A stretch of DNA of 64,000 nucleotides from Petrotoga mexicana DSM 14811. Its GTDB lineage: Bacteria > Thermotogota > Thermotogae > Petrotogales > Petrotogaceae. The notes under the pieces are model-generated. The model was not told the DNA's origin. It made no database searches and saw only the letters and a program-made list of their open reading frames with translations. Shown here in pieces: positions 1 through 64,000 of this stretch. How positions within the stretch are numbered: the stretch's first letter is position 1; every line of letters begins with the position of its first letter. The translations under genes and the position numbers were made by a program. The DNA lies in NCBI RefSeq assembly GCF_002895565.1, contig NZ_AZRN01000032.1, positions 62,001 to 126,000 on the forward strand. The letters are read 5' to 3'.

Positions 1-1
1 A

Positions 2-1477
2 TATCAAACAGTAGAAAAGGTAGACGAAGAATTCGAAAAAGTAAAAGATATGTGGAACGAAATGCTTTCAAAATTTACTGTTGAAACACCAGATAAAGCC
101 TTGGATTTTATGCTAAATAACTGGTTGAAGTACCAAGCTATTTCAGGAAGGTTATGGGGAAGGTCTGCCTATTATCAAACTGGTGGGGCGTACGGTTTTA
201 GAGATCAACTTCAAGATAGTCAGATATTTTTGTATGTGGATCCCGAACAAACCAAAAATCAGATAAAACTTCACGCAGCTCACCAATTCAAAGATGGAAG
301 TGTGTACCATTGGTGGCATCCCATTTCTGAACTCGGTTACAAGAATAATATATCGGATAACAGATTATGGTTGCCTTTTGTTGTTTTAAGGTTTTTAAAA
401 GAAACTAGTGATTTAGAATTTTTGAAAGAAAATATAAAGTTCCTGGATGGTGGGGAGTCTTCTCTATACGACCATTGTATTAGAGCAATTCACTACAATT
501 TAAATCATATGAGCCCAAGAGGACTTCCTTTAATAGGTGATGGAGACTGGAATGATGGTATGAACGCTGTTGGCACCCAGGGTAAAGGGGAAAGTATTTG
601 GCTTGGACATTTCTTGTACGGTATTTTAAAAGATTTCTCTGTTGTCTGTAAGAAAATGGGAGATTTAGCAAATATGCAAAGGTTTATGGACGAAGCTGAA
701 AAGCTTAAAGAAAACATCAACAAATACGCCTGGGATGGAGAATGGTACGTAAGGGCATTCAAAGACAACGGGGAACCGATTGGAAGCAAACAAAATAGTG
801 AAGGTAAGATATTTTTAAATGCACAAACTTGGGCAATAATCAACGGTACCGCAACACAAACACGAAGTGAAACAGCTTATCGATCAGCAAAAAAGTACCT
901 GTTTAAAGATTATGGACCACTTCTTTTTCAACCGGCGTTTGCTAAACCTGATCCAGAAATTGGATATCTAAGCAGATACGCCGCGGGAGTTAGGGAAAAT
1001 GGCGGATTGTACACTCATGCAGGTACGTGGGCGATATTAGCAGCCTCAAAGATGAAAGATCCTGATACATATAAAATCTACAAAAGCTTCATGCCTATTT
1101 ATAGGGGTTTGGAACCAGATAAATACTTAGCTGAACCATATGTTACTCCAGGTAACGTTGATGGACCAGATTCCCCCTATTTTGGAAGAGGAGGGTGGAC
1201 TTGGTATACAGGATCAGCAGCTTGGTATTTTATAGTTGCGATTGAGGGAATTATTGGACTAAAAGCCGAATGGGAAGGGTTAAAAATAGAACCTTTATTC
1301 CCCGAAGAATGGAAAGAAGTAAAAGTAAAGAGAATATTCAGGGGAAAACAGTTGAACATAACTTACAAAAAAAGTGATGAGAAAAAGATCATAGTTAACG
1401 GTGTAGAAATTGATGGAAACATTATTAATCCGGAATTACTTGAAGAAAATGTTTTGAATGTTGAGGTACTTTTTTAG
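2..1477 (+). CDS. GH94 sugar phosphorylase, C-terminal part (gene enters from left edge)
   Basis: The reading frame is open from base 2, so the gene starts upstream of the window and only about 490 C-terminal residues are seen. Glycoside hydrolase family 94 enzymes phosphorolyse beta-glucosides such as cellobiose to glucose-1-phosphate plus a shorter sugar in the cytoplasm. Family marks visible are GGAYGFRDQLQDS near nt 181-220 and GDGDWNDGMN near nt 535-565, whose Asp is the general acid in this family, followed by the usual all-alpha barrel sequence and a C-terminal beta domain. The end overlaps the leader of the binding-protein gene, so phosphorylase and importer probably form one catabolic operon. 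The exact disaccharide (cellobiose, laminaribiose, chitobiose) cannot be told without the N-terminal half. Confidence 0.88.
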   Translation, partial: YQTVEKVDEEFEKVKDMWNEMLSKFTVETPDKALDFMLNNWLKYQAISGRLWGRSAYYQTGGAYGFRDQLQDSQIFLYVDPEQTKNQIKLHAAHQFKDGSVYHWWHPISELGYKNNISDNRLWLPFVVLRFLKETSDLEFLKENIKFLDGGESSLYDHCIRAIHYNLNHMSPRGLPLIGDGDWNDGMNAVGTQGKGESIWLGHFLYGILKDFSVVCKKMGDLANMQRFMDEAEKLKENINKYAWDGEWYVRAFKDNGEPIGSKQNSEGKIFLNAQTWAIINGTATQTRSETAYRSAKKYLFKDYGPLLFQPAFAKPDPEIGYLSRYAAGVRENGGLYTHAGTWAILAASKMKDPDTYKIYKSFMPIYRGLEPDKYLAEPYVTPGNVDGPDSPYFGRGGWTWYTGSAAWYFIVAIEGIIGLKAEWEGLKIEPLFPEEWKEVKVKRIFRGKQLNITYKKSDEKKIIVNGVEIDGNIINPELLEENVLNVEVLF

Positions 1478-1523
1478 AAAAATATCAAAAAACCGTAAAA
1501 TTACTATTAGGAGGTGTAGAAAG

Positions 1524-2723
1524 ATGAGAAAGGCATTGGTTGTTTTGAGTGTTGTGATGTTGATGGTTTCGTTAAACTTCGGTGCAACAACGATCACCGT
1601 ATGGGGTATGGGTGAGGCAAAAGGTTTGAAGCAAGTGACTGAACTTTTCATGGAAGAATACCCGGAATATGAGGTTGATTTCCAAGCCATCCCCTGGTCA
1701 AATGCCTACGAAAAAATTTTAACGTCAATCGCAGGTAGACAAGTCCCGGATGTCGCCCAGATGGGAACAACTTGGATGGCTCCGTTTGGAAGTATGGGGG
1801 CGTTTGAAGATTTAGCTCCATATATTGAAAATTCTGAAGTTGTAAAACCAGAAAATTTTTTCGAAGGCGCCTGGGAATCAGGGATAGTTATCGGAAAACA
1901 GTTTGGTATTCCTTGGCATGTGGATGTTAGAGCGATGTTCTATAGAACAGATTTATTAACACAAGTAGGTTACGATCATGCTCCTCAAACTTGGGATGAG
2001 TTATACGATGCAGTGAAAAAATTACATGAAAATGGTAGTAGATATGGCATATCACTTTATCAACCTCAGGATAACTACCAAATTTTCTTTCCATTTGTTT
2101 GGCAAAATGGTGGAGACATTTTTGATAGTGAAGGAAATGTGATAGTAGATCAACCTGAATTCGTTGAAGCCTTGGAATACTATACAAAATTTTTCACAGA
2201 AGGTTTGACCCCAATTTCTGGAAGTGGTAACATATTCCAAGATTTTGCTTCAGGTGATACACCAATCTATTTTTCAGGTCCATGGATGATTAATATGACT
2301 AGAGAGCAAACTCCACAAATAGATGGGAAATGGGATGTAGCATTAATGCCTGAGAAAAAAAGTAAAACTTCTTTTATGGGAGGTAGTAATTTAGTCATTT
2401 TCAGAGATTCCAAAAATAAAGAAGTCGCTTGGAAGTTTATTGAATTTGCATCAAGACCTGAAAACCAACTGTTGGCCTATCAAATTACAAATGAACTACC
2501 TGCAGTCCGTCAAGCATGGAAAGATCCTTTATTGCAAGCAGATCCGATGATAGCAACATTTGGTGAACAGTTGAATGATGCAAAAGCTCCTGTAAACGTA
2601 CCGGAATTCCATGAGATTGCAGCAGCGATTGATAACATGGTTCAACAAACAATTTATGCTAGAAAAACACCAGAACAAGCGGCTCAGGATTTGAAAAAAG
2701 AAATTGAAAAGATACTGAAATAA
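1524..2723 (+). CDS. Sugar ABC transporter substrate-binding protein (family 1)
   Basis: This is a 399-residue periplasmic sugar-binding protein of the MalE/UgpB type. The first 20 or so residues (MRKALVVLSVVMLMVSLNFG) are a signal peptide with no lipobox Cys. The mature protein begins TTITVWGM and continues with the family-1 pattern (LFMEEYPEYEVDFQAIPW, VPDVAQMGTTW, AWKFIEFASRPENQ). The start at 1524 is chosen because AGGAGGTG lies at about 1509-1516; the frame is open further upstream but lacks a ribosome site. It follows the GH94 gene by 46 bp and precedes two permease genes, suggesting uptake of the oligosaccharide cut by the phosphorylase. No ATPase is encoded in the cluster, so a shared MsmK/UgpC-type ATPase elsewhere is likely. 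Confidence 0.92.
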   Translation: MRKALVVLSVVMLMVSLNFGATTITVWGMGEAKGLKQVTELFMEEYPEYEVDFQAIPWSNAYEKILTSIAGRQVPDVAQMGTTWMAPFGSMGAFEDLAPYIENSEVVKPENFFEGAWESGIVIGKQFGIPWHVDVRAMFYRTDLLTQVGYDHAPQTWDELYDAVKKLHENGSRYGISLYQPQDNYQIFFPFVWQNGGDIFDSEGNVIVDQPEFVEALEYYTKFFTEGLTPISGSGNIFQDFASGDTPIYFSGPWMINMTREQTPQIDGKWDVALMPEKKSKTSFMGGSNLVIFRDSKNKEVAWKFIEFASRPENQLLAYQITNELPAVRQAWKDPLLQADPMIATFGEQLNDAKAPVNVPEFHEIAAAIDNMVQQTIYARKTPEQAAQDLKKEIEKILK

Positions 2724-2733
2724 TTTATTTTAT

Positions 2734-2766
2734 GCCCCTCTTTTTACGCAAAAAGGGGGGCTTTTG
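2734..2766 (+). terminator. Hairpin between binding-protein and permease genes
   Basis: A 12-bp stem (GCCCCTCTTTTT / AAAAAGGGGGGC with one G-T pair) with an ACGC loop, followed by TTTT. Its place between the binding-protein and permease genes is typical of a partial terminator or mRNA stabiliser that keeps binding protein in excess. Confidence 0.7.
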
Positions 2767-2800
2767 ATCAAAACTTTTTGATTATCAAGGAGAGATAAAA

Positions 2801-3676
2801 TTGAAGACCCCATTAAGAGCGATTATTAGTTTCATAGGACCTTCAATAATATTATTGATGATTTTCATGTTAATACCTATAGTAGTTTCGTTGATAATAA
2901 GCTTCACTGATTTCGATGTTTATGCCATATATGATTGGGGAAAAGCGAGTTTTATAGGCTTTGAAAATTATGTAAACTTAATGCATGATCCCCTTTTTTG
3001 GAGGGCATTATTAAATACATTATACGCATTAGTTGTTGCGATGCCTTTAACGGTAGTTTTATCTTTAAGTTTTGCTGCCCTTATAAACAGGGAAGCCACG
3101 CATTTTAAAAATTTTTTTAAAGTAAGTTTTTATCTACCTTCCATCACAAACACAGTCGCAATCGCCATCGTATGGGCTTGGATGTTTAATCCCGATTACG
3201 GATTAATAAATTGGTTTTTAGGTTTTTTTGGAATACAAGGACCCAATTGGTTAGGAGATCCCCTTTGGGCAATGCCATCGGTAATAATGCTTGTAGTTTG
3301 GAAAGCAGTTGGTTACAACGTTATTCTCTTCACAGCTGGCTTACAAAATATACCAGACTATCTATATGAAGCTGCCGAGTTGGATGGTGCTTCAAGATTT
3401 CAGCAATTTTTACATGTTACCATTCCATCGTTGAGGCCAACAATATTTTTCGTTACAGTTATGACTGTAATAGGTTATTTGCAATTATTTGAAGAACCAT
3501 ACATGTTAACGGCAGGCGGACCTTTGAATGCTACTTTATCTATAGTTCTTTATCTATATAGACAGGGCTTTGAGTTCTTCAAATTAGGATATGCTTCTTC
3601 GATTGCCTTTGTGCTATTTTTAATGATATTTGCCTTAACCTTTATACAAATGAGAGCAAGAAGATTAGAAGTATAA
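2801..3676 (+). CDS. Sugar ABC transporter permease, MalF/UgpA type
   Basis: This 291-residue inner-membrane protein has six predicted hydrophobic segments. The cytoplasmic EAA loop (EAAELDGASRFQQF, about residues 191-204) docks the ATPase. The start is TTG at 2801 with AAGGAGAG a few bases upstream; no ATG fits. It forms the translocation channel as a heterodimer with the next permease. The substrate is inferred to be a beta-glucoside from the GH94 gene upstream. Confidence 0.92.
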   Translation: MKTPLRAIISFIGPSIILLMIFMLIPIVVSLIISFTDFDVYAIYDWGKASFIGFENYVNLMHDPLFWRALLNTLYALVVAMPLTVVLSLSFAALINREATHFKNFFKVSFYLPSITNTVAIAIVWAWMFNPDYGLINWFLGFFGIQGPNWLGDPLWAMPSVIMLVVWKAVGYNVILFTAGLQNIPDYLYEAAELDGASRFQQFLHVTIPSLRPTIFFVTVMTVIGYLQLFEEPYMLTAGGPLNATLSIVLYLYRQGFEFFKLGYASSIAFVLFLMIFALTFIQMRARRLEV

Positions 3677-3702
3677 AAGAGTATTGGTGAGGAGTGATAA
3701 TT

Positions 3703-4536
3703 ATGAGATCGAGAAAAGTTTCTCCCATAGAGCAAGTAGCGGTACATGGATTGTTGATTATTTGGTTGTTAATTTCAGTTATACCTTTTGTATGGATGGT
3801 TTCAACTTCTTTTAAAGGTCCCGGAGAAATTTATATATTTCCTCCAAGATGGATCCCTAAAAACCCTACTTTGAATAATTATATAGATTTATTTCAAGAA
3901 ATGAATTTTGGAAGGCCATTTTTGAATTCGGTTATCGTGTCTCTTTCTACAACATTTCTATCAGTTTTAGTAGCCACTATGGCAGGTTATGGATTCGCTA
4001 AATTTCGTTTTAAAAATAAAAATTTATTGTTTTTGTTCATCTTAGGGACGATAATGGTGCCTGGGCATATAACAATGATTCCAGTATTTTTATTGTTGTC
4101 ACAGTTGAATCTATTGAACACCTATTTGGGGTTAATATTACCAGCTATAGCAAATGCCTTCAACATATTTTTCATGAGACAATACATTATGGGTATACCT
4201 GATGAACTAATAGAAGCAGCAAAAATGGATGGGGCACATGAAGGATGGATATTTTTTAGAATAATTTTGCCTTTGGCAAGACCTGCAATGGCGGCAATAA
4301 CTATTTTCACTTTTACAGGTGCTTGGAACAGCTTTTTATGGCCATTAATTCTAGCGACTGATGAAAGTATGTATACACTTCCGGTCGCTGTATCTGTTTT
4401 ACAAGGGCAGTATGGTGAAAATATTGCAATGCAGATGGCAGGTTCGGTTATCGTAATTTTACCTCTTATAATCGTATTTTTACTCACTCAACGTTATTTC
4501 ATAAAAGGAATCACATTTACAGGAATGAAAGTCTAA
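3703..4536 (+). CDS. Sugar ABC transporter permease, MalG/UgpE type
   Basis: This 277-residue permease is the partner of the previous one. It has six hydrophobic segments and the EAA motif EAAKMDGAHEGWIFF, and ends ITFTGMKV as usual for the MalG side. I place the start at the ATG at 3703, preceded by GGTGAGGAG; a GTG at 3694 in the same frame lies inside the ribosome site. A gap of about 26 bp separates it from the first permease, consistent with translation from one mRNA. No ATPase gene follows, so the energising subunit must come from elsewhere. Confidence 0.92.
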   Translation: MRSRKVSPIEQVAVHGLLIIWLLISVIPFVWMVSTSFKGPGEIYIFPPRWIPKNPTLNNYIDLFQEMNFGRPFLNSVIVSLSTTFLSVLVATMAGYGFAKFRFKNKNLLFLFILGTIMVPGHITMIPVFLLLSQLNLLNTYLGLILPAIANAFNIFFMRQYIMGIPDELIEAAKMDGAHEGWIFFRIILPLARPAMAAITIFTFTGAWNSFLWPLILATDESMYTLPVAVSVLQGQYGENIAMQMAGSVIVILPLIIVFLLTQRYFIKGITFTGMKV

Positions 4537-4635
4537 AATAAAATGATTATATTTATAATACTATTCAATTATTATTAATAAATTACCTGTATAATAAAAG
4601 GGACTAAATTTATCCTAATTAAAGGAGGACTTTAG

Positions 4636-5250
4636 ATGGCAAAAGTCAACGTTATATTCTACAGTATGTATGGCCATATCTATCAAATGGCTAAAGCCGA
4701 AGCGGAAGGCGCAAAAGAAGTAGAAGGAACGAATGTTGAGATCTACCGAGTCCCTGAAACCGTTCCTGAAGATATTCTAATCCAATCTGGAGCTAAAAAG
4801 GCACAAGAACAATTTTCACATATTCCAATAGCAAATATGGATTCTCTAGTTGAAGCTGATGCGATAATTTTTGGTACTCCCACCAGATTTGGCATGATGG
4901 CGGCGCAAATGAGGCAATTCCTTGATACAACAGGTCCACTTTGGGCAAAGGGAAGTTTGGTTGGAAAAATAGGTAGTGTCTTTACTTCTACTAGTACTCA
5001 ACATGGGGGTCATGAATCTACTATTTTAAATTTTCATACAACGTTATTGCACCATGGAATGATTATTGTTGGAATTCCCTTTACTGAGCCAGATCTGAGC
5101 GATGTATCGAATATTCATGGGGGTTCACCGTATGGCGCCTCGGCAATTATCACCCAGAGCGATGAAAATAGACCTAATGAAATAGAACTTAATATTGCCA
5201 AAAGTCAGGGAAGAAGAGTAGCTGAAATAGCAAAAAAGCTTTTTGGTTGA
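4636..5250 (+). CDS. wrbA: WrbA-type NAD(P)H:quinone oxidoreductase (flavodoxin-like)
   Basis: This 204-residue flavodoxin-fold protein reduces quinones by two electrons using FMN and NAD(P)H, protecting against redox cycling. WrbA marks are the N-terminal YSMYGHIYQMAKAEAEGA (FMN phosphate loop), GTPTRFGMMAAQMRQFLD (about residues 77-94), the flavin-site loop TSTQHGGHESTI (about 116-127) and HGGSPYGASAI. AAAGGAGG precedes the ATG. It stands alone between the sugar operon and the nucleotide-sugar cluster and has its own terminator. An extended -10-like TGTATAAT lies in the 99-bp gap upstream, with no clear -35. Confidence 0.93.
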   Translation: MAKVNVIFYSMYGHIYQMAKAEAEGAKEVEGTNVEIYRVPETVPEDILIQSGAKKAQEQFSHIPIANMDSLVEADAIIFGTPTRFGMMAAQMRQFLDTTGPLWAKGSLVGKIGSVFTSTSTQHGGHESTILNFHTTLLHHGMIIVGIPFTEPDLSDVSNIHGGSPYGASAIITQSDENRPNEIELNIAKSQGRRVAEIAKKLFG

Positions 5251-5313
5251 TATTTTGAAGAATAAACTCAAGGAGTACAATATCGGCTTTAAGAAACTTT
5301 TGAAAATTTTTGA

Positions 5314-5346
5314 AGGCGCACAAATTGTGCGTCTTTATTTTTTTTG
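5314..5346 (+). terminator. Rho-independent terminator after wrbA
   Basis: GGCGCACAA/TTGTGCGTC forms a hairpin (stem about 8 bp with one G-T pair) directly followed by a T-rich run (TTTATTTTTTTT). Confidence 0.8.
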
Positions 5347-5361
5347 AATTTAAAACTTCAA

Positions 5362-5390
5362 TTGACTTTTAAAAAAATAATTGTTATAAT
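5362..5390 (+). promoter_or_regulatory. Sigma-A-type promoter of the nucleotide-sugar operon
   Basis: The -35 box TTGACT (5362-5367), a 17-bp spacer and the -10 box TATAAT (5385-5390) are near consensus. Transcription would start about 5397, some 50 bases before the preferred start codon at 5446. Confidence 0.75.
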
Positions 5391-5445
5391 TAATTATGAT
5401 TATTCACTTGGTGTATGAATGAAAAGATTAGAGGTGATCTTCCCA

Positions 5446-6099
5446 ATGCTAAATATTCAAAATTACACTTTTTTCAACCCTTCTCCAAACTTTCGAGAAA
5501 TGATGATCTTAAAGTTAATTTCTCAAGAAAACGATATTTCTCAAGAGACAATGGCAAAAAAAGTAGGGGTTGTCCCATCGATGATAAACAAGTATTTAAA
5601 GGATTTTGAAGAGAATGGAAATATTATAAAAAGCGGTGAAAACAAACGTAATATGAGTTATGAGCTCACAGAGGCGGGAAAAAAGAGGTTGCAATTTTTA
5701 ACCCTCAGTTTCGTTGATGAGGTTTCTGAGCTGTACACAGAAACCAAAGACTCCTTCAAAAAAGTTTTTCAAACTCTTAAAAAAGATAATTTAAAGGATA
5801 TTCTTTTATATGGTGCAGGGGTTGTTGGAGGGATTGTACTAAAGGTTTTGAAGGATGAAAATATTAATATAATTGGATTTTTGGATGATTCTCCTTCAAA
5901 GCAAGGAGATAAGCTCCAAGGAATAGATATTTACCCGCCGGAAAAAGCCAAAGAGTTAACCTATGATGCCCTCATAATAGCTTCGTTTAGGAAGTCAGAG
6001 AAAATATTGGAAAAGGCAACGGAAAGAAATTTGGAAAAATTGTACGTTTTTAAGATAGATGAGGAAGGCAATATTTCTTTGGAGGGGGATATGAAATGA
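5446..6099 (+). CDS. Winged-helix regulator fused to a Rossmann-like sugar-nucleotide domain
   Basis: This protein has about 217 residues. The N-terminal third is a MarR/ArsR-like winged helix (ENDISQETMAKKVGVVPSMI then ENGNIIKSGENKRNMSYELT). The C-terminal half has a Rossmann-type fold with GAGVVGGIVLKVLK followed by IIGFLDDSPSKQGDKLQGI, as in the N-terminal part of CapD/PglD-like sugar-modifying proteins. I infer that it senses a nucleotide-sugar or NAD(H) and regulates the pathway genes that follow; this is not shown. The ATG at 5446 has GAGGTGAT at the right spacing; an in-frame ATG at 5419 has a weaker site. It overlaps the aminotransferase gene by 4 bp (ATGA). Confidence 0.8.
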   Translation: MLNIQNYTFFNPSPNFREMMILKLISQENDISQETMAKKVGVVPSMINKYLKDFEENGNIIKSGENKRNMSYELTEAGKKRLQFLTLSFVDEVSELYTETKDSFKKVFQTLKKDNLKDILLYGAGVVGGIVLKVLKDENINIIGFLDDSPSKQGDKLQGIDIYPPEKAKELTYDALIIASFRKSEKILEKATERNLEKLYVFKIDEEGNISLEGDMK

Positions 6100-7262
6100 A
6101 AGATAAGATGGAGGTTCCTCTTTTTGATTTAACAAGGCAATATGAAAAATTGAGAAAAGATGTTCTGAAGAAGTTGGATGCCGTTTTCACTTCTGGAAAC
6201 GTGGTTATGGGAAGTAATGTAAAAGCCTTAGAAGAGGAAATTGCGAAGTATATAAACGTAAAGTATGCTATCGGTGTTGCTAATGGTTCTGATGCCCTAA
6301 GAATATCGGTTCAAGCTCTGGGTATAAAAGAAGGAGATTACGTTATCACCACACCATATACTTTTTTTGCAACTGCAAGTGCAATTGTACTGAATGGAGC
6401 CACTCCTATATTTGTGGATATAGAAGATAAATACTACAACCTTGATTTGGATAAAGTCGAAGATTTGCTTGAAAATCATCCGGAAAAAGAAAAAATTAAA
6501 GCAATTATTCCTGTACACCTTTTTGGAAAAACCGTTGATTTAGAGAGATTGGAAAAAATAAGAGAGAATTACAACGTAAAAATCATAGAAGATGCCGCTC
6601 AATCTATTGGGTCTGTATGGCAGTACAAGAATGGCGAAAGAAAATTTAGTGGTAGTATAGGAGATTTGGGTATTTTTTCTTTCTTCCCAACAAAAAATCT
6701 GGGTGGTTATGGTGATGGTGGAATGGTTGTTACAAACGACGCGGATTTGGCAGATAAGGTCAGAAAATTAAGAGTCCATGGTGCAGCAAAAAAATATTAT
6801 CACGATGAAGTTGGTTACAATTCAAGATTAGACGAAGTTCAAGCCTCAATATTGAGAATAAAACTAAACAATTTAGATGAATACATTGATAAAAGAATAA
6901 AAAAGGCAAAAAATTATGAAGAATTATTTGAATTACATAACCTCAACGAAGATTTAAGTTATCCTGCTTATTTTAACGATAGAACCCATGTCTATCACCA
7001 ATATGTTGTCACTTTGAATAACCCCAAAGATAGGAATAAATTAAAAAAATTCTTAGAAAATAAAAGTGTTGGAACATCGATATACTATCCTCTTGGTTTG
7101 CACCTTCAAAAGTGCTTTGAGAACTTGGGTTATAAAGAAGGGGACTTCCCTGTAGCTGAAAAGGCATCTAAATCGACGATAGCTTTGCCAATGTTTCCAG
7201 AGCTCACCAAAAAAGAGCAGGAATACGTAGTTAAATGTATTAAAGAGTTTTTTTCAAAATAG
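6096..7262 (+). CDS. DegT/DnrJ/EryC1/StrS sugar aminotransferase (WbpE-like)
   Basis: This 388-residue PLP enzyme transaminates keto-sugar nucleotides. Family marks are VANGSDALRI and TPYTFFATASAI in the N-terminal half, the EDAAQSIGS segment that contacts the cofactor (about residues 167-175), and FSFFPTKNLGGYGDGG, whose Lys (about residue 203) forms the Schiff base. The C-terminal VYHQYVV and YYPLGLHLQKCF are also typical. Together with the UDP-GlcNAc dehydrogenase and the Gfo/Idh/MocA oxidoreductase downstream it fits the WbpE step, making the 3-amino-3-deoxy uronate. Other 3- or 4-keto hexose substrates cannot be excluded. Confidence 0.88.
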   Translation: MKDKMEVPLFDLTRQYEKLRKDVLKKLDAVFTSGNVVMGSNVKALEEEIAKYINVKYAIGVANGSDALRISVQALGIKEGDYVITTPYTFFATASAIVLNGATPIFVDIEDKYYNLDLDKVEDLLENHPEKEKIKAIIPVHLFGKTVDLERLEKIRENYNVKIIEDAAQSIGSVWQYKNGERKFSGSIGDLGIFSFFPTKNLGGYGDGGMVVTNDADLADKVRKLRVHGAAKKYYHDEVGYNSRLDEVQASILRIKLNNLDEYIDKRIKKAKNYEELFELHNLNEDLSYPAYFNDRTHVYHQYVVTLNNPKDRNKLKKFLENKSVGTSIYYPLGLHLQKCFENLGYKEGDFPVAEKASKSTIALPMFPELTKKEQEYVVKCIKEFFSK

Positions 7263-7312
7263 TTTTAGAATTCCTAAAAACAGTGTTATTTTAGAAAGGG
7301 GAGGACTAAAAA

Positions 7313-8620
7313 ATGGCATTACTAGACAAAATAAAAGATAAAACGGCAAAGGTAGGGGTAATAGGTTTAGGTTATGTGGGTTTACCTCTTGCGGTAGAAA
7401 AGGCAAAGGCAGGGTACCCTGTTTTAGGGTTCGATATTCAAAAAGAAAAGGTTGAAAAGGTCAACAAAGGAATAAATTATATTGGAGATATTGTAAATTC
7501 AGAGTTAGAAAAGCTAGTTGAAGATGGTTATCTAAGCGCCACAACTGATTATGATAGAATAAAGGAATGCGATTGTGTTATGATATGTGTTCCAACTCCT
7601 TTGAATAAATACAAACAACCTGATTTAAGTTTCGTTGTTGATTCAACAAAAGAGGTAGCAAAAAGGCTTCATCCAGAAATGTTAATTGTTTTAGAAAGCA
7701 CTACATATCCAGGAACCACCGAAGAAGTAATTCTGCCATTATTACAAGAATATGGGTTTAAGGTTGGAAAAGATTTTTATTTAGCTTTTAGTCCAGAGAG
7801 GGTAGATCCAGGAAATTTGATTTACAAGACCAAAAATACACCAAAAGTAGTCGGTGGAGTTACCGAAAAATGTACTTTACATGCAAAAACCCTCTATGAA
7901 AACGTATTAAACGCTGGTGTTTTCACCGTATCGTCCCCTAAGGAAGCAGAGATGTCAAAGATTTTGGAAAATACCTTTAGAATAGTGAATATTGGTCTCA
8001 TCAATGAAATGGCTATTTTAGCAAAGAAAATGGGAATAAATATCTGGCAGGTAATAGACGCAGCTGCTACAAAGCCTTTTGGGTTCATGCCTTTTTATCC
8101 CGGACCAGGTGTGGGCGGCCATTGTATTCCAATAGATCCTTTTTATTTAACGTATAAAGCTAGAGAGTTTGACTATCACACAAGGATAATAGAATTGGCA
8201 GGGGAAATAAACGATTATATGCCCGAGTACGTAATCGAAAGACTAATGGACATTTTAAACGAAAATAAAAAGTGTTTGAATGGTTCCAAAATATTGATGT
8301 TAGGGGTGAGTTATAAAAACGATATAGACGATTTAAGAGAGTCTCCTGCATTGAAAATTTTGGAGCTTTTGGAAAAAAAGGGTGCAGAAGTAAAGATTCA
8401 TGACCCATATATAAAAAATTTTTCTCACAAAGGAATAGAGTATAAAACGGTAGATTTAACAAAAGAATTGTTAGAGGAATCAGATGCGGTCTTAATTACT
8501 ACCGGACATAAAAAGGTGGATTACAATTTTGTTTTGGAAAATGCCGATATAGTTTTCGATACAAAAAATATCACAAAAGGACTTAGAGAGAAGTATCCAG
8601 AAAAAGTTTCTCTATTATAA
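7313..8620 (+). CDS. UDP-N-acetylglucosamine 6-dehydrogenase (WbpA/WecC family)
   Basis: This 435-residue enzyme oxidises the C6 hydroxyl of a UDP-HexNAc to the uronate, using 2 NAD+. The N-terminal Rossmann motif is GVIGLGYVGLPLA (about residues 15-27). ESTTYPGTTEE and FSPERVDPGN are in the middle, and the catalytic Cys is in GPGVGGHCIPIDPFYL (about residue 270). The C-terminal domain has LGVSYKNDIDDLRESPA. The YPG and ERVDPGN pattern favours the UDP-GlcNAc/ManNAc branch over UDP-glucose. GGGGAGG precedes the ATG. It is the first step of the inferred UDP-GlcNAc(3N)A route. Confidence 0.9.
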   Translation: MALLDKIKDKTAKVGVIGLGYVGLPLAVEKAKAGYPVLGFDIQKEKVEKVNKGINYIGDIVNSELEKLVEDGYLSATTDYDRIKECDCVMICVPTPLNKYKQPDLSFVVDSTKEVAKRLHPEMLIVLESTTYPGTTEEVILPLLQEYGFKVGKDFYLAFSPERVDPGNLIYKTKNTPKVVGGVTEKCTLHAKTLYENVLNAGVFTVSSPKEAEMSKILENTFRIVNIGLINEMAILAKKMGINIWQVIDAAATKPFGFMPFYPGPGVGGHCIPIDPFYLTYKAREFDYHTRIIELAGEINDYMPEYVIERLMDILNENKKCLNGSKILMLGVSYKNDIDDLRESPALKILELLEKKGAEVKIHDPYIKNFSHKGIEYKTVDLTKELLEESDAVLITTGHKKVDYNFVLENADIVFDTKNITKGLREKYPEKVSLL

Positions 8621-8645
8621 AAAGTTAAAAAGTAGGTGATATTCC

Positions 8646-9728
8646 GTGCTTAAATTGGCTGTAATAGGTTGTGGAAGAATTGCTCAAAAAAAACACACAG
8701 AAGCGATCATAAAAAATTCTGATATTATTGAAAACGTGGCTGTTTGCGATTTAAAAGAAGAAAGAGCAGAACAATTTGCCGGTAAGGTAGAAAATTCTGG
8801 ATTAAACAAACCAGAAATATACACGGATTACAGTAAATTGTTGAAAAGAACCGATATAGATGCCGTGGCAATAGCCACCGAAAGTGGAAATCACTATGAA
8901 ATCACCATGGAAGCCATGCAAAACAACAAACATGTATTAGTGGAAAAACCAATGGCCCTATCAACAAAACATATGAACGAGATGATAGAGTTTGCAAAAA
9001 GGAAAAATTTAAAGTTAGGTGTTTGTTTTCAAAATCGGTTCAACCCACCTATACAAGAATTAAGAAAAAAAATTACAACAAATTCATTTGGAAGGATTCT
9101 CCACGGTCAAGCTTCCATTAGGTGGAATAGAAACGAAGAATATTATAAGCAAGCAAAATGGAGGGGCACTTGGGAATACGACGGGGGCACGTTGATGAAC
9201 CAATGTACGCACAATATAGACTTGCTATTGTGGAATATGGGCTCTGAAATAGATGAAATATACGGTGTTATTAAGAACTTCACGCATCCTTATATAGAAG
9301 CCGAGGATTTTGGAGGAGCAATAATAAAATTTAAAAACGGTTCCGTAGGAATTATAGAAGGGTCAGCAAATATATATCCAAAAAACTTGGAAGAAACTCT
9401 ATCGATATTTGGAGAAAAAGGCACAGTGGTTATCGGTGGTTTAGCGGTGAATAAGATAAAACATTGGAGATTTGAAGGAGAAGATGGACATCCATTTCAA
9501 AATCTCCCAGATCCTGATACGGTTTATGGGAGCGGGCACATTCCACTTTACAGAGATTTTTATCAATCGATAGAAGAAGATCGAGAACCTTTCATTAACG
9601 GTGACGAAGGGAAAAAGGCTGTAGAAGCTGTTTTGGGAATTTACAACTCTGCCCTTTTGGACAGACCTGTGAAATTTCCAATCGATTTTTCAACGATAGA
9701 AATGAAGGGGGATATAAAGTCAATCTAG
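8646..9728 (+). CDS. Gfo/Idh/MocA oxidoreductase (WbpB/WlbA-like UDP-GlcNAcA 3-dehydrogenase)
   Basis: This 360-residue NAD-dependent sugar oxidoreductase starts at GTG 8646 with AGGTGATATT upstream. The N-terminal Rossmann motif is AVIGCGRIAQKKH. HVLVEKPMAL (EKP motif) follows, then the substrate-site stretch GGTLMNQCTHNIDLLLW with the catalytic His of the family. Gene order aminotransferase / 6-dehydrogenase / this enzyme matches the WbpE, WbpA and WbpB activities of the UDP-ManNAc(3NAc)A pathway. No acetyltransferase (WbpD) or epimerase (WbpI) is present here, so the end product is uncertain. Confidence 0.87.
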   Translation: MLKLAVIGCGRIAQKKHTEAIIKNSDIIENVAVCDLKEERAEQFAGKVENSGLNKPEIYTDYSKLLKRTDIDAVAIATESGNHYEITMEAMQNNKHVLVEKPMALSTKHMNEMIEFAKRKNLKLGVCFQNRFNPPIQELRKKITTNSFGRILHGQASIRWNRNEEYYKQAKWRGTWEYDGGTLMNQCTHNIDLLLWNMGSEIDEIYGVIKNFTHPYIEAEDFGGAIIKFKNGSVGIIEGSANIYPKNLEETLSIFGEKGTVVIGGLAVNKIKHWRFEGEDGHPFQNLPDPDTVYGSGHIPLYRDFYQSIEEDREPFINGDEGKKAVEAVLGIYNSALLDRPVKFPIDFSTIEMKGDIKSI

Positions 9729-9765
9729 ATCTTGTCACAATCAAGATCTACCCCTTCTTCTTTTT
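9726..9765 (+). terminator. Hairpin after the nucleotide-sugar operon
   Basis: A perfect 9-bp stem TAGATCTTG / CAAGATCTA with a 7-base loop (9726-9750), followed by CCCCTTCTTCTTTTT. It lies between convergent genes. The U-run is imperfect, so strength is uncertain. Confidence 0.5.
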
Positions 9766-10832
9766 CACATATTGATTTCTATTCCTAAACCAGGTTTGTC
9801 CAAAAGAATTATTGTATCTCCTTTTACTTCAAATCCACCTTTTATTCCTTCAAATTCTTCATAATACATGAAGGAATCTAAATCAGCATCTGTTATATTT
9901 CTCTTAGCTGCGACTAAGCTTGCCCCCGCAGTAAGGGCCACCTTTGTTTCTACCATACATCCAACCATACAATTAATTCCAGCAGATTCTGCAATTGCGT
10001 TAATCTTTTCAGCTTCGTAAAGCCCTCCACTTTTCATCAGTTTTATGTTGATCATATCGGCACTATCTTTTTTCATTGCATGCATTGCATCATGAGCGTT
10101 ATGAACTGATTCATCTAAAATTATCTTCATATCAGCCTTTTTTCGCAAAAGTGCAGACCCATCAAAATCCCAATCGGCTAACGGCTGCTCAACGGCTTCA
10201 ACGTTGTAATTTTCTATCATTTTGATTGCGGTTAACGTATCGTGTATATTCCATCCTTGGTTGGCATCTATTTTCAATCTTACGTTATCTCCCACGCTAT
10301 TTCTTATTAGCCTGATAGCTTCAATGTCGTTTTTAAGATCAACGCCAGTTTTGATTTTTAATATATTAAATCCTTTATCTACGCTCTCTTTGGCTTCGTT
10401 TGCCATTTCTTGTGGTGCACCAATCCCTATCGTGATATCTGTTTGTACTTTGTTTTCAAATCCACCAAGAAGCTTATAAAGAGGTTCTTGCATCACTTTC
10501 CCTTTTATATCGTAGAGAGCGATATCAACCGCTGCTTTTGCTGCTGTATTTCCTGCAATTGCTTTGTTCAATATATAATGTATTCTTTCTATTGCGAGTG
10601 GATCCTGCCCTATTAATATTTCTTTGAATGTTTTAAGAACAAATGTTACACTATCGATACTTTCCCCCGTTACCGAACGAGAAGGAGTAGCTTCTCCAAA
10701 ACCGTAGTATCCTTCATCAGTAGTTATTTTTACAAGCACCGATTCACAATACTCCGTTGCTCCTCGCGAAATAACAAAAGGTTTTTTGAGTTTAATTTTG
10801 ATTTTTTCAAATTTTAAATCTGTTATTCTCAT
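9765..10832 (-). CDS. Dipeptide epimerase (enolase superfamily, L-Ala-D/L-Glu epimerase type)
   Basis: This protein of about 355 residues epimerises the second residue of dipeptides such as L-Ala-D-Glu from peptidoglycan turnover. Muconate-lactonising subgroup residues are all visible: the KxK pair in ILKIKTGV, metal ligands in IDANQGW, VEQP and LDESVH, and the second catalytic Lys in NIKLMKSGGL. I start at the ATG of MRITDLKF (10832), because the ATG 15 bases upstream lies inside the ribosome site GGGAGGT. It is 22 bp downstream of iadA in the same operon, which supports a role in dipeptide salvage. The exact dipeptide preference is not readable. Confidence 0.88.
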   Translation of the reverse strand: MRITDLKFEKIKIKLKKPFVISRGATEYCESVLVKITTDEGYYGFGEATPSRSVTGESIDSVTFVLKTFKEILIGQDPLAIERIHYILNKAIAGNTAAKAAVDIALYDIKGKVMQEPLYKLLGGFENKVQTDITIGIGAPQEMANEAKESVDKGFNILKIKTGVDLKNDIEAIRLIRNSVGDNVRLKIDANQGWNIHDTLTAIKMIENYNVEAVEQPLADWDFDGSALLRKKADMKIILDESVHNAHDAMHAMKKDSADMINIKLMKSGGLYEAEKINAIAESAGINCMVGCMVETKVALTAGASLVAAKRNITDADLDSFMYYEEFEGIKGGFEVKGDTIILLDKPGLGIEINM

Positions 10833-10854
10833 TTCTCTACCTCCCATTGGATTT

Positions 10855-11985
10855 TTAAATAGTTCGACCCCTTGCCATAACCTTTTTTATTTCCAGATTA
10901 CTTTTATCTAAGAACACTATATCGGCATCAAAGTTTTCTTTTATTTGGCCTTTGTTTTCTAATTTAAGAAAATTTGCAGGATTGATAGTGATAACCTTTA
11001 AAGCTTCTTCTAAAGGGATATCTTGTTGTAATACACAATCCTTAACCTCTTCAAAGAGTGTACCTACATCTGCTACTGTTAAACCTAAATAATTTCCTTT
11101 GTCATCGAACTGTGGTAAACTCCCCTGTCCATCGGATGAGAATGATATATTGTCAATACTTACCCCATCTTCCAACAAAAGTTTCAAAGCTTTAGATGGT
11201 TTTGATGGATCTTCTTTGTCTTTCTTTTTTGACGAACTAGTTGTGAAATCTATTCTTCCACCCATTTCTATAAAATTTTTACATGTTTTAAGAGCTTTTT
11301 CTCCCTTGTTCATGTGAGTTGGAAGGAACTGTGTAATAGGTAATTCTGAATTTTCAACAACATCTATCAATATTTGAATAAATTTTTCTCCTCTGCCAAC
11401 GTGAATATTTACAATGCCTGCCTTTTTTGATAAAATTCCGCCCACTCGAGCTTCTGAAGTCAATCTTATCAGTTCTTCTAAGGTTGGTTGGGAACCTCTA
11501 TGGTCTGAAATAGCGACTTCTCCAACACCTATTATTTCTTCAATGAAAACCAAATCGTCTATAATTCTGCCGGTAAAAGTTTTTATAGGAAAATGATAAG
11601 AACCCGTATACGTGTAGCAGCTTATTCCTTCTTGTTTTAATGCTTTTGCTTTTGCGATTAAGTTTTGCATACTTCGAGTTGCGTTGTCGGTTCCCAAAAC
11701 ACCTACTACGGTAGTAATTCCAGAATTTACTATCTTAGAAACAAATATCTCTGGGGTTCTTGTGCTGTATCCCCCTTCTCCACCTCCTCCTGTTATATGA
11801 ACGTGAGAGTCTATAAAACCTGGAACTACTATATAATCCTCAGCATCGATAATTTCAACTTTAAGATTAGAATTTAATTCTATCGAATCGACTAGTTCTA
11901 AGATTTTTTCTCCACCAATTAATATATCTTTTTTCCCTAAAGCTTTCGGTGAGTAAACCGTTGCATTCTTTATGAGGGTAAGCAA
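10855..11985 (-). CDS. iadA: Beta-aspartyl (isoaspartyl) dipeptidase, M38 family
   Basis: This 376-residue zinc amidohydrolase cleaves beta-Asp dipeptides that arise from isoaspartyl damage. The metal-binding DSHVHITGGGGEGG with the following TRTPE matches IadA closely. SDHRGSQPT and the late SSDGQGSLPQFDDKG (catalytic Asp region) are also characteristic. The start is TTG with AAGGAGAAG upstream. It heads a two-gene minus-strand operon with the dipeptide epimerase, suggesting joint recycling of unusual dipeptides. Confidence 0.9.
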   Translation of the reverse strand: MLTLIKNATVYSPKALGKKDILIGGEKILELVDSIELNSNLKVEIIDAEDYIVVPGFIDSHVHITGGGGEGGYSTRTPEIFVSKIVNSGITTVVGVLGTDNATRSMQNLIAKAKALKQEGISCYTYTGSYHFPIKTFTGRIIDDLVFIEEIIGVGEVAISDHRGSQPTLEELIRLTSEARVGGILSKKAGIVNIHVGRGEKFIQILIDVVENSELPITQFLPTHMNKGEKALKTCKNFIEMGGRIDFTTSSSKKKDKEDPSKPSKALKLLLEDGVSIDNISFSSDGQGSLPQFDDKGNYLGLTVADVGTLFEEVKDCVLQQDIPLEEALKVITINPANFLKLENKGQIKENFDADIVFLDKSNLEIKKVMARGRTI

Positions 11986-12026
11986 AATTCTTCTTCTCCT
12001 TTTCTATGATTATAATTTTTATTTCA

Positions 12027-12055
12027 ATCATGCCATAGAAATATTATAAAGTCAA
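12027..12055 (-). promoter_or_regulatory. Candidate promoter of the iadA-epimerase operon
   Basis: On the minus strand, TTGACT (plus 12050-12055) is separated by 17 bp from CATGAT (plus 12027-12032), about 40 bases before the iadA start. Confidence 0.5.
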
Positions 12056-12084
12056 GTTAACGCATTCTACCAATAATTTTTAAA

Positions 12085-12130
12085 TAAAAAACAAAAAGCT
12101 CAAAAATCCGAAAAAAGATTTTTGAGCTTT
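12085..12130 (-). terminator. Terminator downstream of tRNA-Pro
   Basis: A perfect 14-bp stem (AAAGCTCAAAAATC / GATTTTTGAGCTTT) with an 8-base loop. On the minus strand it is followed by TTGTTTTTTA. It lies just past the tRNA 3' end. Confidence 0.8.
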
Positions 12131-12152
12131 CAAAGAAAGAAAAGTTTGGTAA

Positions 12153-12228
12153 TGGTCGGGACGACTGGACTTGAACCAGCGACCTTTGGTTCCCGAAACC
12201 AACGCGCTACCAACTGCGCTACGCCCCG
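12153..12228 (-). tRNA. tRNA-Pro (anticodon CGG)
   Basis: The 76-nt cloverleaf reads on the minus strand. The acceptor stem CGGGGCG pairs with CGTCCCG (one G-U), followed by discriminator A and an encoded CCA. The D arm is GCGC-AGTTGGTA-GCGC. The anticodon stem TTGGT/ACCAA encloses loop TTCGGGA, giving anticodon CGG (codon CCG). The T arm GCTGG-TTCAAGT-CCAGT has the conserved TTC. It stands alone with its own terminator. Confidence 0.95.
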
Positions 12229-12399
12229 AATTCTTATTATTCCATAATTGATTTTATCATATTTTTGAATCGAAGTGAAGACTAATAAAAAAATTGAGAA
12301 ATAATAAATTGTCTAAATAATATAAGTGAAGTTGCTACAAACCATATATCCGTATATAATTTAACTATTGCGTTATAATAATTCATTTTATTGTTAATT

Positions 12400-12435
12400 T
12401 TAGGCACAGCTAACTCTTTTAAAAAATGTTATAAT
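12400..12435 (+). promoter_or_regulatory. feo promoter with DtxR/IdeR/MntR-like operator
   Basis: TTAGGcacaGCTAAC (12400-12414) matches both halves of the DtxR-family operator consensus TTAGGTTAGGCTAACCTAA. It covers the -35 region of a TATAAT box at 12430-12435, 34 bases ahead of the feoA start. Metal-loaded repressor would shut off feo transcription when iron is plentiful. The repressor gene is not in the window. Confidence 0.6.
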
Positions 12436-12468
12436 TGATATGAAATAATTGAAAGAGGTGATCATAAT

Positions 12469-12927
12469 TTGCTAATTCCTTTACACAACCTGTTTATTGG
12501 ACAGAAGGGAAAGATAGTGAGTTTAAACATTGAAGGAGAAAGTACTAAAAATCGTCTTATCGCAATGGGAATTACTCCAGGTAAATTTATAGAATTAGCC
12601 CATGTTTCTCCTTTTGGGGATCCTTTAGTATTTAAAATTGGAGAAAAAAAAGTAGTTTTAAGAAGGAGCGAAGCTTCTAGGATCATTGTAGATGTTCCTT
12701 ACAAAGTATTCAACCTTTTGGAAAGTGAAATTGGAAAATATGAAATTATCGATATTAAAGGCGGAAGGAATTTTGTAGAAGAAATGAAAAGTATGGGGTT
12801 GTATAAAGGAGTTAATATTAATTTAGTTAATAAGCTTGGGAATAGGATAATTATAGATGTTGATGGGAAAAAATACGAATTGGGCAGGGGAAGAGCTTCC
12901 AAGATATTTTGTAAAAAGGTGGAATAA
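12469..12927 (+). CDS. feoA: Tandem FeoA-domain protein
   Basis: This 152-residue protein has two FeoA (SH3-like) domains in one chain, about residues 4-75 and 79-151. Each has the FeoA pattern of a loop (KNRLIAMGITPGKFIELAHV; VEEMKSMGLYKGVNINLV) and a strand pair ending in LRRSEASRI or LGRGRASKI. FeoA is a small cytoplasmic partner of the FeoB iron channel; single-domain proteins of about 75 residues are usual. The start is TTG after GAAAGAGGTGAT. It is 3 bp from the next gene and is first in the feo operon. Confidence 0.9.
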   Translation: MLIPLHNLFIGQKGKIVSLNIEGESTKNRLIAMGITPGKFIELAHVSPFGDPLVFKIGEKKVVLRRSEASRIIVDVPYKVFNLLESEIGKYEIIDIKGGRNFVEEMKSMGLYKGVNINLVNKLGNRIIIDVDGKKYELGRGRASKIFCKKVE

Positions 12928-12930
12928 TTA

Positions 12931-13182
12931 ATGAATATATCGCTTATAGAAGAATACGTAAGAAATAATAAAGAAGTAGATATTTTGGAATTAAAAGAGA
13001 AATTTCACTTAAATCAAAGTGAAACGAATATTTTGATTCCTTTTTTAAGAATAATGGATGTTGAAATTAAAAAAATAAATAAAATAGAACCTGTATGTAA
13101 AAGTTGTCCATTGTCAGATAAATGTGGAAAAGGCCTGTTAAATAACTGTTATTATACTAATAACTCTACAAAACAAATTTAA
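12931..13182 (+). CDS. FeoC-like winged-helix protein with a Cys cluster
   Basis: This is an 83-residue protein between feoA and feoB. The N-terminal 50 residues look like a small winged helix (IEEYVRNNKEVDILELKEKF). The C-terminus has CKSCPLSDKCGKGLLNNC, four cysteines spaced C-x2-C-x5-C-x7-C. FeoC proteins have the same size, fold and an Fe-S-type Cys group near the wing, and sit in feo operons, but the Cys spacing differs from the enterobacterial form. A role as iron or redox sensor of FeoB is inferred from position and the Cys set. Confidence 0.6.
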   Translation: MNISLIEEYVRNNKEVDILELKEKFHLNQSETNILIPFLRIMDVEIKKINKIEPVCKSCPLSDKCGKGLLNNCYYTNNSTKQI

Positions 13183-13199
13183 TACAGGGAGGAGCTTGA

Positions 13200-15209
13200 A
13201 TGAGCAAGGATACCCTCAAAGATAACGTTGAAACCGTTGACAAGGAAGCTGAGATTTCAATAATTGGAAATCCTAACGTTGGAAAGACTTCTCTATTCAA
13301 CCTTTTAACGGGCACAAAACAATATGTTGCCAATTGGCCAGGGGTTACAGTAGAGAAGAAAATAGGAAGTTTTAAGTATAAAGGTAAAACCTTTAAATTA
13401 GTTGATCTTCCAGGTGTTTACACCCTTTCAGCTAAAAGTGAAGATGAGAGAGTTGCTAAAGATTACTTAATAAGTAATACTTCAGAGATAGTAATTGTCG
13501 TAGCAGATGCCTTGAACTTGGAAAGTTCTATGTTTTTATTGTTTCAACTTATAGAAATAGGCGTGAAGACTATTTTGGTTATAAACTCCGTAGATGAAGC
13601 TCGGGAAAAAGGACGAATCATCGATCCATCCCCGATTTCCAAAACTTTAAACATCCCTGTCATATTGACTTCCGCCAAGACAGGTGAAGGTAAGGAAGAA
13701 CTTTTAGAAGAAGCATATAAGCTTTCAAAAGAAAAAAATCTTACAAAAAAGAAAATAATGTATCCAGAAGAAATAGAGAATTTTATCAATTTTTTTCAAG
13801 ACAAAGTTTCAAAGTTTCCTAAAATAAGTTCAAAATATCAAAATTATATAGATAGTAGTTGGTTACCAATATATTTTTTAGAGTTTGGAAGTGAAGATTT
13901 AGAACTTCCCCAAGATTTTTTGACTGAGTTAAAAGAAAATTTTGATATAGAAGATCTTAAAAACAAATATTTAAATTGGAAGTTTAATTTCATTTCTTAT
14001 CTAGTTAGTTCTTCGATAATAAAAGAGGGTATAGACTGGTCTTTGAGAGATATTTTAGACCACGTTTTTACACATAAGATTTTGGGAATATTGATATATG
14101 TTTTTGCTTTGTTTGCAGTGTTTTCTCTAACATTCAGCCTCGCTCAACCGTTATCGGATTTGCTGGATTCGGCTTTTACTTTTTTGGGTAATTCTATCAG
14201 CGAATTTGTAACTATTCCTTGGTTGGAATCACTACTAGTTGATGGGGTTATAGCTGGCGTTGGTGGTGTTTTAGTTTTTATTCCACAGATTTTTATCTTA
14301 TTTTTCTTCTTAGGATTCTTGGAAGAATCGGGATATTTACCAAGGGCGGCCTTTTTAGTTGACAGAATTGCCAGGAATTTTGGATTAAGTGGTAGATCTT
14401 TTATGTCTATTATTTTAGGTTTTGGTTGTAACGTCCCAGCCATTATCTCTACTAAAACAATTGCCAGTAAAAAAGAAAGATTAGCTTTAATTCTTAGCCT
14501 TCCCTTTGCATCGTGTAGTGCAAGGTTACCCGTTTACATTCTTTTAATAAGTGCATTCTTTTCAACACACGCAGCCACTATAATGCTGCTAGTCTATTTA
14601 TCTAGTATAGCGTTAGTCTTAATATCCTCAAAATTTTTACAAAGATTCATTACCCAATCAGAAGATATCCCCTTCATCATAGAACTGCCGAGGTTTAGGC
14701 TGCCTACTTTAAAAAATTTATCCATTTATACATGGAACAGAGGAAAGCACTTTTTACAAAAAGCTGGAGGCATAATTTTAATAGCCACCGTACTAATTTG
14801 GCTTTTATCTTTCTTCCCTAATTTTGGAACAGATATAAACAGTAGTTTCGCCGCTTCTATAGGGAGAGTGTTTGAACCTTTAACCAATCACTTGGGATGG
14901 GATTGGAGAATAAACACCGGCTTGATTTTTGGTGTCGCCGCAAAAGAAATAGTTGTGTCTTCCTATGCCACAATTTTTAATGTTGGAGAAGGCTCTTTAA
15001 CCTATGCCTTACAAAATGCATTAACCCCAGCATCTGCTTTAGCACTCATATTCTTCGTTATGGCTTATATTCCTTGTTTTGCAACGTTAGCCACGATTAA
15101 AGCGGAGACAAATGGGTGGAGATGGGCTATTTTTAGTTTTATTTACACCACTGTCGTTGCTTATCTTATAGCTAATTTGGTGTTTTTTGTGGGAGGTATT
15201 TTCCTATGA
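13200..15209 (+). CDS. feoB: Ferrous iron transport protein B
   Basis: This 669-residue GTP-dependent Fe(II) uptake protein sits in the inner membrane. The G domain has G1 GNPNVGKTS (residues 23-31), the T-rich ANWPGVTVEKK switch (about 49-59), G3 DLPGVYTLS, and G4 as NSVDEAR, in the place of NxxD. A GDI-like helical linker follows. The membrane part has the Gate motifs with conserved Cys, GFGCNVPAI and IPCFATLATI, and PFASCSARLPVY. GGGAGG precedes the ATG at 13200. It is translationally coupled to the next membrane gene by ATGA. Confidence 0.96.
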   Translation: MSKDTLKDNVETVDKEAEISIIGNPNVGKTSLFNLLTGTKQYVANWPGVTVEKKIGSFKYKGKTFKLVDLPGVYTLSAKSEDERVAKDYLISNTSEIVIVVADALNLESSMFLLFQLIEIGVKTILVINSVDEAREKGRIIDPSPISKTLNIPVILTSAKTGEGKEELLEEAYKLSKEKNLTKKKIMYPEEIENFINFFQDKVSKFPKISSKYQNYIDSSWLPIYFLEFGSEDLELPQDFLTELKENFDIEDLKNKYLNWKFNFISYLVSSSIIKEGIDWSLRDILDHVFTHKILGILIYVFALFAVFSLTFSLAQPLSDLLDSAFTFLGNSISEFVTIPWLESLLVDGVIAGVGGVLVFIPQIFILFFFLGFLEESGYLPRAAFLVDRIARNFGLSGRSFMSIILGFGCNVPAIISTKTIASKKERLALILSLPFASCSARLPVYILLISAFFSTHAATIMLLVYLSSIALVLISSKFLQRFITQSEDIPFIIELPRFRLPTLKNLSIYTWNRGKHFLQKAGGIILIATVLIWLLSFFPNFGTDINSSFAASIGRVFEPLTNHLGWDWRINTGLIFGVAAKEIVVSSYATIFNVGEGSLTYALQNALTPASALALIFFVMAYIPCFATLATIKAETNGWRWAIFSFIYTTVVAYLIANLVFFVGGIFL

Positions 15210-15583
15210 AGCATAAAAACTTCACACTTTCTTTGATAGCAATATTATCGATTATTTTCATGTTGCTAAATATACAGAAAAACTTTTTCTACGTCTTTTC
15301 TTTTTTTGTTATATTTTTAATTTCGATCTACGGTTTTTCTAATGATAATAGAATATGGTATCATAAATCTGCCCATATAATAGTTTCTTCTTTTATCGGT
15401 CTATTTCTTTTAGCTTATGAAATCTTGGATATTTTGTTCACTATGCTTGCGGGTGAATTTTCTGAAATAAATTTAAATATTTATGTTATAATCTTTGGTA
15501 TACTAAGCATAACGATATTCTTTTTAGAATTGAGGTATCTAAGAAAAAAAAGAAATGAAGCATTGAATAAGGAGGAACGATAA
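15206..15583 (+). CDS. Small four-helix membrane protein, unknown
   Basis: This 125-residue protein overlaps feoB by 4 bp, so it is probably translated with it. Four hydrophobic segments (about residues 8-22, 26-43, 57-76 and 88-107) are followed by a basic tail RYLRKKRNEALNKEER. I recognise no family. The coupling suggests a link to iron transport, but the protein may only share the transcript; yqeY follows directly. Confidence 0.65.
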   Translation: MKHKNFTLSLIAILSIIFMLLNIQKNFFYVFSFFVIFLISIYGFSNDNRIWYHKSAHIIVSSFIGLFLLAYEILDILFTMLAGEFSEINLNIYVIIFGILSITIFFLELRYLRKKRNEALNKEER

Positions 15584-16024
15584 ATGTTAAAAGATATATT
15601 AAATAATGATTTAAAAAAATATATGAAAGAAAAAAATACCCTTGCTTTAAATGCGATTAGATCGATAATATCAGAGATTAAGAATAAAGAGGTTGAAAAA
15701 GGTTCTGAATTAACAGAGGAAGAAATAGTCCAGTTGATAAAAAAACAAATAAAAATGAGAGAAGATTCCATTGAACAATTCGAAAAAGCAGATAGGAAAG
15801 ATCTTGCTGAAAAAGAAAGAAAAGAAGTTGAGATCTTGCAAGATTACCTTCCTGAGCAGCTTTCTGACGAAGAATTGAGAAAAATAATAGAAGAAACTAT
15901 AAAGGAAGTTAATGCAACATCAAAAAAAGATTTTGGCAAAGTTATGAAATTAGTAATTCAAAAGGTTCAAGGAAGGGCCGATGGAAAGAAAATAAGTGAA
16001 ATACTGTCGACACTTTTAAATTAA
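15584..16024 (+). CDS. GatB/YqeY domain protein
   Basis: This 146-residue YqeY family protein resembles the C-terminal tRNA-binding domain of the amidotransferase GatB. Marks are LNAIRSIISEIKNKEVE, a helical KQIKMREDSIEQFEKADRKDLAEKE, ILQDYLPEQLSDEEL and the end GKVMKLVIQKVQGRADGKKISEI. AAGGAGG precedes the ATG. The role is unsettled in general; it is often encoded near rpsU, dnaG or replication genes. Confidence 0.9.
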   Translation: MLKDILNNDLKKYMKEKNTLALNAIRSIISEIKNKEVEKGSELTEEEIVQLIKKQIKMREDSIEQFEKADRKDLAEKERKEVEILQDYLPEQLSDEELRKIIEETIKEVNATSKKDFGKVMKLVIQKVQGRADGKKISEILSTLLN

Positions 16025-16048
16025 CATATAACTAATATGTGATATAAT
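16021..16048 (+). promoter_or_regulatory. Candidate promoter for the RnfB-like gene
   Basis: TTAACA (16021-16026, overlapping the yqeY stop), a 16-bp spacer and TATAAT (16043-16048), about 38 bases before the preferred start at 16086. Confidence 0.5.
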
Positions 16049-16085
16049 AATACTAGAAAGAATTTCTTTGGAGGTGTTTTTTGCA

Positions 16086-16442
16086 GTGCTCACAATAGTT
16101 TATTCGGTGTTATTATTAGGGATTTTAGGGTTTGCTTCCGGTACTTTTTTAGCATTTGCTGCAAAAAAATTTGAAGTAAAGGAAGATCCAAGAGAAGCCA
16201 TTGTTAGAGCAGTATTACCAGGTGTAGATTGTGGATCTTGTGGTTATCCTGGATGTTCAGCCTTCGCAAAGGCATTTGTCAAAGGTGAGGTTGGAAAAGA
16301 CGGTTGTGTTCCTGGCAAATCTCAAGGTGTCCCAGAACTTTTGGAGAAAATATCTAAGATGTCTGTTGACGAATTGAACAAAATATATGAAGAAAGCGGG
16401 GAAGACGATTCTAAAATTTTAAAACTACTAAAACAAAATTAA
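16086..16442 (+). CDS. RnfB-like Fe-S cluster protein, N-terminal-only form
   Basis: This protein of about 118 residues has an N-terminal membrane anchor (TIVYSVLLLGILGFASGTFLA) and one RnfB-type 4Fe-4S domain, LPGVDCGSCGYPGCSAFAKA followed by GCVPG. Full RnfB proteins continue with two ferredoxin-type clusters, absent here, and no other rnf genes are nearby. The start is placed at GTG 16086, because GGAGGTG at 16070 is the ribosome site; the upstream TTG in frame lies before it. A membrane-tethered electron carrier is the likely role. It may also be an isolated or shortened RnfB paralogue. Confidence 0.75.
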   Translation: MLTIVYSVLLLGILGFASGTFLAFAAKKFEVKEDPREAIVRAVLPGVDCGSCGYPGCSAFAKAFVKGEVGKDGCVPGKSQGVPELLEKISKMSVDELNKIYEESGEDDSKILKLLKQN

Positions 16443-16457
16443 AAAGGGGGGATCAAA

Positions 16458-16697
16458 TTGATCGATCCTATATCCTCTCAACAATACAAGCCACTTTATC
16501 TAAGTAGTTTTGATTATGGAAGTGATCAACTTCCGCACACGAGTAGTCAAAACATTAACCACAGTCCTACAATGTCCAAGGAAGAGATGGAAAAACTTTT
16601 ATCTTTTGTAATTTACAAACAAACTGGAATTTCGATGAAATTAGTTAGAACCGTTGGTGAACTGTATCAGGGTCAAAATTTAGATGTTTTAACGTAA
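16458..16697 (+). CDS. Small conserved-looking protein, unknown
   Basis: This 79-residue protein starts at TTG after AAGGGGGGATC. The first 35 residues are polar and rich in Ser/Gln/Tyr and probably disordered. The rest (SKEEMEKLLSFVIYKQTGIS and onward) forms one or two amphipathic helices. No signal peptide or membrane segment is present. It lies 15 bp after the RnfB-like gene and is followed by a strong terminator, so it probably closes that operon. I do not recognise a family. Confidence 0.6.
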   Translation: MIDPISSQQYKPLYLSSFDYGSDQLPHTSSQNINHSPTMSKEEMEKLLSFVIYKQTGISMKLVRTVGELYQGQNLDVLT

Positions 16698-16710
16698 GTA
16701 AAATTTTCAT

Positions 16711-16741
16711 AATTGCGGGCCAAGATTGCCCGCAATTTTAA
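16711..16741 (+). terminator. Rho-independent terminator
   Basis: A 9-bp perfect stem ATTGCGGGC / GCCCGCAAT with loop CAAGATT, followed by TTTA. It ends the transcript of the small genes at 16.1-16.7 kb. Confidence 0.75.
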
Positions 16742-16758
16742 ATAAAGGAGGATTTTCC

Positions 16759-17823
16759 TTGTATCCAAAGGTTTACGCTTACTTAGAAAGGATTCAAGAA
16801 AATGCAAGATTTTTAAAATCATTGTGCACTGATTCGGGTGTAGAAATAATAGCTGTCACTAAAGTAGTTTGTGGTGAACCTACAATAGCTCATGCACTTA
16901 AAGAATGTGGAATTGAAATACTAGGTGATTCAAGGATTCAAAACATAAAGAAAATGAGGAATTCGGGTATAAAAGGACCTTTTATGTTACTTCGCATACC
17001 CATGATCTCTGAACTTGATGATGTGGCAAATCATGTTGATTATACTTTAATAAGTGACTTAGAGATAAGTAAGAAATTGGGGAGTGTTTCTTCTAAGTTC
17101 AATAAGAAATCTAAAGTCATCTATATGGTTGACGTGGGTGATCTGAGAGAAGGAGTTTGGTTTGAAAAAGCTGTTTCTGAGGTTTCAAATGCCATTGATA
17201 TAGAAGGAATAGAGATTGTTGGAATAGGCACAAACTTAGGATGTTTTGGTGGAGTAATCCCTGATGAAACTAATATGCAAAGGCTCGTAAAAATAAAGGA
17301 AGAAATCCAAAGAGAAACTGGAAGAACTCTAGATATAATCTCCGGGGGAAATACCGCTGCCTTACCTTTAATTGAAAAAGGAAGTTTACCAAAGGGTATA
17401 AACCAATATAGACTAGGCGAATCGATCATCTGTGGAATGGACGCAACTAACAACCGCAACGTTCCAGGGACAAGGCAGGATACGATAATCTTGGAAGCAG
17501 AAATTGTGGAATTAAAAGAAAAACCTTCCGTCCCCTACGGCAACATTGGTTATGATGCATTTGGTCGTAAACCAAAATTTGAAGACAAAGGTAATAGAAT
17601 AAAAGGGATTTTAGCTGTGGGAGAACAAGATATTAATCCTACAAGTATGTATCCGTTGGATGACGATATTGAAATACTCCATGCAAGTAGTGATCATACG
17701 ATCGTAGACTTAACTGAATCTAAAGTGAGGTATAAAGTAGGAGATAAGATAAGATTTAGGCTAGGTTACTCCTCTGTTCTGAGGGCCTTTACAAGTCCTT
17801 ATGTTGAAAAGGTGATACTTTAA
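16759..17823 (+). CDS. Alanine/ornithine-racemase family PLP enzyme (Orr/YhfX-like)
   Basis: This 354-residue fold-type III PLP barrel protein begins YPKVYAYLERIQENARFLK. IIAVTKVVCGE carries the Schiff-base Lys (about residue 40). Then follow GDSRIQNIKKM, IGTNLGCFGGV and ISGGNTAALPLIEKG, as in ornithine racemases and related YhfX proteins. The length fits this group and not classical alanine racemase. It starts at TTG 16759 with AAAGGAGG; upstream in-frame codons run through the terminator. It may make D-amino acids (for example D-Lys or D-Orn for peptidoglycan), but the substrate is not readable. Confidence 0.82.
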   Translation: MYPKVYAYLERIQENARFLKSLCTDSGVEIIAVTKVVCGEPTIAHALKECGIEILGDSRIQNIKKMRNSGIKGPFMLLRIPMISELDDVANHVDYTLISDLEISKKLGSVSSKFNKKSKVIYMVDVGDLREGVWFEKAVSEVSNAIDIEGIEIVGIGTNLGCFGGVIPDETNMQRLVKIKEEIQRETGRTLDIISGGNTAALPLIEKGSLPKGINQYRLGESIICGMDATNNRNVPGTRQDTIILEAEIVELKEKPSVPYGNIGYDAFGRKPKFEDKGNRIKGILAVGEQDINPTSMYPLDDDIEILHASSDHTIVDLTESKVRYKVGDKIRFRLGYSSVLRAFTSPYVEKVIL

Positions 17824-18032
17824 TGTTTGCTTTTGTAAACACTCTTTTTGTAATAGCAATGATCCTTTTTATAATTTCAACGGTATTTTTATGGAGATCT
17901 GCTAAAATGATAAGAAACGGTAGTAAAAGTTCTGATGAAGACGTAAAAAAAATGGACAAAAAAGGACTGGTAGGTCTTTTAATAAGTGTTGGAATTTTTG
18001 TTTTATCTTATTTTTTGAGCTTATTAGTTTGA
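17823..18032 (+). CDS. Small two-helix membrane protein, unknown
   Basis: This 69-residue protein has an ATG that overlaps the stop of the racemase gene (TAATG). Two hydrophobic segments (about residues 4-24 and 49-68) flank a charged loop, KMIRNGSKSSDEDVKKMDKKG. It sits 15 bp before dnaB in the same run of genes. I recognise no family. Confidence 0.6.
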   Translation: MFAFVNTLFVIAMILFIISTVFLWRSAKMIRNGSKSSDEDVKKMDKKGLVGLLISVGIFVLSYFLSLLV

Positions 18033-18047
18033 TCGAGGTGGATACAA

Positions 18048-19418
18048 ATGGAACTTACTTCTTTTACCCCTCCTAATAGTAAAGAAGCTGAAGAGTCGGT
18101 CATAGGCAGCATTTTTTTAGACCCTTCCATACTTCCTGACGTGATCGAAGAGGTAAGATGGGAAGACTTCTACTACGAAAACAATAAGATAATATTTAAA
18201 GTTATGGAAGAACTTTTTGACAAAGGGGAACCTGTTGATACTGTATCGGTGATTGAAAAACTTAGAGAATCCAATCTTTTACAGAAAATCGGTGGAGAAG
18301 ATACAATAATTTATTTAGCTCAGGTTGTCCCAACAACGGCTAATGTGATGTATTACACCCAAATTGTAAAAGAGAAAGCTCTTTTAAGAGCTTTAATAAA
18401 CGCATCTTCGGAGATAGTTGATGCCGTAAGAAATATTGGAGATGCTCAAGAAGTTTTAGAATATGCAGAAAAGAGAATATTTTCCATAGCCGAAGCCCGC
18501 GCAACCAGAACATATGATCTTTTATCCAACGTAATGCATGATGTTTTTGAACAGATAGAAGAATTGAAGAACAGAGCTCAAAAAGGCGAGGGAGATCTCG
18601 TTACGGGGGTTTCTACTGGATTCAAAGCTTTAGACAGGATGACTTCAGGATTTCATAGATCTGAGTTAATTATCATCGCCGCTAGACCATCCATGGGTAA
18701 AACGTCTTTTGCCGCAAATATTGCAACTAACATGGCTTTACAGGCAAATGTTGCCGTGGCAATCTTTAGTTTGGAAATGTCGAAAGAACAGTTAGCTAAC
18801 AGAATTTTATGTTCTGAGGCAAAGGTTGATTTACACAAGGTTAGAACTGGACAAATTTCTGATGAAGAGTGGGAAAAATTAGTACAAAAAGCAGGAGAAT
18901 TATCGAAATCAAGACTTATCTTTGACGACGAACCAGATCTAACTCCCAGAATGCTGAGGGCAAAAGCAAGGAGAATGAAAAGAGAATATGGTATAGAAGT
19001 AATTTTTATCGATTACTTACAATTGATGACTTCTAGATCTAAAGGTTATGAGAGCAGGCAACAAGAAATAACAGATATATCAAGATCCCTGAAATTGCTC
19101 GCTAGAGAGTTAAATATCACCGTCGTTGCTTTGTCTCAACTTTCCCGTGCAGTTGAGCAAAGAGAAGATAAAAGACCTCGTTTAAGTGATCTCAGAGAAT
19201 CAGGGGCAATTGAACAGGATGCGGATGTCGTTATGTTTTTGTATAGAGATTCATATTACAAAAGAAAAAAAGATGAGCCCGGTAAAGATTCTTTAAATGA
19301 TGAACATGAAGCAGAACTTATTGTAGGTAAGCAAAGAAACGGACCGGTTGGAACCATAAAACTAACTTTCAATCCTAAACTTGCAACTTTTTACACCTCT
19401 GATAGAGGATATCAGTAA
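18048..19418 (+). CDS. dnaB: Replicative DNA helicase DnaB
   Basis: This 456-residue protein is the hexameric 5'-3' helicase of the replication fork. The N-terminal domain (PPNSKEAEESVIGSIFLDP onward, about 1-150) binds primase. The RecA-like domain has Walker A ARPSMGKTS (about residues 212-220), Walker B IEVIFIDYLQLM, and the DnaB-specific LSQLSRAVEQREDKRP and SDLRESGAIEQDADVV with the arginine finger region downstream. No intein is present. It ends at the first large repeat cluster. Confidence 0.97.
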   Translation: MELTSFTPPNSKEAEESVIGSIFLDPSILPDVIEEVRWEDFYYENNKIIFKVMEELFDKGEPVDTVSVIEKLRESNLLQKIGGEDTIIYLAQVVPTTANVMYYTQIVKEKALLRALINASSEIVDAVRNIGDAQEVLEYAEKRIFSIAEARATRTYDLLSNVMHDVFEQIEELKNRAQKGEGDLVTGVSTGFKALDRMTSGFHRSELIIIAARPSMGKTSFAANIATNMALQANVAVAIFSLEMSKEQLANRILCSEAKVDLHKVRTGQISDEEWEKLVQKAGELSKSRLIFDDEPDLTPRMLRAKARRMKREYGIEVIFIDYLQLMTSRSKGYESRQQEITDISRSLKLLARELNITVVALSQLSRAVEQREDKRPRLSDLRESGAIEQDADVVMFLYRDSYYKRKKDEPGKDSLNDEHEAELIVGKQRNGPVGTIKLTFNPKLATFYTSDRGYQ

Positions 19419-19440
19419 CTTTAGAAACAAGATTTTGATT

Positions 19441-19682
19441 TAAAAGGGTTACAGGGCGGAGCCCAGTTTGCGTCAGTGTACAAACAATTTTTTTAAATGA
19501 TTTTGACCTTGATTTGGGGTTTTTAAGGGGAATCCCCCTTAATGTTTGGGTTTAAGGGACCGCAGGTCCTTTCCTTAGAAGGGTGGGGAGCGGGGCGAAG
19601 GGGCGCTAAAACAAGGCATTGAAGGATTTACCCTTTTTATCCTTATGGGCGGGCAACGGGGCGAAGGGGCGCTGACACAAAG
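19441..19682 (+). repeat. Repeat cluster 1: G-run units plus hairpin modules (dnaB-yggT gap)
   Basis: The 300-bp gap holds several modules of the dispersed repeat family. These are GGGC-GGA-GCCC (19454-19464), a TTAAGGGG/CCCCTTAA hairpin near 19523-19542, GGACC-GCA-GGTCC near 19557-19569, and two G-run units at 19581-19606 and 19647-19673. No gene or clear promoter is seen in the gap apart from the yggT ribosome site AAAGGAGGG. Confidence 0.85.
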
Positions 19683-19718
19683 TTTTAGAGTTTTTAACGA
19701 TAACAAAAGGAGGGAAAC

Positions 19719-20021
19719 ATGTTCGTAATAGCAAATCTTTTAATAGCATTAGCAAGTATATTAAGAATAGTAATAGTATTTTTTGAATTTTGTATAATTG
19801 TATCCGCTTTATTAAGTTTCATAATGCCCTTCCAATACAACAGATTTCGAGGTTTTGTTGATTCAGTTGCCAATATAATTTTGAATCCAATAAGAAGGTT
19901 TATACCCACAGTAATAGGAAACATCGATCTATCTCCAATGATTGCTTTTTTGATATTGATGTTTTTAGATAGATTTTTGGTACAATCTCTATTGGACTTA
20001 GGTTATAGGATTGGGATGTAA
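19719..20021 (+). CDS. YggT family membrane protein
   Basis: This 100-residue protein has two hydrophobic segments, about residues 2-32 and 65-90. Between them, the pair of YggT signatures is clear: NRFRGFVDSVANIILNPIRRFIP and then IDLSPMIAFLILMFLDRFLV. YggT proteins are associated with cell division, shape or osmotic stress in other bacteria. It is 6 bp from nadK. Confidence 0.88.
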   Translation: MFVIANLLIALASILRIVIVFFEFCIIVSALLSFIMPFQYNRFRGFVDSVANIILNPIRRFIPTVIGNIDLSPMIAFLILMFLDRFLVQSLLDLGYRIGM

Positions 20022-20027
20022 TTTTAT

Positions 20028-20852
20028 ATGAAGATCTTTATCTTTTACAATCCAATTAAGCTTTCTAACGATAACCTTGAAGAAAACATATTAAGACCTT
20101 TTAATGAAAGCAATATAGAGGTTCTTGGTTACGCTGCGGCGGGTTCTACTGTGGAGGAAAAACAAGCCCAAGCAGCTGATTTTTTCGTTGTTTTTGGGGG
20201 CGATGGGACAGTTTTGAAAATAGCTGAAATAGCCGCAATATTTTCAAAACCTGTAATAGCAGTTAATACAGGAAATTTAGGGTTTTTGAGTTCTTATTCC
20301 AGTTCTGAGATAAAAGAATTGATCGAAGATATACAAAAAGAAAACATTTCTTTTTCATTTCGGCACCTTTTAGAATGCCATGTAGGTACCAAAAAAGTTG
20401 TTGTTTTAAACGATATCGTCTTATTGAAAAGCCAGCCACTAGGCACGATGAATGTTGATGTAAAAATTGAGGAACACACTTTATTCTCATTCGCCGGAGA
20501 CGGATTAATTGTATCAACACCGACTGGATCCACTGCGTACGCCTTATCTGCTGGAGGTCCTATAATTCACCCTGAACTCAATGTTGTCCAACTCATACCG
20601 TTAGCTGCCCATGCCCTCAACATTAGGCCTTTCATAGCCCCTCCTACACAAAAGATAGAGATCATTTTGAAAAACATGAGTAAGGGCTTTGCATATGTAA
20701 CTGGTGATGGAGATATCATTCATAGGATGGAACCAGGGATGTCAATATTTGTGACTTCCAGTGAGATGACAATAAAACTAGCCCAAAGAAACGGGAACAA
20801 TTATCTCAATGCGCTGGATAAAAAATTAGGGTTTGGCAGAAGGTTTGAATGA
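20028..20852 (+). CDS. nadK: NAD kinase
   Basis: This 274-residue enzyme phosphorylates NAD to NADP. The GGDGTVLK motif is at residues 57-64, TGNLGFLSS lies about 85-93, and the second signature is STPTGSTAYALSAGGPI with the NAD-contacting residues. It ends with the TGDGD stretch. The N-terminus is short, as usual in Thermotogota forms. Confidence 0.95.
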   Translation: MKIFIFYNPIKLSNDNLEENILRPFNESNIEVLGYAAAGSTVEEKQAQAADFFVVFGGDGTVLKIAEIAAIFSKPVIAVNTGNLGFLSSYSSSEIKELIEDIQKENISFSFRHLLECHVGTKKVVVLNDIVLLKSQPLGTMNVDVKIEEHTLFSFAGDGLIVSTPTGSTAYALSAGGPIIHPELNVVQLIPLAAHALNIRPFIAPPTQKIEIILKNMSKGFAYVTGDGDIIHRMEPGMSIFVTSSEMTIKLAQRNGNNYLNALDKKLGFGRRFE

Positions 20853-20870
20853 TTTTAGGAGGCATATAAT

Positions 20871-21629
20871 TTGTTCAAAAAAGAGAATGTTAGCCAAATC
20901 AACAGTATCAGTTTGAATCGATTGACACGATATTTGAATAATGTCTTGAGAATGGGCAGAATAGTTCAAGAAATGTACTATAAATTTGGGGATACTTATC
21001 TAGAGAGAAACGATAAATTAGCTAAAGAAATAATAAATCAAGATGACAGATTAGATTTTATCGAGGCAAGCCTAAATTATGAAAGCGTTATTTTATTGTC
21101 ATCTGGTAATTACACAGGCATTTACTTAAAAGCTTGTTTCATGAGCTCCAAATTAGTTCAAATATTTGAAAACATGGGAGACATATGCGAAAAAAATGCC
21201 AAATTAATGATTGAAATACTCAAAACCCCTTCTACCGTAAACGCTATAAATTTTGAAGACAGTTTGGAATTAACCAAAGAGAACCTTTCAATAGTTTTAT
21301 CCTCGTTATCAGATTTGATCAATATCAAAGCCGCCAAATTGATGACAGATCAGGTAAAAGAAAGTTTTTTTGAAAAAGCCAAGAAAAGTTGTATTCTCAA
21401 CGAAGAAGTGAAAGGGCTCATCGATGCTTACAAATCGTACTTGTACAAATCCAAAGAATCCATTAAATCCGCTTCTCTTCATATAGAAGTCTTAAACAAT
21501 TTAGCAAACTTTTCTGATTTAATCACAAACATTTCCGAAAATATCATTTGGGCGTTGACAGGGGAGTTATACAAATGTAGAAATAACGATTTAGAACTCT
21601 TCTATTTCTTAGGAGAAGAAAACTCGTGA
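20871..21629 (+). CDS. PhoU-like helical-bundle protein
   Basis: This 252-residue all-helical protein has two PhoU-type repeats. NQDDRLDFIEASLNYESVILL and FENMGDICEKNAKLMIEI (metal-contact E/D-x-x-D pattern, about residues 100-117) resemble PhoU domains; the C-terminal half is a weaker second copy. There are no pst genes nearby, so a role in phosphate signalling is only a family guess. The start is TTG after AGGAGG. It overlaps the next gene by 4 bp (GTGA). Confidence 0.65.
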   Translation: MFKKENVSQINSISLNRLTRYLNNVLRMGRIVQEMYYKFGDTYLERNDKLAKEIINQDDRLDFIEASLNYESVILLSSGNYTGIYLKACFMSSKLVQIFENMGDICEKNAKLMIEILKTPSTVNAINFEDSLELTKENLSIVLSSLSDLINIKAAKLMTDQVKESFFEKAKKSCILNEEVKGLIDAYKSYLYKSKESIKSASLHIEVLNNLANFSDLITNISENIIWALTGELYKCRNNDLELFYFLGEENS

Positions 21630-24600
21630 AAAAACTCTTCAAATACGTTTCAAAAGAATTCATACCACCATTTTTTATGGGCTTAATCGCTTTTATAGTC
21701 TTTGTGAGCTTAGAGTTGCTTTACCAACTATCGGAAATAATAGTCAGAAACAATGTGGGATTTTCAAAACTACTGATATTGATTTGGTATCATCTACCAT
21801 ATTTTATTTCCATGGGAATTCCTGTGGGAGTGCTGTTTGGTATATTTTGGGTTATCTCAAAACTCTCCTCTGCAAACGAAATAATCGCTCTACAAACGTT
21901 GGGAATACCGATGAAGAAATTAATTATACCTTTTATGACGATTTCTCTATTGTTATCTTTTTTTACATTTGCACTCTTCAACACCATCGTACCCGTATCA
22001 AACTACAAGGCAAAAGAAGCGATGGCATTGTACGTTTATCAAAGACCTCAAACACAGATCGAAGAAAACCAATTTGTCGATGTTGGTGATGGAAGATACC
22101 TCTTTGTAAAACAAATAGATAGAGAAAGTGGGATTCTATACGACGTGCTTTTATACGAGGTTAAAAATGATTACACCGCTGTTTTTAACGCTCAGCAAGC
22201 TCAAAAAGGTCCCGACGGTTGGTACATGAAAAACGGAAGGATGTTTAGAACCAACGAAGATGGTTTCCTCGACTTAGACATAACTTTTGATCAATTGCAA
22301 CTCGATATTCAAGAAGATGTCGAAGAATTTCTGAACTTCTCTAAAAGTGCTAACGAAATGACCTCAAAAGAACTAAAAGAAAAAATAACTACTTTTTCCA
22401 AACTTGGATTAGATGTCTCCGGTCTAATAGTTTCTTACCAGTCAAAATTCGCTAACTCGTTGGCTCCCTTGGTAATTTGTATTTTAGGAATTGCCTTGTC
22501 CCTGTTTCTGAACCTGACAAGTAAATCTTGGAGTGTAATTACAACGTTTGTGTTGGTTATAATTTATCAAGGTTCTGGGGCTTGGTTGTCTGCTTTGGGA
22601 AAAGAGCATATAATAAATCCAACGATATCCGTTTGGATTCCCAACATAATATTTGGTATTATTGGTACTTTTCTATTCTTGATGCTGGATACAAGAGTAT
22701 CTTATAAACTTCTCGAGCCTTTGAAAAGAATTTTCTCTGTAATATTGTTTATTCTTGTTGGTTCTTCCTTTTTTTCTGCACCCGTAAATATAACTAGTGA
22801 AGATTTTAATTTAAAAGATGAGTTATTATTTTTAGAAGGTAACGTCTTTGTAGAGTATGAAGGTTCTACAATAAAAGCCGATTCAGCTCAAGGTGAATTA
22901 AATGAAGATGGAACAATTAAAGCAGCAACTTTCTTTGGAGATATTACTTATCTATATGAAGATACCTCTATACAAGCCTCAGAGATAACCGTAAACTTTG
23001 AGGAAGACTCCGCAGTCTTTTTAAATTCATATACCATACAAAAGTATAAGGCAGAGAAAGAGGTAGATGTACGCATATGGTCTGAAAGCATGGAAAAACC
23101 GATGCAAGAGAATATAATAGAGACAAACCAGACGAAATTAACAACATGCGAAGATTGTATTACTTATTACTTCTCAGCCAGAAAAGTAGACATTTTTCCA
23201 GGATATTTTTTGATAGCCAGGGACGTTGTCCTTAGTTTTTTCGGGCTTCCTGTTCTATACCTACCTTTCTATTTTCAAAGTTTATCAGAAGATGAAGAAG
23301 AACCCATGTCTCTCACCTTTGGATACGATAACAACGAATTTTTCCTATTAACAGAAATTAATTATAAGTTTGAAAATGGGGCCAAGGTTCATTTATCTTA
23401 CAATACGATCAATGATCTAGCCACTTCGGAAACTGATAAAGAAGTGACACTAAAATACGGGGTTCCCTTTTTATATGGAAGTTTGAATCTATTTACAGGT
23501 CTAAATTCCCCAGATACATACAATAACAACTTAGGAGTTTCGTACCAATTTTTTGAAGATAACAAGGAAAGTGAAATTGCCAAATTAGAGTTTCAACTTG
23601 AACCGTCTACAAAAGACAAATCTTTGTTGTTAAATATCCCAAAACTAGAAACGAATTTGGGGGATCTTAAAAATATAAAATCACACATTTATTGGGATTC
23701 GAAGGGATTTGATGATATTCTATTTTTAAACGTAGAATCTCAAGCCTTTCAAAAAAGATATGGGAGATCTTTGATTTCTCTTTCAAAGCTTAAGCTCAAC
23801 TCTCATTCATATGGGGATATATCCAACCTTTCGATGGATCAAATATGGGATACGAAAGAAAGTGAAATAGATGTAGAAGGAAAGTACAACTTCTATGAAA
23901 CATTTGCCAGAATGTACGGTAACTTTGATTACGCTTACACCACCGTCGCAACCGAAACCACTAAAAATCGATTAACAACGAAAAACACCTTCTCTTACAC
24001 AGATACCCTTTATGAGATTGATAGAAATAATTTTGATTTAAAATTCAACATGGAAGATACGATTCATTTCAACTATTATAACGACTTTATACCTGGTGAA
24101 ACCTACTCTTCTGGAAAAACGCTCTTTGATTACTCTTTAGAACCAGGATTTGATATTAGTTTAGGTGTTTTCGAATTTGGTAACTCCTTAGAATACATAA
24201 AGGTTTTAGAAAACTCTCTCACTCCCTCTGCCACAGACGAATTGAATTACAACAATTACGTAGGATATTCCTTCTCTATCTTTGAAAAAAATTTTACGAA
24301 CTCCGCAAAGTTAAGTAGAAGTTTTGATCTGAAAAATGCCGAAAATTTCCCCAATTTGCAAGAAATGGAACTTCAAACTCAAACCAACATAAATCTATTA
24401 AAAACTAAAAATACCTTACAAACACAAACAGAGTTTGATATTACTAATCCCAATACGATCCAACCGGATACAACAAACGTAAAACTAACCAACGTCATTG
24501 GCCCTTTAACCCATAGAAGTGAATTTGATTATCACCATCAAGAAGAGATTAAGGTTGATTATATTGAAAACAGAGAAATTTTGAGGTACAATAGAAATCG

Positions 24601-25087
24601 ACTACAATTGGATTATAGGTATTATATTCATGAACAAACATTCACCAAAAAGATCCCAGAGCTTTTAACATATTTTCTTTTTTATTATGAAGGTAACAAA
24701 ATTTACGGGGATTTTGACATGAAGGAAGAGTACACTGTCTACGACTTAGACCTAAATTTCTTGGAAAAAAGTTCAAATTACTCTTTTGGAATAGACACAA
24801 CCTACCGTATTTCAGAGTCTCTTGAAACAGGCTTCGACATAAACAACAGGGATAAAAGCGAGTTTGCAAAAATAACCTTTGATTATAATATAGAGAATCA
24901 AAGCTGGGATTTCACCGAGTTTGAAATACAGAAAAAGATTATATGCTGGACGTTGAACATACAGTCTAAATTTTCCTTACTACCCCAGTTTGATTTAGCT
25001 TCGCTCAGAATATCTTTTTTTATCAATTATATACCCGATAAAAATATCTCATATGGTGATGAAGGGTTTGAATTTGGATTAATGTGA
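21626..25087 (+). CDS. LptF/LptG-like permease fused to an OstA/LptD-like outer-membrane domain
   Basis: This is a 1153-residue protein. Residues about 1-365 form a YjgP/YjgQ (LptF/LptG) permease: two N-terminal helices, PVGVLFGIFWVISKLSSANE, a periplasmic jellyroll, and helices near 280-360 (SKFANSLAPLVICILGIALS). LptF/G move lipopolysaccharide out of the inner membrane. Residues 366-386 (LKRIFSVILFILVGSSFFSA) look like a signal peptide. The rest starts with an OstA-like repeat (LEGNVFVEYEGSTIKADSAQ) and continues as LptD-like sequence (FFGLPVLYLPFYF) into a long strand-rich tail ending in aromatic residues. A TTG at 22721 could begin the second part. It overlaps the PhoU-like gene by 4 bp. 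Confidence 0.8.
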   Translation: MKKLFKYVSKEFIPPFFMGLIAFIVFVSLELLYQLSEIIVRNNVGFSKLLILIWYHLPYFISMGIPVGVLFGIFWVISKLSSANEIIALQTLGIPMKKLIIPFMTISLLLSFFTFALFNTIVPVSNYKAKEAMALYVYQRPQTQIEENQFVDVGDGRYLFVKQIDRESGILYDVLLYEVKNDYTAVFNAQQAQKGPDGWYMKNGRMFRTNEDGFLDLDITFDQLQLDIQEDVEEFLNFSKSANEMTSKELKEKITTFSKLGLDVSGLIVSYQSKFANSLAPLVICILGIALSLFLNLTSKSWSVITTFVLVIIYQGSGAWLSALGKEHIINPTISVWIPNIIFGIIGTFLFLMLDTRVSYKLLEPLKRIFSVILFILVGSSFFSAPVNITSEDFNLKDELLFLEGNVFVEYEGSTIKADSAQGELNEDGTIKAATFFGDITYLYEDTSIQASEITVNFEEDSAVFLNSYTIQKYKAEKEVDVRIWSESMEKPMQENIIETNQTKLTTCEDCITYYFSARKVDIFPGYFLIARDVVLSFFGLPVLYLPFYFQSLSEDEEEPMSLTFGYDNNEFFLLTEINYKFENGAKVHLSYNTINDLATSETDKEVTLKYGVPFLYGSLNLFTGLNSPDTYNNNLGVSYQFFEDNKESEIAKLEFQLEPSTKDKSLLLNIPKLETNLGDLKNIKSHIYWDSKGFDDILFLNVESQAFQKRYGRSLISLSKLKLNSHSYGDISNLSMDQIWDTKESEIDVEGKYNFYETFARMYGNFDYAYTTVATETTKNRLTTKNTFSYTDTLYEIDRNNFDLKFNMEDTIHFNYYNDFIPGETYSSGKTLFDYSLEPGFDISLGVFEFGNSLEYIKVLENSLTPSATDELNYNNYVGYSFSIFEKNFTNSAKLSRSFDLKNAENFPNLQEMELQTQTNINLLKTKNTLQTQTEFDITNPNTIQPDTTNVKLTNVIGPLTHRSEFDYHHQEEIKVDYIENREILRYNRNRLQLDYRYYIHEQTFTKKIPELLTYFLFYYEGNKIYGDFDMKEEYTVYDLDLNFLEKSSNYSFGIDTTYRISESLETGFDINNRDKSEFAKITFDYNIENQSWDFTEFEIQKKIICWTLNIQSKFSLLPQFDLASLRISFFINYIPDKNISYGDEGFEFGLM

Positions 25088-25099
25088 GGAGGAATATTG

Positions 25100-25774
25100 A
25101 TGTTCTTAAACGGCAACGAGGAAAAACAAAAGAATATGGAAATGATCGCCAAAAGAATAGAGGTATGTGAAAAGTGTCCCTTGAACCTTACAAGATCTAA
25201 TACTGTTCCAGGTTCGGGAAACGTTGATTCGCCAATAATATTTGTAGGTGAAGGTCCTGGTGCAGATGAAGACGCCTTGGGAGAACCTTTCGTTGGAAGA
25301 GCAGGGCAACTTTTAGAAAAGATGCTCAAAGAGTATGCAAAATTGGAAAGAAAAGATGTTTTCATCACAAACATTGTGAAATGTCGACCTCCTCAAAATA
25401 GGGTTCCCACACAAGAAGAGGTTAAAAGTTGCCAACCTTATCTTGATGGGCAAATAATCGTTATTAAACCAAAAATAATCGTAACCCTTGGTAATACACC
25501 ATTGAATTACTTTACTGGTGAATCTAAGATAACTCAATCACGTGGACGTTTTTTCAACTGGTATGGAGATATTAAAATCTTTCCAACTTTTCATCCAAGC
25601 TACCTCTTAAGAAACCAAAGTTTGACTAAAGGATCTCCAAAATGGTACGGATACCTGGATATGAGAATAATTGGAATAATGTATAGAGCATTAAAACAGG
25701 GTAAAGGGGTTGAAGAGGTTACTAAAACAATTGAAGAAAAGATTAAAAGCCTTGAAAATGCTGGGGGGAGTTAA
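25100..25774 (+). CDS. Uracil-DNA glycosylase, family 4 (Fe-S)
   Basis: This protein of about 224 residues removes uracil from DNA in hyperthermophiles and thermophiles. Family-4 marks are CEKCPLNLTRSNTVPGSG (first Cys pair), the catalytic GEGPGADEDALGEPFVGRAG, NIVKCRPPQNRVPT (third Cys) and FPTFHPSYLLR. The fourth cluster Cys lies near SCQPYL. GAGGAGG lies before ATG 25100; a TTG just upstream is less well placed. It is next to smc and an alkyltransferase gene, so this is a DNA maintenance segment. Confidence 0.93.
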   Translation: MFLNGNEEKQKNMEMIAKRIEVCEKCPLNLTRSNTVPGSGNVDSPIIFVGEGPGADEDALGEPFVGRAGQLLEKMLKEYAKLERKDVFITNIVKCRPPQNRVPTQEEVKSCQPYLDGQIIVIKPKIIVTLGNTPLNYFTGESKITQSRGRFFNWYGDIKIFPTFHPSYLLRNQSLTKGSPKWYGYLDMRIIGIMYRALKQGKGVEEVTKTIEEKIKSLENAGGS

Positions 25775-25776
25775 AA

Positions 25777-28700
25777 TTGAAACTCTTATCCCTAGAGATA
25801 GAGGGTTTTAAAAGTTTTGGCAGAAGAACATATTTTAATTTAGATAAAAATATTATCGCGATAATCGGTCCCAATGGATCGGGTAAATCTAACATTGTAG
25901 ACGCGATTAGATGGCTATTAGGAGAGCAATCTCAAAAACAGATGAGAATATCAGAAAAAAACGATGTATTGCACATAGGGAGCAATGGAAATGGGTCTTC
26001 CAACTATGCAAGAGTTTCGTTAGTAGTACAAAACGATGACAATGAAAAAATTAAGATCTCGAAAATATTAGAGAAAGACACACCCAACAGGTACTATATA
26101 AACAACAAAGTCGCCACGCTTAAAGAATTACAAAATATATTTAACAAAGGAACGGGGAAAAGTTTTTACTCGATTATTGGACAAGGCCAAATTGGTGAAA
26201 TAGTCAACTCCTCACCTGAAAATATTAGAGATATTGTGTTGGATGCTTCAAACATAGCTAAATACTTAGAAAAAAAAGAAGTATCGATCAATCTATTGAA
26301 TAAAACAACCGAAAATTTAGACAGAATCAACGATTTACTATTTGTCGTGGATAAAAGATTAAAATCTTTATCCATTAGGGCTGGAAGGGCAAAAAAATAC
26401 CTAGAATATCGCAAGGAAATTAAAAGAATAGGAAAAATGTATTTTGGTGCTTCTAAAATATCATTTCTAAAAAAGATAGAAAGATATCAAAAAGAAATAC
26501 AAGAAAATTCTCAAAGAATGAAATCTTTGCTATCAGAGCTTTTTGAAGTAGAACGAAGCTACAGAAATTTAAAAAGCGAAATAGAAGATACTGACAAACA
26601 ACTATCCATAAACGGAGACATGGTAGAAAACTACAGGCAAAGGGTTCAAACGATAGAAAATGAAAAAAACCAATTAACAGAAGAACTAAATGAGAACAAC
26701 TCTTCAATAATAAGCAAAGAGTGGGAAATGAACTCTTTAGAAGAAAAATTGGACAAACTTGAACAACAGTTAAAAGAACTCTCAAAAAACGAAAGAAATT
26801 TTAGAGAAATAGAAGAAAAAACCCAAAACAAAACCAACCTTATAAACGAAAAAAAGAACCGTATTATACAGGAAATAGAAAAACAAGAAGAAACGCTCAA
26901 AATGTTAGAATCCGAATTATCAAAGGCATCTCAAGAAAAAGAACGAAAAGAAACAGAACTAAAAAACCTCCAAACAACATACAGCAGTAACCAAGAAAGA
27001 ATTAACTTACTAAAAGATCAAATAAATAGCTTGAAAACAAAATTAGAAAATAACTCACAAAAAATGAAAGAAATAGAAGAACTACTCTCCCATTCAAAAG
27101 GGACTGAAATTCAATTAGAACAAAGGTTAAAAAAGAAATTCGATGAGTTAAAACAAACAGAAAACTCTTACAATACCCTTATATCAGAAATTGACTCTCT
27201 TCAACAAAATGAAAAGAATCTATTTTACACATATCAATCTTTAAACAGGCAGATCAACGAATACGAAGGATTCTCAACAACGATAAAAGAATTTTTCAAA
27301 GTCTTCAAAGATGACGATAACGTGGTGGATGTCGTTGCCAATTTAATTAACACAGAAGAAAGGTATGAAGAAGCGGTTTCGACAATAGCCAGCTCAAGAA
27401 TACAAAACATAGTAATAAAAAATTCTTCAAAGGCAAAAGAGTATTTGGATCTGGTAAAAAAGGGCAACAATGGAAAAATCACCCTTCTTCCACTTGATCT
27501 ATTAAGAACTAAAGTTCGATTACAAAAAAACTTCTTAAACGAACCGGGCACAATAGATTTTGTAATTAATTTAGTAAACTACAAACAAGAATATAGAAAG
27601 GTTATGGAATACGTTTTCTCTAATGCTTTGTTAGTTGATAATATTGAAACAGCTATAAAAATTTCAAAAATGAAGTATCCTGGAAATATTGTTACTCTCA
27701 GCGGAGAATTAGTCTACTCTTCTGGTGCCATAACCGGAGGAAAATCTAAATACGATCATTCTTCTACGGTACTTAAAAGAAAAAGGGAGATCTCTGAAAT
27801 AGAAGAAAAGCTAAAGCAAATCAGAGCTGTCCTTTCAAACAAGCAAGAGCTATACAACAAAGTAAAAGAAAAACTTAACCTTCAAAAAGAAGAGTTGGAA
27901 TCTATAAAAGACGAGTTAAGACAAGCAACACTCACGAAAAACTCACATGACCTAGACTACAAAAAAATCAAAGAAGAAACAAGCAATTTGCAAGAAAGTA
28001 TAACTCTCTACAACGAAAAATTAGCCAACTATGAAGAAAAAAACAAAACCCTTGATCAAGAGATACAATCATTAAAAATGGAAATAGAAAATAACTATCA
28101 AAATACTACCCAAACAACTAAAAAAATGCACGAAATCGAAGAAACCATCAAAGACAAAAGAACCTTACTCAATCAAATAGAAAAAGAGCTTATAGGCCAG
28201 GAAATGGAGTTAAAAAGCATAAAAGAAAAGTATGAATACTACAAAAATCAAAAGTTAGCAATTGAAAATGAACTAAAAGAAATAAAAATTAAACAGCAAA
28301 AAACAAAAGAATCCTTTGATAACTTAAAAGAAAAAAACGATAAAATAAACCAATCCATAAACGAACTCAATAAAGAAAAAGACTCCCTCAACAACGAAAT
28401 TTCAAAATTATTTGAACTGATGAAACAAAGTAGAACAGGCAAACATAACAAGGCTAAAGACTTGGAAAATTATGAAAACCGTATAGACAAATTAAAAACG
28501 GAAGTAAATACAATAAAACAAAAAAATCAAGAGATTGAATTTGAGATAAAAGAAGCCAACCACAACATACAATTCCTCAAAGAAAAAGCCCAAAACTTAG
28601 AAATTAACGAAGAAGAGTTCGAGTTAAAAGAATTATCCGAAAAAGACATAGAAGCCTTAGGGAACAAACAAAAAGAATTGGAAAGTTCATTAAAAAAACT

Positions 28701-29301
28701 TGGTTCTGTTGATTTAACTGTTTTAGACGAATACGAAGAAGTAGAAAAAGAATACCAAGAAAATCTAAAAAACAAAGAAGATATAATGAAATCAATAAAT
28801 TCTCTTAAACAAAGTATAAAAAATCTTGATGAAGAAGCTCAACGTCAATTCAACACATTTTTTAACAATCTCAACAAAGAATTCTCATACTTTATCTCAA
28901 AACTTTTTCCAAACGGATACGGTGAACTCAGGTTAATTGGTGAGGGCAAAGAGTTTGAAAAAGGGATCCAAATATCTGTAAAAAAAACTGGGATGAACTT
29001 TCAAAAACTCTCTCTCTTTTCAGGAGGGGAAAAAGCTCTCATAGCGATAGCTTTTCTCTTCTCACTCATGAATCTAAACCCGAGTCCTTTTTATATACTA
29101 GATGAAATCGATGCCCCTTTGGATGATCTAAATGCCGCAAAAATATCAGACTTAATATTAGAGAACTCTAAAAAGTCTCAATTTTTGATAATAACACACA
29201 ATAAGATAGTGATGGAAATTGCCGAGCTTTTTTACGGAATAACTATGAGAGAAGGAACTACGTACATAGTTCCCGTTGATTTCAAGGAGTTAGAACGATG
29301 A
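25777..29301 (+). CDS. smc: Chromosome segregation ATPase SMC
   Basis: This 1174-residue protein is the condensin ATPase. Walker A GPNGSGKSN is at residues 31-39 in the N-terminal head. Long coiled coils (about 165-500 and 660-1000) flank a hinge near 500-660 that includes TLSGELVYSSGAITGG. The C-terminal head has the signature LFSGGEKALIAIA and Walker B YILDEIDAPLDDLN. The start is TTG with GGGGGAG before it. It overlaps the MGMT gene by 4 bp. Confidence 0.97.
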   Translation: MKLLSLEIEGFKSFGRRTYFNLDKNIIAIIGPNGSGKSNIVDAIRWLLGEQSQKQMRISEKNDVLHIGSNGNGSSNYARVSLVVQNDDNEKIKISKILEKDTPNRYYINNKVATLKELQNIFNKGTGKSFYSIIGQGQIGEIVNSSPENIRDIVLDASNIAKYLEKKEVSINLLNKTTENLDRINDLLFVVDKRLKSLSIRAGRAKKYLEYRKEIKRIGKMYFGASKISFLKKIERYQKEIQENSQRMKSLLSELFEVERSYRNLKSEIEDTDKQLSINGDMVENYRQRVQTIENEKNQLTEELNENNSSIISKEWEMNSLEEKLDKLEQQLKELSKNERNFREIEEKTQNKTNLINEKKNRIIQEIEKQEETLKMLESELSKASQEKERKETELKNLQTTYSSNQERINLLKDQINSLKTKLENNSQKMKEIEELLSHSKGTEIQLEQRLKKKFDELKQTENSYNTLISEIDSLQQNEKNLFYTYQSLNRQINEYEGFSTTIKEFFKVFKDDDNVVDVVANLINTEERYEEAVSTIASSRIQNIVIKNSSKAKEYLDLVKKGNNGKITLLPLDLLRTKVRLQKNFLNEPGTIDFVINLVNYKQEYRKVMEYVFSNALLVDNIETAIKISKMKYPGNIVTLSGELVYSSGAITGGKSKYDHSSTVLKRKREISEIEEKLKQIRAVLSNKQELYNKVKEKLNLQKEELESIKDELRQATLTKNSHDLDYKKIKEETSNLQESITLYNEKLANYEEKNKTLDQEIQSLKMEIENNYQNTTQTTKKMHEIEETIKDKRTLLNQIEKELIGQEMELKSIKEKYEYYKNQKLAIENELKEIKIKQQKTKESFDNLKEKNDKINQSINELNKEKDSLNNEISKLFELMKQSRTGKHNKAKDLENYENRIDKLKTEVNTIKQKNQEIEFEIKEANHNIQFLKEKAQNLEINEEEFELKELSEKDIEALGNKQKELESSLKKLGSVDLTVLDEYEEVEKEYQENLKNKEDIMKSINSLKQSIKNLDEEAQRQFNTFFNNLNKEFSYFISKLFPNGYGELRLIGEGKEFEKGIQISVKKTGMNFQKLSLFSGGEKALIAIAFLFSLMNLNPSPFYILDEIDAPLDDLNAAKISDLILENSKKSQFLIITHNKIVMEIAELFYGITMREGTTYIVPVDFKELER

Positions 29302-29915
29302 AAGCCGTGTTAGGAACGCCTATTGGTAGTGTGATAATCTATGTAAAAAATGACAAGATAACCAAAATAAAACTAACCTTTCAAAAAGAAGGGTGGTCTG
29401 CAAGACAAGAGAATAAAGATTTCCCTTCCTTAGACGAGTGGTCTGCAAGACAAGAGAATAAAGACTTCCCTTCCTTAGAAGGGAGATCTGCAAGGCAAGA
29501 GAATAAAGACTTCCCTTCCTTAGAAGGGTGGGCTGCGGGGCGAAGGGGCGCTAATAAAAATGAGAATTATTACAACTCAAAAACAAAGAAACATTTTGAT
29601 ATAATATATGCATATCTATTCGGAGATCTCCACAAAATCCCAAAAGAAATATTCGATTTCCCAGGTGAAACAGCTTTTGCAAAAAAGGTCTATGAAACTT
29701 TGTATAACACAAAAAAAGGAAGTGTAATTACCTACAAAGAATTGGCATCAAAAGCTGGAAATCCAAAAGCTTACAGAGCGGTGGGAAATTTGATGAAGAA
29801 CAACCCTTTACCCATAATTATCCCATGCCACAGGGTAATAAAAAGCGATGGCAGTATAGGAAAGTTTAGTCCAAGTATCAAATGGAAAAAATATCTACTC
29901 GATTTAGAAAGATGA
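29298..29915 (+). CDS. ogt: Methylated-DNA-protein cysteine methyltransferase with repeat-derived insertion
   Basis: This 205-residue protein repairs O6-alkylguanine. The C-terminal domain is intact: GETAFAKKVYETL, GSVITYKELA, the acceptor Cys in IIPCHRVI (about residue 176), and GKFSPSIKWKKYLL. The N-terminal domain is broken after strand KLTFQKE. Residues about 32-83 are three 15-residue copies (SARQENKDFPSLE pattern) plus GWAAGRRGANK, encoded by three 45-bp units and a partial fourth of the intergenic repeat. Without them the protein would be about 155 residues, the usual length. The insertion keeps the frame. Whether the enzyme still folds is unknown. Confidence 0.9.
   Translation: MKAVLGTPIGSVIIYVKNDKITKIKLTFQKEGWSARQENKDFPSLDEWSARQENKDFPSLEGRSARQENKDFPSLEGWAAGRRGANKNENYYNSKTKKHFDIIYAYLFGDLHKIPKEIFDFPGETAFAKKVYETLYNTKKGSVITYKELASKAGNPKAYRAVGNLMKNNPLPIIIPCHRVIKSDGSIGKFSPSIKWKKYLLDLER
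29391..29558 (+). repeat. Three 45-bp repeat units plus a partial unit inside the MGMT gene
   Basis: Units run 29391-29435, 29436-29480, 29481-29525, with a fourth partial from 29526 that has the canonical G-run core and GCGCTAATAAA end. The first three have lost the G-runs (GGTCTGCAAGACAAGAG) but keep the TTCCCTTCCTTAGA part. All have a length divisible by three. Confidence 0.9.
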
Positions 29916-29918
29916 GAA

Positions 29919-30030
29919 ATGGGTGAAGGGTAAAGCTCCTTTTCCTTATGGGCGGGCTGCGGGGCGAAGGGGCGCAAATAAAGACTAGGCGGAGCTTACA
30001 TAAAAAAACCTAAAAATCATTTTACAAAAC
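29919..30030 (+). repeat. Repeat cluster 2 (ogt-pncB gap)
   Basis: A G-run unit at 29948-29973 is followed by an AGGC-GGA-GCTT small hairpin (29985-29995) and the AT-rich spacer that precedes the middle module in longer copies. It lies just upstream of pncB in the same orientation. Confidence 0.85.
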
Positions 30031-30091
30031 TAACAATCTATTTTTAGAAGCGCCACAAGACGGCGAAAAAATTTATCAGAAGGTGGAAAAA

Positions 30092-31399
30092 ATGGATTTA
30101 AACGAAACAAATAAAAGATTACATCCAAAGCTCTTCAAAGTACCCATCGACAAAATAAGAATGGGGTACTACACTGACAAGTACTTTACAAGGTATGTAG
30201 AAGTCCTAAAAAAAGACAAAAGAAAAGTAAATGTAACCTATCAATTTTTTCCAAGGGCGGATTGTGTAGTAGTTGGAATAGATGAAGCACTAGCTCTTTT
30301 AACTTATGGAACAGGTTACTACAAAGATGAAGAAAAGGCAAAAGAGATTTTTGATGAAATTTTAACCATAGAAAGAGCAATACAAGACGCCTCTACACGA
30401 ATGGACAAAGAAGAACTTCTAAATTGTACAAATAAAAAATGGGACCTTAGGATGCTACTAAACAGTTTATGGGTAGATAAATGGGACGAGATAGAAGTAC
30501 TTGCTTTGAACGATGGAGACGAAGCAAAGAATATGGAGCCCGTGTTCGTAATCAAGGGTAATCCTGCTTTTTTTGGACATCTGGAAACACTTCTTTTAGG
30601 GGTAATGGCAAGGGCTTCCAGCACGGCTACCGCTGTAAAAAAAGTTGTCAACGCTGCTAAAGGAAAACCGATTTTGTTTTTTAGCGCAAGATTCGACCAT
30701 TTTTGGGTTCAAACAACTGATGGTTATGCAGCCTTGAAAGCTGGAGCCTTTGGAGTATCTACCGATGCAAATGCTGATTATTGGGGAGTTGAATCTCTCG
30801 GAACCATACCCCATGCTTTAATTGCCGCTTACAATGGAAACACCTCGGACGCAGCTATAGCTTTTAACAAATATATAGATGGTCATGTAAATAGAATGGT
30901 GTTAGTAGACTGGGACAACGACGTTATTGGAACTACCATCAAAGTAGCAGAAGAGTTTTATGAATACATATACGGTGAAAAACCCAATATTGACAAGGGA
31001 GATTTGTCCAATATAATTGGTGAAGGAAAAGACAAAATTTGGGCCGTTAGATTTGACACATCTGGATCCTTAAGAGATAAATCTGTCATTCCAAAAGACA
31101 AATCATCTTTAGGAGTTAACCCTGAGATGGTATGGCGGGCGAGAAGAAAATTCGATGAACTAGGAATGAACAATTTAAAAATAATGGTCTCAGGAGGGTT
31201 CAACCAAGAAAAAATCGATTTATTTGAAACCCTTGAAGTCCCCGTAGATCTATACGGTGTAGGATCATCGTTGCTGAAACAAAAAATCGACTTCACAGCA
31301 GATATAGTAGAAGTCGATGGTAAACCCTGTGCAAAGGTAGGAAGAAAAAAAGGAGACTTCTCACGACTAAAAGTCGTCGAAAGAAATTACTGGGAATAA
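30092..31399 (+). CDS. pncB: Nicotinate phosphoribosyltransferase
   Basis: This enzyme of about 435 residues converts nicotinate and PRPP to NaMN in NAD salvage. Marks are the N-terminal DKIRMGYYTDKYFTR, KPILFFSARFDHFW, AFGVSTDAN, and the phosphate-site segments MVLVDWDND, RFDTSGSLRDKS and MVSGGFNQEKI. The Cys-containing PCAKVGRKKGDFSR ends the protein. The ATG at 30092 has AGAAGGTG before it; a GTG at 30083 is inside that site. It stands with nadK (20.0 kb) as the second NAD-metabolism gene of the window. Confidence 0.9.
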   Translation: MDLNETNKRLHPKLFKVPIDKIRMGYYTDKYFTRYVEVLKKDKRKVNVTYQFFPRADCVVVGIDEALALLTYGTGYYKDEEKAKEIFDEILTIERAIQDASTRMDKEELLNCTNKKWDLRMLLNSLWVDKWDEIEVLALNDGDEAKNMEPVFVIKGNPAFFGHLETLLLGVMARASSTATAVKKVVNAAKGKPILFFSARFDHFWVQTTDGYAALKAGAFGVSTDANADYWGVESLGTIPHALIAAYNGNTSDAAIAFNKYIDGHVNRMVLVDWDNDVIGTTIKVAEEFYEYIYGEKPNIDKGDLSNIIGEGKDKIWAVRFDTSGSLRDKSVIPKDKSSLGVNPEMVWRARRKFDELGMNNLKIMVSGGFNQEKIDLFETLEVPVDLYGVGSSLLKQKIDFTADIVEVDGKPCAKVGRKKGDFSRLKVVERNYWE

Positions 31400-31414
31400 T
31401 AATGGAGGTATACT

Positions 31415-32038
31415 ATGTTTTCAATGACTCTCTTTTTAAGTCATTTTGTATCTGATTTTGCCTTTACCAACGTTTATTCTGATAAATTCTTGGAAAAGTC
31501 AAGTTATTACAAACATCTAATCTGGGTCTTAGTGGTTTTTTTGGCTTTCAATTTTGATATGTTAACGGGATGGATGCTTTTAATAGTTTCACTCTCCGTC
31601 CTCCTACACATAGGTATAGACTTACTAAGAATAAAAAACCAAAACACCAACATCTACTTTGAAATCATATTTTTAGGGGCCTTTTTGATCTGGTCATACC
31701 TATTCAGAAACTTTTTCCAAGATTCTTTCTTATCTAACGTCTTTCAGTTCTATATTGTAGGAATGATCGTAGCAACAAGTTTTGGAAGCTTCTTATTCAG
31801 AACTTTCAACCTATTTGAAAAAGAAAAAAAAGACACAATCGGTGCATCGGAAAGGTTAGCGATATTCATTTTTATGATGGCTCAAAACTACCTTTGGTCC
31901 ATTATAGCAGTAGGCGCCGGATTAGCATACAAACTTATCTTTGTAAAAGAAAAAAATATAAAAGAGCTAATCTTATCGCCAACCTATGCAATATTAGTTT
32001 CCTTATTTTGGTATTTACTAATGCAAAATATATTCTAG
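31415..32038 (+). CDS. DUF3307-like membrane protein
   Basis: This 207-residue integral membrane protein has about five hydrophobic segments. The start (SMTLFLSHFVSDFAFTN) and KHLIWVLVVF fit the DUF3307 pattern, with His and Asp conserved in the first helix and a second HIGIDLLRIK motif. Function is unknown. GGAGG precedes the ATG and the gene lies 15 bp after pncB and 15 bp before the next gene, so the three probably share a transcript. Confidence 0.65.
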   Translation: MFSMTLFLSHFVSDFAFTNVYSDKFLEKSSYYKHLIWVLVVFLAFNFDMLTGWMLLIVSLSVLLHIGIDLLRIKNQNTNIYFEIIFLGAFLIWSYLFRNFFQDSFLSNVFQFYIVGMIVATSFGSFLFRTFNLFEKEKKDTIGASERLAIFIFMMAQNYLWSIIAVGAGLAYKLIFVKEKNIKELILSPTYAILVSLFWYLLMQNIF

Positions 32039-32053
32039 GAAGGCTGAAAATTC

Positions 32054-32995
32054 ATGAAAGAAAGAAAAAGAGACGTATACTACTGGCAAGAAAGAACGAT
32101 CTTAAAAAATCTAAATATAGAATGGCAAGAGCATGCTATATTTAAATTCATAGACAAACAAGGAATTCAGGGGGTTGGGGCAGCTACCCCCAATTACTAT
32201 TTTGGCGAGACATTTAAAACTACCATGGCGATATTGGAATTAATTAGAGATCTATTTGAAATGGAAGATGATATTGAAAACCTACCCAACATCGAAGAAA
32301 AATTCAATGAAAAGATAAAAAGAGACAACTCTTCAAAAACCGCTGTTTTTTTAGCGATCTTTGACTACCTAACAAACAAATACAATTACGATCCAGCAAA
32401 ATTGCTCTTCCCGACTAAAAAAAGTATCTCGCAGGAATCTCTCTTTAGAATTTTTTGGAAAAAAGACATTAATATATTTGACTTACTTCCAGAAATTCAA
32501 AAAGATGAAAAAATTATAAAAATAGAGTTCTTAGAAAAACCGTTGCTCACAGAGTTTGAAAAAATATTGAAACTCTTCAAAGGTAAAAAACTATGGATTG
32601 ACCTGAGAGGTTTATTCTCCCACCATGAAATCAGACAAATTCTAAAACTCTTGAAAACCTCTGAAACTATTGCTTTAGAACAACCAACCCCGAAGTATAA
32701 AGAAAATACTTTAAGCAATCTACAAATAAACTACCCAATTTTTTGGGATGAATCCATCGAACAACCTGAGGATATTATCAGAGTATCAAATATTGCTTCA
32801 GGAGTCGTTTTAGACATCACCAAAGTTGGTGGACTAACCAACTTAAAAAAACACTACGACCTAGCCAATATCCTCAACTTGGAAACAGTCATCTCCACAA
32901 GAATAGAACACTCCATAAATCTAAACTGGTCTAACAAAATAAAAAACGCATTCGATATAATAGATTTGAATATAGATCATTATATTGTGATATAA
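32054..32995 (+). CDS. Degenerate enolase-superfamily protein
   Basis: This 313-residue protein has the order of muconate-lactonising enzymes. GIQGVGAATPNYYFGE fits the N-terminal capping domain. In the barrel, LWIDLRG, ALEQPTP and FWDESIEQPED line up with the three metal ligands of the dipeptide epimerase at 9.8 kb, and VVLDITKVGGLT with its NIKLMKSGGL. The second Lys of the KxK pair seems to be Glu (IIKIEF), and the catalytic Lys before the last Gly pair appears to be Asp. This would leave a metal site without the acid/base lysines. It may be a non-catalytic paralogue or have a different reaction; the alignment is by eye. Confidence 0.55.
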   Translation: MKERKRDVYYWQERTILKNLNIEWQEHAIFKFIDKQGIQGVGAATPNYYFGETFKTTMAILELIRDLFEMEDDIENLPNIEEKFNEKIKRDNSSKTAVFLAIFDYLTNKYNYDPAKLLFPTKKSISQESLFRIFWKKDINIFDLLPEIQKDEKIIKIEFLEKPLLTEFEKILKLFKGKKLWIDLRGLFSHHEIRQILKLLKTSETIALEQPTPKYKENTLSNLQINYPIFWDESIEQPEDIIRVSNIASGVVLDITKVGGLTNLKKHYDLANILNLETVISTRIEHSINLNWSNKIKNAFDIIDLNIDHYIVI

Positions 32996-33006
32996 TATAC
33001 CGACTG

Positions 33007-33058
33007 GTAATATACTGGTGAGTATATTACTGGACAGTATATTACTAGCAAGTATATA
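33007..33058 (+). promoter_or_regulatory. Iteron-like repeats and palindrome upstream of the ATPase gene
   Basis: Perfect inverted repeat GTAATATACT-GGTG-AGTATATTAC (33007-33030). The right arm AGTATATTA recurs at 33036 and (AGTATATA) 33051, exactly 15 bp apart each time. The block is in a gap of 138 bp just ahead of the gene at 33134, so it is probably a regulator binding site. Confidence 0.6.
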
Positions 33059-33102
33059 AAGGTGGTGTGTCGTGTACTTTTATTCTAGAGAAAAAATTAG
33101 AT

Positions 33103-33131
33103 GGATGGGAAGCTAGGCAAAGGGGCGCTAT
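33103..33131 (+). repeat. Degenerate single repeat unit abutting an ATG
   Basis: A decayed copy of the G-run unit, ending AAAGGGGCGCTATAA, lies directly before ATG 33134. Its AAAGGGG is the only Shine-Dalgarno-like sequence for that gene. Confidence 0.65.
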
Positions 33132-33133
33132 AA

Positions 33134-34504
33134 ATGAATTTTTATGACAGAAAAAAAGAATTAGAGGCTCTTAACAAAATCCTAAATACTGAAGAAAAAA
33201 GATTCACCGTTTTATACGGAAGGAGAAGAATAGGCAAGACTTCTCTCATTAAAAAAGTCTATGAAAATCGTGACAATTTTTTATATTTTTTTGTTGAAGT
33301 AAAAAGAGAAGAGGCACTGTTAAAAGAGCTGAGTCTTCTTGTTTCAAAGGCAATTTATACAAATTGGTACGACCTTTTTACAGATCTTTTCGAAAGATTT
33401 GATCATATAATTTTTGATGAATTTCAAAATTTCTTTTTGGTAAATAGCGATATACTTTATACTCTGCAACATGCATGGGATGATACAAAACACAACACAA
33501 AGCTAACAGTTTTGGGCTCATACACCGGACTCATCAAAAAAATATTTATGGAAGAAAAAATGCCCTTATTTGGAAGGGTAAATAACTTTATTAATCTAAA
33601 AAAGTTCAATTTAAAAAGCGGGCTAGAGATGTTATTTGACTTTGGCTACGATACTGAAGAAGCTTTAGAAATCTACAGTATTGTAGGTGGTGTACCTAAA
33701 TATTTGTGGGGCTTTAAAGACAAAGATAATTTAAAAAACAAGATATACGAGCTATTCATCACCGATTTTTCACCTTTCAAAGAAGAATCTAAAAACATTT
33801 TAATTTTGGAATTTGGCTCTGAACATAGATCCTATTTTTCAATATTGGAAGCAATCGGCGGAGGAAATAAAACCCTTAAGGAGATTGAAGATATTTCAAA
33901 AATCCCTTCTACTTCGCTTTCAAAATATTTAAACGAATTAGTGAATAATTATGAAATTCTAAAAAAAGAAAACAGTATATTAGATAGAAAAAGTAGAAAC
34001 GCAAGGTATTATATAAACGATGAATTTTTTGACTTTTACTTTAACCTTTTAAGTAGATACCTTTCAGAAATAGAATTCAACCCTAAAAGCGCTTTAGAAA
34101 AAATATACCAACAATTGCCCACTCATATTGGTCATCAGTTTGAAAATATATGTATACAATTTTTAAAAGAAAAACCCAATTATCCCGGTTTTCTCATTAA
34201 TAATATAGGAAAAAGCTGGGGAAAGGTTCCATATTCGAAAAACCTCTCATATGATATAGACATAGTAGCATATAACGACGACAACATCCTCTTCGGTGAA
34301 TGCAAGTGGACTAATAAAAAGATGGGAATAAAAGATTTGGAGACACTGAAACTGAGAAGTAACTATGTAAACTTTGGAAACAAGCGAACAAAATACATCC
34401 TCTTTTCCAAATCTGGTTTTACACCAGAGTTACTCAAATTTCAAACTGACGACTTGTTTCTTCTAACTCCTGATAAAATGGTATCCGAGTTATTTAAAGA
34501 TTAG
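33134..34504 (+). CDS. ATPase_2 / DUF234 protein with PD-(D/E)xK-like C-terminal domain
   Basis: This 456-residue protein resembles the archaeal-type AAA ATPases common in thermophiles. Walker A is GRRRIGKTSL (residues 29-38), Walker B HIIFDEFQNF (about 93-102), and a helical lid is followed by a winged helix (TLKEIEDISKIPSTSLSKYL). The C-terminal DUF234 region has DIDIVAYNDDNILFGECKW (about 374-392), which fits the D...ExK core of restriction-like nucleases. Function is unknown; links to mobile DNA or defence have been suggested for the family. It lies after an iteron-like block and uses a repeat unit as ribosome site. Confidence 0.82.
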   Translation: MNFYDRKKELEALNKILNTEEKRFTVLYGRRRIGKTSLIKKVYENRDNFLYFFVEVKREEALLKELSLLVSKAIYTNWYDLFTDLFERFDHIIFDEFQNFFLVNSDILYTLQHAWDDTKHNTKLTVLGSYTGLIKKIFMEEKMPLFGRVNNFINLKKFNLKSGLEMLFDFGYDTEEALEIYSIVGGVPKYLWGFKDKDNLKNKIYELFITDFSPFKEESKNILILEFGSEHRSYFSILEAIGGGNKTLKEIEDISKIPSTSLSKYLNELVNNYEILKKENSILDRKSRNARYYINDEFFDFYFNLLSRYLSEIEFNPKSALEKIYQQLPTHIGHQFENICIQFLKEKPNYPGFLINNIGKSWGKVPYSKNLSYDIDIVAYNDDNILFGECKWTNKKMGIKDLETLKLRSNYVNFGNKRTKYILFSKSGFTPELLKFQTDDLFLLTPDKMVSELFKD

Positions 34505-34571
34505 TTGATCTTATGATTCATATGCTCAATTTTGGGTTCTATCTTCTTATAGTATTTCTGATGCTTTTTTA

Positions 34572-34597
34572 GCCACCCTTCGCTCCACAGTCTGCAC
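34572..34597 (-). repeat. Degenerate inverted repeat unit in the 34.5-35.07 kb gap
   Basis: AGCCACCCTTCGCTCCACAG reads on the minus strand as a decayed G-run unit. Otherwise 34505-34790 holds two short overlapping open frames with no recognisable protein and no ribosome site; I do not call a gene there. Confidence 0.45.
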
Positions 34598-34796
34598 AAA
34601 AGGAATGAAAAAAGTATTACTCTACAACCCCACATCAAAACCGTCAAAGAAATTTTCCCCTCTTGGTTCAGCAGCTTGCTCCTTAAAAATTGGAAAATTT
34701 TACTCAGTAACTCCTCTAAGCGAAGCATTTATCTCTCCCCCTCCCCTCGACTCATTCAAAAGATATAAACTATTAATCAAAATTTCAAATAAAAAC

Positions 34797-34873
34797 TTGA
34801 TATTTCAAAAAAGGATAGTATACTAACTATTAGTATGCTAATAGTTAGTAAGTTAATTATTAGCATACTAATA
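34797..34873 (+). promoter_or_regulatory. Promoter overlapped by two MarR-type operators
   Basis: TTGATA (34797-34802), 16 bp, TATACT (34819-34824). The -10 overlaps a perfect 13-bp inverted repeat (34821-34833 / 34838-34850, core TATTAG-TATG-CTAATA). A second palindrome, TATTAG-CATA-CTAATA, at 34858-34873 has the reverse-complement sequence of the first core, centred 30 bp away. The MarR regulator encoded downstream is the natural binder, giving autorepression of the exporter operon. The leader to the marR start would be about 235 nt. Confidence 0.65.
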
Positions 34874-34907
34874 GAAGATTGACGCAGCCTTTGAGACTAT
34901 AGATCTT

Positions 34908-35035
34908 TTCCTCAATTGGGTGGGGCTGTGGGGCGAAAGGGTAAAGCTCCATCCTTAAATGGGCGGGGAGCGGGGGAAGGGCGCTAATAAAGACTCTTTT
35001 CCTCACGGGTGGGGAGCGGGGTGAAAGGGCGCTAA
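34908..35035 (+). repeat. Repeat cluster 3: three tandem G-run units in the marR leader
   Basis: Units at 34918-34941, 34961-34985 and 35007-35033, period 43-46 bp, all sense to marR. They lie between the operator-overlapped promoter and the marR ribosome site, so they would be transcribed in the 5' leader. Confidence 0.9.
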
Positions 35036-35066
35036 ATAATAAAGATGAAATGAAAGGAGAAAAGAA

Positions 35067-35564
35067 ATGAAAGACAAAACACTTTGCACCGAAAATTTCC
35101 CTTTTGATGAACTCAATTCATCAACGATCAACGTTGTCCAACAATTCTTTCAAGTGATGAATCTCCAAAGACAGTTAAATTTCAAAATTATGGCAGAAAA
35201 AGATGTCTATCCTGGACAAGGAGTCTGTTTATGGTACATTTGGAAAAACCCTGGTATAAATCAAACAAATCTTGCAAAGCTCATGAACGTAGCTCCTCCA
35301 ACGGTTTCTTTGATTCTTAAAAGGCTAGAGAAAATGGGACTCATACTCCGCAAATCCGATCCTGATGACATGCGCACACTTCAGATGTTCTTAACTGAAA
35401 AAGGAGAGGAAGAAATAAAAAATTTAAAAACATCCTTTTCAAAGATCGTGAGATACAGCTTTGAAGGGTTATCAGACGAAGAACTAAATACCTTTAACGA
35501 GTTACTAAAAAAAATATCCAACAACCTATCAAAACATTTACAAAAAGGAGAAGATCAAGGATGA
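35067..35564 (+). CDS. MarR family transcriptional regulator
   Basis: This 165-residue winged-helix dimer protein has a recognition-helix region INQTNLAKLMNVAPPTVSLILKRL and the wing DPDDMRTLQMFLTEKG with the conserved D-R, followed by a long C-terminal dimerisation helix. MarR proteins release DNA on binding small aromatic or toxic compounds. It overlaps the first exporter gene by 4 bp (ATGA), so it very likely controls export of its own ligand. AAAGGAG precedes the ATG. Confidence 0.9.
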   Translation: MKDKTLCTENFPFDELNSSTINVVQQFFQVMNLQRQLNFKIMAEKDVYPGQGVCLWYIWKNPGINQTNLAKLMNVAPPTVSLILKRLEKMGLILRKSDPDDMRTLQMFLTEKGEEEIKNLKTSFSKIVRYSFEGLSDEELNTFNELLKKISNNLSKHLQKGEDQG

Positions 35565-37294
35565 GAACCATACTAAGCAAATATTTAAAACAGTATTATA
35601 AAGAGGTAATTTTGGCATTGGTGTTACTCACCGTCCAAGCTGTCTCAAACTTATACCTTCCAAACTTGAATGCGGACATTATCAACAACGGTGTTGCCAA
35701 AGGAGACCTCAATTATATCATGCAAGCAGGAGGGAGGATGTTGTTATTTTCCCTATTACTCGTTGGTGCTGCTGTAGGGGCGACATTTTTTGCATCTAGA
35801 ATCTCTGCAAAATTTGCACATGACTTACGTAAAGATCTTTACTATAAGGTACTTAGTTTCTCTCAAAACGATATAGACAAGTTTGGAACCGCCTCGCTGA
35901 TAACGAGAAACACGAATGATGTATACCAAATTCAGATGTTGGTATTAATAATGTTGAATGTGATGATCCTTGCACCCATAATGGCAATAGGTGGTGCCAT
36001 AATGGCTATACGTCAAGACGTTGTCCTTTCAACTTCGCTTTTAGTGATAATCCCAGTGATGGGAATTGTTGTATTCTTTCTAATGCGTAAGGCAATTCCA
36101 CTATTTAAAAGCATGCAAATAAAACTCGATAACGTCAACCGTGTTCTACGTGAAAAATTAATGGGTGTACGCGTCATCAGGGCTTTTGTGAAAGAAAAAA
36201 GTGAAGAAAAAAGATTCGATAAAGTAAATAGCGACTTAACCCAAACCGCCATAAAAGTAAACAGATTATTAGCATTAGGTATGCCTCTTCTAATGCTTAT
36301 TATGAACCTTTCAACTGTTAGTATTCTCTGGTTTGGTTCAATGCGAATAGACAGTGGAGCAATGCCAATAGGCAACTTGACAGCCTTCTTAACATATATC
36401 ATGGAAATACTCATATCAATAATGATGGCAATGATGATGTTTGTCATGTGGCCTCGTGCAGAAGCATCTGCCGATCGTATCAAAGAGGTATTAAAAACAG
36501 AACCAACAATTAATGAACCAGACGATCCCGTAATTTTAAAAAGTAAAAAAGGCACTATTTCCTTCAAAAATGTGACATTCAAATACGAAGGCGCTGAGGA
36601 ACCCGTACTAAGAAATATTTCATTTGAAGCAAAACCAGGCAAAACTACCGCAATTGTAGGTAGCACCGGAAGCGGTAAAAGCACTCTTATAAACTTGATC
36701 CCACGCTTTTACGAAGTCACCGAAGGGAAGATAGAAATCGACGGTGTAGATATAAGAGAACTGTCGATGGAAAACCTTAGAGACTCACTAGGTTTTGTAC
36801 CTCAAAAAGCTTATCTATTCAGTGGAACGATAGCTTCCAACCTAGCATATGGTAAGAAAGATGCAACTGAAGAGGAAATGTGGCATGCCTTAGAAATAGC
36901 CCAAGCGAAGGATTTTGTAGAAGAATTACCTGATAAACTACAAGCTCCAGTTGATCAAGGAGGAACGAACTTCTCCGGTGGTCAAAGGCAACGTCTATCT
37001 ATTGCAAGGGCAATTGTCAAAAAGCCAAAGATCTATATATTCGACGATAGTTTCTCTGCTTTGGATAACAGAACCGATGCGAACCTTCGTGAAGCCTTAA
37101 AGGAAGAGACTAAAAACTCTACAGTTATAATAGTAGCTCAAAGGGTAAGTACCATACTTAATGCAGACTTAATAATCGCTCTAAACGACGACGGAACGAT
37201 AGCTGGGCAAGGAAAACATTCAGATCTTATGCAATCATGTGAAGTATATAGAGAGCTCGTAAAATCCCAGTTACCAGAGGAGGAAACCGCATGA
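35561..37294 (+). CDS. ABC exporter half-transporter with degenerate ATP site
   Basis: This 577-residue protein has six membrane helices (about residues 15-305) and a nucleotide-binding domain. Walker A is GSTGSGKST, the signature is FSGGQRQRLSIARA, and Walker B reads IYIFDDSFSALD, with Asp in place of the catalytic Glu. That is the non-hydrolysing site of heterodimeric exporters such as T. maritima TM287/288. It pairs with the next gene, which has a normal Walker B, and overlaps it by 4 bp. Multidrug export is likely; the substrate is unknown. Confidence 0.9.
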   Translation: MRTILSKYLKQYYKEVILALVLLTVQAVSNLYLPNLNADIINNGVAKGDLNYIMQAGGRMLLFSLLLVGAAVGATFFASRISAKFAHDLRKDLYYKVLSFSQNDIDKFGTASLITRNTNDVYQIQMLVLIMLNVMILAPIMAIGGAIMAIRQDVVLSTSLLVIIPVMGIVVFFLMRKAIPLFKSMQIKLDNVNRVLREKLMGVRVIRAFVKEKSEEKRFDKVNSDLTQTAIKVNRLLALGMPLLMLIMNLSTVSILWFGSMRIDSGAMPIGNLTAFLTYIMEILISIMMAMMMFVMWPRAEASADRIKEVLKTEPTINEPDDPVILKSKKGTISFKNVTFKYEGAEEPVLRNISFEAKPGKTTAIVGSTGSGKSTLINLIPRFYEVTEGKIEIDGVDIRELSMENLRDSLGFVPQKAYLFSGTIASNLAYGKKDATEEEMWHALEIAQAKDFVEELPDKLQAPVDQGGTNFSGGQRQRLSIARAIVKKPKIYIFDDSFSALDNRTDANLREALKEETKNSTVIIVAQRVSTILNADLIIALNDDGTIAGQGKHSDLMQSCEVYRELVKSQLPEEETA

Positions 37295-39306
37295 GTCACA
37301 ATAATCCAAAAACTCCTAACAGTTCAACTAAAAAACCTATGGGGATGGGAATGGGTAGACGAGGAGCAACCCCTGGGGAAAAGCCAAAAAATTTTTGGGG
37401 TTCCTTAAAAAGATTACTTGGATATTTAAAACCTCAATTAATACCAATTTTGTTCGTTGTTTCTTTTGCCGTTTTAGCTACGGTCTTTATGATAACAGCC
37501 CCTAAGATAATAGGGAACGCCACAAATGTTTTATTCGAAGGTATAATTAGCAAAAATATGCCCGAAAATATGACAAAAGAACAAGCTATACAAATGCTTA
37601 AGCTCTCAGGGAACGATCAAATTGCTGAAATGATTGGACCAATGAATATAGTCCCAGGTCAGGGAGTTGATTACAACAAACTCGTACAAATCTTATTAAC
37701 CCTATTAGTAATTTACGGTTTATCAGCCCTGTTCAATTGGCTACAGCAATATATGATGGCTGGTGTCTCTCAAAAATCCATCTATAGTCTCAGAAAAGAA
37801 GTTGACAAAAAACTAGCAACACTTCCACTTAAATATTTTGATAGTCATTCCCACGGTGATATTCTCAGTAGAGTAACCAATGATATTGATAATATAGGAA
37901 GAACGCTTCAACAAACGTTAACACAGATCATAACAGCTACTGTCACTATAATCGGTGTAATAGTTATGATGTTAACGATAAGTCCATTGCTCACATTAAT
38001 AGCATTGACGCTGATTCCTTTATCTCTGATTGTCACAATGTTCATTGTAAAAAAATCTCAGAAACAGTTTGAAACGCAGTGGGACAGTACGGGAAAACTC
38101 AACGGTCATGTAGAGGAAACATATTCAGGCCATAACATTGTAAAGGTTTTCAACAAACAAAAAGAAGCTAAAGAAACATTCGACAACGAAAACGCTAGAT
38201 TATACCAAGCAAGTTTCAAATCTCAGTTCATATCAGGCATAATACGACCTGCAATAGCTTTTCTAAACAATCTTAACTACGTAGCTGTCAGTGTTATCGG
38301 TGGACTTAGGGTAGCAAACGGTCTAATGACACTCGGAGATGTACAGGCGTTCATTCAGTACTCAAGAATGTTCACCCAACCAATAGTTCAAACAGCTAAT
38401 ATTATAAATATTTTACAATCAACCGTCGCTTCTGCTGAAAGAGTATTCGAACTCCTAGATGAAGAGGACGAAGTTCCTGATCCAATCGATCCTGTAGAAT
38501 TACCTGAAGTAGAAGGAAGAATAGCGTTTGAAAACGTATCTTTCAGTTATGATCCTAAAAAACCTTTGATAGAGGGCTTAAACTTAGTTGTACATCCTGG
38601 AGAAAATGTAGCGATAGTTGGCCCAACAGGCGCTGGAAAAACAACACTTGTAAACCTTCTAATGAGATTCTACGATGTCACAGATGGAAGAATAACCTTG
38701 GACGGAACTGATATTAGGCAAATGAGAAGATCAGACCTTAGAAAAAACTTTGGTATGGTGCTTCAAGATACCTGGCTTTTTGGAGGCACGATAAAAGAAA
38801 ATATCGCCTACGGTAAAGAAGATACCTCTGATGAAGAGATCATGGAAGCTGCTAAAGCAGCGTATGTGGATCATTTTGTGAGAACATTACCCCATGGTTA
38901 CGACACAATAATAGATGAAGAAGCCTCGAACCTATCACAAGGTCAAAGACAATTGATAACCATCGCAAGAGCTTTCCTTGCAGACCCTAAAATTTTGATC
39001 TTGGATGAGGCGACAAGCTCTGTCGACACACGTACGGAAACATTAATACAACAAGCTATGGAAAAATTGATGAAGGGACGCACAAGTTTTGTAATTGCTC
39101 ATAGATTATCTACAATCAGGAATGCCGATACAATCTTAGTAATGAATCATGGTTCCATTGTAGAAACTGGAAATCACGAAGAACTCATGAAAAATAAAGG
39201 CTTTTACTACAATCTCTACATGAGCCAATTTTTAGGAATTGATTTAAAAAAACCAATAAAAGAACCAAAAACATCACAGGAAAATATAGCATCTGTCAAA
39301 AGCTAA
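37291..39306 (+). CDS. ABC exporter half-transporter with canonical ATP site
   Basis: This 671-residue partner of the previous protein has a polar N-terminal tail of about 45 residues with MGMGMGRRGATPG, as in TM288-type exporters. Six helices follow, with a long first loop (about 80-115). The nucleotide-binding domain has Walker A GPTGAGKTT, the signature LSQGQRQLITIARA (Q in place of the first signature G) and Walker B ILILDEATSSVD with catalytic Glu. The pair probably forms one heterodimer controlled by the MarR protein. Confidence 0.92.
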   Translation: MSHNNPKTPNSSTKKPMGMGMGRRGATPGEKPKNFWGSLKRLLGYLKPQLIPILFVVSFAVLATVFMITAPKIIGNATNVLFEGIISKNMPENMTKEQAIQMLKLSGNDQIAEMIGPMNIVPGQGVDYNKLVQILLTLLVIYGLSALFNWLQQYMMAGVSQKSIYSLRKEVDKKLATLPLKYFDSHSHGDILSRVTNDIDNIGRTLQQTLTQIITATVTIIGVIVMMLTISPLLTLIALTLIPLSLIVTMFIVKKSQKQFETQWDSTGKLNGHVEETYSGHNIVKVFNKQKEAKETFDNENARLYQASFKSQFISGIIRPAIAFLNNLNYVAVSVIGGLRVANGLMTLGDVQAFIQYSRMFTQPIVQTANIINILQSTVASAERVFELLDEEDEVPDPIDPVELPEVEGRIAFENVSFSYDPKKPLIEGLNLVVHPGENVAIVGPTGAGKTTLVNLLMRFYDVTDGRITLDGTDIRQMRRSDLRKNFGMVLQDTWLFGGTIKENIAYGKEDTSDEEIMEAAKAAYVDHFVRTLPHGYDTIIDEEASNLSQGQRQLITIARAFLADPKILILDEATSSVDTRTETLIQQAMEKLMKGRTSFVIAHRLSTIRNADTILVMNHGSIVETGNHEELMKNKGFYYNLYMSQFLGIDLKKPIKEPKTSQENIASVKS

Positions 39307-39372
39307 ACCCTCTCCACTCCAACTAAGTTGGGGTGTTGAATGGATGAAAGTAATAAAATAATTTCCGAAAAT

Positions 39373-39394
39373 GCGCCCTAAATGGGCGTTTTTT
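39373..39394 (+). terminator. Rho-independent terminator of the marR-exporter operon
   Basis: CGCCC-TAAAT-GGGCG hairpin followed by TTTTTT. A second small hairpin (ACTCCAAC/GTTGGGGT) lies just upstream at 39317-39335. Confidence 0.75.
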
Positions 39395-39410
39395 CAATTA
39401 AAAATTGCCA

Positions 39411-39554
39411 ATAATTTCCACTTCAGAATTATATGAGGTTATTGATTTTTTCAAATCACGTAATGTAGAAATAGTGAGCATAGAAAAACAAATGGTGAAT
39501 TTCGAAAAGATATTCATTTCATATACTAATGGGGATAGGGGAAGACAAAACTAA
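39411..39554 (+). pseudogene. C-terminal relic of an ABC-2-type ATPase
   Basis: About 47 open codons follow the exporter terminator and have no start. The translation ELYEVIDFFKSRNVEIVSIE, followed by KQMVNFEKIFISYTNG, matches the usual C-terminal end of ABC-type drug-export ATPases (VxSIExxxxSLEDIFxxxT). The rest of the gene is gone. It is likely the remnant of a second export system at this locus. Confidence 0.5.
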
Positions 39555-39573
39555 ACTCTTGGCGGGATTTTAT

Positions 39574-40509
39574 TCACTCTTTCCCGCCAACTTTTATTCT
39601 AGGGTCTAAGAAACCGTATATTAAATCTAAAATCACGATACCGCCGATGTATAAAAGAGTTGTAAAAGACAAATTACCCAAAAGAACAGGAATATCATCC
39701 TGCTGAATAGCAGCCCAAAAAAGATTCCCCATTCCAGGCCAATTAAATATACCTTCTATTATCAATGCCCCAGAAAAGGAATCAAGGACAGATAAAACCG
39801 ACATTGTTAAGATAGGAGGAGCCGAAGCTCTTAAAGCATGCCCAAACAAAACTTTTCTTTCAGGAATACCCCTAGCCCTTGCGGAAATTATGAAATCATT
39901 CTGGAGATTTGTTAACACTATATTTCTTGATAAATACGCCCTTCCCCAAAAACGAAAAAAAACAAGCGTAGCTAAAGGTAAAATTAAATGATACACAAAA
40001 TCTGCAAATTTTTTTATCAATCCCTCAGGAGGTGGAATGCTAAAGATACCACCAGAAGGAAATAATTGAAACTTGAAAGAAAAAAGCATAATCATTACCA
40101 ATCCAACCCACCATATTGGAAGACCGTAAAAAATCATTGTAAGTATTGAAGTTGTTTTGTCCATAAATCCCCCAGCTTTTTGAGCCTTTTTTATCCCCAA
40201 GTATACTCCCAAGAAAATATCTATAATAATAGCCATAGTAAAAAGAAGCATTGTATTAGGTACTCTTTCTAAGATAATTTTAATGACATCGGTTTCTCCT
40301 TTAAAGGATCGTATGGACATCGATTGACCGTAATTAAAAGTGATCGTATTGAACCAATCAGAAAAAATCTCGGGTAATATTGGTCCTTCCAAAAGGTAGC
40401 TATAATGAAGTTTAAACATCACGTTGAAAAGTACAGAATACACAAAAATAATAGCAAAATAAATCATAACCCCCATTAACATCCTTTTAAAGGCGTATCT
40501 CCAATACAT
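39574..40509 (-). CDS. Orphan oligopeptide permease, OppB type
   Basis: This permease of about 311 residues has six hydrophobic segments and the DPP motif region ARGIPERKVLFGHALRAS. It is clearly a paralogue of OppB at 43962 (same MYWRYA start, same GVMIY, and near-identical C-terminus), but lacks the 40-residue periplasmic insertion after helix 1. The start is the ATG at 40509 with AAAGGTGGT upstream. A terminator separates it from oppF, and it has no OppC partner here, so it may be a leftover of a duplicated operon or may swap with OppB. Confidence 0.88.
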   Translation of the reverse strand: MYWRYAFKRMLMGVMIYFAIIFVYSVLFNVMFKLHYSYLLEGPILPEIFSDWFNTITFNYGQSMSIRSFKGETDVIKIILERVPNTMLLFTMAIIIDIFLGVYLGIKKAQKAGGFMDKTTSILTMIFYGLPIWWVGLVMIMLFSFKFQLFPSGGIFSIPPPEGLIKKFADFVYHLILPLATLVFFRFWGRAYLSRNIVLTNLQNDFIISARARGIPERKVLFGHALRASAPPILTMSVLSVLDSFSGALIIEGIFNWPGMGNLFWAAIQQDDIPVLLGNLSFTTLLYIGGIVILDLIYGFLDPRIKVGGKE

Positions 40510-40544
40510 AAACGTAACCACCTTTATATCTTTTCATCAAAATT

Positions 40545-40574
40545 AAAAAACCCCACATTTGTGGGGATTTTTTA
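40545..40574 (-). terminator. Bidirectional-looking terminator between oppF and the orphan permease
   Basis: CCCCAC-ATTT-GTGGGG stem (40551-40566) with T-runs on both sides when read in either direction (TTTTTT on each strand). Confidence 0.8.
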
Positions 40575-41603
40575 AATTTTTTCTACTTCCTGATTTATCT
40601 CTTTGTACCTATAACAGGCAACGTAATGACCGTTTGAATCTTCTACCAACTCTGGATCGTCAACATTCTCAAAACATTCAGGCTGTGCATAAATACACCT
40701 TGGATGGAATCTACATCCTTTTGGTATATTTGCTGCAGATGGAATCTCTCCTTTTATTGGTAATTCTTTTATTACGTTTTCTTTTCCGGGTAAAGGTTCA
40801 GGAACTGCTTCTATCAAAGCTTTGGTGTATGGATGTAAAGGTCTTTCGATTATTTCGTCAGCATCACCTAACTCAACTATTCTTCCAAGGTACATAACAG
40901 CAATCCTGTCACAAAAATATCTAGCGGTTGATAAATCATGAGTTATGTATAAATAAGTCAGTCCTAAATCTTGCTGAACATCTTTCATCATGTGAAGAAT
41001 TTCTGCCCTGGTTGATAAATCGATCATAGAAACGGGTTCATCTGCTATTATGAAATCAGGAGAAAGAACTAAGGTCCTTGCGGTTGCAACTCTTTGTCTT
41101 TGCCCTCCACTGAGCATGTGAGGGTACCTATCCATGAACTCTTCAGGGGGTGTTAATTTTACTTCATTTAGAACCTTTTTTGCTATCTCTTCAATTTCGT
41201 TAGGATCCTTGGTTTTATTATGAATGATCAAGGGTTCCGCCAATACATCTCTTACCCTAAACCTTGGATTTATCGAAGAGTAAGGGTCCTGAAAAATCAT
41301 CTGTACATCTTCTTTATACTTCTTAATTTCGTCAGTAGAAGATAAAGAAGTAACATCTCTACCCTTAAATATTATTTGGCCCTCTGTGGGTTCTTCTAAT
41401 TTCATCAATAACCTACCCGTAGTTGATTTTCCGCAACCAGATTCTCCAATTAAGCCAAATATCTCTCCCTTTCTTATGTCAAAACTTATATTATCCACCG
41501 CTTTAACCCATCTTCGTTTGCCTTGAAACACTTCTGAAACGGTTCTTCGCAGGGGAAACCATTTTTTTAAATTCTTAATACTCAATATGATTTCATCGTT
41601 CAT
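40572..41603 (-). CDS. oppF: Oligopeptide ABC transporter ATPase OppF
   Basis: This ATPase of about 343 residues has Walker A GESGCGKST, signature LSGGQRQRVATAR, and Walker B FIIADEPVSMID. The oligopeptide-family C-terminal extension has the Cys group CRFHPRCIYAQPEC. The ATG at 41603 is used because TTGGAGGTG precedes it; it overlaps the end of oppD by 11 bp. It hydrolyses ATP with OppD to drive uptake. Confidence 0.94.
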   Translation of the reverse strand: MNDEIILSIKNLKKWFPLRRTVSEVFQGKRRWVKAVDNISFDIRKGEIFGLIGESGCGKSTTGRLLMKLEEPTEGQIIFKGRDVTSLSSTDEIKKYKEDVQMIFQDPYSSINPRFRVRDVLAEPLIIHNKTKDPNEIEEIAKKVLNEVKLTPPEEFMDRYPHMLSGGQRQRVATARTLVLSPDFIIADEPVSMIDLSTRAEILHMMKDVQQDLGLTYLYITHDLSTARYFCDRIAVMYLGRIVELGDADEIIERPLHPYTKALIEAVPEPLPGKENVIKELPIKGEIPSAANIPKGCRFHPRCIYAQPECFENVDDPELVEDSNGHYVACYRYKEINQEVEKI

Positions 41604-42567
41604 CAAAACACCTCCAACAAGCTGCAAAATGCCCGGGTTCAATTTCCTTTAATGGTGGTTCTTCTACTTTACATCTATCGAAAGCAACCGGACAACGCTC
41701 ATGGAATCGACATCCACTGGGTGGTTTAAGTAAATCAGGTGGTACACCTGGTATAAAAGCAAGTTCTTCTACTTTTTTATGTAAACGAGGTGTAGCTCCC
41801 AACAAACCTTTTGTATATGGATGTGCTGGACCTTGGGGACCATAAATTTGATGATTCTCTCCTATTTCAGCTATCTTACCTGCATACATCACCATTATCC
41901 TGTCCGCAACCTCTGCTACGGTAGCTAAATCATGAGTTATAAAGATAAAAGACAAATTAAGATCCTTTTTTAACCTTTTCAGAAGATTTATTATTTGAGC
42001 TTGAACGACAACATCTAAAGCTGTAGTTGGTTCATCGGCAATAATCACTTTGGGTTCTAAAAACAAAGCTGTGGCGATTACAACACGTTGTTTCATACCA
42101 CCCGATAATTCGTGAGGGTATCTTTTCAAAATATCCTCTGATAAACCCACCTGATTTAAATATTTTTTAATTATAGCAAGAGCCTTTTCTTCTTCCATTT
42201 CCCTATGAGTTTGAAGGGTTTCCATCATCTGTTTTTTAATGGTGTAAACTGGCGTCAAACTATTCATAGCCCCTTGAAAAACCATAGAAATCTTTTCCCA
42301 TCTAACTCTTTTACGTAAAACAGATTCTTTTAAAGGAACTATATCTTCACCATCTATATTAATCTCTCCACTTACAATTCTGCCCGGAGGGTTCGGCATT
42401 CTCAAAAGACCCATCCCCAAAGTGGTTTTACCACATCCAGACTCTCCAACAAGCCCTAAGGTTTCTCCCTCTCTTAGAGAGAAACTCACATCGTCCAATC
42501 CTTTTACAACACCTTTTCTTGTATAATAATAAACTTTTAAATTTTTAACATTTAAAATTTCATTCAT
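41593..42567 (-). CDS. oppD: Oligopeptide ABC transporter ATPase OppD
   Basis: This 324-residue ATPase has Walker A GESGCGKTT, signature LSGGMKQRVVIATAL, and Walker B VIIADEPTTALD. The C-terminal oligopeptide ABC domain has GCRFHERCPVAFDRC. It is 6 bp downstream of oppC and overlaps oppF. Confidence 0.95.
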   Translation of the reverse strand: MNEILNVKNLKVYYYTRKGVVKGLDDVSFSLREGETLGLVGESGCGKTTLGMGLLRMPNPPGRIVSGEINIDGEDIVPLKESVLRKRVRWEKISMVFQGAMNSLTPVYTIKKQMMETLQTHREMEEEKALAIIKKYLNQVGLSEDILKRYPHELSGGMKQRVVIATALFLEPKVIIADEPTTALDVVVQAQIINLLKRLKKDLNLSFIFITHDLATVAEVADRIMVMYAGKIAEIGENHQIYGPQGPAHPYTKGLLGATPRLHKKVEELAFIPGVPPDLLKPPSGCRFHERCPVAFDRCKVEEPPLKEIEPGHFAACWRCFDER

Positions 42568-42573
42568 TCATAT

Positions 42574-43965
42574 CTACCTCGTTCTCAATTTTGGATTTAA
42601 AATGGTGTCCATTGCAAAACCTAAAAAGGCAAAAGTCATACCTACTAAAGCGATAGCAATTCCAGGAGGTACAACCCACCACCAAAGACCGTTTGTTACG
42701 GCTCCGCCGTTCATGGCATCGTGGAGAATTTGCCCCCATGTAACTATTGTGGCATCTCCTAAACCAAGTAAACTAACGGTTGCCTCGTAAAGAATAGCGT
42801 TTGGTACATTAAGGGCCATACTTGCAAAGGCATATGGTATCAAAATCGGAACCATATGTTTGAAAATTATCCTTCTATGTGAAGCGCCCAAAGCTTTTGC
42901 AGCTTCAACATATGTTTCCTCTTTAATTTGCAAAGCCATACTTCTTACTGTTTTAACAGGGCCTACCCAAAAAAACAAACTCATCATTAAAATAAGACTC
43001 CAAATAGAGGGCTTAAATATTGCTGATAAAACAATTAAAACAGGAAGAAGAGGTATGTTGATAAAAATTTCCCAGATTCTTTGCATTATAGAATCAACTA
43101 TACCACCATAATATGCAGAAATAACTCCGTAAATCACTCCTACTGACACTGAAATTGCAGATGTCATGAGCCCTATGAACAAAGCCCACTTTATGCCTGC
43201 TACTAATCCACTCCAAACATCTCTTTTAGAGTTATCTGTACCTAGTAAACCAGAAACGCTTCCAGAAACAACTAACCTTGTATCTTGTATAGTAGTATCC
43301 TCAGTCATTTTTATTAGATTAATGTTTAGCTTGTATGTCCCATTTAATGGAGTTGGATTTGAAAAAAGCTCACCATTGGCTTGTGAAAAAAGTACAGTAT
43401 TTACATCAACCCTTGGCGGTAAGTTTTGCACATATCTCCTAGCAAAACTTTGAACGTTGTTAATCGCTTCATTAATAATTGATATTCTAAAGTCTTTTTC
43501 AGTGTTTGAACTAAAACTTTTGTTCACCAGATTGATTTTATTACCATCTGGACGTTCCAAAACAATATTCAAACTAAAGTTACCTTTAAACGTCCCTCTA
43601 TATATTAAATCAACGGGGGGAACGTCATAATCGTAATCGTACTCTATAACAGAATTTAACATAGTTATTGGGCCAGAAACGTTTTGTTCAGTATATTCCA
43701 AATCTTCAAAATACGCAGTGGGAGTGTAATCCTTTTGAGAAAACCAGTTTATCCAGATTGGAGGAACGCTTCGAGGGTTATCTTCCCAATATGTAATATC
43801 TCTCCACCTTGTAGAAGCTTCGGGAAATGGGATTAAAAATTGTTCAAAAACAACTAAAACTATAAAAAGAAGTAAAAGAATAATTCCAGCTATACCAAAT
43901 TTAACTTGCTTAAACTCATCCCAAAAATCTTTTAATTGCTTAACAACACGATTTGTTTTATTCAC
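42574..43965 (-). CDS. oppC: Oligopeptide permease OppC with large extracytoplasmic insertion
   Basis: This protein has 463 residues against about 300 for ordinary OppC. After the first helix (IAGIILLLLFIVLVVFEQFL) there is a hydrophilic insertion of about 190 residues with Tyr/Asp-rich and strand-like segments. The permease core then follows (GLVAGIKWALFIGLMTSAIS and onward), with the EAA loop EAAKALGASHRRIIFKH. It overlaps oppB by 4 bp. The insertion would face the periplasm and may contact the unusually large binding protein. This is inference. Confidence 0.92.
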   Translation of the reverse strand: MNKTNRVVKQLKDFWDEFKQVKFGIAGIILLLLFIVLVVFEQFLIPFPEASTRWRDITYWEDNPRSVPPIWINWFSQKDYTPTAYFEDLEYTEQNVSGPITMLNSVIEYDYDYDVPPVDLIYRGTFKGNFSLNIVLERPDGNKINLVNKSFSSNTEKDFRISIINEAINNVQSFARRYVQNLPPRVDVNTVLFSQANGELFSNPTPLNGTYKLNINLIKMTEDTTIQDTRLVVSGSVSGLLGTDNSKRDVWSGLVAGIKWALFIGLMTSAISVSVGVIYGVISAYYGGIVDSIMQRIWEIFINIPLLPVLIVLSAIFKPSIWSLILMMSLFFWVGPVKTVRSMALQIKEETYVEAAKALGASHRRIIFKHMVPILIPYAFASMALNVPNAILYEATVSLLGLGDATIVTWGQILHDAMNGGAVTNGLWWWVVPPGIAIALVGMTFAFLGFAMDTILNPKLRTR

Positions 43966-45011
43966 GCTTTCCCACCAACTTTTATTCTAGGGTCTAAGAA
44001 GCCGTATATCAAATCCAAAACGACGATACCAGAAATGTATATCAGCGTTGTTATAGAAAGGTTACCCAAAAGAACAGGGATATCGTTCATCTGAACCGCT
44101 GCCCAATAAAGGTTCCCCATTCCAGGCCAACTGAATATACCTTCAAACACAAGCGCACCAGAAAAAGAAGCTAACAACGATAAAAGTGACATAGTTAAAA
44201 TAGGAGGAGCAGAGGTTCTTAGAGCATGACCATACAAAACGGATCTTTCAGGAATACCTCTTGCCCTTGCGGACATTATGAAATCTTCTTGAAGATTTCC
44301 TAAAACTATATTTCTAGTTAAATATGCCCTTCCCCAAAAACCTATGAATACTAAAGTAATTACAGGTAAAGCCATATGGTATAAAGTATCAAGGAATCTT
44401 CCGAAAAAGGTTGTTGGAGGTGGGACACTGTTCATACCTCCTGATGGGAAAATGGGTATTGCAAATGCGAACAACATAATCATAACCATTCCAAACCACC
44501 AAGATGGCAGACCATATACCCCCATAGTGATTATAGAAGTGGTTTTATCCATTATCTTTCCAGCTTTTTGAGCCTTTTTTATACCCAACCATACACCTAT
44601 CAGAATATCTATAATTATGGCGGTAGTGAACAACATCAAGGTATTGGGAATTCTTTCTAAAACTATTTTAAGAACATCCGTTTCACCTTTAAAAGATCTC
44701 ATTACAGTTGAGTTCCCATAATTGAAAGTCAACGTATCGATAGCCCTCCAAAAAATTCTAGAAAGGATAGGGTCATCTAAGTGATACAATTGACGAAGCT
44801 CACTGATCCTTCTCTCTCTGTATTCTACCAAATATTCCGGATCCGTTCCTACCTGTGACATTTTCATCATTTCACCGTTTACTTGTTCGACTATTTGACT
44901 ATTTAACGTCTGATCCATTACCGTGTTAAATAAAGCTGAATATATGAAAATGATTACAACATAGATAACAACACCCATCAATATTCTTCGAACAGCATAT
45001 CTCCAATACAT
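43962..45011 (-). CDS. oppB: Oligopeptide permease OppB
   Basis: This permease of about 349 residues has a first helix with GVVIYVVIIFIYSALFN and a periplasmic helical insertion (YLVEYRERRISELRQLYHLD), usual for OppB, before five more helices. The EAA-like loop is SARARGIPERSVLYGHALRT. The ATG at 45011 has GAGGTGATT upstream. It is preceded by a hairpin that separates it from oppA. Confidence 0.94.
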   Translation of the reverse strand: MYWRYAVRRILMGVVIYVVIIFIYSALFNTVMDQTLNSQIVEQVNGEMMKMSQVGTDPEYLVEYRERRISELRQLYHLDDPILSRIFWRAIDTLTFNYGNSTVMRSFKGETDVLKIVLERIPNTLMLFTTAIIIDILIGVWLGIKKAQKAGKIMDKTTSIITMGVYGLPSWWFGMVMIMLFAFAIPIFPSGGMNSVPPPTTFFGRFLDTLYHMALPVITLVFIGFWGRAYLTRNIVLGNLQEDFIMSARARGIPERSVLYGHALRTSAPPILTMSLLSLLASFSGALVFEGIFSWPGMGNLYWAAVQMNDIPVLLGNLSITTLIYISGIVVLDLIYGFLDPRIKVGGKA

Positions 45012-45047
45012 ACGGTTAATCACCTCTGTATATAATTCAACTTTTCT

Positions 45048-45072
45048 AAAAATAGGCTCCCATAAGGGAGCC
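45048..45072 (-). terminator. Hairpin between oppA and oppB
   Basis: GGCTCCC-TTAT-GGGAGCC followed by TATTTTTAG on the minus strand. It probably lets only part of transcription into oppBCDF, as in other binding-protein operons. Confidence 0.75.
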
Positions 45073-45102
45073 CTTAAACTTTAAAAATGACTTTTTAGAA
45101 GG

Positions 45103-47610
45103 TTAATACACAACGATTGTTGTTGAATAAGTGGATGGAATTGCTCCTTCTGATCTTGCAGTTACTACAACCGCATAAGTACCAGGTTCTAATGTATTAA
45201 GCACGTCTCCAGGTATAGTTGCAACAAATGTTCCAGCTGTTTCTACTTCAGCCTTGAAAGTTTTTGGCCCTTCTGGTGTGATCAAAGAAACTTCCACGTC
45301 CCCTTGAGGAGCGGGGGAATATGTATCGTATGGGTAAAGAACCTCAGATACATAGATCGTAACTGGTAAGTCTAACCCTCTTATAGCAGCAAAAGCAAGA
45401 TTTATACTATCAACGTTCAGTCTGACGGTTTCAAAGTACTCATTCCAGTATCCGCGTTCGAATGGGTATCTCTCATCTCTAACAGCGGTTAATTCGACAA
45501 AACGTGCACTTGGATCATATTTTGTCATCTTGAAGGGACCATTCCCAATATAAGCATGATTGTATTCATTAACAAAATTAAGTGCAGTTTGATATCTTTC
45601 AACAGCCTCATCAGGTGTAATCATATCTTTAATGTAAATAGGTACGTACCTTTCATCTATCATCTTTTGTAGTTCCGCTTTAATATCGTTAACCGTTGCA
45701 GGCTCAAGTACATCCACTTCGTAGACGTTCCCACCTGCGGCTGTTGATGAGAACGTGTACTCTCTTCCTGATGCGCCTCCATGTTCAACCAATCTTGTTA
45801 AAGCTTCAACAATTTCCCAAGAAACACCTATTGGTTGTCCTGATTCAGAAACTGTCCAATCAGGGGCTCCCCAAGAAGCTAAGTACATATCATCAACTGG
45901 AAAGTTGTAATCAAACCATACGGTTATTGAACCATCTTTATTTACTTTTCTTGCAACCTCAACTTCTAATCCGGGCATTGCAGAAGCAGAGTAAGTTGCA
46001 TCGTACCTTGAGTCACCTTGTCCAGAATCAACTGAAAGGTCCCATGAATAGGATCGTTCATACATATAATCCACTAAGCTTTCAGAGAGCCCATGATTCC
46101 ACACACCGTATATTATGTCGTAAGTACAAACACTTATAGATGTAACGCCTGGTCCTACAGGTACCCATTTTTTACTGTCAGGATCAAATTTAATAGCATC
46201 CTCGGGGACCTTTATTAAACCAACCATTTCACCGTTTTCATCAATTTCAAATTTGGTGTCTAATGTATCCATCCTTGGAACAACTTTTGCAGGTGTAATA
46301 TCAGCTGAGGCTGGACTTTCAAACATACCGTAGTCGTACATATTGGAGGCAACGTTTATGGAATACACATCGTTGAATCCATCCGTTCCTACAGGGTCCC
46401 AAGCACCCATGAACAAAGATCCTTGGGCAGAGAATTGAGTGACCCTCAAAACTCGATCAACCGTATCAGCTGTTAAAATAGACCACTGATTCAATCCGTC
46501 TCCAAGTCCATAAACCATTCGTCTGTTGAATCGATCTTTGTTCGCAACATAGAAGTCTTCTTGGTAGGCCAGATATATTCTAACAGAATCTCTTATACCC
46601 AGTTCAGTTGCCCTCAGAATCATATCCCAATATTCTTCTTCTGTTGCAAAATTTCCTGAATAAACCTTTTGAGTTAGATCATCAATCTCATCTTGTTCAT
46701 AATTCCAAAATGTTGGCTCTTGACCTCCTGGCATATTAGCATACCAAGGTGCATACATTTGGGCAACAATATGGTGCCAGTACTTTCTCGTAGCACCCGC
46801 ACCCCAACCTTCTGTGTATATATGCCATTGTAGATCGGCGGGATCTGAGTAATAAGCGATATCCACTGCTGCATATCTGTCTAATTCTAATCTTTCAACC
46901 TTTATACCAGCTTTTTCAATTTGATCTGCTATGTATCTACCTGCTGGCAACCTTCCTGTAGGATCGTCTACACGAATTAAGAATTTCAACGTGACTGGTT
47001 GTCCATCGAAAGTCCACCATTGACCGTCTTTTACCAACCTTCCTTTATTTTCAGGCAAATTGGCAGCCTCATTCATAGCGTTCTCTATCATTTCAAAAGC
47101 TAGCTCTTGGTTACCTTCTGGTGTAAAACCCATATTTGCAGTTATATCAAGGTACGGTTGTGTACCCGGCTGTCCTGGGGTTGCCATCGTATACATTACT
47201 CCACCTGCACCTTGAAGAATCTCGTCGACTAAATACTGTCTATTAATTAGGAAGTTCATAGCAAACCTTACTTCTTGAATCGCCAACGGATTGAAATACT
47301 CCACACCGTCAACATTCACTGTATAGGGAGGCTCGTTTGGTATAGGATTGAGTAATAAAGACCAAGAACCTGATGGAATGTTGTAAATATCCAAGTTTTC
47401 AAGTACCGATTGAGGCAAAGAATTAATCACTGGAGCCCCAACACCGGTTAAAAAGACATCCACATTTCCAGCTGCGACATCTTGTATTGCGACATCTTGT
47501 TGCATTCTCACATCGAAATACACCTTATCCGGCATAGGTCCCTTTTCTGCTAAGGCAAAAGCAGAAATCAAAACAAAAGTAACCAACAAAAAAGTTGCTA
47601 CTTTCCTCAT
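45103..47610 (-). CDS. oppA: Large family-5 oligopeptide-binding protein OppA
   Basis: This protein has 835 residues; most family-5 binding proteins have 500-600. The signal peptide MRKVATFLLVTFVLISAFALA has no lipobox. Typical segments are VRFAMNFLINRQYLVDEIL and IADQIEKAGIKVERLELDRY, and late NEYNHAYIGNGPFKMTKYD. The last 85 or so residues (after LDLPVTIYVSEVL) look like an Ig-type strand domain, with GPKTFKAEVETAGTFVATIP. The first 44 codons are duplicated, nearly unchanged, at 48.9-49.05 kb on the other side of an IS110 remnant. Confidence 0.93.
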   Translation of the reverse strand: MRKVATFLLVTFVLISAFALAEKGPMPDKVYFDVRMQQDVAIQDVAAGNVDVFLTGVGAPVINSLPQSVLENLDIYNIPSGSWSLLLNPIPNEPPYTVNVDGVEYFNPLAIQEVRFAMNFLINRQYLVDEILQGAGGVMYTMATPGQPGTQPYLDITANMGFTPEGNQELAFEMIENAMNEAANLPENKGRLVKDGQWWTFDGQPVTLKFLIRVDDPTGRLPAGRYIADQIEKAGIKVERLELDRYAAVDIAYYSDPADLQWHIYTEGWGAGATRKYWHHIVAQMYAPWYANMPGGQEPTFWNYEQDEIDDLTQKVYSGNFATEEEYWDMILRATELGIRDSVRIYLAYQEDFYVANKDRFNRRMVYGLGDGLNQWSILTADTVDRVLRVTQFSAQGSLFMGAWDPVGTDGFNDVYSINVASNMYDYGMFESPASADITPAKVVPRMDTLDTKFEIDENGEMVGLIKVPEDAIKFDPDSKKWVPVGPGVTSISVCTYDIIYGVWNHGLSESLVDYMYERSYSWDLSVDSGQGDSRYDATYSASAMPGLEVEVARKVNKDGSITVWFDYNFPVDDMYLASWGAPDWTVSESGQPIGVSWEIVEALTRLVEHGGASGREYTFSSTAAGGNVYEVDVLEPATVNDIKAELQKMIDERYVPIYIKDMITPDEAVERYQTALNFVNEYNHAYIGNGPFKMTKYDPSARFVELTAVRDERYPFERGYWNEYFETVRLNVDSINLAFAAIRGLDLPVTIYVSEVLYPYDTYSPAPQGDVEVSLITPEGPKTFKAEVETAGTFVATIPGDVLNTLEPGTYAVVVTARSEGAIPSTYSTTIVVY

Positions 47611-47622
47611 AATACCCCTCCT
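47477..47622 (-). repeat. 146-bp duplication, copy in intact oppA
   Basis: This block, from the ribosome site through codon 44 of oppA, is repeated at 48914-49059 in the same orientation, offset 1437 bp, with two base differences (both synonymous) and no gaps. Confidence 0.95.
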
Positions 47623-47701
47623 CGTATAATATGTATAGTTATGAAACTTAAAAAATGGTATTAAAAATCTGTCTTTTGATCTTTTTTATTATTTCTTTTG
47701 T

Positions 47702-47936
47702 AAAGAGATGCCCTAATGCTAAAATAGTACCAGGATTATTAGCGACGGAAGATTCCTTCCCCCCCTGCAAGGCCTTTTGGCCGTTGCCTAAAAAGCTTGT
47801 TTCCTGACTTAGCAGTCAACTTGCTAACCGATTACTGCATCACCCTTGATTAGGCCATCAGCAAGGCTATTTTTCATTGGTGGATGCTCATAGAGCGCGA
47901 GGTTGCCTTTGGCTGCTAAGATTAGGGCATCTCTTT
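47702..47936 (+). ncRNA. Candidate IS110-type bridge RNA region
   Basis: This is a 235-bp non-coding stretch before the IS110 recombinase frame, closed by a perfect 16-bp inverted repeat (AAAGAGATGCCCTAAT at 47702-47717; its complement at 47921-47936). Inside are further hairpins: GCAAGGCC-TTTT-GGCC-GTTGC near 47767-47787 and TTAGCA/TGCTAA at 47809-47827. IS110-group elements carry a structured guide (bridge) RNA upstream of the transposase, which fits this position and size. The RNA ends and guide loops cannot be fixed by eye. Confidence 0.45.
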
Positions 47937-47977
47937 CTTTCATCCTTTATCTTTTTTCGAAAGGTGGTAAAATAACT

Positions 47978-48589
47978 ATGAATTACGACGTTTTATCTAC
48001 TTTGTTTGTCGGTATCGATGTGAGTTCTCTAACTAATACAGTTTGTGCAATTGATTTCCAAAACAATAAACTCCTTGATTTTGATACTAAAAATAACAGA
48101 ATAGGTGCTGAATACATTGCTGAGGCTATCTCCAATTGCCTTGTTTCTAACAACCTTGATTATGTCGTTATCGCTTTGGAAGCTACTTCTTTTTACAGTA
48201 CTCACATAGCCAATTTCCTGTCAACCAATAAGAAACTTTTGCCTTTTAAACCTCTTGTGTACCAGCTTAATCCAAAAACTACCGCCAATTACAAAAAGAC
48301 TTTTGTCGATATCGATAAAACAGATCATTTGGACGCTTACGTCATAGCCGATTTCGCTAGATGTGGCAAGATTTCTTCTTCCCCTTGGCGTGGTTCTCAG
48401 TTTTTGGCTTTACAAAGACTTACACGCCATAGGTTCCATTTAGTTCATACACTCGTTTCTGAAAAGAATTGGATGCTTTCCAACATTTATTTGAAATTCA
48501 GTGAATTGGCTGTGAATAATAGGGATAAGCCCTTTTCCGATATATATGGTGCTACATCTTGTGCTGCTTTGACTGAGTTCTATTCTTAA
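47978..48589 (+). pseudogene. IS110-family transposase, truncated
   Basis: About 203 codons from ATG 47978 (AAGGTGG upstream). The DEDD RuvC-like domain is complete: D in FVGIDVSSLT, E in VVIALEATSF, and the D pair in DIDKTDHLDAYVIADFA. The frame then stops after TSCAALTEFYS, where full-length IS110 proteins continue with about 200 residues including the catalytic Ser domain. The following 250 bp contain no recognisable remainder. The element is therefore inactive by itself. Confidence 0.85.
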
Positions 48590-48837
48590 CTTCTTTTCAA
48601 TCTCATGATAATTTGGCTAAACTCGTAGAACTGACTTGGAGAAAACGCTAATCAGGCAATTATTCCTTTTTTCTTTTTTTCAAGTCTATTTTGTGTTTTG
48701 CTGAAAGTATGGGGACTGTCAGTTACGCTAATTTTTAACAATTTTTTTGATTTTTACAACTTGACATATCACCGATTAGCTTTATCAAGTACCACATAAA
48801 CTATTTTCATGGTACAGCCTGAGAAAATTGCCAAATT
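48590..48837. other. Non-coding tail of the IS110 remnant
   Basis: AT-rich sequence with stop codons in all frames, T-runs, and no recognisable gene. It joins the broken transposase to the duplicated oppA start; the right end of the insertion sequence should lie here, but I cannot place it. Confidence 0.4.
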
Positions 48838-49047
48838 TTAACAGTATGGACATTCGCCAGTTAGTACTGAATTACCGCCCCAATGGCACAAAATATTAGA
48901 ATTATCAATCACCACATCTTGTATTGCGACATCTTGTTGCATTCTCACATCGAAATACACCTTATCCGGCATAGGTCCCTTTTCTGCTAAGGCAAAAGCA
49001 GAAATCAAAACAAATGTAACCAACAAAAAAGTCGCTACTTTCCTCAT
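48838..49047 (-). pseudogene. Truncated oppA start (relic)
   Basis: The first 44-45 codons are identical in protein sequence to the intact OppA at 47610, including the signal peptide and ribosome site. The frame then runs into unrelated sequence and stops after 25 more codons (ends GECPYC). The strongest promoter nearby lies before this copy and not before the intact gene. Confidence 0.85.
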
Positions 49048-49059
49048 AATACCCCTCCT
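48914..49059 (-). repeat. 146-bp duplication, second copy
   Basis: This matches 47477-47622, 144 of 146 bases by eye. The match ends just past the ribosome site; the upstream sequences differ. Confidence 0.95.
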
Positions 49060-49160
49060 TTGCGATTTGTAAATCATAATTGAAACCAACCTACCCACAA
49101 CAAAAACTTAAAATTACAATATATTATTACTACTTAACAATATTTTCAATCCCATAAACA

Positions 49161-49189
49161 ATTATAGTAAAGTTTACAGAGATTGTCAA
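49161..49189 (-). promoter_or_regulatory. Consensus promoter in front of the oppA relic
   Basis: On the minus strand, TTGACA (plus 49184-49189), a 17-bp spacer and TATAAT (plus 49161-49166) make a perfect sigma-A promoter. The transcript would enter the relic start at 49047 and could read on, antisense to the IS110 remnant, into intact oppA. Confidence 0.85.
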
Positions 49190-49313
49190 GTAGAAAAAAA
49201 CTAATTAACAGTAATCTAAGATGTTTATTGCCAATTATTCCTAAATAATGAAGAAAATTTCAATAATGCTAACTTTTTCGAATTTTTATGAAAAAAATTT
49301 CATTAATCGTTGT

Positions 49314-50549
49314 TCAGTAGTTCTTCTTATTTTTCCATAGATCTTTTAATCGTTCTTTTATACGCTTTTCAATGCCAATTTCCTTTGGCGTGTAAAATTG
49401 GGTATTTTCAAAACCTTCTGGCATGTAACTTTCTCTAACGAAACCTCCATAATCGTGAGGATACTTGTACCCCTCTCCAAAACCTTGTTTTTTCATTCTT
49501 TTGTTCAAAGGATTTATCAATTTAGGGGGTATCTCGAAATTATTTTGGCTTATAAACTCTTTGGCTTTAGCGTAGGCTAGGTATGCTGAATTAGATTTTG
49601 GTGATGAACATAGATAAATTGTAGCTACAGATAATGGAAGATAACATTCGGGGTAACCAACATGTTCAGTAGCTATCATCGCTGATACAGCGATATTTAA
49701 GGCGTTAGGATCAGCCAAACCAACATCTTCGGCAGATAAAATAACCATCCTTCTTGCAATATACATAGGGTCCTCGCCGCTTTCAAGCATATAAGCAAGG
49801 TACAACAATGCGGCGTCCACATCGCTACCCCTCATACTTTTTATATATGCAGAAATTAAGCTGTATTTTGCATTTTTATCGTAAGTTAGTCTATACCCGG
49901 TGAAATCTTTTAGAAATTCTAAATCAATTGAATTGATCCCAGCTTCATTTGCTGTTTCTATTAAATTCATTATCCTTCGAAGATCATTTCCAGCATATTC
50001 TATCAGTGCTTTGCGTGCCTCTTTTGTAATTTTCAAATCTTTGTAATAATCTTCTATTTGTTGGAATAATTTTTCATAATCGTCAACAGTTAGTCCTTTA
50101 GTTTTAAAAACTAATACCCTCGATAACAAAGCAGGATTTACACTAATAGCTGGATTTTCTGTGGTCGCCCCTATGAGAGTTAATTCGCCTGTTTCAACAC
50201 TTAAAAGTAAGGTGTCTTGTTCGGCTTTATTTAATCGATGTATTTCGTCAACAAATAATAATTTGGGTTTTGAAAAAAGATTATTCTTTTGCTCTATTAT
50301 GTCCTTAATTTTTTTCTTTCCTTCTATAGCCCCTGAAATAGAAAAAACATCGTAATAATCTTTTATTTCGTTTATTAAAGCCCTTACAATCGTAGACTTA
50401 CCGCTGCCAGGTTCACCATATATAATGAAAGATCTAACCTTTTTATTCTTTATCCAGGTTTTAAGTATTTCTTTCAACTTTTCGTTACCCAGTACCTCGT
50501 CAACCTTTTTTGGTCTAATTATCTCATAAAGAGGTTGTGTACCACTCAA
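49314..50549 (-). CDS. rarA: RarA/MgsA-type replication-associated AAA ATPase
   Basis: This 411-residue clamp-loader-like ATPase acts at stalled forks. The N-terminal LYEIIRPKKVDEVLG is typical, with Walker A GEPGSGKST (residues 45-53), Walker B LLFVDEIHRL, sensor GATTENPAISVNPALLSR, and the RarA-specific C-terminal half with YIKSMRGSDVDAALLYLA, MLESGEDPMYIARRM and YPHDYGGFV. The start is TTG 50549 inside the end of galE (26-bp overlap), with AAGGGGTGG upstream. Confidence 0.93.
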   Translation of the reverse strand: MSGTQPLYEIIRPKKVDEVLGNEKLKEILKTWIKNKKVRSFIIYGEPGSGKSTIVRALINEIKDYYDVFSISGAIEGKKKIKDIIEQKNNLFSKPKLLFVDEIHRLNKAEQDTLLLSVETGELTLIGATTENPAISVNPALLSRVLVFKTKGLTVDDYEKLFQQIEDYYKDLKITKEARKALIEYAGNDLRRIMNLIETANEAGINSIDLEFLKDFTGYRLTYDKNAKYSLISAYIKSMRGSDVDAALLYLAYMLESGEDPMYIARRMVILSAEDVGLADPNALNIAVSAMIATEHVGYPECYLPLSVATIYLCSSPKSNSAYLAYAKAKEFISQNNFEIPPKLINPLNKRMKKQGFGEGYKYPHDYGGFVRESYMPEGFENTQFYTPKEIGIEKRIKERLKDLWKNKKNY

Positions 50550-51465
50550 TGGTGTTTTCCACCCCTTTTTCTAAATCGTATTTAGGCTTCCATCCTAAAA
50601 TACTTTTTGCCTTAGCATTCGAAAGTAAGCTTATCTTCACATCCCCATCTCTTTCTGGCTTATAAACCGGGTCATTTTCATAGCCTGTTTTCCTTTTCAT
50701 CACTTCAAAAAGCTCGTTTACGGTGGTCTTTGTGTTGGTTGAAATATTTATCGTCTCTTTATCCGCTTTATTTATTGATAAAAAGTTGGCTTCAACGACA
50801 TCAAAAACATGTACAAAATCTCGTACCTGTTCTCCATCACCGTAAATAACTATCTCTTTTTTCTCAACCATATTTTGAGTGAAGATTGCCACTACCCCTG
50901 CTTCTCCCTTTGGGGTTTGTTTTGGGCCATATACGTTGGCATATCTCAATATGGTGTAATTCAGATCATATTGGAGTGAAAAAAACTCTATGTACTTTTC
51001 GCAAGCAAGTTTTGAAATAGCATAAGGGCTAATAGGATGTGGGCAGTAATCTTCTGAAGTGGGAATAGGAGCGTTATCACCGTAAATAGCCCCTCCTGTA
51101 GAAGAAAATACGAACTTTTTAATCCCGTACTTAACGGATAATTTCAATAAATTCAAAGTACCCATCACATTGATTTCGGCGTCCCAGTTTGGGTCTTTAA
51201 CAGAATCGGGAACAGAAATCTGTGCCGCTAAATGAAAAACATAATCAAACTTGTGTGTTTCAAATATTTTCTCCAAAACATTATAATCTCTAATATCTTG
51301 TTGGTAAAAAAGAGCCATAGGTGACAAGAATTCTACATTTCCTGTGGAAAGATTATCTATAACAACTACGGAATGGCCTTCTTTTATCAATCTATCAACT
51401 AAATTTGAACCTATGAAACCCGCACCCCCAGTAACGAGGATTCGATATTTGTTTTTATCAACCAT
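50524..51465 (-). CDS. galE: NAD-dependent sugar epimerase, GalE type
   Basis: This 313-residue extended SDR protein has the glycine motif GGAGFIGSNLVDRL, catalytic FSSTGGAIYGD and the YAISKLACEKY Tyr/Lys pair, then RYANVYGP and the GDGEQVRDFVHVFDV binding region. UDP-glucose/UDP-GlcNAc 4-epimerase is the most likely activity, feeding cell-surface polysaccharide with the genes at 6-9.7 kb and 61 kb. TTGGAGG precedes the ATG. Confidence 0.87.
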   Translation of the reverse strand: MVDKNKYRILVTGGAGFIGSNLVDRLIKEGHSVVVIDNLSTGNVEFLSPMALFYQQDIRDYNVLEKIFETHKFDYVFHLAAQISVPDSVKDPNWDAEINVMGTLNLLKLSVKYGIKKFVFSSTGGAIYGDNAPIPTSEDYCPHPISPYAISKLACEKYIEFFSLQYDLNYTILRYANVYGPKQTPKGEAGVVAIFTQNMVEKKEIVIYGDGEQVRDFVHVFDVVEANFLSINKADKETINISTNTKTTVNELFEVMKRKTGYENDPVYKPERDGDVKISLLSNAKAKSILGWKPKYDLEKGVENTIEWYTTSL

Positions 51466-51489
51466 ATTTTACCTCCAAAAGTGATGATG

Positions 51490-51610
51490 ATTTAGCGCCC
51501 TTTTACCCCGCTCCCCACCCATAAGGAAAAGATTAGAAGAGCTCCGCCCTTCGCTTTACACTCCTATTAATGGAAGGAGTTGAGAGCTTTACCCTTCGCT
51601 CTCCATACAA
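51490..51610 (-). repeat. Repeat cluster 4: inverted units upstream of galE
   Basis: A G-run unit lies on the minus strand at 51494-51520, with a decayed second unit near 51541-51605. Since galE is on the minus strand, the repeat is again sense to the adjacent gene and just ahead of its start. Confidence 0.85.
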
Positions 51611-51810
51611 GTTAAGGAGAGAAGAAGTTGATACTGTACCTTATATTATACTAATTATAACACTCTATAACCTCAAATGTATTTTTGAAATTTAAATAGA
51701 TTAGATTAAAAAAGCTTCTAACATATGCAACTTTTATGTTATAATTAATTTTAAGCCCTTTTGCTGTTCTATGCAAAAAAACTTTTATTAAGCAAAATAG
51801 GGAAAAATCC

Positions 51811-52006
51811 CTTTCCTTATGGGTGGGCTGCGGGGGTAGGGCGCTAATAAAGACCAAGCAAAGCTTACAAAATGACTTTGCAAACAACTAATTTACAAAA
51901 AATCTAGTTTCAAATGGGTCACAGGGCGAAGCCCTCCCCCCAGCTGGTTTAAGGACCGTAGGTCCTTTCTTAAAATGGGCGGGCTGCGGGGTGAAAGGGC
52001 GCTATC
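51811..52006 (+). repeat. Repeat cluster 5: full composite copy upstream of hflK
   Basis: Order: G-run unit (51821-51845), AAGC-AAA-GCTT (51856-51866), AT-rich spacer, AGGGC-GAA-GCCCT (51923-51935), AAGGACC-GTA-GGTCCTT (51951-51967), G-run unit (51977-52003). The rest of the 578-bp gap (51611-51810) is AT-rich with TATAAT-like boxes and no gene. Confidence 0.9.
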
Positions 52007-52043
52007 GCTTAGTATTTCATACTTTTAAAAGAGGTGAGTAATT

Positions 52044-53039
52044 TTGGCTGAATATGAAATCTTCAATCCCAACGAAGAATTTGACGATGAGGGTAACAAT
52101 CATGAAGGTCATAGATGGCGCAATATAATTATTATTGCTGTTATTATTGCGATTGGTGTTTACCTTTTAACCGGTGTTTATCAGGTAGGACCTTCTGAAG
52201 TAGCATTAGTTAAGACATTCGGTGAATACAAATCCACCGCAGGACCAGGCTTACACGTTCATCTACCCTACCCTGTTCAATCCCATGTTATAGTCGATGT
52301 AAGAACAATAAATAAGGTTGAACTAGGTTTTAGAACTACCAGCACTGGAAGAACCCCCACATACAGTTCATACACTGATGAAGCAGAAATGATCACTGGA
52401 GATCAAAATATAATTAGTATAGAAGCGGTGGTTCAGTATAGGGTAAATGACCCAGTAGCGTATGCCTTCAATGTAATTCAAGGGTACGACTTAGTTAAAT
52501 CGACCTCTGAAAGCGTACTTAGAGAACGTGTTGCTCTGTCAGAGTTAGAAAACGTCTTGACTACAGAGAGAGATCAAATTGCCATGGAAACAGCTGAAAG
52601 AGTTCAGTCCATACTAGACAGTTACAACTCTGGTATTCTAATACAAAACGTTTATCTCCAAGCAGTAACACCACCAGAACCTGTGGTTCCAGCTTTCGAT
52701 GATGTGAACAACGCACGTCAAGACCAACAAACAGCAATAAACGAAGCACAAAGGTACGGCAATGACATTATTCCAAGAGCTGAAGGAGAAGCTCAAAGAA
52801 TCTTAAACGACGCGCAAGCTTATGCCTATGAACAAGTTGCCAAGGCAACAGGAGAAGCAGAAAGATTCAAAGCTTTACTGGAAGAATACCAAAACTCCGA
52901 AGACATTACAAGAAAAAGATTAATATTAGACTCTGTACAACAAATGATTAAAAATTCAAAGATACAAGTAGTCTCAGAAAAAGGAGACACCTTGAACTTT
53001 TTGGATTTAAGTGAATTTATTGGTGGTGATGCACAATGA
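52044..53039 (+). CDS. hflK: Membrane protease modulator HflK
   Basis: This 331-residue SPFH/band-7 protein has an N-terminal cytoplasmic tail, one membrane helix (IIIIAVIIAIGVYLLTGVYQ) and the band-7 domain starting VGPSEVALVKTFGEYK. GLHVHLPYPVQSHVIVDVR and YLQAVTPPEPVVPAFDDVNNA are HflK hallmarks. A C-terminal coiled coil follows. With HflC it forms a cage around FtsH. The start is TTG with GAGGTGAGT upstream. It overlaps hflC by 4 bp. Confidence 0.94.
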   Translation: MAEYEIFNPNEEFDDEGNNHEGHRWRNIIIIAVIIAIGVYLLTGVYQVGPSEVALVKTFGEYKSTAGPGLHVHLPYPVQSHVIVDVRTINKVELGFRTTSTGRTPTYSSYTDEAEMITGDQNIISIEAVVQYRVNDPVAYAFNVIQGYDLVKSTSESVLRERVALSELENVLTTERDQIAMETAERVQSILDSYNSGILIQNVYLQAVTPPEPVVPAFDDVNNARQDQQTAINEAQRYGNDIIPRAEGEAQRILNDAQAYAYEQVAKATGEAERFKALLEEYQNSEDITRKRLILDSVQQMIKNSKIQVVSEKGDTLNFLDLSEFIGGDAQ

Positions 53040-53896
53040 AAAATACGACGCTATGGGCAGTAGTTATAATCGTAGCTTTTTTTGTAATTCTCTTTAGTTT
53101 TACGGCTTTCTACATCGTTGATCAAACTCAGCAGGCAATAGTCCTTAGATTTGGAAATATTATAAGCATAAAAACGGAACCAGGAATATATGTAAAAACT
53201 CCCTTTATAGACAACGTAGTTAAACTCGAGAAAAGAATCATGATCTATGACATACCCGTAGAAAGAGTAATAACTTCCGACAGAAGAACTATCTTAGCCG
53301 ATACATATGCAATATGGAGGATAGAAGATCCTCAAAAGTTCATTGAAACACTCAGGACCGTAGAAGTTGCTAAGACAAGAATCGACGACATCGTTTATTC
53401 TCATGCAAGAGATGTTATAGGAAATTACACATTTCCTGAGGTCCTTTCAATAGAAAGGCTTGCAATCCTGGAAGAAATAAAAAATCGCAGTGAGGCATCA
53501 CTCGAAGATTTTGGAATAAACGTAGTTGACGTAAGGCTCAAAAGAACCGATCTACCTCAAGAGAACACTGAAGCTGTATACGAAAGGATGAAAAGTGAAA
53601 GGTACGCCATGGCTGCTCAATTAAGGGCTGAAGGAGAAAAAGAAGCCCAAAGAATGAAAGCCGAAGCTGACAAACAAGCAAGTATAATAAGATCAGATGC
53701 CCAAAAAGAAGCTGATATCATAAGAGGAACAGGTGAGGCAAGTGCAATAAACATTTACTCAGAAGCTTATTCCTTGGATCAAGATTTCTTCGAACTCCAA
53801 AAAATAACAGACATTTACAAAGACTCTTTCAACAACAGTGTATTAGTAATACCCAACGATTCACCTTTACTTGAACTTTTCTATGAGGTGGAATAG
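53036..53896 (+). CDS. hflC: Membrane protease modulator HflC
   Basis: This 286-residue partner of HflK has an N-terminal helix (AVVIIVAFFVILFSFTAFYI), a band-7 domain (VDQTQQAIVLRFGNI, EPGIYVKTPFIDNVV) and ADTYAIWRIEDPQKFI. The HflC-type VDVRLKRTDLPQENTEAVYERM precedes the coiled coil with the repeated EKEAQRMKAEADKQA. The gene ends at the first base of the lipoprotein gene. Confidence 0.94.
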   Translation: MKNTTLWAVVIIVAFFVILFSFTAFYIVDQTQQAIVLRFGNIISIKTEPGIYVKTPFIDNVVKLEKRIMIYDIPVERVITSDRRTILADTYAIWRIEDPQKFIETLRTVEVAKTRIDDIVYSHARDVIGNYTFPEVLSIERLAILEEIKNRSEASLEDFGINVVDVRLKRTDLPQENTEAVYERMKSERYAMAAQLRAEGEKEAQRMKAEADKQASIIRSDAQKEADIIRGTGEASAINIYSEAYSLDQDFFELQKITDIYKDSFNNSVLVIPNDSPLLELFYEVE

Positions 53897-55818
53897 TGTT
53901 GAAGCTAGTTTCTAAGATAGTATTATTCTCGATGTTAATAATATTACTCTCGGGATGTCAATACGTTGGTAATTCTAATGTTGATTTTGAAATCGTAATT
54001 CCAACCAAAATTTCCCCAAATATCCCGTTAACGATAAAAACAAACTTTTACTATGAAAACGTGGAAATAATTATCGACGGTGAGGAGATTGCTCCTTCCT
54101 ATCTTATGAGTGAGGAGGAGACTTTTTCCTCCCTTATGGATGGTGAGGAAGCTTCCTCCTCCATTCTTATGGACGACGAAGAAACTTCCTCCTCCATCTT
54201 TATGGACGGCGAGGAAGCCGCTTCTTCCTCTTTCCTTATGGGTGGGCTGCGGGGCGAAGGGGCGCTAACAAAGACACTCTTCCTCACGGGTGGGCCGCGG
54301 GGCAAAGAGGCGCTTTACAACATCAACGATGGCCTCCACACAATCAATATCAAATTTTTAGATAACAAAAACAGAATTATCACTGAATATGCCACAAACA
54401 TAACTTTTGATTCCACTCCACCAAAACCATCATATTTCAACCAAGAACTATCGGCAGGCAATTTAAATTTAGAATACAAAGTAGATGAAAAAGACTTTTC
54501 TGAAGTCTCTTTATACTACAACGAAACAGAATTAGCCTCTTCGACTTCGTTACAAGACAGTTTCTCAATAAAAATGACCAAAAATTCCGGAATTAAAAAT
54601 TACGTTCTACAGTTCAAAGATGATGTCGAAAACACTTACAATCACCCGATCGAAATAGATACGGACATTGACAAACCTCCGGTTATAAACTCAGACATTG
54701 TAAGCGTTAATCTTTTTTCAGAAATCAATATGAAGATTTCTGATGACTGGGATGATAACTTTTTAGTTCTCATAGATGATGGAGATAAAGTTAAATACCC
54801 ATCAGAATTGTTACTAAAGCCAACAAACAATGCAACTATGATTGTTTTTGACTCAAACAAAAATAAAACCGAGAAATTTGTAAATTTTAACGTTGACGAT
54901 CAAATCCCTACCCCGCCTGAAATTACGGCACGGCTAATCTCTGAAGACATGGATTACATATCTTGGCGATATGATCCCAACTATCAAAATTACGTTGTCG
55001 AAAAATATGATGAAATATTTGGCTGGGAAAAAATTTTTGAATTAAAAAACACGTTCATTGAAAACCCAAATTATGATATTATTTTTGTAAGAAAAGTTAC
55101 CAACAATGGAACATACGGGTTACCTTCAGATCCGGTAATCACTCTCTCAGAGGCTCTCGTTCCATATGCCTCTGGTACGATAAACAAAGTAGACAAAAAC
55201 CTTTTCTTGCCACAAATTAACACGCCCTTTGTTATAGCTTCTGATATACTAATACCCGAAGGGAAAACATTTTTGGTAGAATCTGGAAACCAAATCAGAT
55301 TATATAACGGTGCGACTGTGGTTGTTGAAGGGTTAATGTTTTTAATGCCAGGATTTGATAAAACTCATATATTTGGAGAAGGAGAAATAGCACTAAACGG
55401 TGGAACCATAATCGCCTACGACACAGACTTTGAAAACATCAAATTTACAGGCAAAGGGAAATTATTATTTCTTAAAAACTCAACCCTGGATAATTACAGC
55501 TCAATTGACACACAAAGCATAGGGAGAATTTGCATTTACGACTCATCTATATCGGACTACGTTAAAATAACAAACTCATCTGGTGTTTATACCAATAATA
55601 CTTACTTAAAAGAAATATCGTTAAATAACGTGGCAGAATCATTATTCAAAAACTCAACAATAGACCTTTTCAACTCATCTATAAACAGCAGAACGATAAT
55701 GGAAACTTCTACTATAAAATTAATGAACATTGAAACATTCTCATTCATGAACAGCATTGATACTAAAATAGAAAGACTAAATATAGGGGAATATTCAATA
55801 TTTCTAAAAACAGAATAA
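53896..55818 (+). CDS. Surface lipoprotein with repeat-derived acidic/Ser tract
   Basis: This 640-residue protein has a lipoprotein signal (LFSMLIILLSGC, lipid Cys about residue 22). Residues about 69-140 are low-complexity, four imperfect 10-12-residue copies (MDGEEASSS pattern) followed by LMGGLRGEGALTKT and TGGPRGKEAL, encoded by the intergenic repeat in frame. Beyond, there are Ig/fibronectin-like segments (TPPEITARLISEDMDYISW, about 335-355). From about residue 420 on come strand-turn repeats of Ser, Asn and Ile that suggest a beta-helix. The start is GTG or TTG overlapping the hflC stop. I recognise no family for the whole protein. Confidence 0.75.
   Translation: MLKLVSKIVLFSMLIILLSGCQYVGNSNVDFEIVIPTKISPNIPLTIKTNFYYENVEIIIDGEEIAPSYLMSEEETFSSLMDGEEASSSILMDDEETSSSIFMDGEEAASSSFLMGGLRGEGALTKTLFLTGGPRGKEALYNINDGLHTINIKFLDNKNRIITEYATNITFDSTPPKPSYFNQELSAGNLNLEYKVDEKDFSEVSLYYNETELASSTSLQDSFSIKMTKNSGIKNYVLQFKDDVENTYNHPIEIDTDIDKPPVINSDIVSVNLFSEINMKISDDWDDNFLVLIDDGDKVKYPSELLLKPTNNATMIVFDSNKNKTEKFVNFNVDDQIPTPPEITARLISEDMDYISWRYDPNYQNYVVEKYDEIFGWEKIFELKNTFIENPNYDIIFVRKVTNNGTYGLPSDPVITLSEALVPYASGTINKVDKNLFLPQINTPFVIASDILIPEGKTFLVESGNQIRLYNGATVVVEGLMFLMPGFDKTHIFGEGEIALNGGTIIAYDTDFENIKFTGKGKLLFLKNSTLDNYSSIDTQSIGRICIYDSSISDYVKITNSSGVYTNNTYLKEISLNNVAESLFKNSTIDLFNSSINSRTIMETSTIKLMNIETFSFMNSIDTKIERLNIGEYSIFLKTE
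54103..54315 (+). repeat. Repeat family units inside the lipoprotein gene
   Basis: Two canonical G-run units (54240-54266 and 54288-54315, 48 bp apart) are preceded by four decayed units starting at the CTTATG-like points 54103, 54133, 54166 and 54199, spaced 30, 33, 33 and 36 bp. Every spacing is a multiple of three. Confidence 0.85.
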
Positions 55819-55836
55819 AAGGGCAAAGCCCTTTTG
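55817..55836 (+). terminator. Hairpin at the lipoprotein stop codon
   Basis: AAAAGGGC-AAA-GCCCTTTT, an 8-bp stem with a triloop followed by a short T-run. It has the shape of the repeat family's middle module with AAA in the loop. Confidence 0.55.
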
Positions 55837-56172
55837 AAGCTCCTTAGATGGGCGGGCCGCGGGGTAAAAGGTACAGACCCCCTTCCTTACGGGTGGGGAG
55901 CGGGGGAAGGGCGCAAATAAAGACCCTTTTCCTCACGGGTGAAAAACAGAGTCTAAGGGACCGTAGGTCCCTCTTCCACATGGGTGGGCTGCGGGGCGAA
56001 GGGGCGCAAATAATTACTAAGCGCAGCTTACAAAAAAACTTTTAATCAATCAACTCACAAAAAACGCTCCACTTTTAAAAAGGTTCGCAGGGCGAAGCCC
56101 TCATTCTAGCAGAGTTTAAGGGACCACAGGCCCCTTCCTAAAAAGGGTGGGGAGCGGGGTGAAAGGGCGCTA
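55837..56172 (+). repeat. Repeat cluster 6: tandem units and a full composite (55.8-56.17 kb)
   Basis: Units at 55850-55871, 55891-55914, a decayed one near 55937, then GGGACC-GTA-GGTCCC (55957-55971), a unit at 55982-56007, AAGC-GCA-GCTT (56019-56029), AGGGC-GAA-GCCCT (56089-56101), a GGGACC-ACA-GGCCCC variant (56120-56134), and a last unit at 56145-56170 abutting ATG 56177. The gap holds no gene. Confidence 0.9.
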
Positions 56173-56176
56173 ACAT

Positions 56177-56875
56177 ATGGACACAACCACCAAAATCCAT
56201 CAAATAGACCAAATTTACAGATCACTAAAACTAAAAACACCCAACAAACATCATCTCCCAACACATGCAAGTGTACTATTATTAGCCACTCATCCAGCAA
56301 AAGACAACTCCACCATCGTCGAACTCGGAAGTGGCATAGGGCACGTCAGCCTTGTAATTGGGAAAATGCTACCAAACAGCAAAATAATAGGTATAGAAAT
56401 ACAAAAAGAACTATATGAATACTCCTTACAAAACAAAGAAACAAACGAAATAAACAACGTAGAATTCCTCAATACAGAAGTAAAAAACGTCAAAAATCAT
56501 TTTGACACAGAATCTATAGACTATATAATTTCAAATCCTCCACACTACTTTGATGGATTAAAAAGTCAAATCAGCGATAGAAAAATTGCCAGATCAGCTG
56601 AAGACTTAAAGGTATTAGAAGATTTCATCTATGCTTCAAAATACCTTTTAAAAAACAAAGGACTAGGTTGTTTTATAATTCATCCTTACGTCCTTTCAGA
56701 CGTATTAATAATCTTAGAAAAAAATAATTTAGAACCTCAACACATATATATCGCCTACGGAAACAAAGAAAAAGACGCCCAACTAATCTCTTTGACATTC
56801 AGAAAAAACGGAGGTAGAAATCTGCTCATTCACCCTCCGATCTTCTTCTCTGAATGGTCTAGGGAGCGCAGTTAA
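56177..56875 (+). CDS. tRNA1(Val) adenine-N6 methyltransferase-like protein (TrmN6/YfiC type)
   Basis: This 232-residue class I SAM methyltransferase has motif I VELGSGIGHVSLVIG (about residues 52-66), acidic IIGIEIQKELYEYS, and the N6-adenine motif IISNPPHYF (about 117-125). A basic segment SQISDRKIARSAEDLKVLEDF follows, as in the YfiC group that modifies A37 of tRNA-Val. The only ribosome site is GAAAGGG in the repeat unit that ends 6 bp before the ATG. The target is inferred from family resemblance only. Confidence 0.78.
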   Translation: MDTTTKIHQIDQIYRSLKLKTPNKHHLPTHASVLLLATHPAKDNSTIVELGSGIGHVSLVIGKMLPNSKIIGIEIQKELYEYSLQNKETNEINNVEFLNTEVKNVKNHFDTESIDYIISNPPHYFDGLKSQISDRKIARSAEDLKVLEDFIYASKYLLKNKGLGCFIIHPYVLSDVLIILEKNNLEPQHIYIAYGNKEKDAQLISLTFRKNGGRNLLIHPPIFFSEWSRERS

Positions 56876-56884
56876 AGGAAAGAC

Positions 56885-57080
56885 CTCTTTCCCTTATGGG
56901 CGGGCTGCGGGGGAAGGGCGCTAAATAAAGAACTCTTTTCCTTATGGGTGCGTTCGGAGACCTTAAGGGGTTTACCCTTCAATGTTTGGGTTAAAGGGAC
57001 CGCAGGTCCCTTCCTAAAAAGGGTGGGCTGCGGGGCGAAGGGGCGCTAATAAAGACTAAGCGTAGCTTACAAAAAAACAA
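56885..57080 (+). repeat. Repeat cluster 7 upstream of dprA
   Basis: Units at 56898-56922 and 57021-57046, with a TTAAGGGG-type hairpin near 56963-56981, GGGACC-GCA-GGTCCC (56996-57010) and AAGC-GTA-GCTT (57058-57068). All are sense to dprA. Confidence 0.9.
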
Positions 57081-57151
57081 TAAAAATCATTCCACAAAAA
57101 TAAGAAATTGATACTAGCGGGAAAAAGGGTGGAAGGAGGCTTTCACAATCA

Positions 57152-58144
57152 TTGAACATACTAGACATCATAACCCTCAAAGAAGTATATAAAAAATCCA
57201 ACAAAGAACTCTTAGAATACACAGAAACAAACACATCACCCACACTATTCAAAGAAGAATTCGAAGAAAACAAAAGAAAAATCGTTCAAAGCTTAGACAA
57301 AATAAAAGATTTAGGCATAATCACTTACTGGGACGAAGAATATCCAGATCTATTAAAAATCATCAACGACCCTCCAGTAATTCTTTACTATTTCGGTGAT
57401 CCATCGCTTTTAAAAAGCAAAACAGTCTCCATTGTTGGAACAAGAAAAGCCACAGATTACGGAAAATCTATATGTGCTGAAATCGCCAAAGTCCTGAGCA
57501 GCTACACTATAGTAAGTGGAATGGCATATGGAATAGATTCGATAGCCCAAAGAAACGCAAGAAAAACGATTGCCGTTCTAGGTAACGGGATAGACATAAT
57601 ATATCCAAAATCCAACGAATCACTCTACAACAAAATAAAAGAAGAAGGGCTAATAATATCAGAATATTTCCCAGGTACCAGGGCAACAAAATACACATTC
57701 CCGTACAGAAACCGCATAATTGCAGCTCTATCTGAAAAAACCATAGTTGTGGAAGCCGCTAAAAAAAGTGGATCACTAATAACCGCAAGATACGCACTCG
57801 ATTATGGAAGAGAAGTATTAGCCGTACCAGGGGATATAACAAGGTTAAATTCATACGGTACTAATTATCTAATCTACTCTGGCGCCACCCCCATAATCTC
57901 TTTACAACACCTAAAAGAGTTATTTGGAATAACCAACTTAGAAGGGGAAAGTCCCTCTGAAAATCTTGAAGAAATGGAGGTAAAAGAAAAAATACTAAAA
58001 CTAATAAACGAAGGGAAAAATAACTTAGACTCAATATGTGAAACCTTAAAAGAAGACGTCTCAACAATATTATCCACTATAATGCAACTAGAAATAGATG
58101 GGAAACTCTCCCAAGAAAACGGCACATACTTTACCCTAAATTAA
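57152..58144 (+). CDS. dprA: DNA processing protein DprA (Smf)
   Basis: This 330-residue protein loads RecA on incoming single-stranded DNA in transformation. The Rossmann-like core has YPDLLKIINDPPVILYYFGD, VSIVGTRKATDYGK, VSGMAYGIDSIAQRNA, AVLGNGIDIIYPKSNE, FPYRNRIIAALSEKTIVVEA and VPGDITRLNSYGTNYLI. A C-terminal winged helix follows (ESPSENLEEMEVKEKILKLI onward). The start is TTG 57152 after GGAAGGAGG. It suggests competence genes elsewhere. Confidence 0.95.
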   Translation: MNILDIITLKEVYKKSNKELLEYTETNTSPTLFKEEFEENKRKIVQSLDKIKDLGIITYWDEEYPDLLKIINDPPVILYYFGDPSLLKSKTVSIVGTRKATDYGKSICAEIAKVLSSYTIVSGMAYGIDSIAQRNARKTIAVLGNGIDIIYPKSNESLYNKIKEEGLIISEYFPGTRATKYTFPYRNRIIAALSEKTIVVEAAKKSGSLITARYALDYGREVLAVPGDITRLNSYGTNYLIYSGATPIISLQHLKELFGITNLEGESPSENLEEMEVKEKILKLINEGKNNLDSICETLKEDVSTILSTIMQLEIDGKLSQENGTYFTLN

Positions 58145-58315
58145 TAAAACCCCTTAGATGGGCTGCGGGAGAAACCCTTTCCCATTTCCTTAGATGAGAG
58201 GGCTTTTTGGGATGAAAAGGTACATACCCCCTTCCTCACGGGTGGGGAGCGGGGGAAGGGCGCTATCAAAGAACCTCTTCCTTATGGGAGGGCTGCGGGG
58301 CGAAGGGGGGCTAAC
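58145..58315 (+). repeat. Repeat cluster 8 between dprA and glgB
   Basis: Two good units (58240-58263 and 58285-58312) and two decayed ones (near 58159 and 58197), period about 45 bp. Confidence 0.85.
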
Positions 58316-58335
58316 ACAAAAGGAGGTGGCAACAC

Positions 58336-60522
58336 ATGCCAATACTAACGGAAAAAGAAATCAACATGCTTGTCAATGCAGAATGTCACGACCCCTTTAT
58401 CTATCTAGGCTTAAGAGAACTCGACAAAGAAAACTTAGTCATAAGGGTTCTACAACCCTTTGCAAAAGAAGCATATTTGATTTCTAAAAACACCACCGTC
58501 AAACTCGATAAAATCCACGAAGCTGGACTCTTTGAAAAAAAGATCCCAGGATCCCAAATATTTGAATACGAAATAAAATGCACAGACTACAACGGCAACA
58601 CCTGGACTTACAAAGACCCCTACTCTTTTTTACCAGTCATATCTGAATACGACAGATATCTCTTCAACGAAGGGAACCATTACAAAATATACGAAAAACT
58701 AGGCGCGCACCCAATGAAAATAAACGGAACCGAAGGGGTTTTATTCTCAACGTGGGCACCAAACGCTAAAAGAGTCAGCGTCGTTGGTAACTTCAACAAT
58801 TGGGATGGAAGAATACATCAAATGAGGGTCTTAGGTCAATCAGGAATATGGGAAATCTTCGTTCCTGGTGTTGTTGAAGGAGACTTATACAAATTTGAAA
58901 TCAAAACTCAAAATGGAGACCTCTTACTAAAAACAGACCCTTACGGAACTTACTTTGAAGTAAGGCCCAAAACAGCCGCCATTGTATACGACATACAAAA
59001 CAAACACACATGGAACGACTCCAAATGGATGGAAGAAAGAAAAAATAAAAATTGGATAAAAGAACCGATGTCAATCTATGAAGTCCATCTAGGCTCCTGG
59101 GCAAGAAAAGAAGAAAATCAATTTCTAAATTATAGGGAATTAGCGGAAAAACTTTCAGCATACCTTAAAGAAAACCATTTCACCCACATAGAACTATTAC
59201 CTGTAAGCGAACACCCCTTAGACATCTCTTGGGGATACCAGGTAACAGGCTACTATGCCCCAACAAGCAGGTTTGGAAAACCCGAAGACTTCATGTACTT
59301 TGTAGATAAAATGCATCAAGAAGGTATAGGCGTCATCGTTGACTGGGTACCTGGGCACTTCCCAAAAGACGCACATGCTTTGGGAAGATTCGATGGCACG
59401 GCGCTTTACGAACACCTTGACAGTAGATTGGGAGAACACAAAGACTGGGGAACATACATATTCAATTACGGAAGAACTGAAGTTAAAAACTTCCTATTGA
59501 CAAACGCACTATTTTGGTTGGATAAATACCACATCGACGGCTTAAGGGTAGACGCTGTGGCTTCAATGCTATACTTAGACTACAGCAGACAAGATGGAGA
59601 ATGGATTCCCAACAAATACGGTGGGCGAGAAAATCTTGAAGCCATTGATTTCATCAAACAACTCAACACCGTCGCCTATCAATACTTCCCTGGGATTGTA
59701 ACCATTGCAGAAGAATCTACGGCATTTCCAGGAGTAACTACGCCGGTTCATGAAGGAGGCTTAGGATTTGCATTCAAATGGAACATGGGGTGGATGAACG
59801 ACACACTAAGATACTTTAGCAAAGACCCAATCTTTAGAAAATACCATCAAAACGACCTCACATTTTCTTTAGTATACGCTTTTTCCGAAAACTTTATCTT
59901 ATCCATTTCTCATGACGAAGTCGTACATGGCAAAAGGTCCCTTTTGGAAAAAATGCCAGGTGATGATTGGCAAAAATTCGCAAACTTAAGACTCTTTTAC
60001 TCCTACATGTATGCCCATCCTGGGAAAAATTTACTCTTTATGGGAAGTGAAATAGCCCAAAGAAAAGAATGGGACTGCTCCAACAGTTTAGACTGGCACC
60101 TATTACAATACGAACCTCACAAAAAAACACAACTATTTTTAAAAGACTTAAATATACTGTACAAAAATCACCCAGCATTATTTGAAATCGATCACCGTTA
60201 TGAAGGCTTCGAATAGATAGACTTCAACGATGCGGACAACAGTGTAATATCTTTTATAAGAAAATCAGAAAACGAAGACGAAATCATCGTCTGCGTCTTC
60301 AATTTCACACCAGTACCAAGGGATAACTATAGGATAGGCGTACCAAAAAAAGGCGTATACCAAGAAATACTCAACACCGACTGGACACAATACTACGGAA
60401 GCGGAGTAGACAATCCAAAAGAAGTATACTCTCAAGACATACCCATGCATGGAAGAGAACAATCCATAATACTCACACTACCACCTCTAGGTGGACTATA
60501 TTTCAAATTCCTAATAAAATAA
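58336..60522 (+). pseudogene. glgB: 1,4-alpha-glucan branching enzyme, interrupted by an in-frame TAG
   Basis: GH13 branching enzyme that makes alpha-1,6 branches in glycogen. A CBM48 domain (GVLFSTWAPNAKRVSVVGNF) and the GH13 barrel are intact: GLRVDAVASMLYLDY (nucleophile Asp), TIAEESTAFPG (acid/base Glu), SISHDEVVHGKRSL. After residue 626 (HRYEGFE) a TAG at 60214-60216 interrupts, but the same frame goes on for 101 codons (IDFNDADNSVISFIRK, then DWTQYYGSG and LPPLGGLYFKFLIK), the normal C-terminal domain. GFEW is usual at this point, so TAG probably came from TGG. Without readthrough the product lacks about 100 residues. GGAGGTGG precedes the ATG. Confidence 0.92.
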
Positions 60523-60529
60523 AGGTCCT

Positions 60530-60945
60530 TTCCTTATGGGCGGGCTGTGCGGGTTGAAAAGAAAAAAGAAACTTTTCCTTATGGGTGAGCTGCGGGGGTA
60601 GGGCGCTAACAAAGAACCTTTTCCTCACGGGTAGAACGGTGCAATCCTTTCCTCTTTCCTTAAATGGGCGGGTTGTTGTGATGAGAAGATAGAACTTTTT
60701 ATCCTTATGGGTGGGCCAGCGGGGGTAGGACGCTAAAAAAGAACCTTTTCCTCATGGGCGGGCTGCGGGGCGAAGGGGCGCAAATAATGGCTAAATGCTG
60801 CTTACAAAAAACCTATAATCAATCAACTCACAAAAAACACTCCACTTTTAAAAAGGTCCAAGGGCGAAGCCCTCATCCCAGCAGAGTTTAAGGGACCGCA
60901 GGTCCCTTTCCGAAGAGAGGTGGGGAGCGGGGGAAGGGCGCTAAA
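60530..60945 (+). repeat. Repeat cluster 9: longest array (60.53-60.95 kb)
   Basis: Six tandem unit positions start near 60538, 60582, 60628 (decayed), 60665, 60709 and 60755, spaced 37-46 bp. They are followed by the spacer with a weak AAATGC/GCTT hairpin, AGGGC-GAA-GCCCT (60861-60873), GGGACC-GCA-GGTCCC (60892-60906) and a last unit at 60918-60942. The 444-bp gap holds no gene. The next gene has its own AAAGGGAGG site. Confidence 0.92.
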
Positions 60946-60966
60946 AGCTATAAAGGGAGGTTAGTT

Positions 60967-61977
60967 ATGAAGGCAATAATCCTTGCAGGAGGCTCAGGAG
61001 AAAGATTCTGGCCTCTATCAAACTCAAAAACACCAAAACAATTTCTAAAACTTTTCTCAGACAAAACCCTCATAAGAGAAACCTATGAAAGAATGCGCTA
61101 CAAAATGGAGCCCAAAGACATCTTTATCATCACATCAGAAAGATACCAACAACTAACGATGAAAGAAATCCCAGAAATACCAAAAGACAACATCATCTTA
61201 GAACCAATTCCAAGAAACACCGCACCAGCTTGTATGATAGGAACTCTAACAGCCCAAGATGATGAGATAGTAACAATACTCCCTGCCGATCATTACATAC
61301 CAGACAAATCAAAATTTTGGGACACCCTATCAAAGGCAATACAAGGTGCGCAAGAATTCGACGGACTATTCACCTTAGGAATAACGCCAACCAGGCCAGA
61401 AACTGGTTACGGTTATATAGAAGCAGGAAAACCAATAAGCAACTCTACTTACAAAGTCAATTCATTCAAAGAAAAACCAGATCCTGAAACAGCTAAAACT
61501 TTTCTATCAAAAGGCAACTTCTATTGGAACAGCGGGATCTTTGTATGGAAAAAAAGCACATTCTTAGAACAAATGAAAAAACATTCTTCTGATATATATA
61601 ATAAACTCATAAACATCTCTCCATGGGATACAGATAATTTAAGAAAAATCATGCCCAGTATCGAAAAAATAAGCATCGATTACGCCCTATTAGAGCGATC
61701 TGATAAAGTCTATGTAGTTAAAGCAGATTTTACATGGTCTGATGTAGGAAACTGGGTATCAGTAAGAGAACTGCAAGGATACTCAGATAACGACGAAAAC
61801 GTTGAAGTTATAAATGGAAAAAATGTGTTCGTTAAATCCGATAAATTTGTAGGAATAATTGGATTATCAAATATTATAGTAGTTGAAGGAGAAAACGGTA
61901 TCTTAATCACAAAAGAAGAAAACTCCCAAGACGTAAGAAAAATATCGGAAAAACTAAAAAAAATGGGGAAATTTTAA
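60967..61977 (+). CDS. Mannose-1-phosphate guanylyltransferase
   Basis: This 336-residue enzyme makes GDP-mannose from mannose-1-P and GTP. The nucleotide loop is LAGGSGERFWPLSNSKTPKQF (about residues 6-26), with EPIPRNTAPA, LPADHYI, GYGYIEAG, FKEKPD (active-site Lys), and NSGIFVW. It lacks the C-terminal isomerase domain of bifunctional ManC. It likely serves cell-surface polysaccharide or compatible-solute (mannosylglycerate) synthesis. AAAGGGAGG lies before the ATG. Confidence 0.92.
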   Translation: MKAIILAGGSGERFWPLSNSKTPKQFLKLFSDKTLIRETYERMRYKMEPKDIFIITSERYQQLTMKEIPEIPKDNIILEPIPRNTAPACMIGTLTAQDDEIVTILPADHYIPDKSKFWDTLSKAIQGAQEFDGLFTLGITPTRPETGYGYIEAGKPISNSTYKVNSFKEKPDPETAKTFLSKGNFYWNSGIFVWKKSTFLEQMKKHSSDIYNKLINISPWDTDNLRKIMPSIEKISIDYALLERSDKVYVVKADFTWSDVGNWVSVRELQGYSDNDENVEVINGKNVFVKSDKFVGIIGLSNIIVVEGENGILITKEENSQDVRKISEKLKKMGKF

Positions 61978-61984
61978 AAATATA

Positions 61985-62014
61985 GGGGCTCCAGAATGGA
62001 GTCCTTTACTTTTC
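61985..62014 (+). terminator. Terminator after the guanylyltransferase gene
   Basis: GGGCTCC-AGAAT-GGAGTCC hairpin with a following TTTACTTTT. Confidence 0.55.
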
Positions 62015-62038
62015 CTCATGGACAAGCTGCGAGGTGAT
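62012..62038 (+). repeat. Decayed repeat unit providing a ribosome site
   Basis: CCTCATGGACAAGCTGCGAG corresponds to a G-run unit that has lost its runs. The GAGGTGAT at its 3' end is the ribosome site for the gene at 62044. Confidence 0.55.
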
Positions 62039-62043
62039 CCATT

Positions 62044-62316
62044 ATGATGGTTGGGATACTTATAGCTTTTTCAATTGGCCTTTTTTTTGGATTAAAAGGA
62101 AGGCTAAAATGGTTGAAAAAAATTAAACCCGTCTTATGGTCAACAGTTCTGTTGCTCTTTTTCATGGGTTATGAAATTGGCAACGATGACACTTTGATTT
62201 CTCAAATTAAAGAAATTGGAATCACAGCTTTATACATAGCAGTTTTTTCCATTGTTGGGAGCGTTCTTTTCACTTCTATTTACGAAAAGTTTTTTAAAAA
62301 GGAGAAGTCTAAATGA
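62044..62316 (+). CDS. LysO-like exporter, N-terminal subunit
   Basis: This 90-residue membrane protein has three hydrophobic segments (about residues 2-16, 27-44 and 57-78). It matches the N-terminal part of LysO/YbjE (Lys_export, DUF340): FSIGLFFGLKGR, then LLFFMGYEIGNDDTLI. E. coli LysO is a single protein of about 300 residues that exports lysine; here two genes divide it, overlapping by 4 bp (ATGA). Confidence 0.75.
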   Translation: MMVGILIAFSIGLFFGLKGRLKWLKKIKPVLWSTVLLLFFMGYEIGNDDTLISQIKEIGITALYIAVFSIVGSVLFTSIYEKFFKKEKSK

Positions 62317-62885
62317 TATTGCTATTATCTGCAGTCATTGCTGGAATAATATCCGGTATCTATTTTAACTTTAATATCCCGAACAATTTAACAACTATTT
62401 TACTAATGTTTTTAGTTTTTAGCGTTGGGGTTGATATTGGCAGTGAAGAAAAGATACTCTCAAAATTAAAAGTCAACATGAAAAATATACTTTTTCAATC
62501 AATTTTAACCATATTAGGAAGTCTTATCTTTGGCTCTTTGGTAATATTTTTTACGGACTTGAATTTAAAAGAATCACTAGGCGCATCTGCAGGATTCGGT
62601 TGGTACTCTCTTTCAGGGGTTATGATCAGCAATCTCTACTCCCCTGTTTTAGGAGCAATTTCTTTCACTGCAAATGTAATTAGAGAAATTTTAGCAATAG
62701 TTTTAATTCCCTTAGTTGCTAAATGGTCTCCTCTAGGAGCAGCATCAATTGGAGGAGCCACTTCAATGGACACAATGCTCGGAGTAATAGCAAAAAGCAC
62801 CGATAAAGAAACTACTCTAATAGCCTTTGGACAAGGAGTAATACTTTCTCTTTCCGTTCCAATTCTCATAACAATGATTTTTTAG
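62313..62885 (+). CDS. LysO-like exporter, C-terminal subunit
   Basis: This 190-residue membrane protein has five to six hydrophobic segments. LVFSVGVDIGSEE and GASAGFGWYSLSGVMISNLY are strong Lys_export (DUF340) marks, followed by ATSMDTMLGVIAKST. With the preceding gene it makes the length of full LysO. Lysine or another cationic amino acid export is inferred. AAAGGAGAAG precedes the ATG. Confidence 0.82.
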   Translation: MILLLSAVIAGIISGIYFNFNIPNNLTTILLMFLVFSVGVDIGSEEKILSKLKVNMKNILFQSILTILGSLIFGSLVIFFTDLNLKESLGASAGFGWYSLSGVMISNLYSPVLGAISFTANVIREILAIVLIPLVAKWSPLGAASIGGATSMDTMLGVIAKSTDKETTLIAFGQGVILSLSVPILITMIF

Positions 62886-62899
62886 AAAAAGTAAAGCTT

Positions 62900-63115
62900 T
62901 TTTCCTTAAACGGGTGGGTAAAGAGGCGAAGCCCTAATTTTCCTTCCTTAGATGGGCGGGCTGCGGGGTGAAGGGGCGCAAATAATGACTAAGCGCAGCT
63001 CACAAAAACGCACTTTTTTAAAAGGGTCACAGGGCGAAGCCCTTCACCCCCCGTGGGTTTAAGAGACCGCAGGTCCCTTCCTTAGATGGGTGGGGAGCGG
63101 GGGAAGGGCGCTATA
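62900..63115 (+). repeat. Repeat cluster 10: full composite, copy 1
   Basis: Order: G-run unit 62954-62979, AGC-GCA-GCT (62992-63000), AGGGC-GAA-GCCCT (63031-63043), GACC-GCA-GGTC (63065-63075), G-run unit 63088-63111. It is almost the same as 63252-63411. A decayed partial lies upstream at 62905-62935. Confidence 0.93.
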
Positions 63116-63199
63116 AAACTTATTATACGGAAGTATATGATAAAATAACTCACCTTCAAAAAGATATGATATAATTAAAATAGTAAAAATCAATTTAAT

Positions 63200-63415
63200 C
63201 CTCATATGGACGGGCTGCGGGAGAATCGGCGCCAGAATCTCTTCCTTAGATGGGCGGGCTGCGGGGCGAAGGGGCGCAAATAATGACTAAGCGCAGCTCA
63301 CAAAAACGCACTTTTTTAAAAGGGTCACAGGGCGAAGCCCTTCACCCCCGTGGGTTTAAGGGACCGCAGGTCCCTCTCCCTCACGGGTGGGGAGCGGGGG
63401 AAAGGGACGCTGCAT
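63200..63415 (+). repeat. Repeat cluster 11: full composite, copy 2
   Basis: Same order as the copy 300 bp to the left: unit 63252-63277, AGC-GCA-GCT (63290-63298), AGGGC-GAA-GCCCT (63329-63341), GGGACC-GCA-GGTCCC (63360-63374), unit 63385-63411, with a decayed unit at 63207-63231. The 85 bp between the copies (63116-63200) contain a TATAAT at 63170-63175 and no gene. Confidence 0.93.
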
Positions 63416-63482
63416 CTATCTTTTTAAAGTTTCCCAAGACAGTATAAGATTTAAATACAAAAGAATTAAGCAGGTGAACAAC

Positions 63483-63935
63483 ATGGTTCAGAACAAATTA
63501 GAATTCATAAAAGATTTGTGTAAAAAATATAAAATAGGGTTAGTCTATTTGTTTGGTTCACAGAAAGAAAAGGCTTATCAGTTACTAAAAAACAATGATG
63601 ATAATGATATAAAAATAGATGATCCCCTCACAGACATAGATGTGGGAATAGTTTTTTTGTTTGATTTGGATACTATAAAGCAAAGATACAAGCTTTATGC
63701 CAGTATATACAATGAATTAGAAGAATTATTCAAACCTCACAAATTAGATCTGGTATTTTTGCAAGAAACTCATTCTGTATTCCAGACTGAAGCGTTAAAA
63801 GGCATATGCGTATATAGTGAATCGGAAAGTTTCAAAGATGAATATGAAATGATGATATTAAGGCGTGCTGCGGATTTTAAATATGTCCTCGATTTATACC
63901 ATAAAGAAGTATTAGAAAAGTACGAGGAGAAATGA
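63483..63935 (+). CDS. MNT-type nucleotidyltransferase (HEPN/MNT antitoxin)
   Basis: This 150-residue minimal nucleotidyltransferase has IGLVYLFGSQKEKA (Gly-Ser motif, about residues 17-30) and DIDVGIVFLF (Asp pair, about 53-62). The segment between them is about 25 residues, longer than the usual 10. In type VII toxin-antitoxin pairs the MNT protein adds AMP to the HEPN toxin. The ATG at 63483 has CAGGTGA before it; the frame is open upstream through the repeat, but those codons are repeat sequence. The HEPN gene follows 3 bp later. Confidence 0.8.
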   Translation: MVQNKLEFIKDLCKKYKIGLVYLFGSQKEKAYQLLKNNDDNDIKIDDPLTDIDVGIVFLFDLDTIKQRYKLYASIYNELEELFKPHKLDLVFLQETHSVFQTEALKGICVYSESESFKDEYEMMILRRAADFKYVLDLYHKEVLEKYEEK

Positions 63936-63938
63936 AAG

Positions 63939-64000
63939 ATGATAAATAAAGAGCTTATTAGAGATAGATTGATATTCATCAATGACTATCTAATTCAATT
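63939..64000 (+). CDS. HEPN-domain protein (DUF86), start only
   Basis: Twenty codons are visible before the window ends: MINKELIRDRLIFINDYLIQ. The start resembles HEPN/DUF86 toxins, RNases that pair with MNT antitoxins. GAGGAG lies 8 bp upstream of the ATG, inside the MNT gene end. Confidence 0.6.
   Translation, partial: MINKELIRDRLIFINDYLIQ

Follow-up and report, generated by a model that had tools for sequence, protein, structure and literature searches.

A single open reading frame found across Thermotogota joins an LptF/G permease to a predicted LptD and probably encodes a cleaved polyprotein

We asked what is made from a single gene of Petrotoga mexicana DSM 14811 in which an LptF/G-type permease runs without interruption into an LptD-like domain. 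ORF analysis of the window, by which we mean the whole stretch of 64,000 nucleotides analyzed here, gave an unbroken open reading frame (ORF) of 1153 amino acids at 21626-25087 on the forward strand, with a GTG start codon that overlaps the end of the upstream PhoU-like gene by 4 bases. The gene order at this locus is YggT, NAD kinase, PhoU-like, the fused gene, uracil-DNA glycosylase, and SMC-like. A preliminary description had already read both domains in this one frame, and we confirmed this; the positions given for the join between them (Table 1) and for the TTG at its beginning (22721, which is Leu366) were likewise correct. Three options for the product had been left: a precursor cut by signal peptidase, a second protein started internally, or one chain that stays joined as a bridge.

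Table 1. Features of the fused gene in window coordinates, with the evidence for each
Feature	Residues	Coordinates	Strand	Evidence
LptF/G-type ABC permease half, six TM helices	1-358	21626..22699	+	PF03739, AlphaFold
Periplasmic beta domain of the permease	~149-226			
Cytoplasmic loop running into LKR, putative n-region of the internal signal peptide	359-365	22700..22720	+	
Putative internal signal peptide, LKRIFSVILFILVGSSFFSAP	366-386	22721..22783	+	LptA-like layout, natural splits
Predicted LptD N-terminal OstA / beta-taco domain	~388-507	22787..23146	+	PDB profile matches, VIA
TTC...PxxYxPxYF hallmark joining taco to barrel		23147..23305	+	A1/A2 conservation, alignment to 8h1r and 7omm
Predicted LptD outer-membrane beta-barrel	561-1153	23306..25084	+	AlphaFold, Foldseek

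The permease half is readily recognized. The Pfam model PF03739 (LptF_LptG) covers residues 6-352, the whole model, with 252.9 bits (cut-off 27.9; E 6e-75), which bears out the earlier assignment of residues 1-365 to LptF/G. Assignment to an LptF or LptG equivalog fails, with 145 bits for TIGR04408 (cut-off 240) and 131 bits for TIGR04407 (cut-off 230). The K/R-rich loop that follows TM6 is conserved in the 92 aligned proteins.

The tail is far less obvious, as Pfam applied to the window protein alone returned no domain beyond LptF_LptG and OstA/LptD became visible only with a family profile. We performed a profile alignment of 52 diverse tails (A1) and found that it matches the LptD structures 8h1r (E 4.1e-8) and 7omm (E 7.5e-8) in the PDB over profile positions 5-216, a span that takes in the taco domain as well as the barrel entry, while LptA chains in the PDB are matched over the taco alone. 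PF03968 (LptD_N) directly matches the taco position in fused relatives. The hallmark motif between taco and barrel (TTC...PxFYxPxYF in the tails) also occurs in LptD. Cysteine 508 is invariant (52/52 tails) and, in the alignment to 8h1r and 7omm, occupies the position of a conserved LptD cysteine; a second, near-conserved cysteine (Cys1107, in LHCW/IICW) lies near the C-terminus at 24944-24946, and 43 of the 52 tails have a single cysteine within their last 75 amino acids. We take C508 and C1107 to lie where E. coli LptD has its disulfide-forming cysteines.

Predicted structure points the same way. The AlphaFold model of the tail is all-beta (mean pLDDT 87.5, pTM 0.58), and in a Foldseek search of this model against the PDB the top 16 matches were 16 LptD chains (E 5e-16 downward). 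VIA-align paired the tail model with E. coli LptD at Z 20.5 over 512 residues with an rmsd of 13, and the high rmsd values (9-13 Å) mean that domain orientation and barrel detail in the model are unreliable. The taco domain scored Z 12-14 against LptA and LptC; porins and VDAC matched part of the barrel only, at Z ~12, well below LptD. With the LptD barrel model PF04453, no Thermotogota genome exceeded the cut-off, whereas the controls E. coli and Caulobacter did, and the Thermotogota tail is therefore a divergent LptD. As judged from the family profile, from PF03968 in relatives, and from the AlphaFold model, then, the tail is LptD, as had been proposed for residue 387 onward. Structure prediction had been suggested as a check, with a tail lacking a predicted beta-barrel counting against the proposal; the model of the tail has a barrel and resembles LptD, and the permease in the full-length AlphaFold model matches the LptG/LptF chains of LptB2FG.

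We then surveyed the heat-loving phylum Thermotogota for fused and split forms. PF03739 was found in 100 of 103 genomes, nearly always in one copy and in a frame of 1050-1500 amino acids, and the LptD profile found a target in 101 of the 103. The join lies within one ORF in 97 of the 100 genomes with LptF/G, a count that includes drafts in which the contig ends or the frame shifts elsewhere while the join is still in one frame. In two of the remaining three genomes, here called G005 and G053, the gene is split exactly at the join; in the third (G001) the contig stops before it. Fusion loci include those of Kosmotogaceae, Mesotoga, Marinitoga, Pseudothermotoga, Fervidobacterium, Thermosipho, Mesoaciditoga, and Athalassotoga; the fusion is phylum-wide in Thermotogota. 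A contig scan gave 43 loci, 42 titled as Thermotogota or Thermotogota genera and one only as "bacterium"; its patterns were biased toward Thermotogota, so the scan is uninformative on other phyla and we claim no restriction to Thermotogota.

The two natural splits indicate where the fused protein can be divided. G053, an 80%-complete metagenome assembly from the same family as the window organism, has a permease that ends in EPLKRLLG followed by a stop codon, and 4 bases after the stop an ATG in another frame opens an 848-amino-acid LptD starting MHLRYKSFSPVLFIISLFFIILSGTKVFSA-TAYID. In the permease tree this protein nests among the fused ones (the nearest fork is weak, 88/41; the enclosing one is 99/91), which makes the split in G053 secondary. 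G005 encodes two unfused permeases in tandem, both ending after TM6, and, elsewhere in the genome, an 849-amino-acid LptD that starts with a signal peptide of its own. Its permeases group with fused family-6 proteins, on very long branches, and because of these branches the split in G005 may not be derived. The split permeases of both genomes lack a seventh segment. As the hydrophobic segment stays with LptD in both genomes, each cut falling at the join, the segment appears to be the signal peptide of LptD rather than a seventh helix required by the permease.

To characterize the join itself, we compared it with LptA-like proteins from 17 Thermotogota genomes, in which an N-terminal signal peptide directly precedes the homologous taco strand. 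Joins and LptA signal peptides have equally long uncharged stretches, with a median of 16 residues in each set. Counted from the first taco strand, joins and LptA proteins alike carry K/R near -19, have at most 6% K/R per position from -17 to -9, and place their hydrophobic run at about -17 to -9; at -3, 88% of joins and 94% of LptA signal peptides have a small residue. By this comparison the join has the layout of an internal signal peptide, with an n-region, a short h-region, and a small residue ahead of the mature domain. Sequences at the join are 22% identical, whereas TM1-6 reach 43-79%, and such weak conservation is expected of a piece that is removed. In the full-length AlphaFold model the seventh helix extends to residue 380 and the taco begins with a strand at 388; confidence is below 50 at 379-384. 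Cleavage is predicted after S384 (22777/22778) or A385 (22780/22781). The site in the window protein is one of the weaker ones: it has F at position -3 or P at position +1 (FFS-AP or FSA-PV). A home-made -3/-1 matrix was discarded as proof of cleavage; two helices of the permease itself, TM3 and TM5, score equal or higher, and shuffled c-regions score close. The case for a signal peptide is drawn from the position-by-position match to LptA and from the splits, not from a motif score.

The genome of the window organism encodes further components of an Lpt pathway. LptB (G000:C34:257553) scores 277.5 bits, above the 240-bit equivalog cut-off; a gene assigned by eye as Skp/OmpH-like adjoins it. 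An LptA-like OstA protein of 208 amino acids has an N-terminal signal peptide and matches PF03968 above the cut-off (24.6 bits). By eye, its gene is clustered with those of two patatin-like proteins and a large toga-OmpA-like protein with SLH, coiled-coil, and TM parts. Signal peptidase I and a BamA-type Omp85 protein are both encoded. Matches to PF06835 (LptC) fall mostly on the LptA-like protein, with a weak one on an NfeD-like protein; the LptC candidate G000:C34:289303 was rejected as NfeD-like by eye.

We propose that the gene quite probably encodes a polyprotein that is cut by signal peptidase into a subunit of an inner-membrane LptF/G homodimer and a separate outer-membrane LptD. Among the three options first considered, this one is best supported, by the splits at the join, the LptA-like layout, and the presence of signal peptidase I. 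In such a scheme, the six-helix permease would be translated first, followed by the seventh hydrophobic segment acting as an internal signal peptide and then by LptD. The segment would insert N-in/C-out, the LptD part would pass through Sec to the periplasm, and signal peptidase I would cut just ahead of the taco's first strand. The permease would remain in the inner membrane, homodimerize, and work with LptB; the freed LptD would be inserted into the outer membrane by BamA and reached via the separate LptA-like protein. Since each genome has one LptF/G gene, the permease is presumably a homodimer, and two LptD would consequently be made per transporter, against a 1:1 ratio in E. coli. The suggestion that one frame gives an inner- and outer-membrane pair in fixed ratio is thus plausible. 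A precedent for such an architecture is the Bradyrhizobium fbcH cytochrome b/c1 precursor, a multi-spanning inner-membrane protein that continues through an internal signal peptide into an exported domain and is cut into two mature proteins. It belongs to a respiratory complex, however, and both of its products stay at the inner membrane.

The chain might instead stay joined, with the seventh helix anchoring the taco beside the permease in an LptC-like manner and forming a covalent bridge from inner to outer membrane. We regard this as unlikely, but keep it in consideration because no separate LptC was found (the PF06835 matches being on LptA-like or NfeD-like proteins) and a helix-anchored taco, which would fill that gap, has the layout of LptC; the retention of the fusion through nearly the whole phylum also speaks for it. 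Its full form, an uncleaved single chain in both membranes whose ABC permease is tied via the taco to its own LptD pore, the latter folded by BAM while still anchored, seems quite unlikely to us. The geometry is demanding, for the taco starts at most ~8 residues from the membrane and the barrel follows a single taco, which would hold the two membranes very close, whereas published descriptions of T. maritima give its OmpA rod the role of a spacer in the periplasm (PMC9388160, PMC3387000). Moreover, no such link exists in the split relatives, there would be no need for the separate LptA-like protein, and the join has the features of a signal peptide, not of an anchor.

Separate initiation of LptD inside the gene, at the TTG at 22721 or close to it and with its own ribosome site, is highly improbable: although in the window this codon does stand at the beginning of the signal-like segment, in 21 of 92 relatives the stretch between TM6 and the hydrophobic core contains neither ATG nor GTG nor TTG, and Shine-Dalgarno matches there are at the internal background, whereas 66 of 90 true starts have matches of at least 5. 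This part of the preliminary description is contradicted, as the 92 relatives share neither a conserved start codon nor a ribosome site. Finally, we give practically no credence to an annotation or sequencing artefact, such as the loss of a stop codon by sequencing error that had been named as a way for the reading to fail; a few draft genomes do have frameshifts inside the gene, but the conservation of the join in a single ORF (97/100, single-contig chromosomes among them) rules out sequencing error as the source of the fusion.

What such a machine carries can be narrowed. LpxC was found in 0 of the 103 Thermotogota genomes, and the cargo is therefore not ordinary lipid A-based LPS, in agreement with an earlier description of Thermotogota as lacking LPS capacity (PMC5007114). 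We infer that a lipid or a lipoprotein, but not lipid A-based LPS, is carried instead. Unusual glycolipids, as well as lipids that span the membrane, are known from Thermotoga (PMC8788747). In Borrelia, which also lacks LPS, an LptD homologue is needed for surface lipoproteins, according to the passage of PMC13317210 that cites He et al. 2023. Either surface lipoproteins or the unusual glycolipids and membrane-spanning lipids could be the cargo in Thermotogota.

Compared with the E. coli LptB2FGC-LptA-LptDE system, the Thermotogota system shares the LptF/G permease fold, LptB, and an LptA-like taco protein, and its LptD shares the taco domain, the conserved cysteine, and a large barrel. It differs in that LptF/G and LptD are one gene, there is one LptF/G rather than two, LptC was not found, the barrel is missed by PF04453, and the lack of LpxC leaves no ordinary LPS as cargo. 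The Lpt-like system of Borrelia burgdorferi (BB0838 LptD and partners; PMC10353723, PMC13317210) is similar in that a diderm without LPS has LptD and an Lpt transporter, but there the genes are separate, LptF and LptG are distinct, and LptC is present. Negativicutes and Halanaerobiales also have a single LptF/G homologue per genome and small OstA proteins; in these, however, no LptD was recognized and no fusion reported (PMC5007114). An earlier survey found that Thermotogae lack nearly all of the outer-membrane genes studied, bamA excepted, and treated lptB, found in nearly all phyla, as uninformative (PMC8871954). Our results disagree with that survey for LptF/G, LptB, LptA, and LptD. The likely reason for the earlier misses is divergence below standard models together with a fusion that leaves LptD without an N-terminal signal peptide. 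A literature search restricted to open-licence papers found no published report of an LptF/G-LptD fusion in Thermotogota. The Lpt parts themselves are known; what appears to be new is their placement in a phylum-wide polyprotein.

An LptD hidden behind a permease, with no signal peptide at its N-terminus, would be skipped by outer-membrane protein screens that require one. The LptF/G, LptB, LptA-like, and LptD proteins of Thermotogota change the evidence available for debates on how the outer membrane arose, and the cargo of the toga's Lpt machine becomes testable. If the proposed cleavage is true, this would be a phylum-wide bacterial membrane polyprotein in which one translation product feeds two membranes.

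The fused protein varies in the stretch that follows the permease. In genus g18 of family f6 (loci L108 and L115; genomes G007 and G006), a linker rich in Pro and Thr, about 45 residues long, separates the signal-peptide-like segment from the N-terminal OstA domain of LptD; comparison of the join regions found it absent from all other fused proteins. The fused proteins of family f2 (Kosmotoga/Mesotoga-type; loci L052, L064, L082 and other f2 loci) reach 1430-1490 aa, about 300 aa longer, and this additional length sits downstream of the join. The LptA-like protein of G005, a genome with unfused Lpt genes, is perhaps a longer bridge.

Features in the window and in loci of the Petrotoga mexicana genome (G000) and G005
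Feature	Position	Remark
45-bp repeat array, 3.3 units	window 29387-29536	in frame within methylated-DNA-cysteine-methyltransferase-like gene
Methylated-DNA-cysteine-methyltransferase-like gene	window 29298-29915	host of 45-bp repeat
LptA-like protein, 603 aa, several OstA repeats	L048 6294-8105 (G005)	RseP-like protease gene adjoining
Skp/OmpH-like chaperone gene, then lptB directly	L046 6939-8243 (G000:C34)	by eye
Cluster around LptA-like gene	L045 4000-13500 (G000:C10)	by eye

Elsewhere in the window, the in-frame 45-bp units give rise to the SARQENKDFPSLEGW repeat of the methyltransferase-like protein; G000:C22:3-61 holds a partial copy.

The position of lptB right behind the Skp/OmpH-like gene is consistent with a role in outer-membrane biogenesis. 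By eye, the cluster of the LptA-like gene also encodes a pair of patatin-like proteins and a small protein of 173 aa with predicted beta structure; its further member is a large SLH/coiled-coil protein that is similar to toga OmpA and has a TM helix at its end. This cluster may be an envelope-biogenesis operon.

Follow-up and report, generated by a model that had tools for sequence, protein, structure and literature searches.

A probable bridge RNA of an IS110-group element in Petrotoga mexicana with guide letters for the Shine-Dalgarno sequence

Introduction

What is the strongly folded segment that precedes a shortened IS110 transposase gene in Petrotoga mexicana DSM 14811? A preliminary description of the locus had proposed a bridge RNA. 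We examined this proposal in the window (the whole 64,000-nucleotide stretch analysed, positions 62,001 to 126,000 of contig NZ_AZRN01000032.1) and in related genomes, relying on comparison between sequences for the structure, the guide matches, the insertion context and the empty sites. The segment at 47702-47936 is very probably the bridge RNA of an IS110-group element that is guided into CCTCCT|TT upstream of genes, the window copy being a non-autonomous remnant.

Results

An exact inverted repeat closes a strongly folding region

The region and its two arms are as follows.

47702-47936, plus strand: probable bridge RNA region, 235 nt, structured and conserved (alignment, fold, pair counts)
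47702-47717, plus strand: 5' arm of the closing stem (inverted repeat; two-sided changes among its scored pairs)
47921-47936, plus strand: 3' arm of the closing stem (inverted repeat; pair counts)

The arms, AAAGAGATGCCCTAAT and ATTAGGGCATCTCTTT, are 100% complementary (16/16) across a spacer of 203 nt, and the perfect 16-bp repeat reported in front of the transposase gene thus proved exact. Perfect 16-bp repeats within 260 nt gave three matches at two places in the 64-kb window, the other place being 34827-34874 (two nested matches), and none across 30 dinucleotide (first-order) resamplings of the window. The preliminary description had also spoken of 235 bp without a reading frame; the enclosed, repeat-closed region itself stood, but short mechanical open reading frames do overlap it. 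When folded as RNA, the plus strand of the region reached -89.8 kcal/mol (z = -6.3), and none of 200 shuffles was equally stable. The minus strand gave z = -4.4, as is expected for an inverted repeat, so folding energy by itself cannot pick the strand. The inner end of the 5' arm bears ATGCTAAAAT (47716-47725), which by eye looks like an extended -10 element and has similar words in distant relatives; a second, internal promoter is possible there.

Relatives conserve the structure with compensatory changes

In a similarity search, the region was present in 6 of 41 genomes (its own plus 40 relatives). A genome contig collection yielded 15 further loci, from Clostridia-type MAGs and one Thermotogota MAG, and among 391 genomes of the class of one such relative, 18 had a match, some of them distant. 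No relative was found in a viral contig collection, and an Rfam search of the region gave no match at E values up to 1. In Firmicutes relatives, namely, L133 (683-740) and L131 (1084-1145), a hairpin followed by a T-rich run lies just inside the left end; judged by eye it is terminator-like, and it possibly blocks read-through from the flank.

Twenty-three chosen sequences (22 distinct) were aligned over 249 columns and scored on the 22 distinct rows. The consensus structure has 52 pairs, 23 of which are changed on both sides in some sequence, and its cells are paired at 96.1%, versus 32 to 45% for slid structures. The covariation score was 0.264 versus 0.151 in shuffles, with none of 500 shuffles as high, the related rows not being independent of one another; further pair types did not rise above shuffles (184/500). 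Within the closing helix, two-sided changes occurred in 8 of 13 scored pairs, which indicates that the stem first noticed as an inverted repeat is not a chance match but is maintained through pairing of its bases, most simply at the RNA level. The conserved secondary structure expected of an IS110 bridge RNA was therefore found. The preliminary description had asked for a comparison with the 5' region of relatives; these, an intact one included, have the same region and inverted repeat. The window copy carries private changes in the stretch preceding its guide.

The RNA region lies within an internally deleted element with a putative split promoter

The functional unit turned out to be larger than the 235 bp initially singled out, and extends from 47623 as far as the core at 48780-48781. 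Its parts and flank are listed here.

47623-48779, plus strand: IS110-group element, internally deleted copy (end scan, alignment to an intact relative, G004)
47625-47630, plus strand: TATAAT in the left end, putative -10 half of a split promoter, 17 nt from the right-end TTGAC[A/T] once the ends are joined
47978-48589, plus strand: truncated IS110 transposase, 203 aa, RuvC-like domain only (open reading frame list, Pfam, NCBIfam, alignment)
48761-48781, plus strand: right end TTGACATATCACCGATTAGCT, with the putative -35 half of the split promoter, the left donor and the core CT
48914-49059, no strand assigned: repeat of 47477-47622 (146 bp, 98.6%), start of the substrate-binding-protein gene, beyond the element (alignment)

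The limits of the element, with CT cores at 47621-47622 and 48780-48781, were derived by applying the end rule of the near relative in genome G004. That copy is inserted between a left target ending in CT and a right target; it has CT at both ends, and comparison of filled and empty sites revealed no target duplication beyond the core dinucleotide. Its empty sites, in G002, G005, G000 and G001, have the form ..CCCCTCCT|TTTGA... The G004 transposase is an open frame of 424 aa in which PF01548 and PF02371 both score above cut-off, and it matches the NCBIfam model for IS110 family RNA-guided transposases (NF033542) with 218 bits versus a cut-off of 140. The intact relative thus possesses the DEDD (RuvC-like) plus Transposase_20 recombinase by which the IS110 group is recognised. 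In the window, DEDD_Tnp_IS110 (PF01548; 92 bits, cut-off 29) is the sole domain recognised, and deletions of roughly 340 and 260 bp relative to G004 have removed most of the second half, which bears out the earlier view that the transposase is truncated. Between the element's start at 47623 and the transposase ATG at 47978 lie 355 bp of non-coding DNA; that the longer non-coding end lies upstream of the recombinase assigns the element to the IS110 rather than the IS1111 type, as judged on the non-coding end.

With its transposase cut by two deletions, the window copy is at best movable in trans, and activity by itself is unlikely. The same genome holds, at the end of contig C31 and the start of contig C11, two halves of another copy, neither with an internal stop. 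If joined, as we infer, they probably form one full copy with an open transposase; the window element or its RNA could then be served in trans, and movement of the window copy by an intact one is possible. The term orphan guide, used earlier for this RNA, is therefore apt in that its own transposase is truncated, but less so in a genome with a probable full copy.

A 146-bp direct repeat lies on both sides of the element, and a 132-bp segment (48782-48913) between the element and the second copy matched nothing but itself in the six genomes searched. Before the same gene start, the element-free site reads CCCCTCCT|TT in G005 and G002 and TCCCTCCT|TT in G004. Native upstream DNA follows beyond the second gene-start copy of the repeat, which means that the window locus has been rearranged as well as invaded.

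Joining right ends to left ends produced TTGAC[A/T]-N17-TATAAT for 37 of 38 right ends examined, the left ends being assumed to start CGTATAAT, from which a few vary; the exception is G002_C20, whose right end the pattern did not find. By sequence, a candidate promoter would hence be rebuilt over the joined ends, as expected for an IS110 bridge RNA.

Guide letters follow each element's own target and ends

The guides follow the order of a bridge RNA, with the left target guide between helices 3 and 4, the right target guide past helix 4, and then the donor guides.

47757-47766, plus strand: left target guide TTCCCCCCCT, with the core CT at its 3' end (own-versus-swapped test)
47767-47787, plus strand: hairpin of the target-binding loop between the left and right target guides (consensus helix 4)
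47790-47795, plus strand: candidate right target guide AAAAAG, which would pair with CTTTTT (weaker own-versus-swapped test)
47827-47836, plus strand: left donor guide ACCGATTACT, matching the right end ACCGATTAGCT save for one skipped base before the core
47893-47901, plus strand: right donor guide GAGCGCGAG, proposed partner of the left end CTCGTATAATA (by eye)

Guide boundaries were set by hand, and 35 elements were hand-listed. Across 30 elements, the left target guide matched its own left target at a mean of 6.63 of 10 positions versus 5.64 when targets were swapped, a value attained in none of 100,000 permutations; with one element per distinct guide (25), two of 100,000 permutations were as high, and with only positions 6-11 upstream, 274 of 100,000. 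In L125 and L167 the guide equals the element's own target at 10/10, and two of the 30 elements, L155 and L160, are exceptions with 2/10 each.

For the left donor guide, the match to the right end was 7.79 of 9 versus 4.76 swapped (0 of 100,000 permutations, 14 distinct ends, related rows not being independent), in a score that skips the donor base before the core by a rule adopted once the data were in view. Read contiguously, this guide gave no signal (3.71 versus 3.82), and that reading was rejected. The effect for the right target guide was weak (2.22 of 4 own versus 1.63 swapped; 43 of 20,000 permutations; 18 elements). By eye, the right donor guide sets CGAG, invariant in the alignment, against CTCG, followed by G-U and mismatches. 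Of the guides expected in a bridge RNA, then, the left target guide, the left donor guide with one skipped base and, weakly, the right target guide were recovered.

The window copy may be a dead fossil, whose RNA is not made and which no longer moves. We consider this rather probable: its transposase is down to the RuvC-like half, the promoter halves lie apart in the integrated state, private changes have arisen near the guide, and the duplicated flank points to further rearrangement. On the other hand, its ends, cores, donor guide, target guide and closing stem are all intact, and the probable full copy resides within the same genome. The bridge-RNA reading of 47702-47936 is well supported by the comparisons.

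The target is the complement of the Shine-Dalgarno sequence

47614-47622, minus strand: left target ACCCCTCCT, ending in the core CT; Shine-Dalgarno sequence of the substrate-binding-protein gene, complement of AGGAGGGGT (empty sites)

The target, CCTCCT|TT, corresponds to a Shine-Dalgarno sequence on the opposite strand. A gene start lies just beyond the left junction in 37 of 43 hand-listed insertions, always in the same orientation, some of the 43 junctions being possibly orthologous rather than independent (e.g., two before 441-aa frames). The script counted a gene start where a start codon lay 7 to 21 nt from the core and opened a frame of 60 codons or more; where the frame was still open at the edge of the sequence, 25 codons sufficed. 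This rule held for 36 of 41 insertions evaluated, and of two re-evaluated, L134 has a gene start and the other has not; the six without one are L124, L131, L155, L160, L166 and G001_739. As background, 11% of the CT sites in the window satisfied the rule, and among its C-rich CT sites the share was 20%. Where AGGAGG is present, it remains beside the gene after insertion.

Insertion at gene starts could be a by-product of choosing C-rich targets in an A+T-rich genome, with no selection for the site. The share of sites near gene starts is indeed nearly doubled for C-rich CT sites relative to all CT sites, but the observed proportion of insertions is far above that C-rich background, and the guide resembling Shine-Dalgarno persists across Thermotogota and Clostridia-type genomes. 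We thus regard the by-product explanation as unlikely, while C-rich target choice may still have been the origin of the gene-start habit. The comparisons between elements support Shine-Dalgarno targeting by the guide.

Some relatives are cut at their own guide

Several left-end fragments end inside the RNA. In L070 the element breaks off at its own guide's core CT and native flank follows (uninterrupted sites in G005, G000, G004 and G001), and L076 is arranged likewise, the first base past the core being C there and T in empty sites; what remains of both is a 5' stub. At L066 the guide core is joined to an IS1634-like transposase frame (read by eye), and L071/L060 stops in or next to the guide, with repeated flank on its right; given these right sides, the two loci do not prove a deletion model. 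Other fragments stop elsewhere, so these elements decay in several ways, of which a cut at the guide core is one. We also considered whether the short left-end stubs might be distinct small elements, each with its own right end, but disfavour this reading, since two of them have uninterrupted native right flanks past the guide core.

The IS1634-like frame of L066 (1533-2540, minus strand) runs into the left end, with a junction sequence, CTCGTATTC, similar to the left end of the element itself, CTCGTATAAT. Further short derivatives (L004, L072, L080/L054 and L053) have the left end and little or no RNA region; an end scan found a right end as well in L054 and L053 (454 and 896 bp), which suggests that these two are non-autonomous copies.

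The truncated relatives hint that the recombinase took guide DNA for target, which we propose without proof. Tentatively, and with some doubt, we suggest that left-guide DNA, a copy of half its target, served as target in L070 and L076, and that the guide RNA might also pair with mRNA: since its target guide is similar to the anti-Shine-Dalgarno end of 16S rRNA, it might bind Shine-Dalgarno sequences in messages, that of its own transposase included. If true, guide self-targeting would be a built-in route of self-destruction for these elements.

Discussion

Taken together, the conserved structure with compensatory changes and the guides that follow each element's own target and ends support the bridge-RNA reading put forward in the preliminary description. 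It is very improbable that the hairpin holds no guide and serves instead as a cis-acting leader (attenuator or translational control) for the transposase: it does lie just upstream of the transposase start, with its 3' arm ending 22 nt short of the GAAAGGTGG motif that precedes the ATG, but a leader gives no reason for loop letters to follow the same element's donor end and insertion site, and leader and guide roles could coexist.

For a bridge RNA, we infer transcription, RNP formation and catalysis as follows. In an active element, the two ends would join in a circle, and TTGACA of the right end with TATAAT of the left end would form a consensus promoter for the RNA and then the transposase. 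With the long closing stem as its base, the RNA would form one part that binds the target, made up of left guide, hairpin and right guide, and another that binds the donor. Its donor guides would read the joined ends, and its target guides the C-rich CCTCCT|TT. As this is the complement of the Shine-Dalgarno motif, entry would occur just upstream of genes, in one orientation, leaving AGGAGG beside the start codon. The recombinase of an intact relative would insert into the CCTCCTTT target, and the window copy, having kept ends, cores and RNA, would be a remnant that an intact copy might move.

With a Shine-Dalgarno guide, a single short RNA would have many places to land next to gene starts, always in the one orientation that preserves AGGAGG. 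These elements also provide naturally occurring guide-target pairs on which bridge-RNA rules such as the skipped donor base, the closing stem and the proposed self-targeting can be tested.

Among known systems, ISEc21 of the IS110 type has a non-coding region upstream of tnp that yields a short seekRNA matching both target strands (PMC11187229). In what that account describes, the RNA region lies upstream of the transposase, as in the window element, whereas target and sequence differ. The IS621 bridge RNA stems from the 5' non-coding end and consists of a target-binding and then a donor-binding part, each with left and right guides; its element has a CT core and a promoter rebuilt across the joined ends (PMC11208160, PMC11208158). 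As far as those descriptions go, the window element is alike in RNA position, part order, paired guides, CT core and rebuilt promoter. It is unlike IS621 in that a long closing stem holds the entire RNA, the region has 235 nt where the IS621 numbering given there ends at 177, and the left donor guide skips the donor base before the core. The targets differ too, being the Shine-Dalgarno sequence here and REP sequences for IS621.

Literature searches that left most subscription journals outside their scope met no account of such targeting, as far as seen, for IS110 with Shine-Dalgarno terms and nothing for IS900 with ribosome-binding terms, and we claim no absence in print. IS900, an IS110-family element of M. 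avium subsp. paratuberculosis, has the target motif CATGNNNNNNTCTCCTT (PMC8141618). It resembles the window element, in the features described, in inserting at translation-initiation signals. Doran et al. in 1997 reportedly connected IS900 with such signals. Given the IS900 precedent, targeting of translation-initiation signals by the IS110 family is already known, and this older observation can now be tied to a mechanism, namely, a guide that would spell the Shine-Dalgarno complement. Unlike IS900 as described in PMC8141618, whose passages on the element mention no guide RNA, the elements studied here, from Thermotogota and Clostridia-type genomes, have identified guide letters for the Shine-Dalgarno sequence, and it is this pairing of target and matching guide that looks new.
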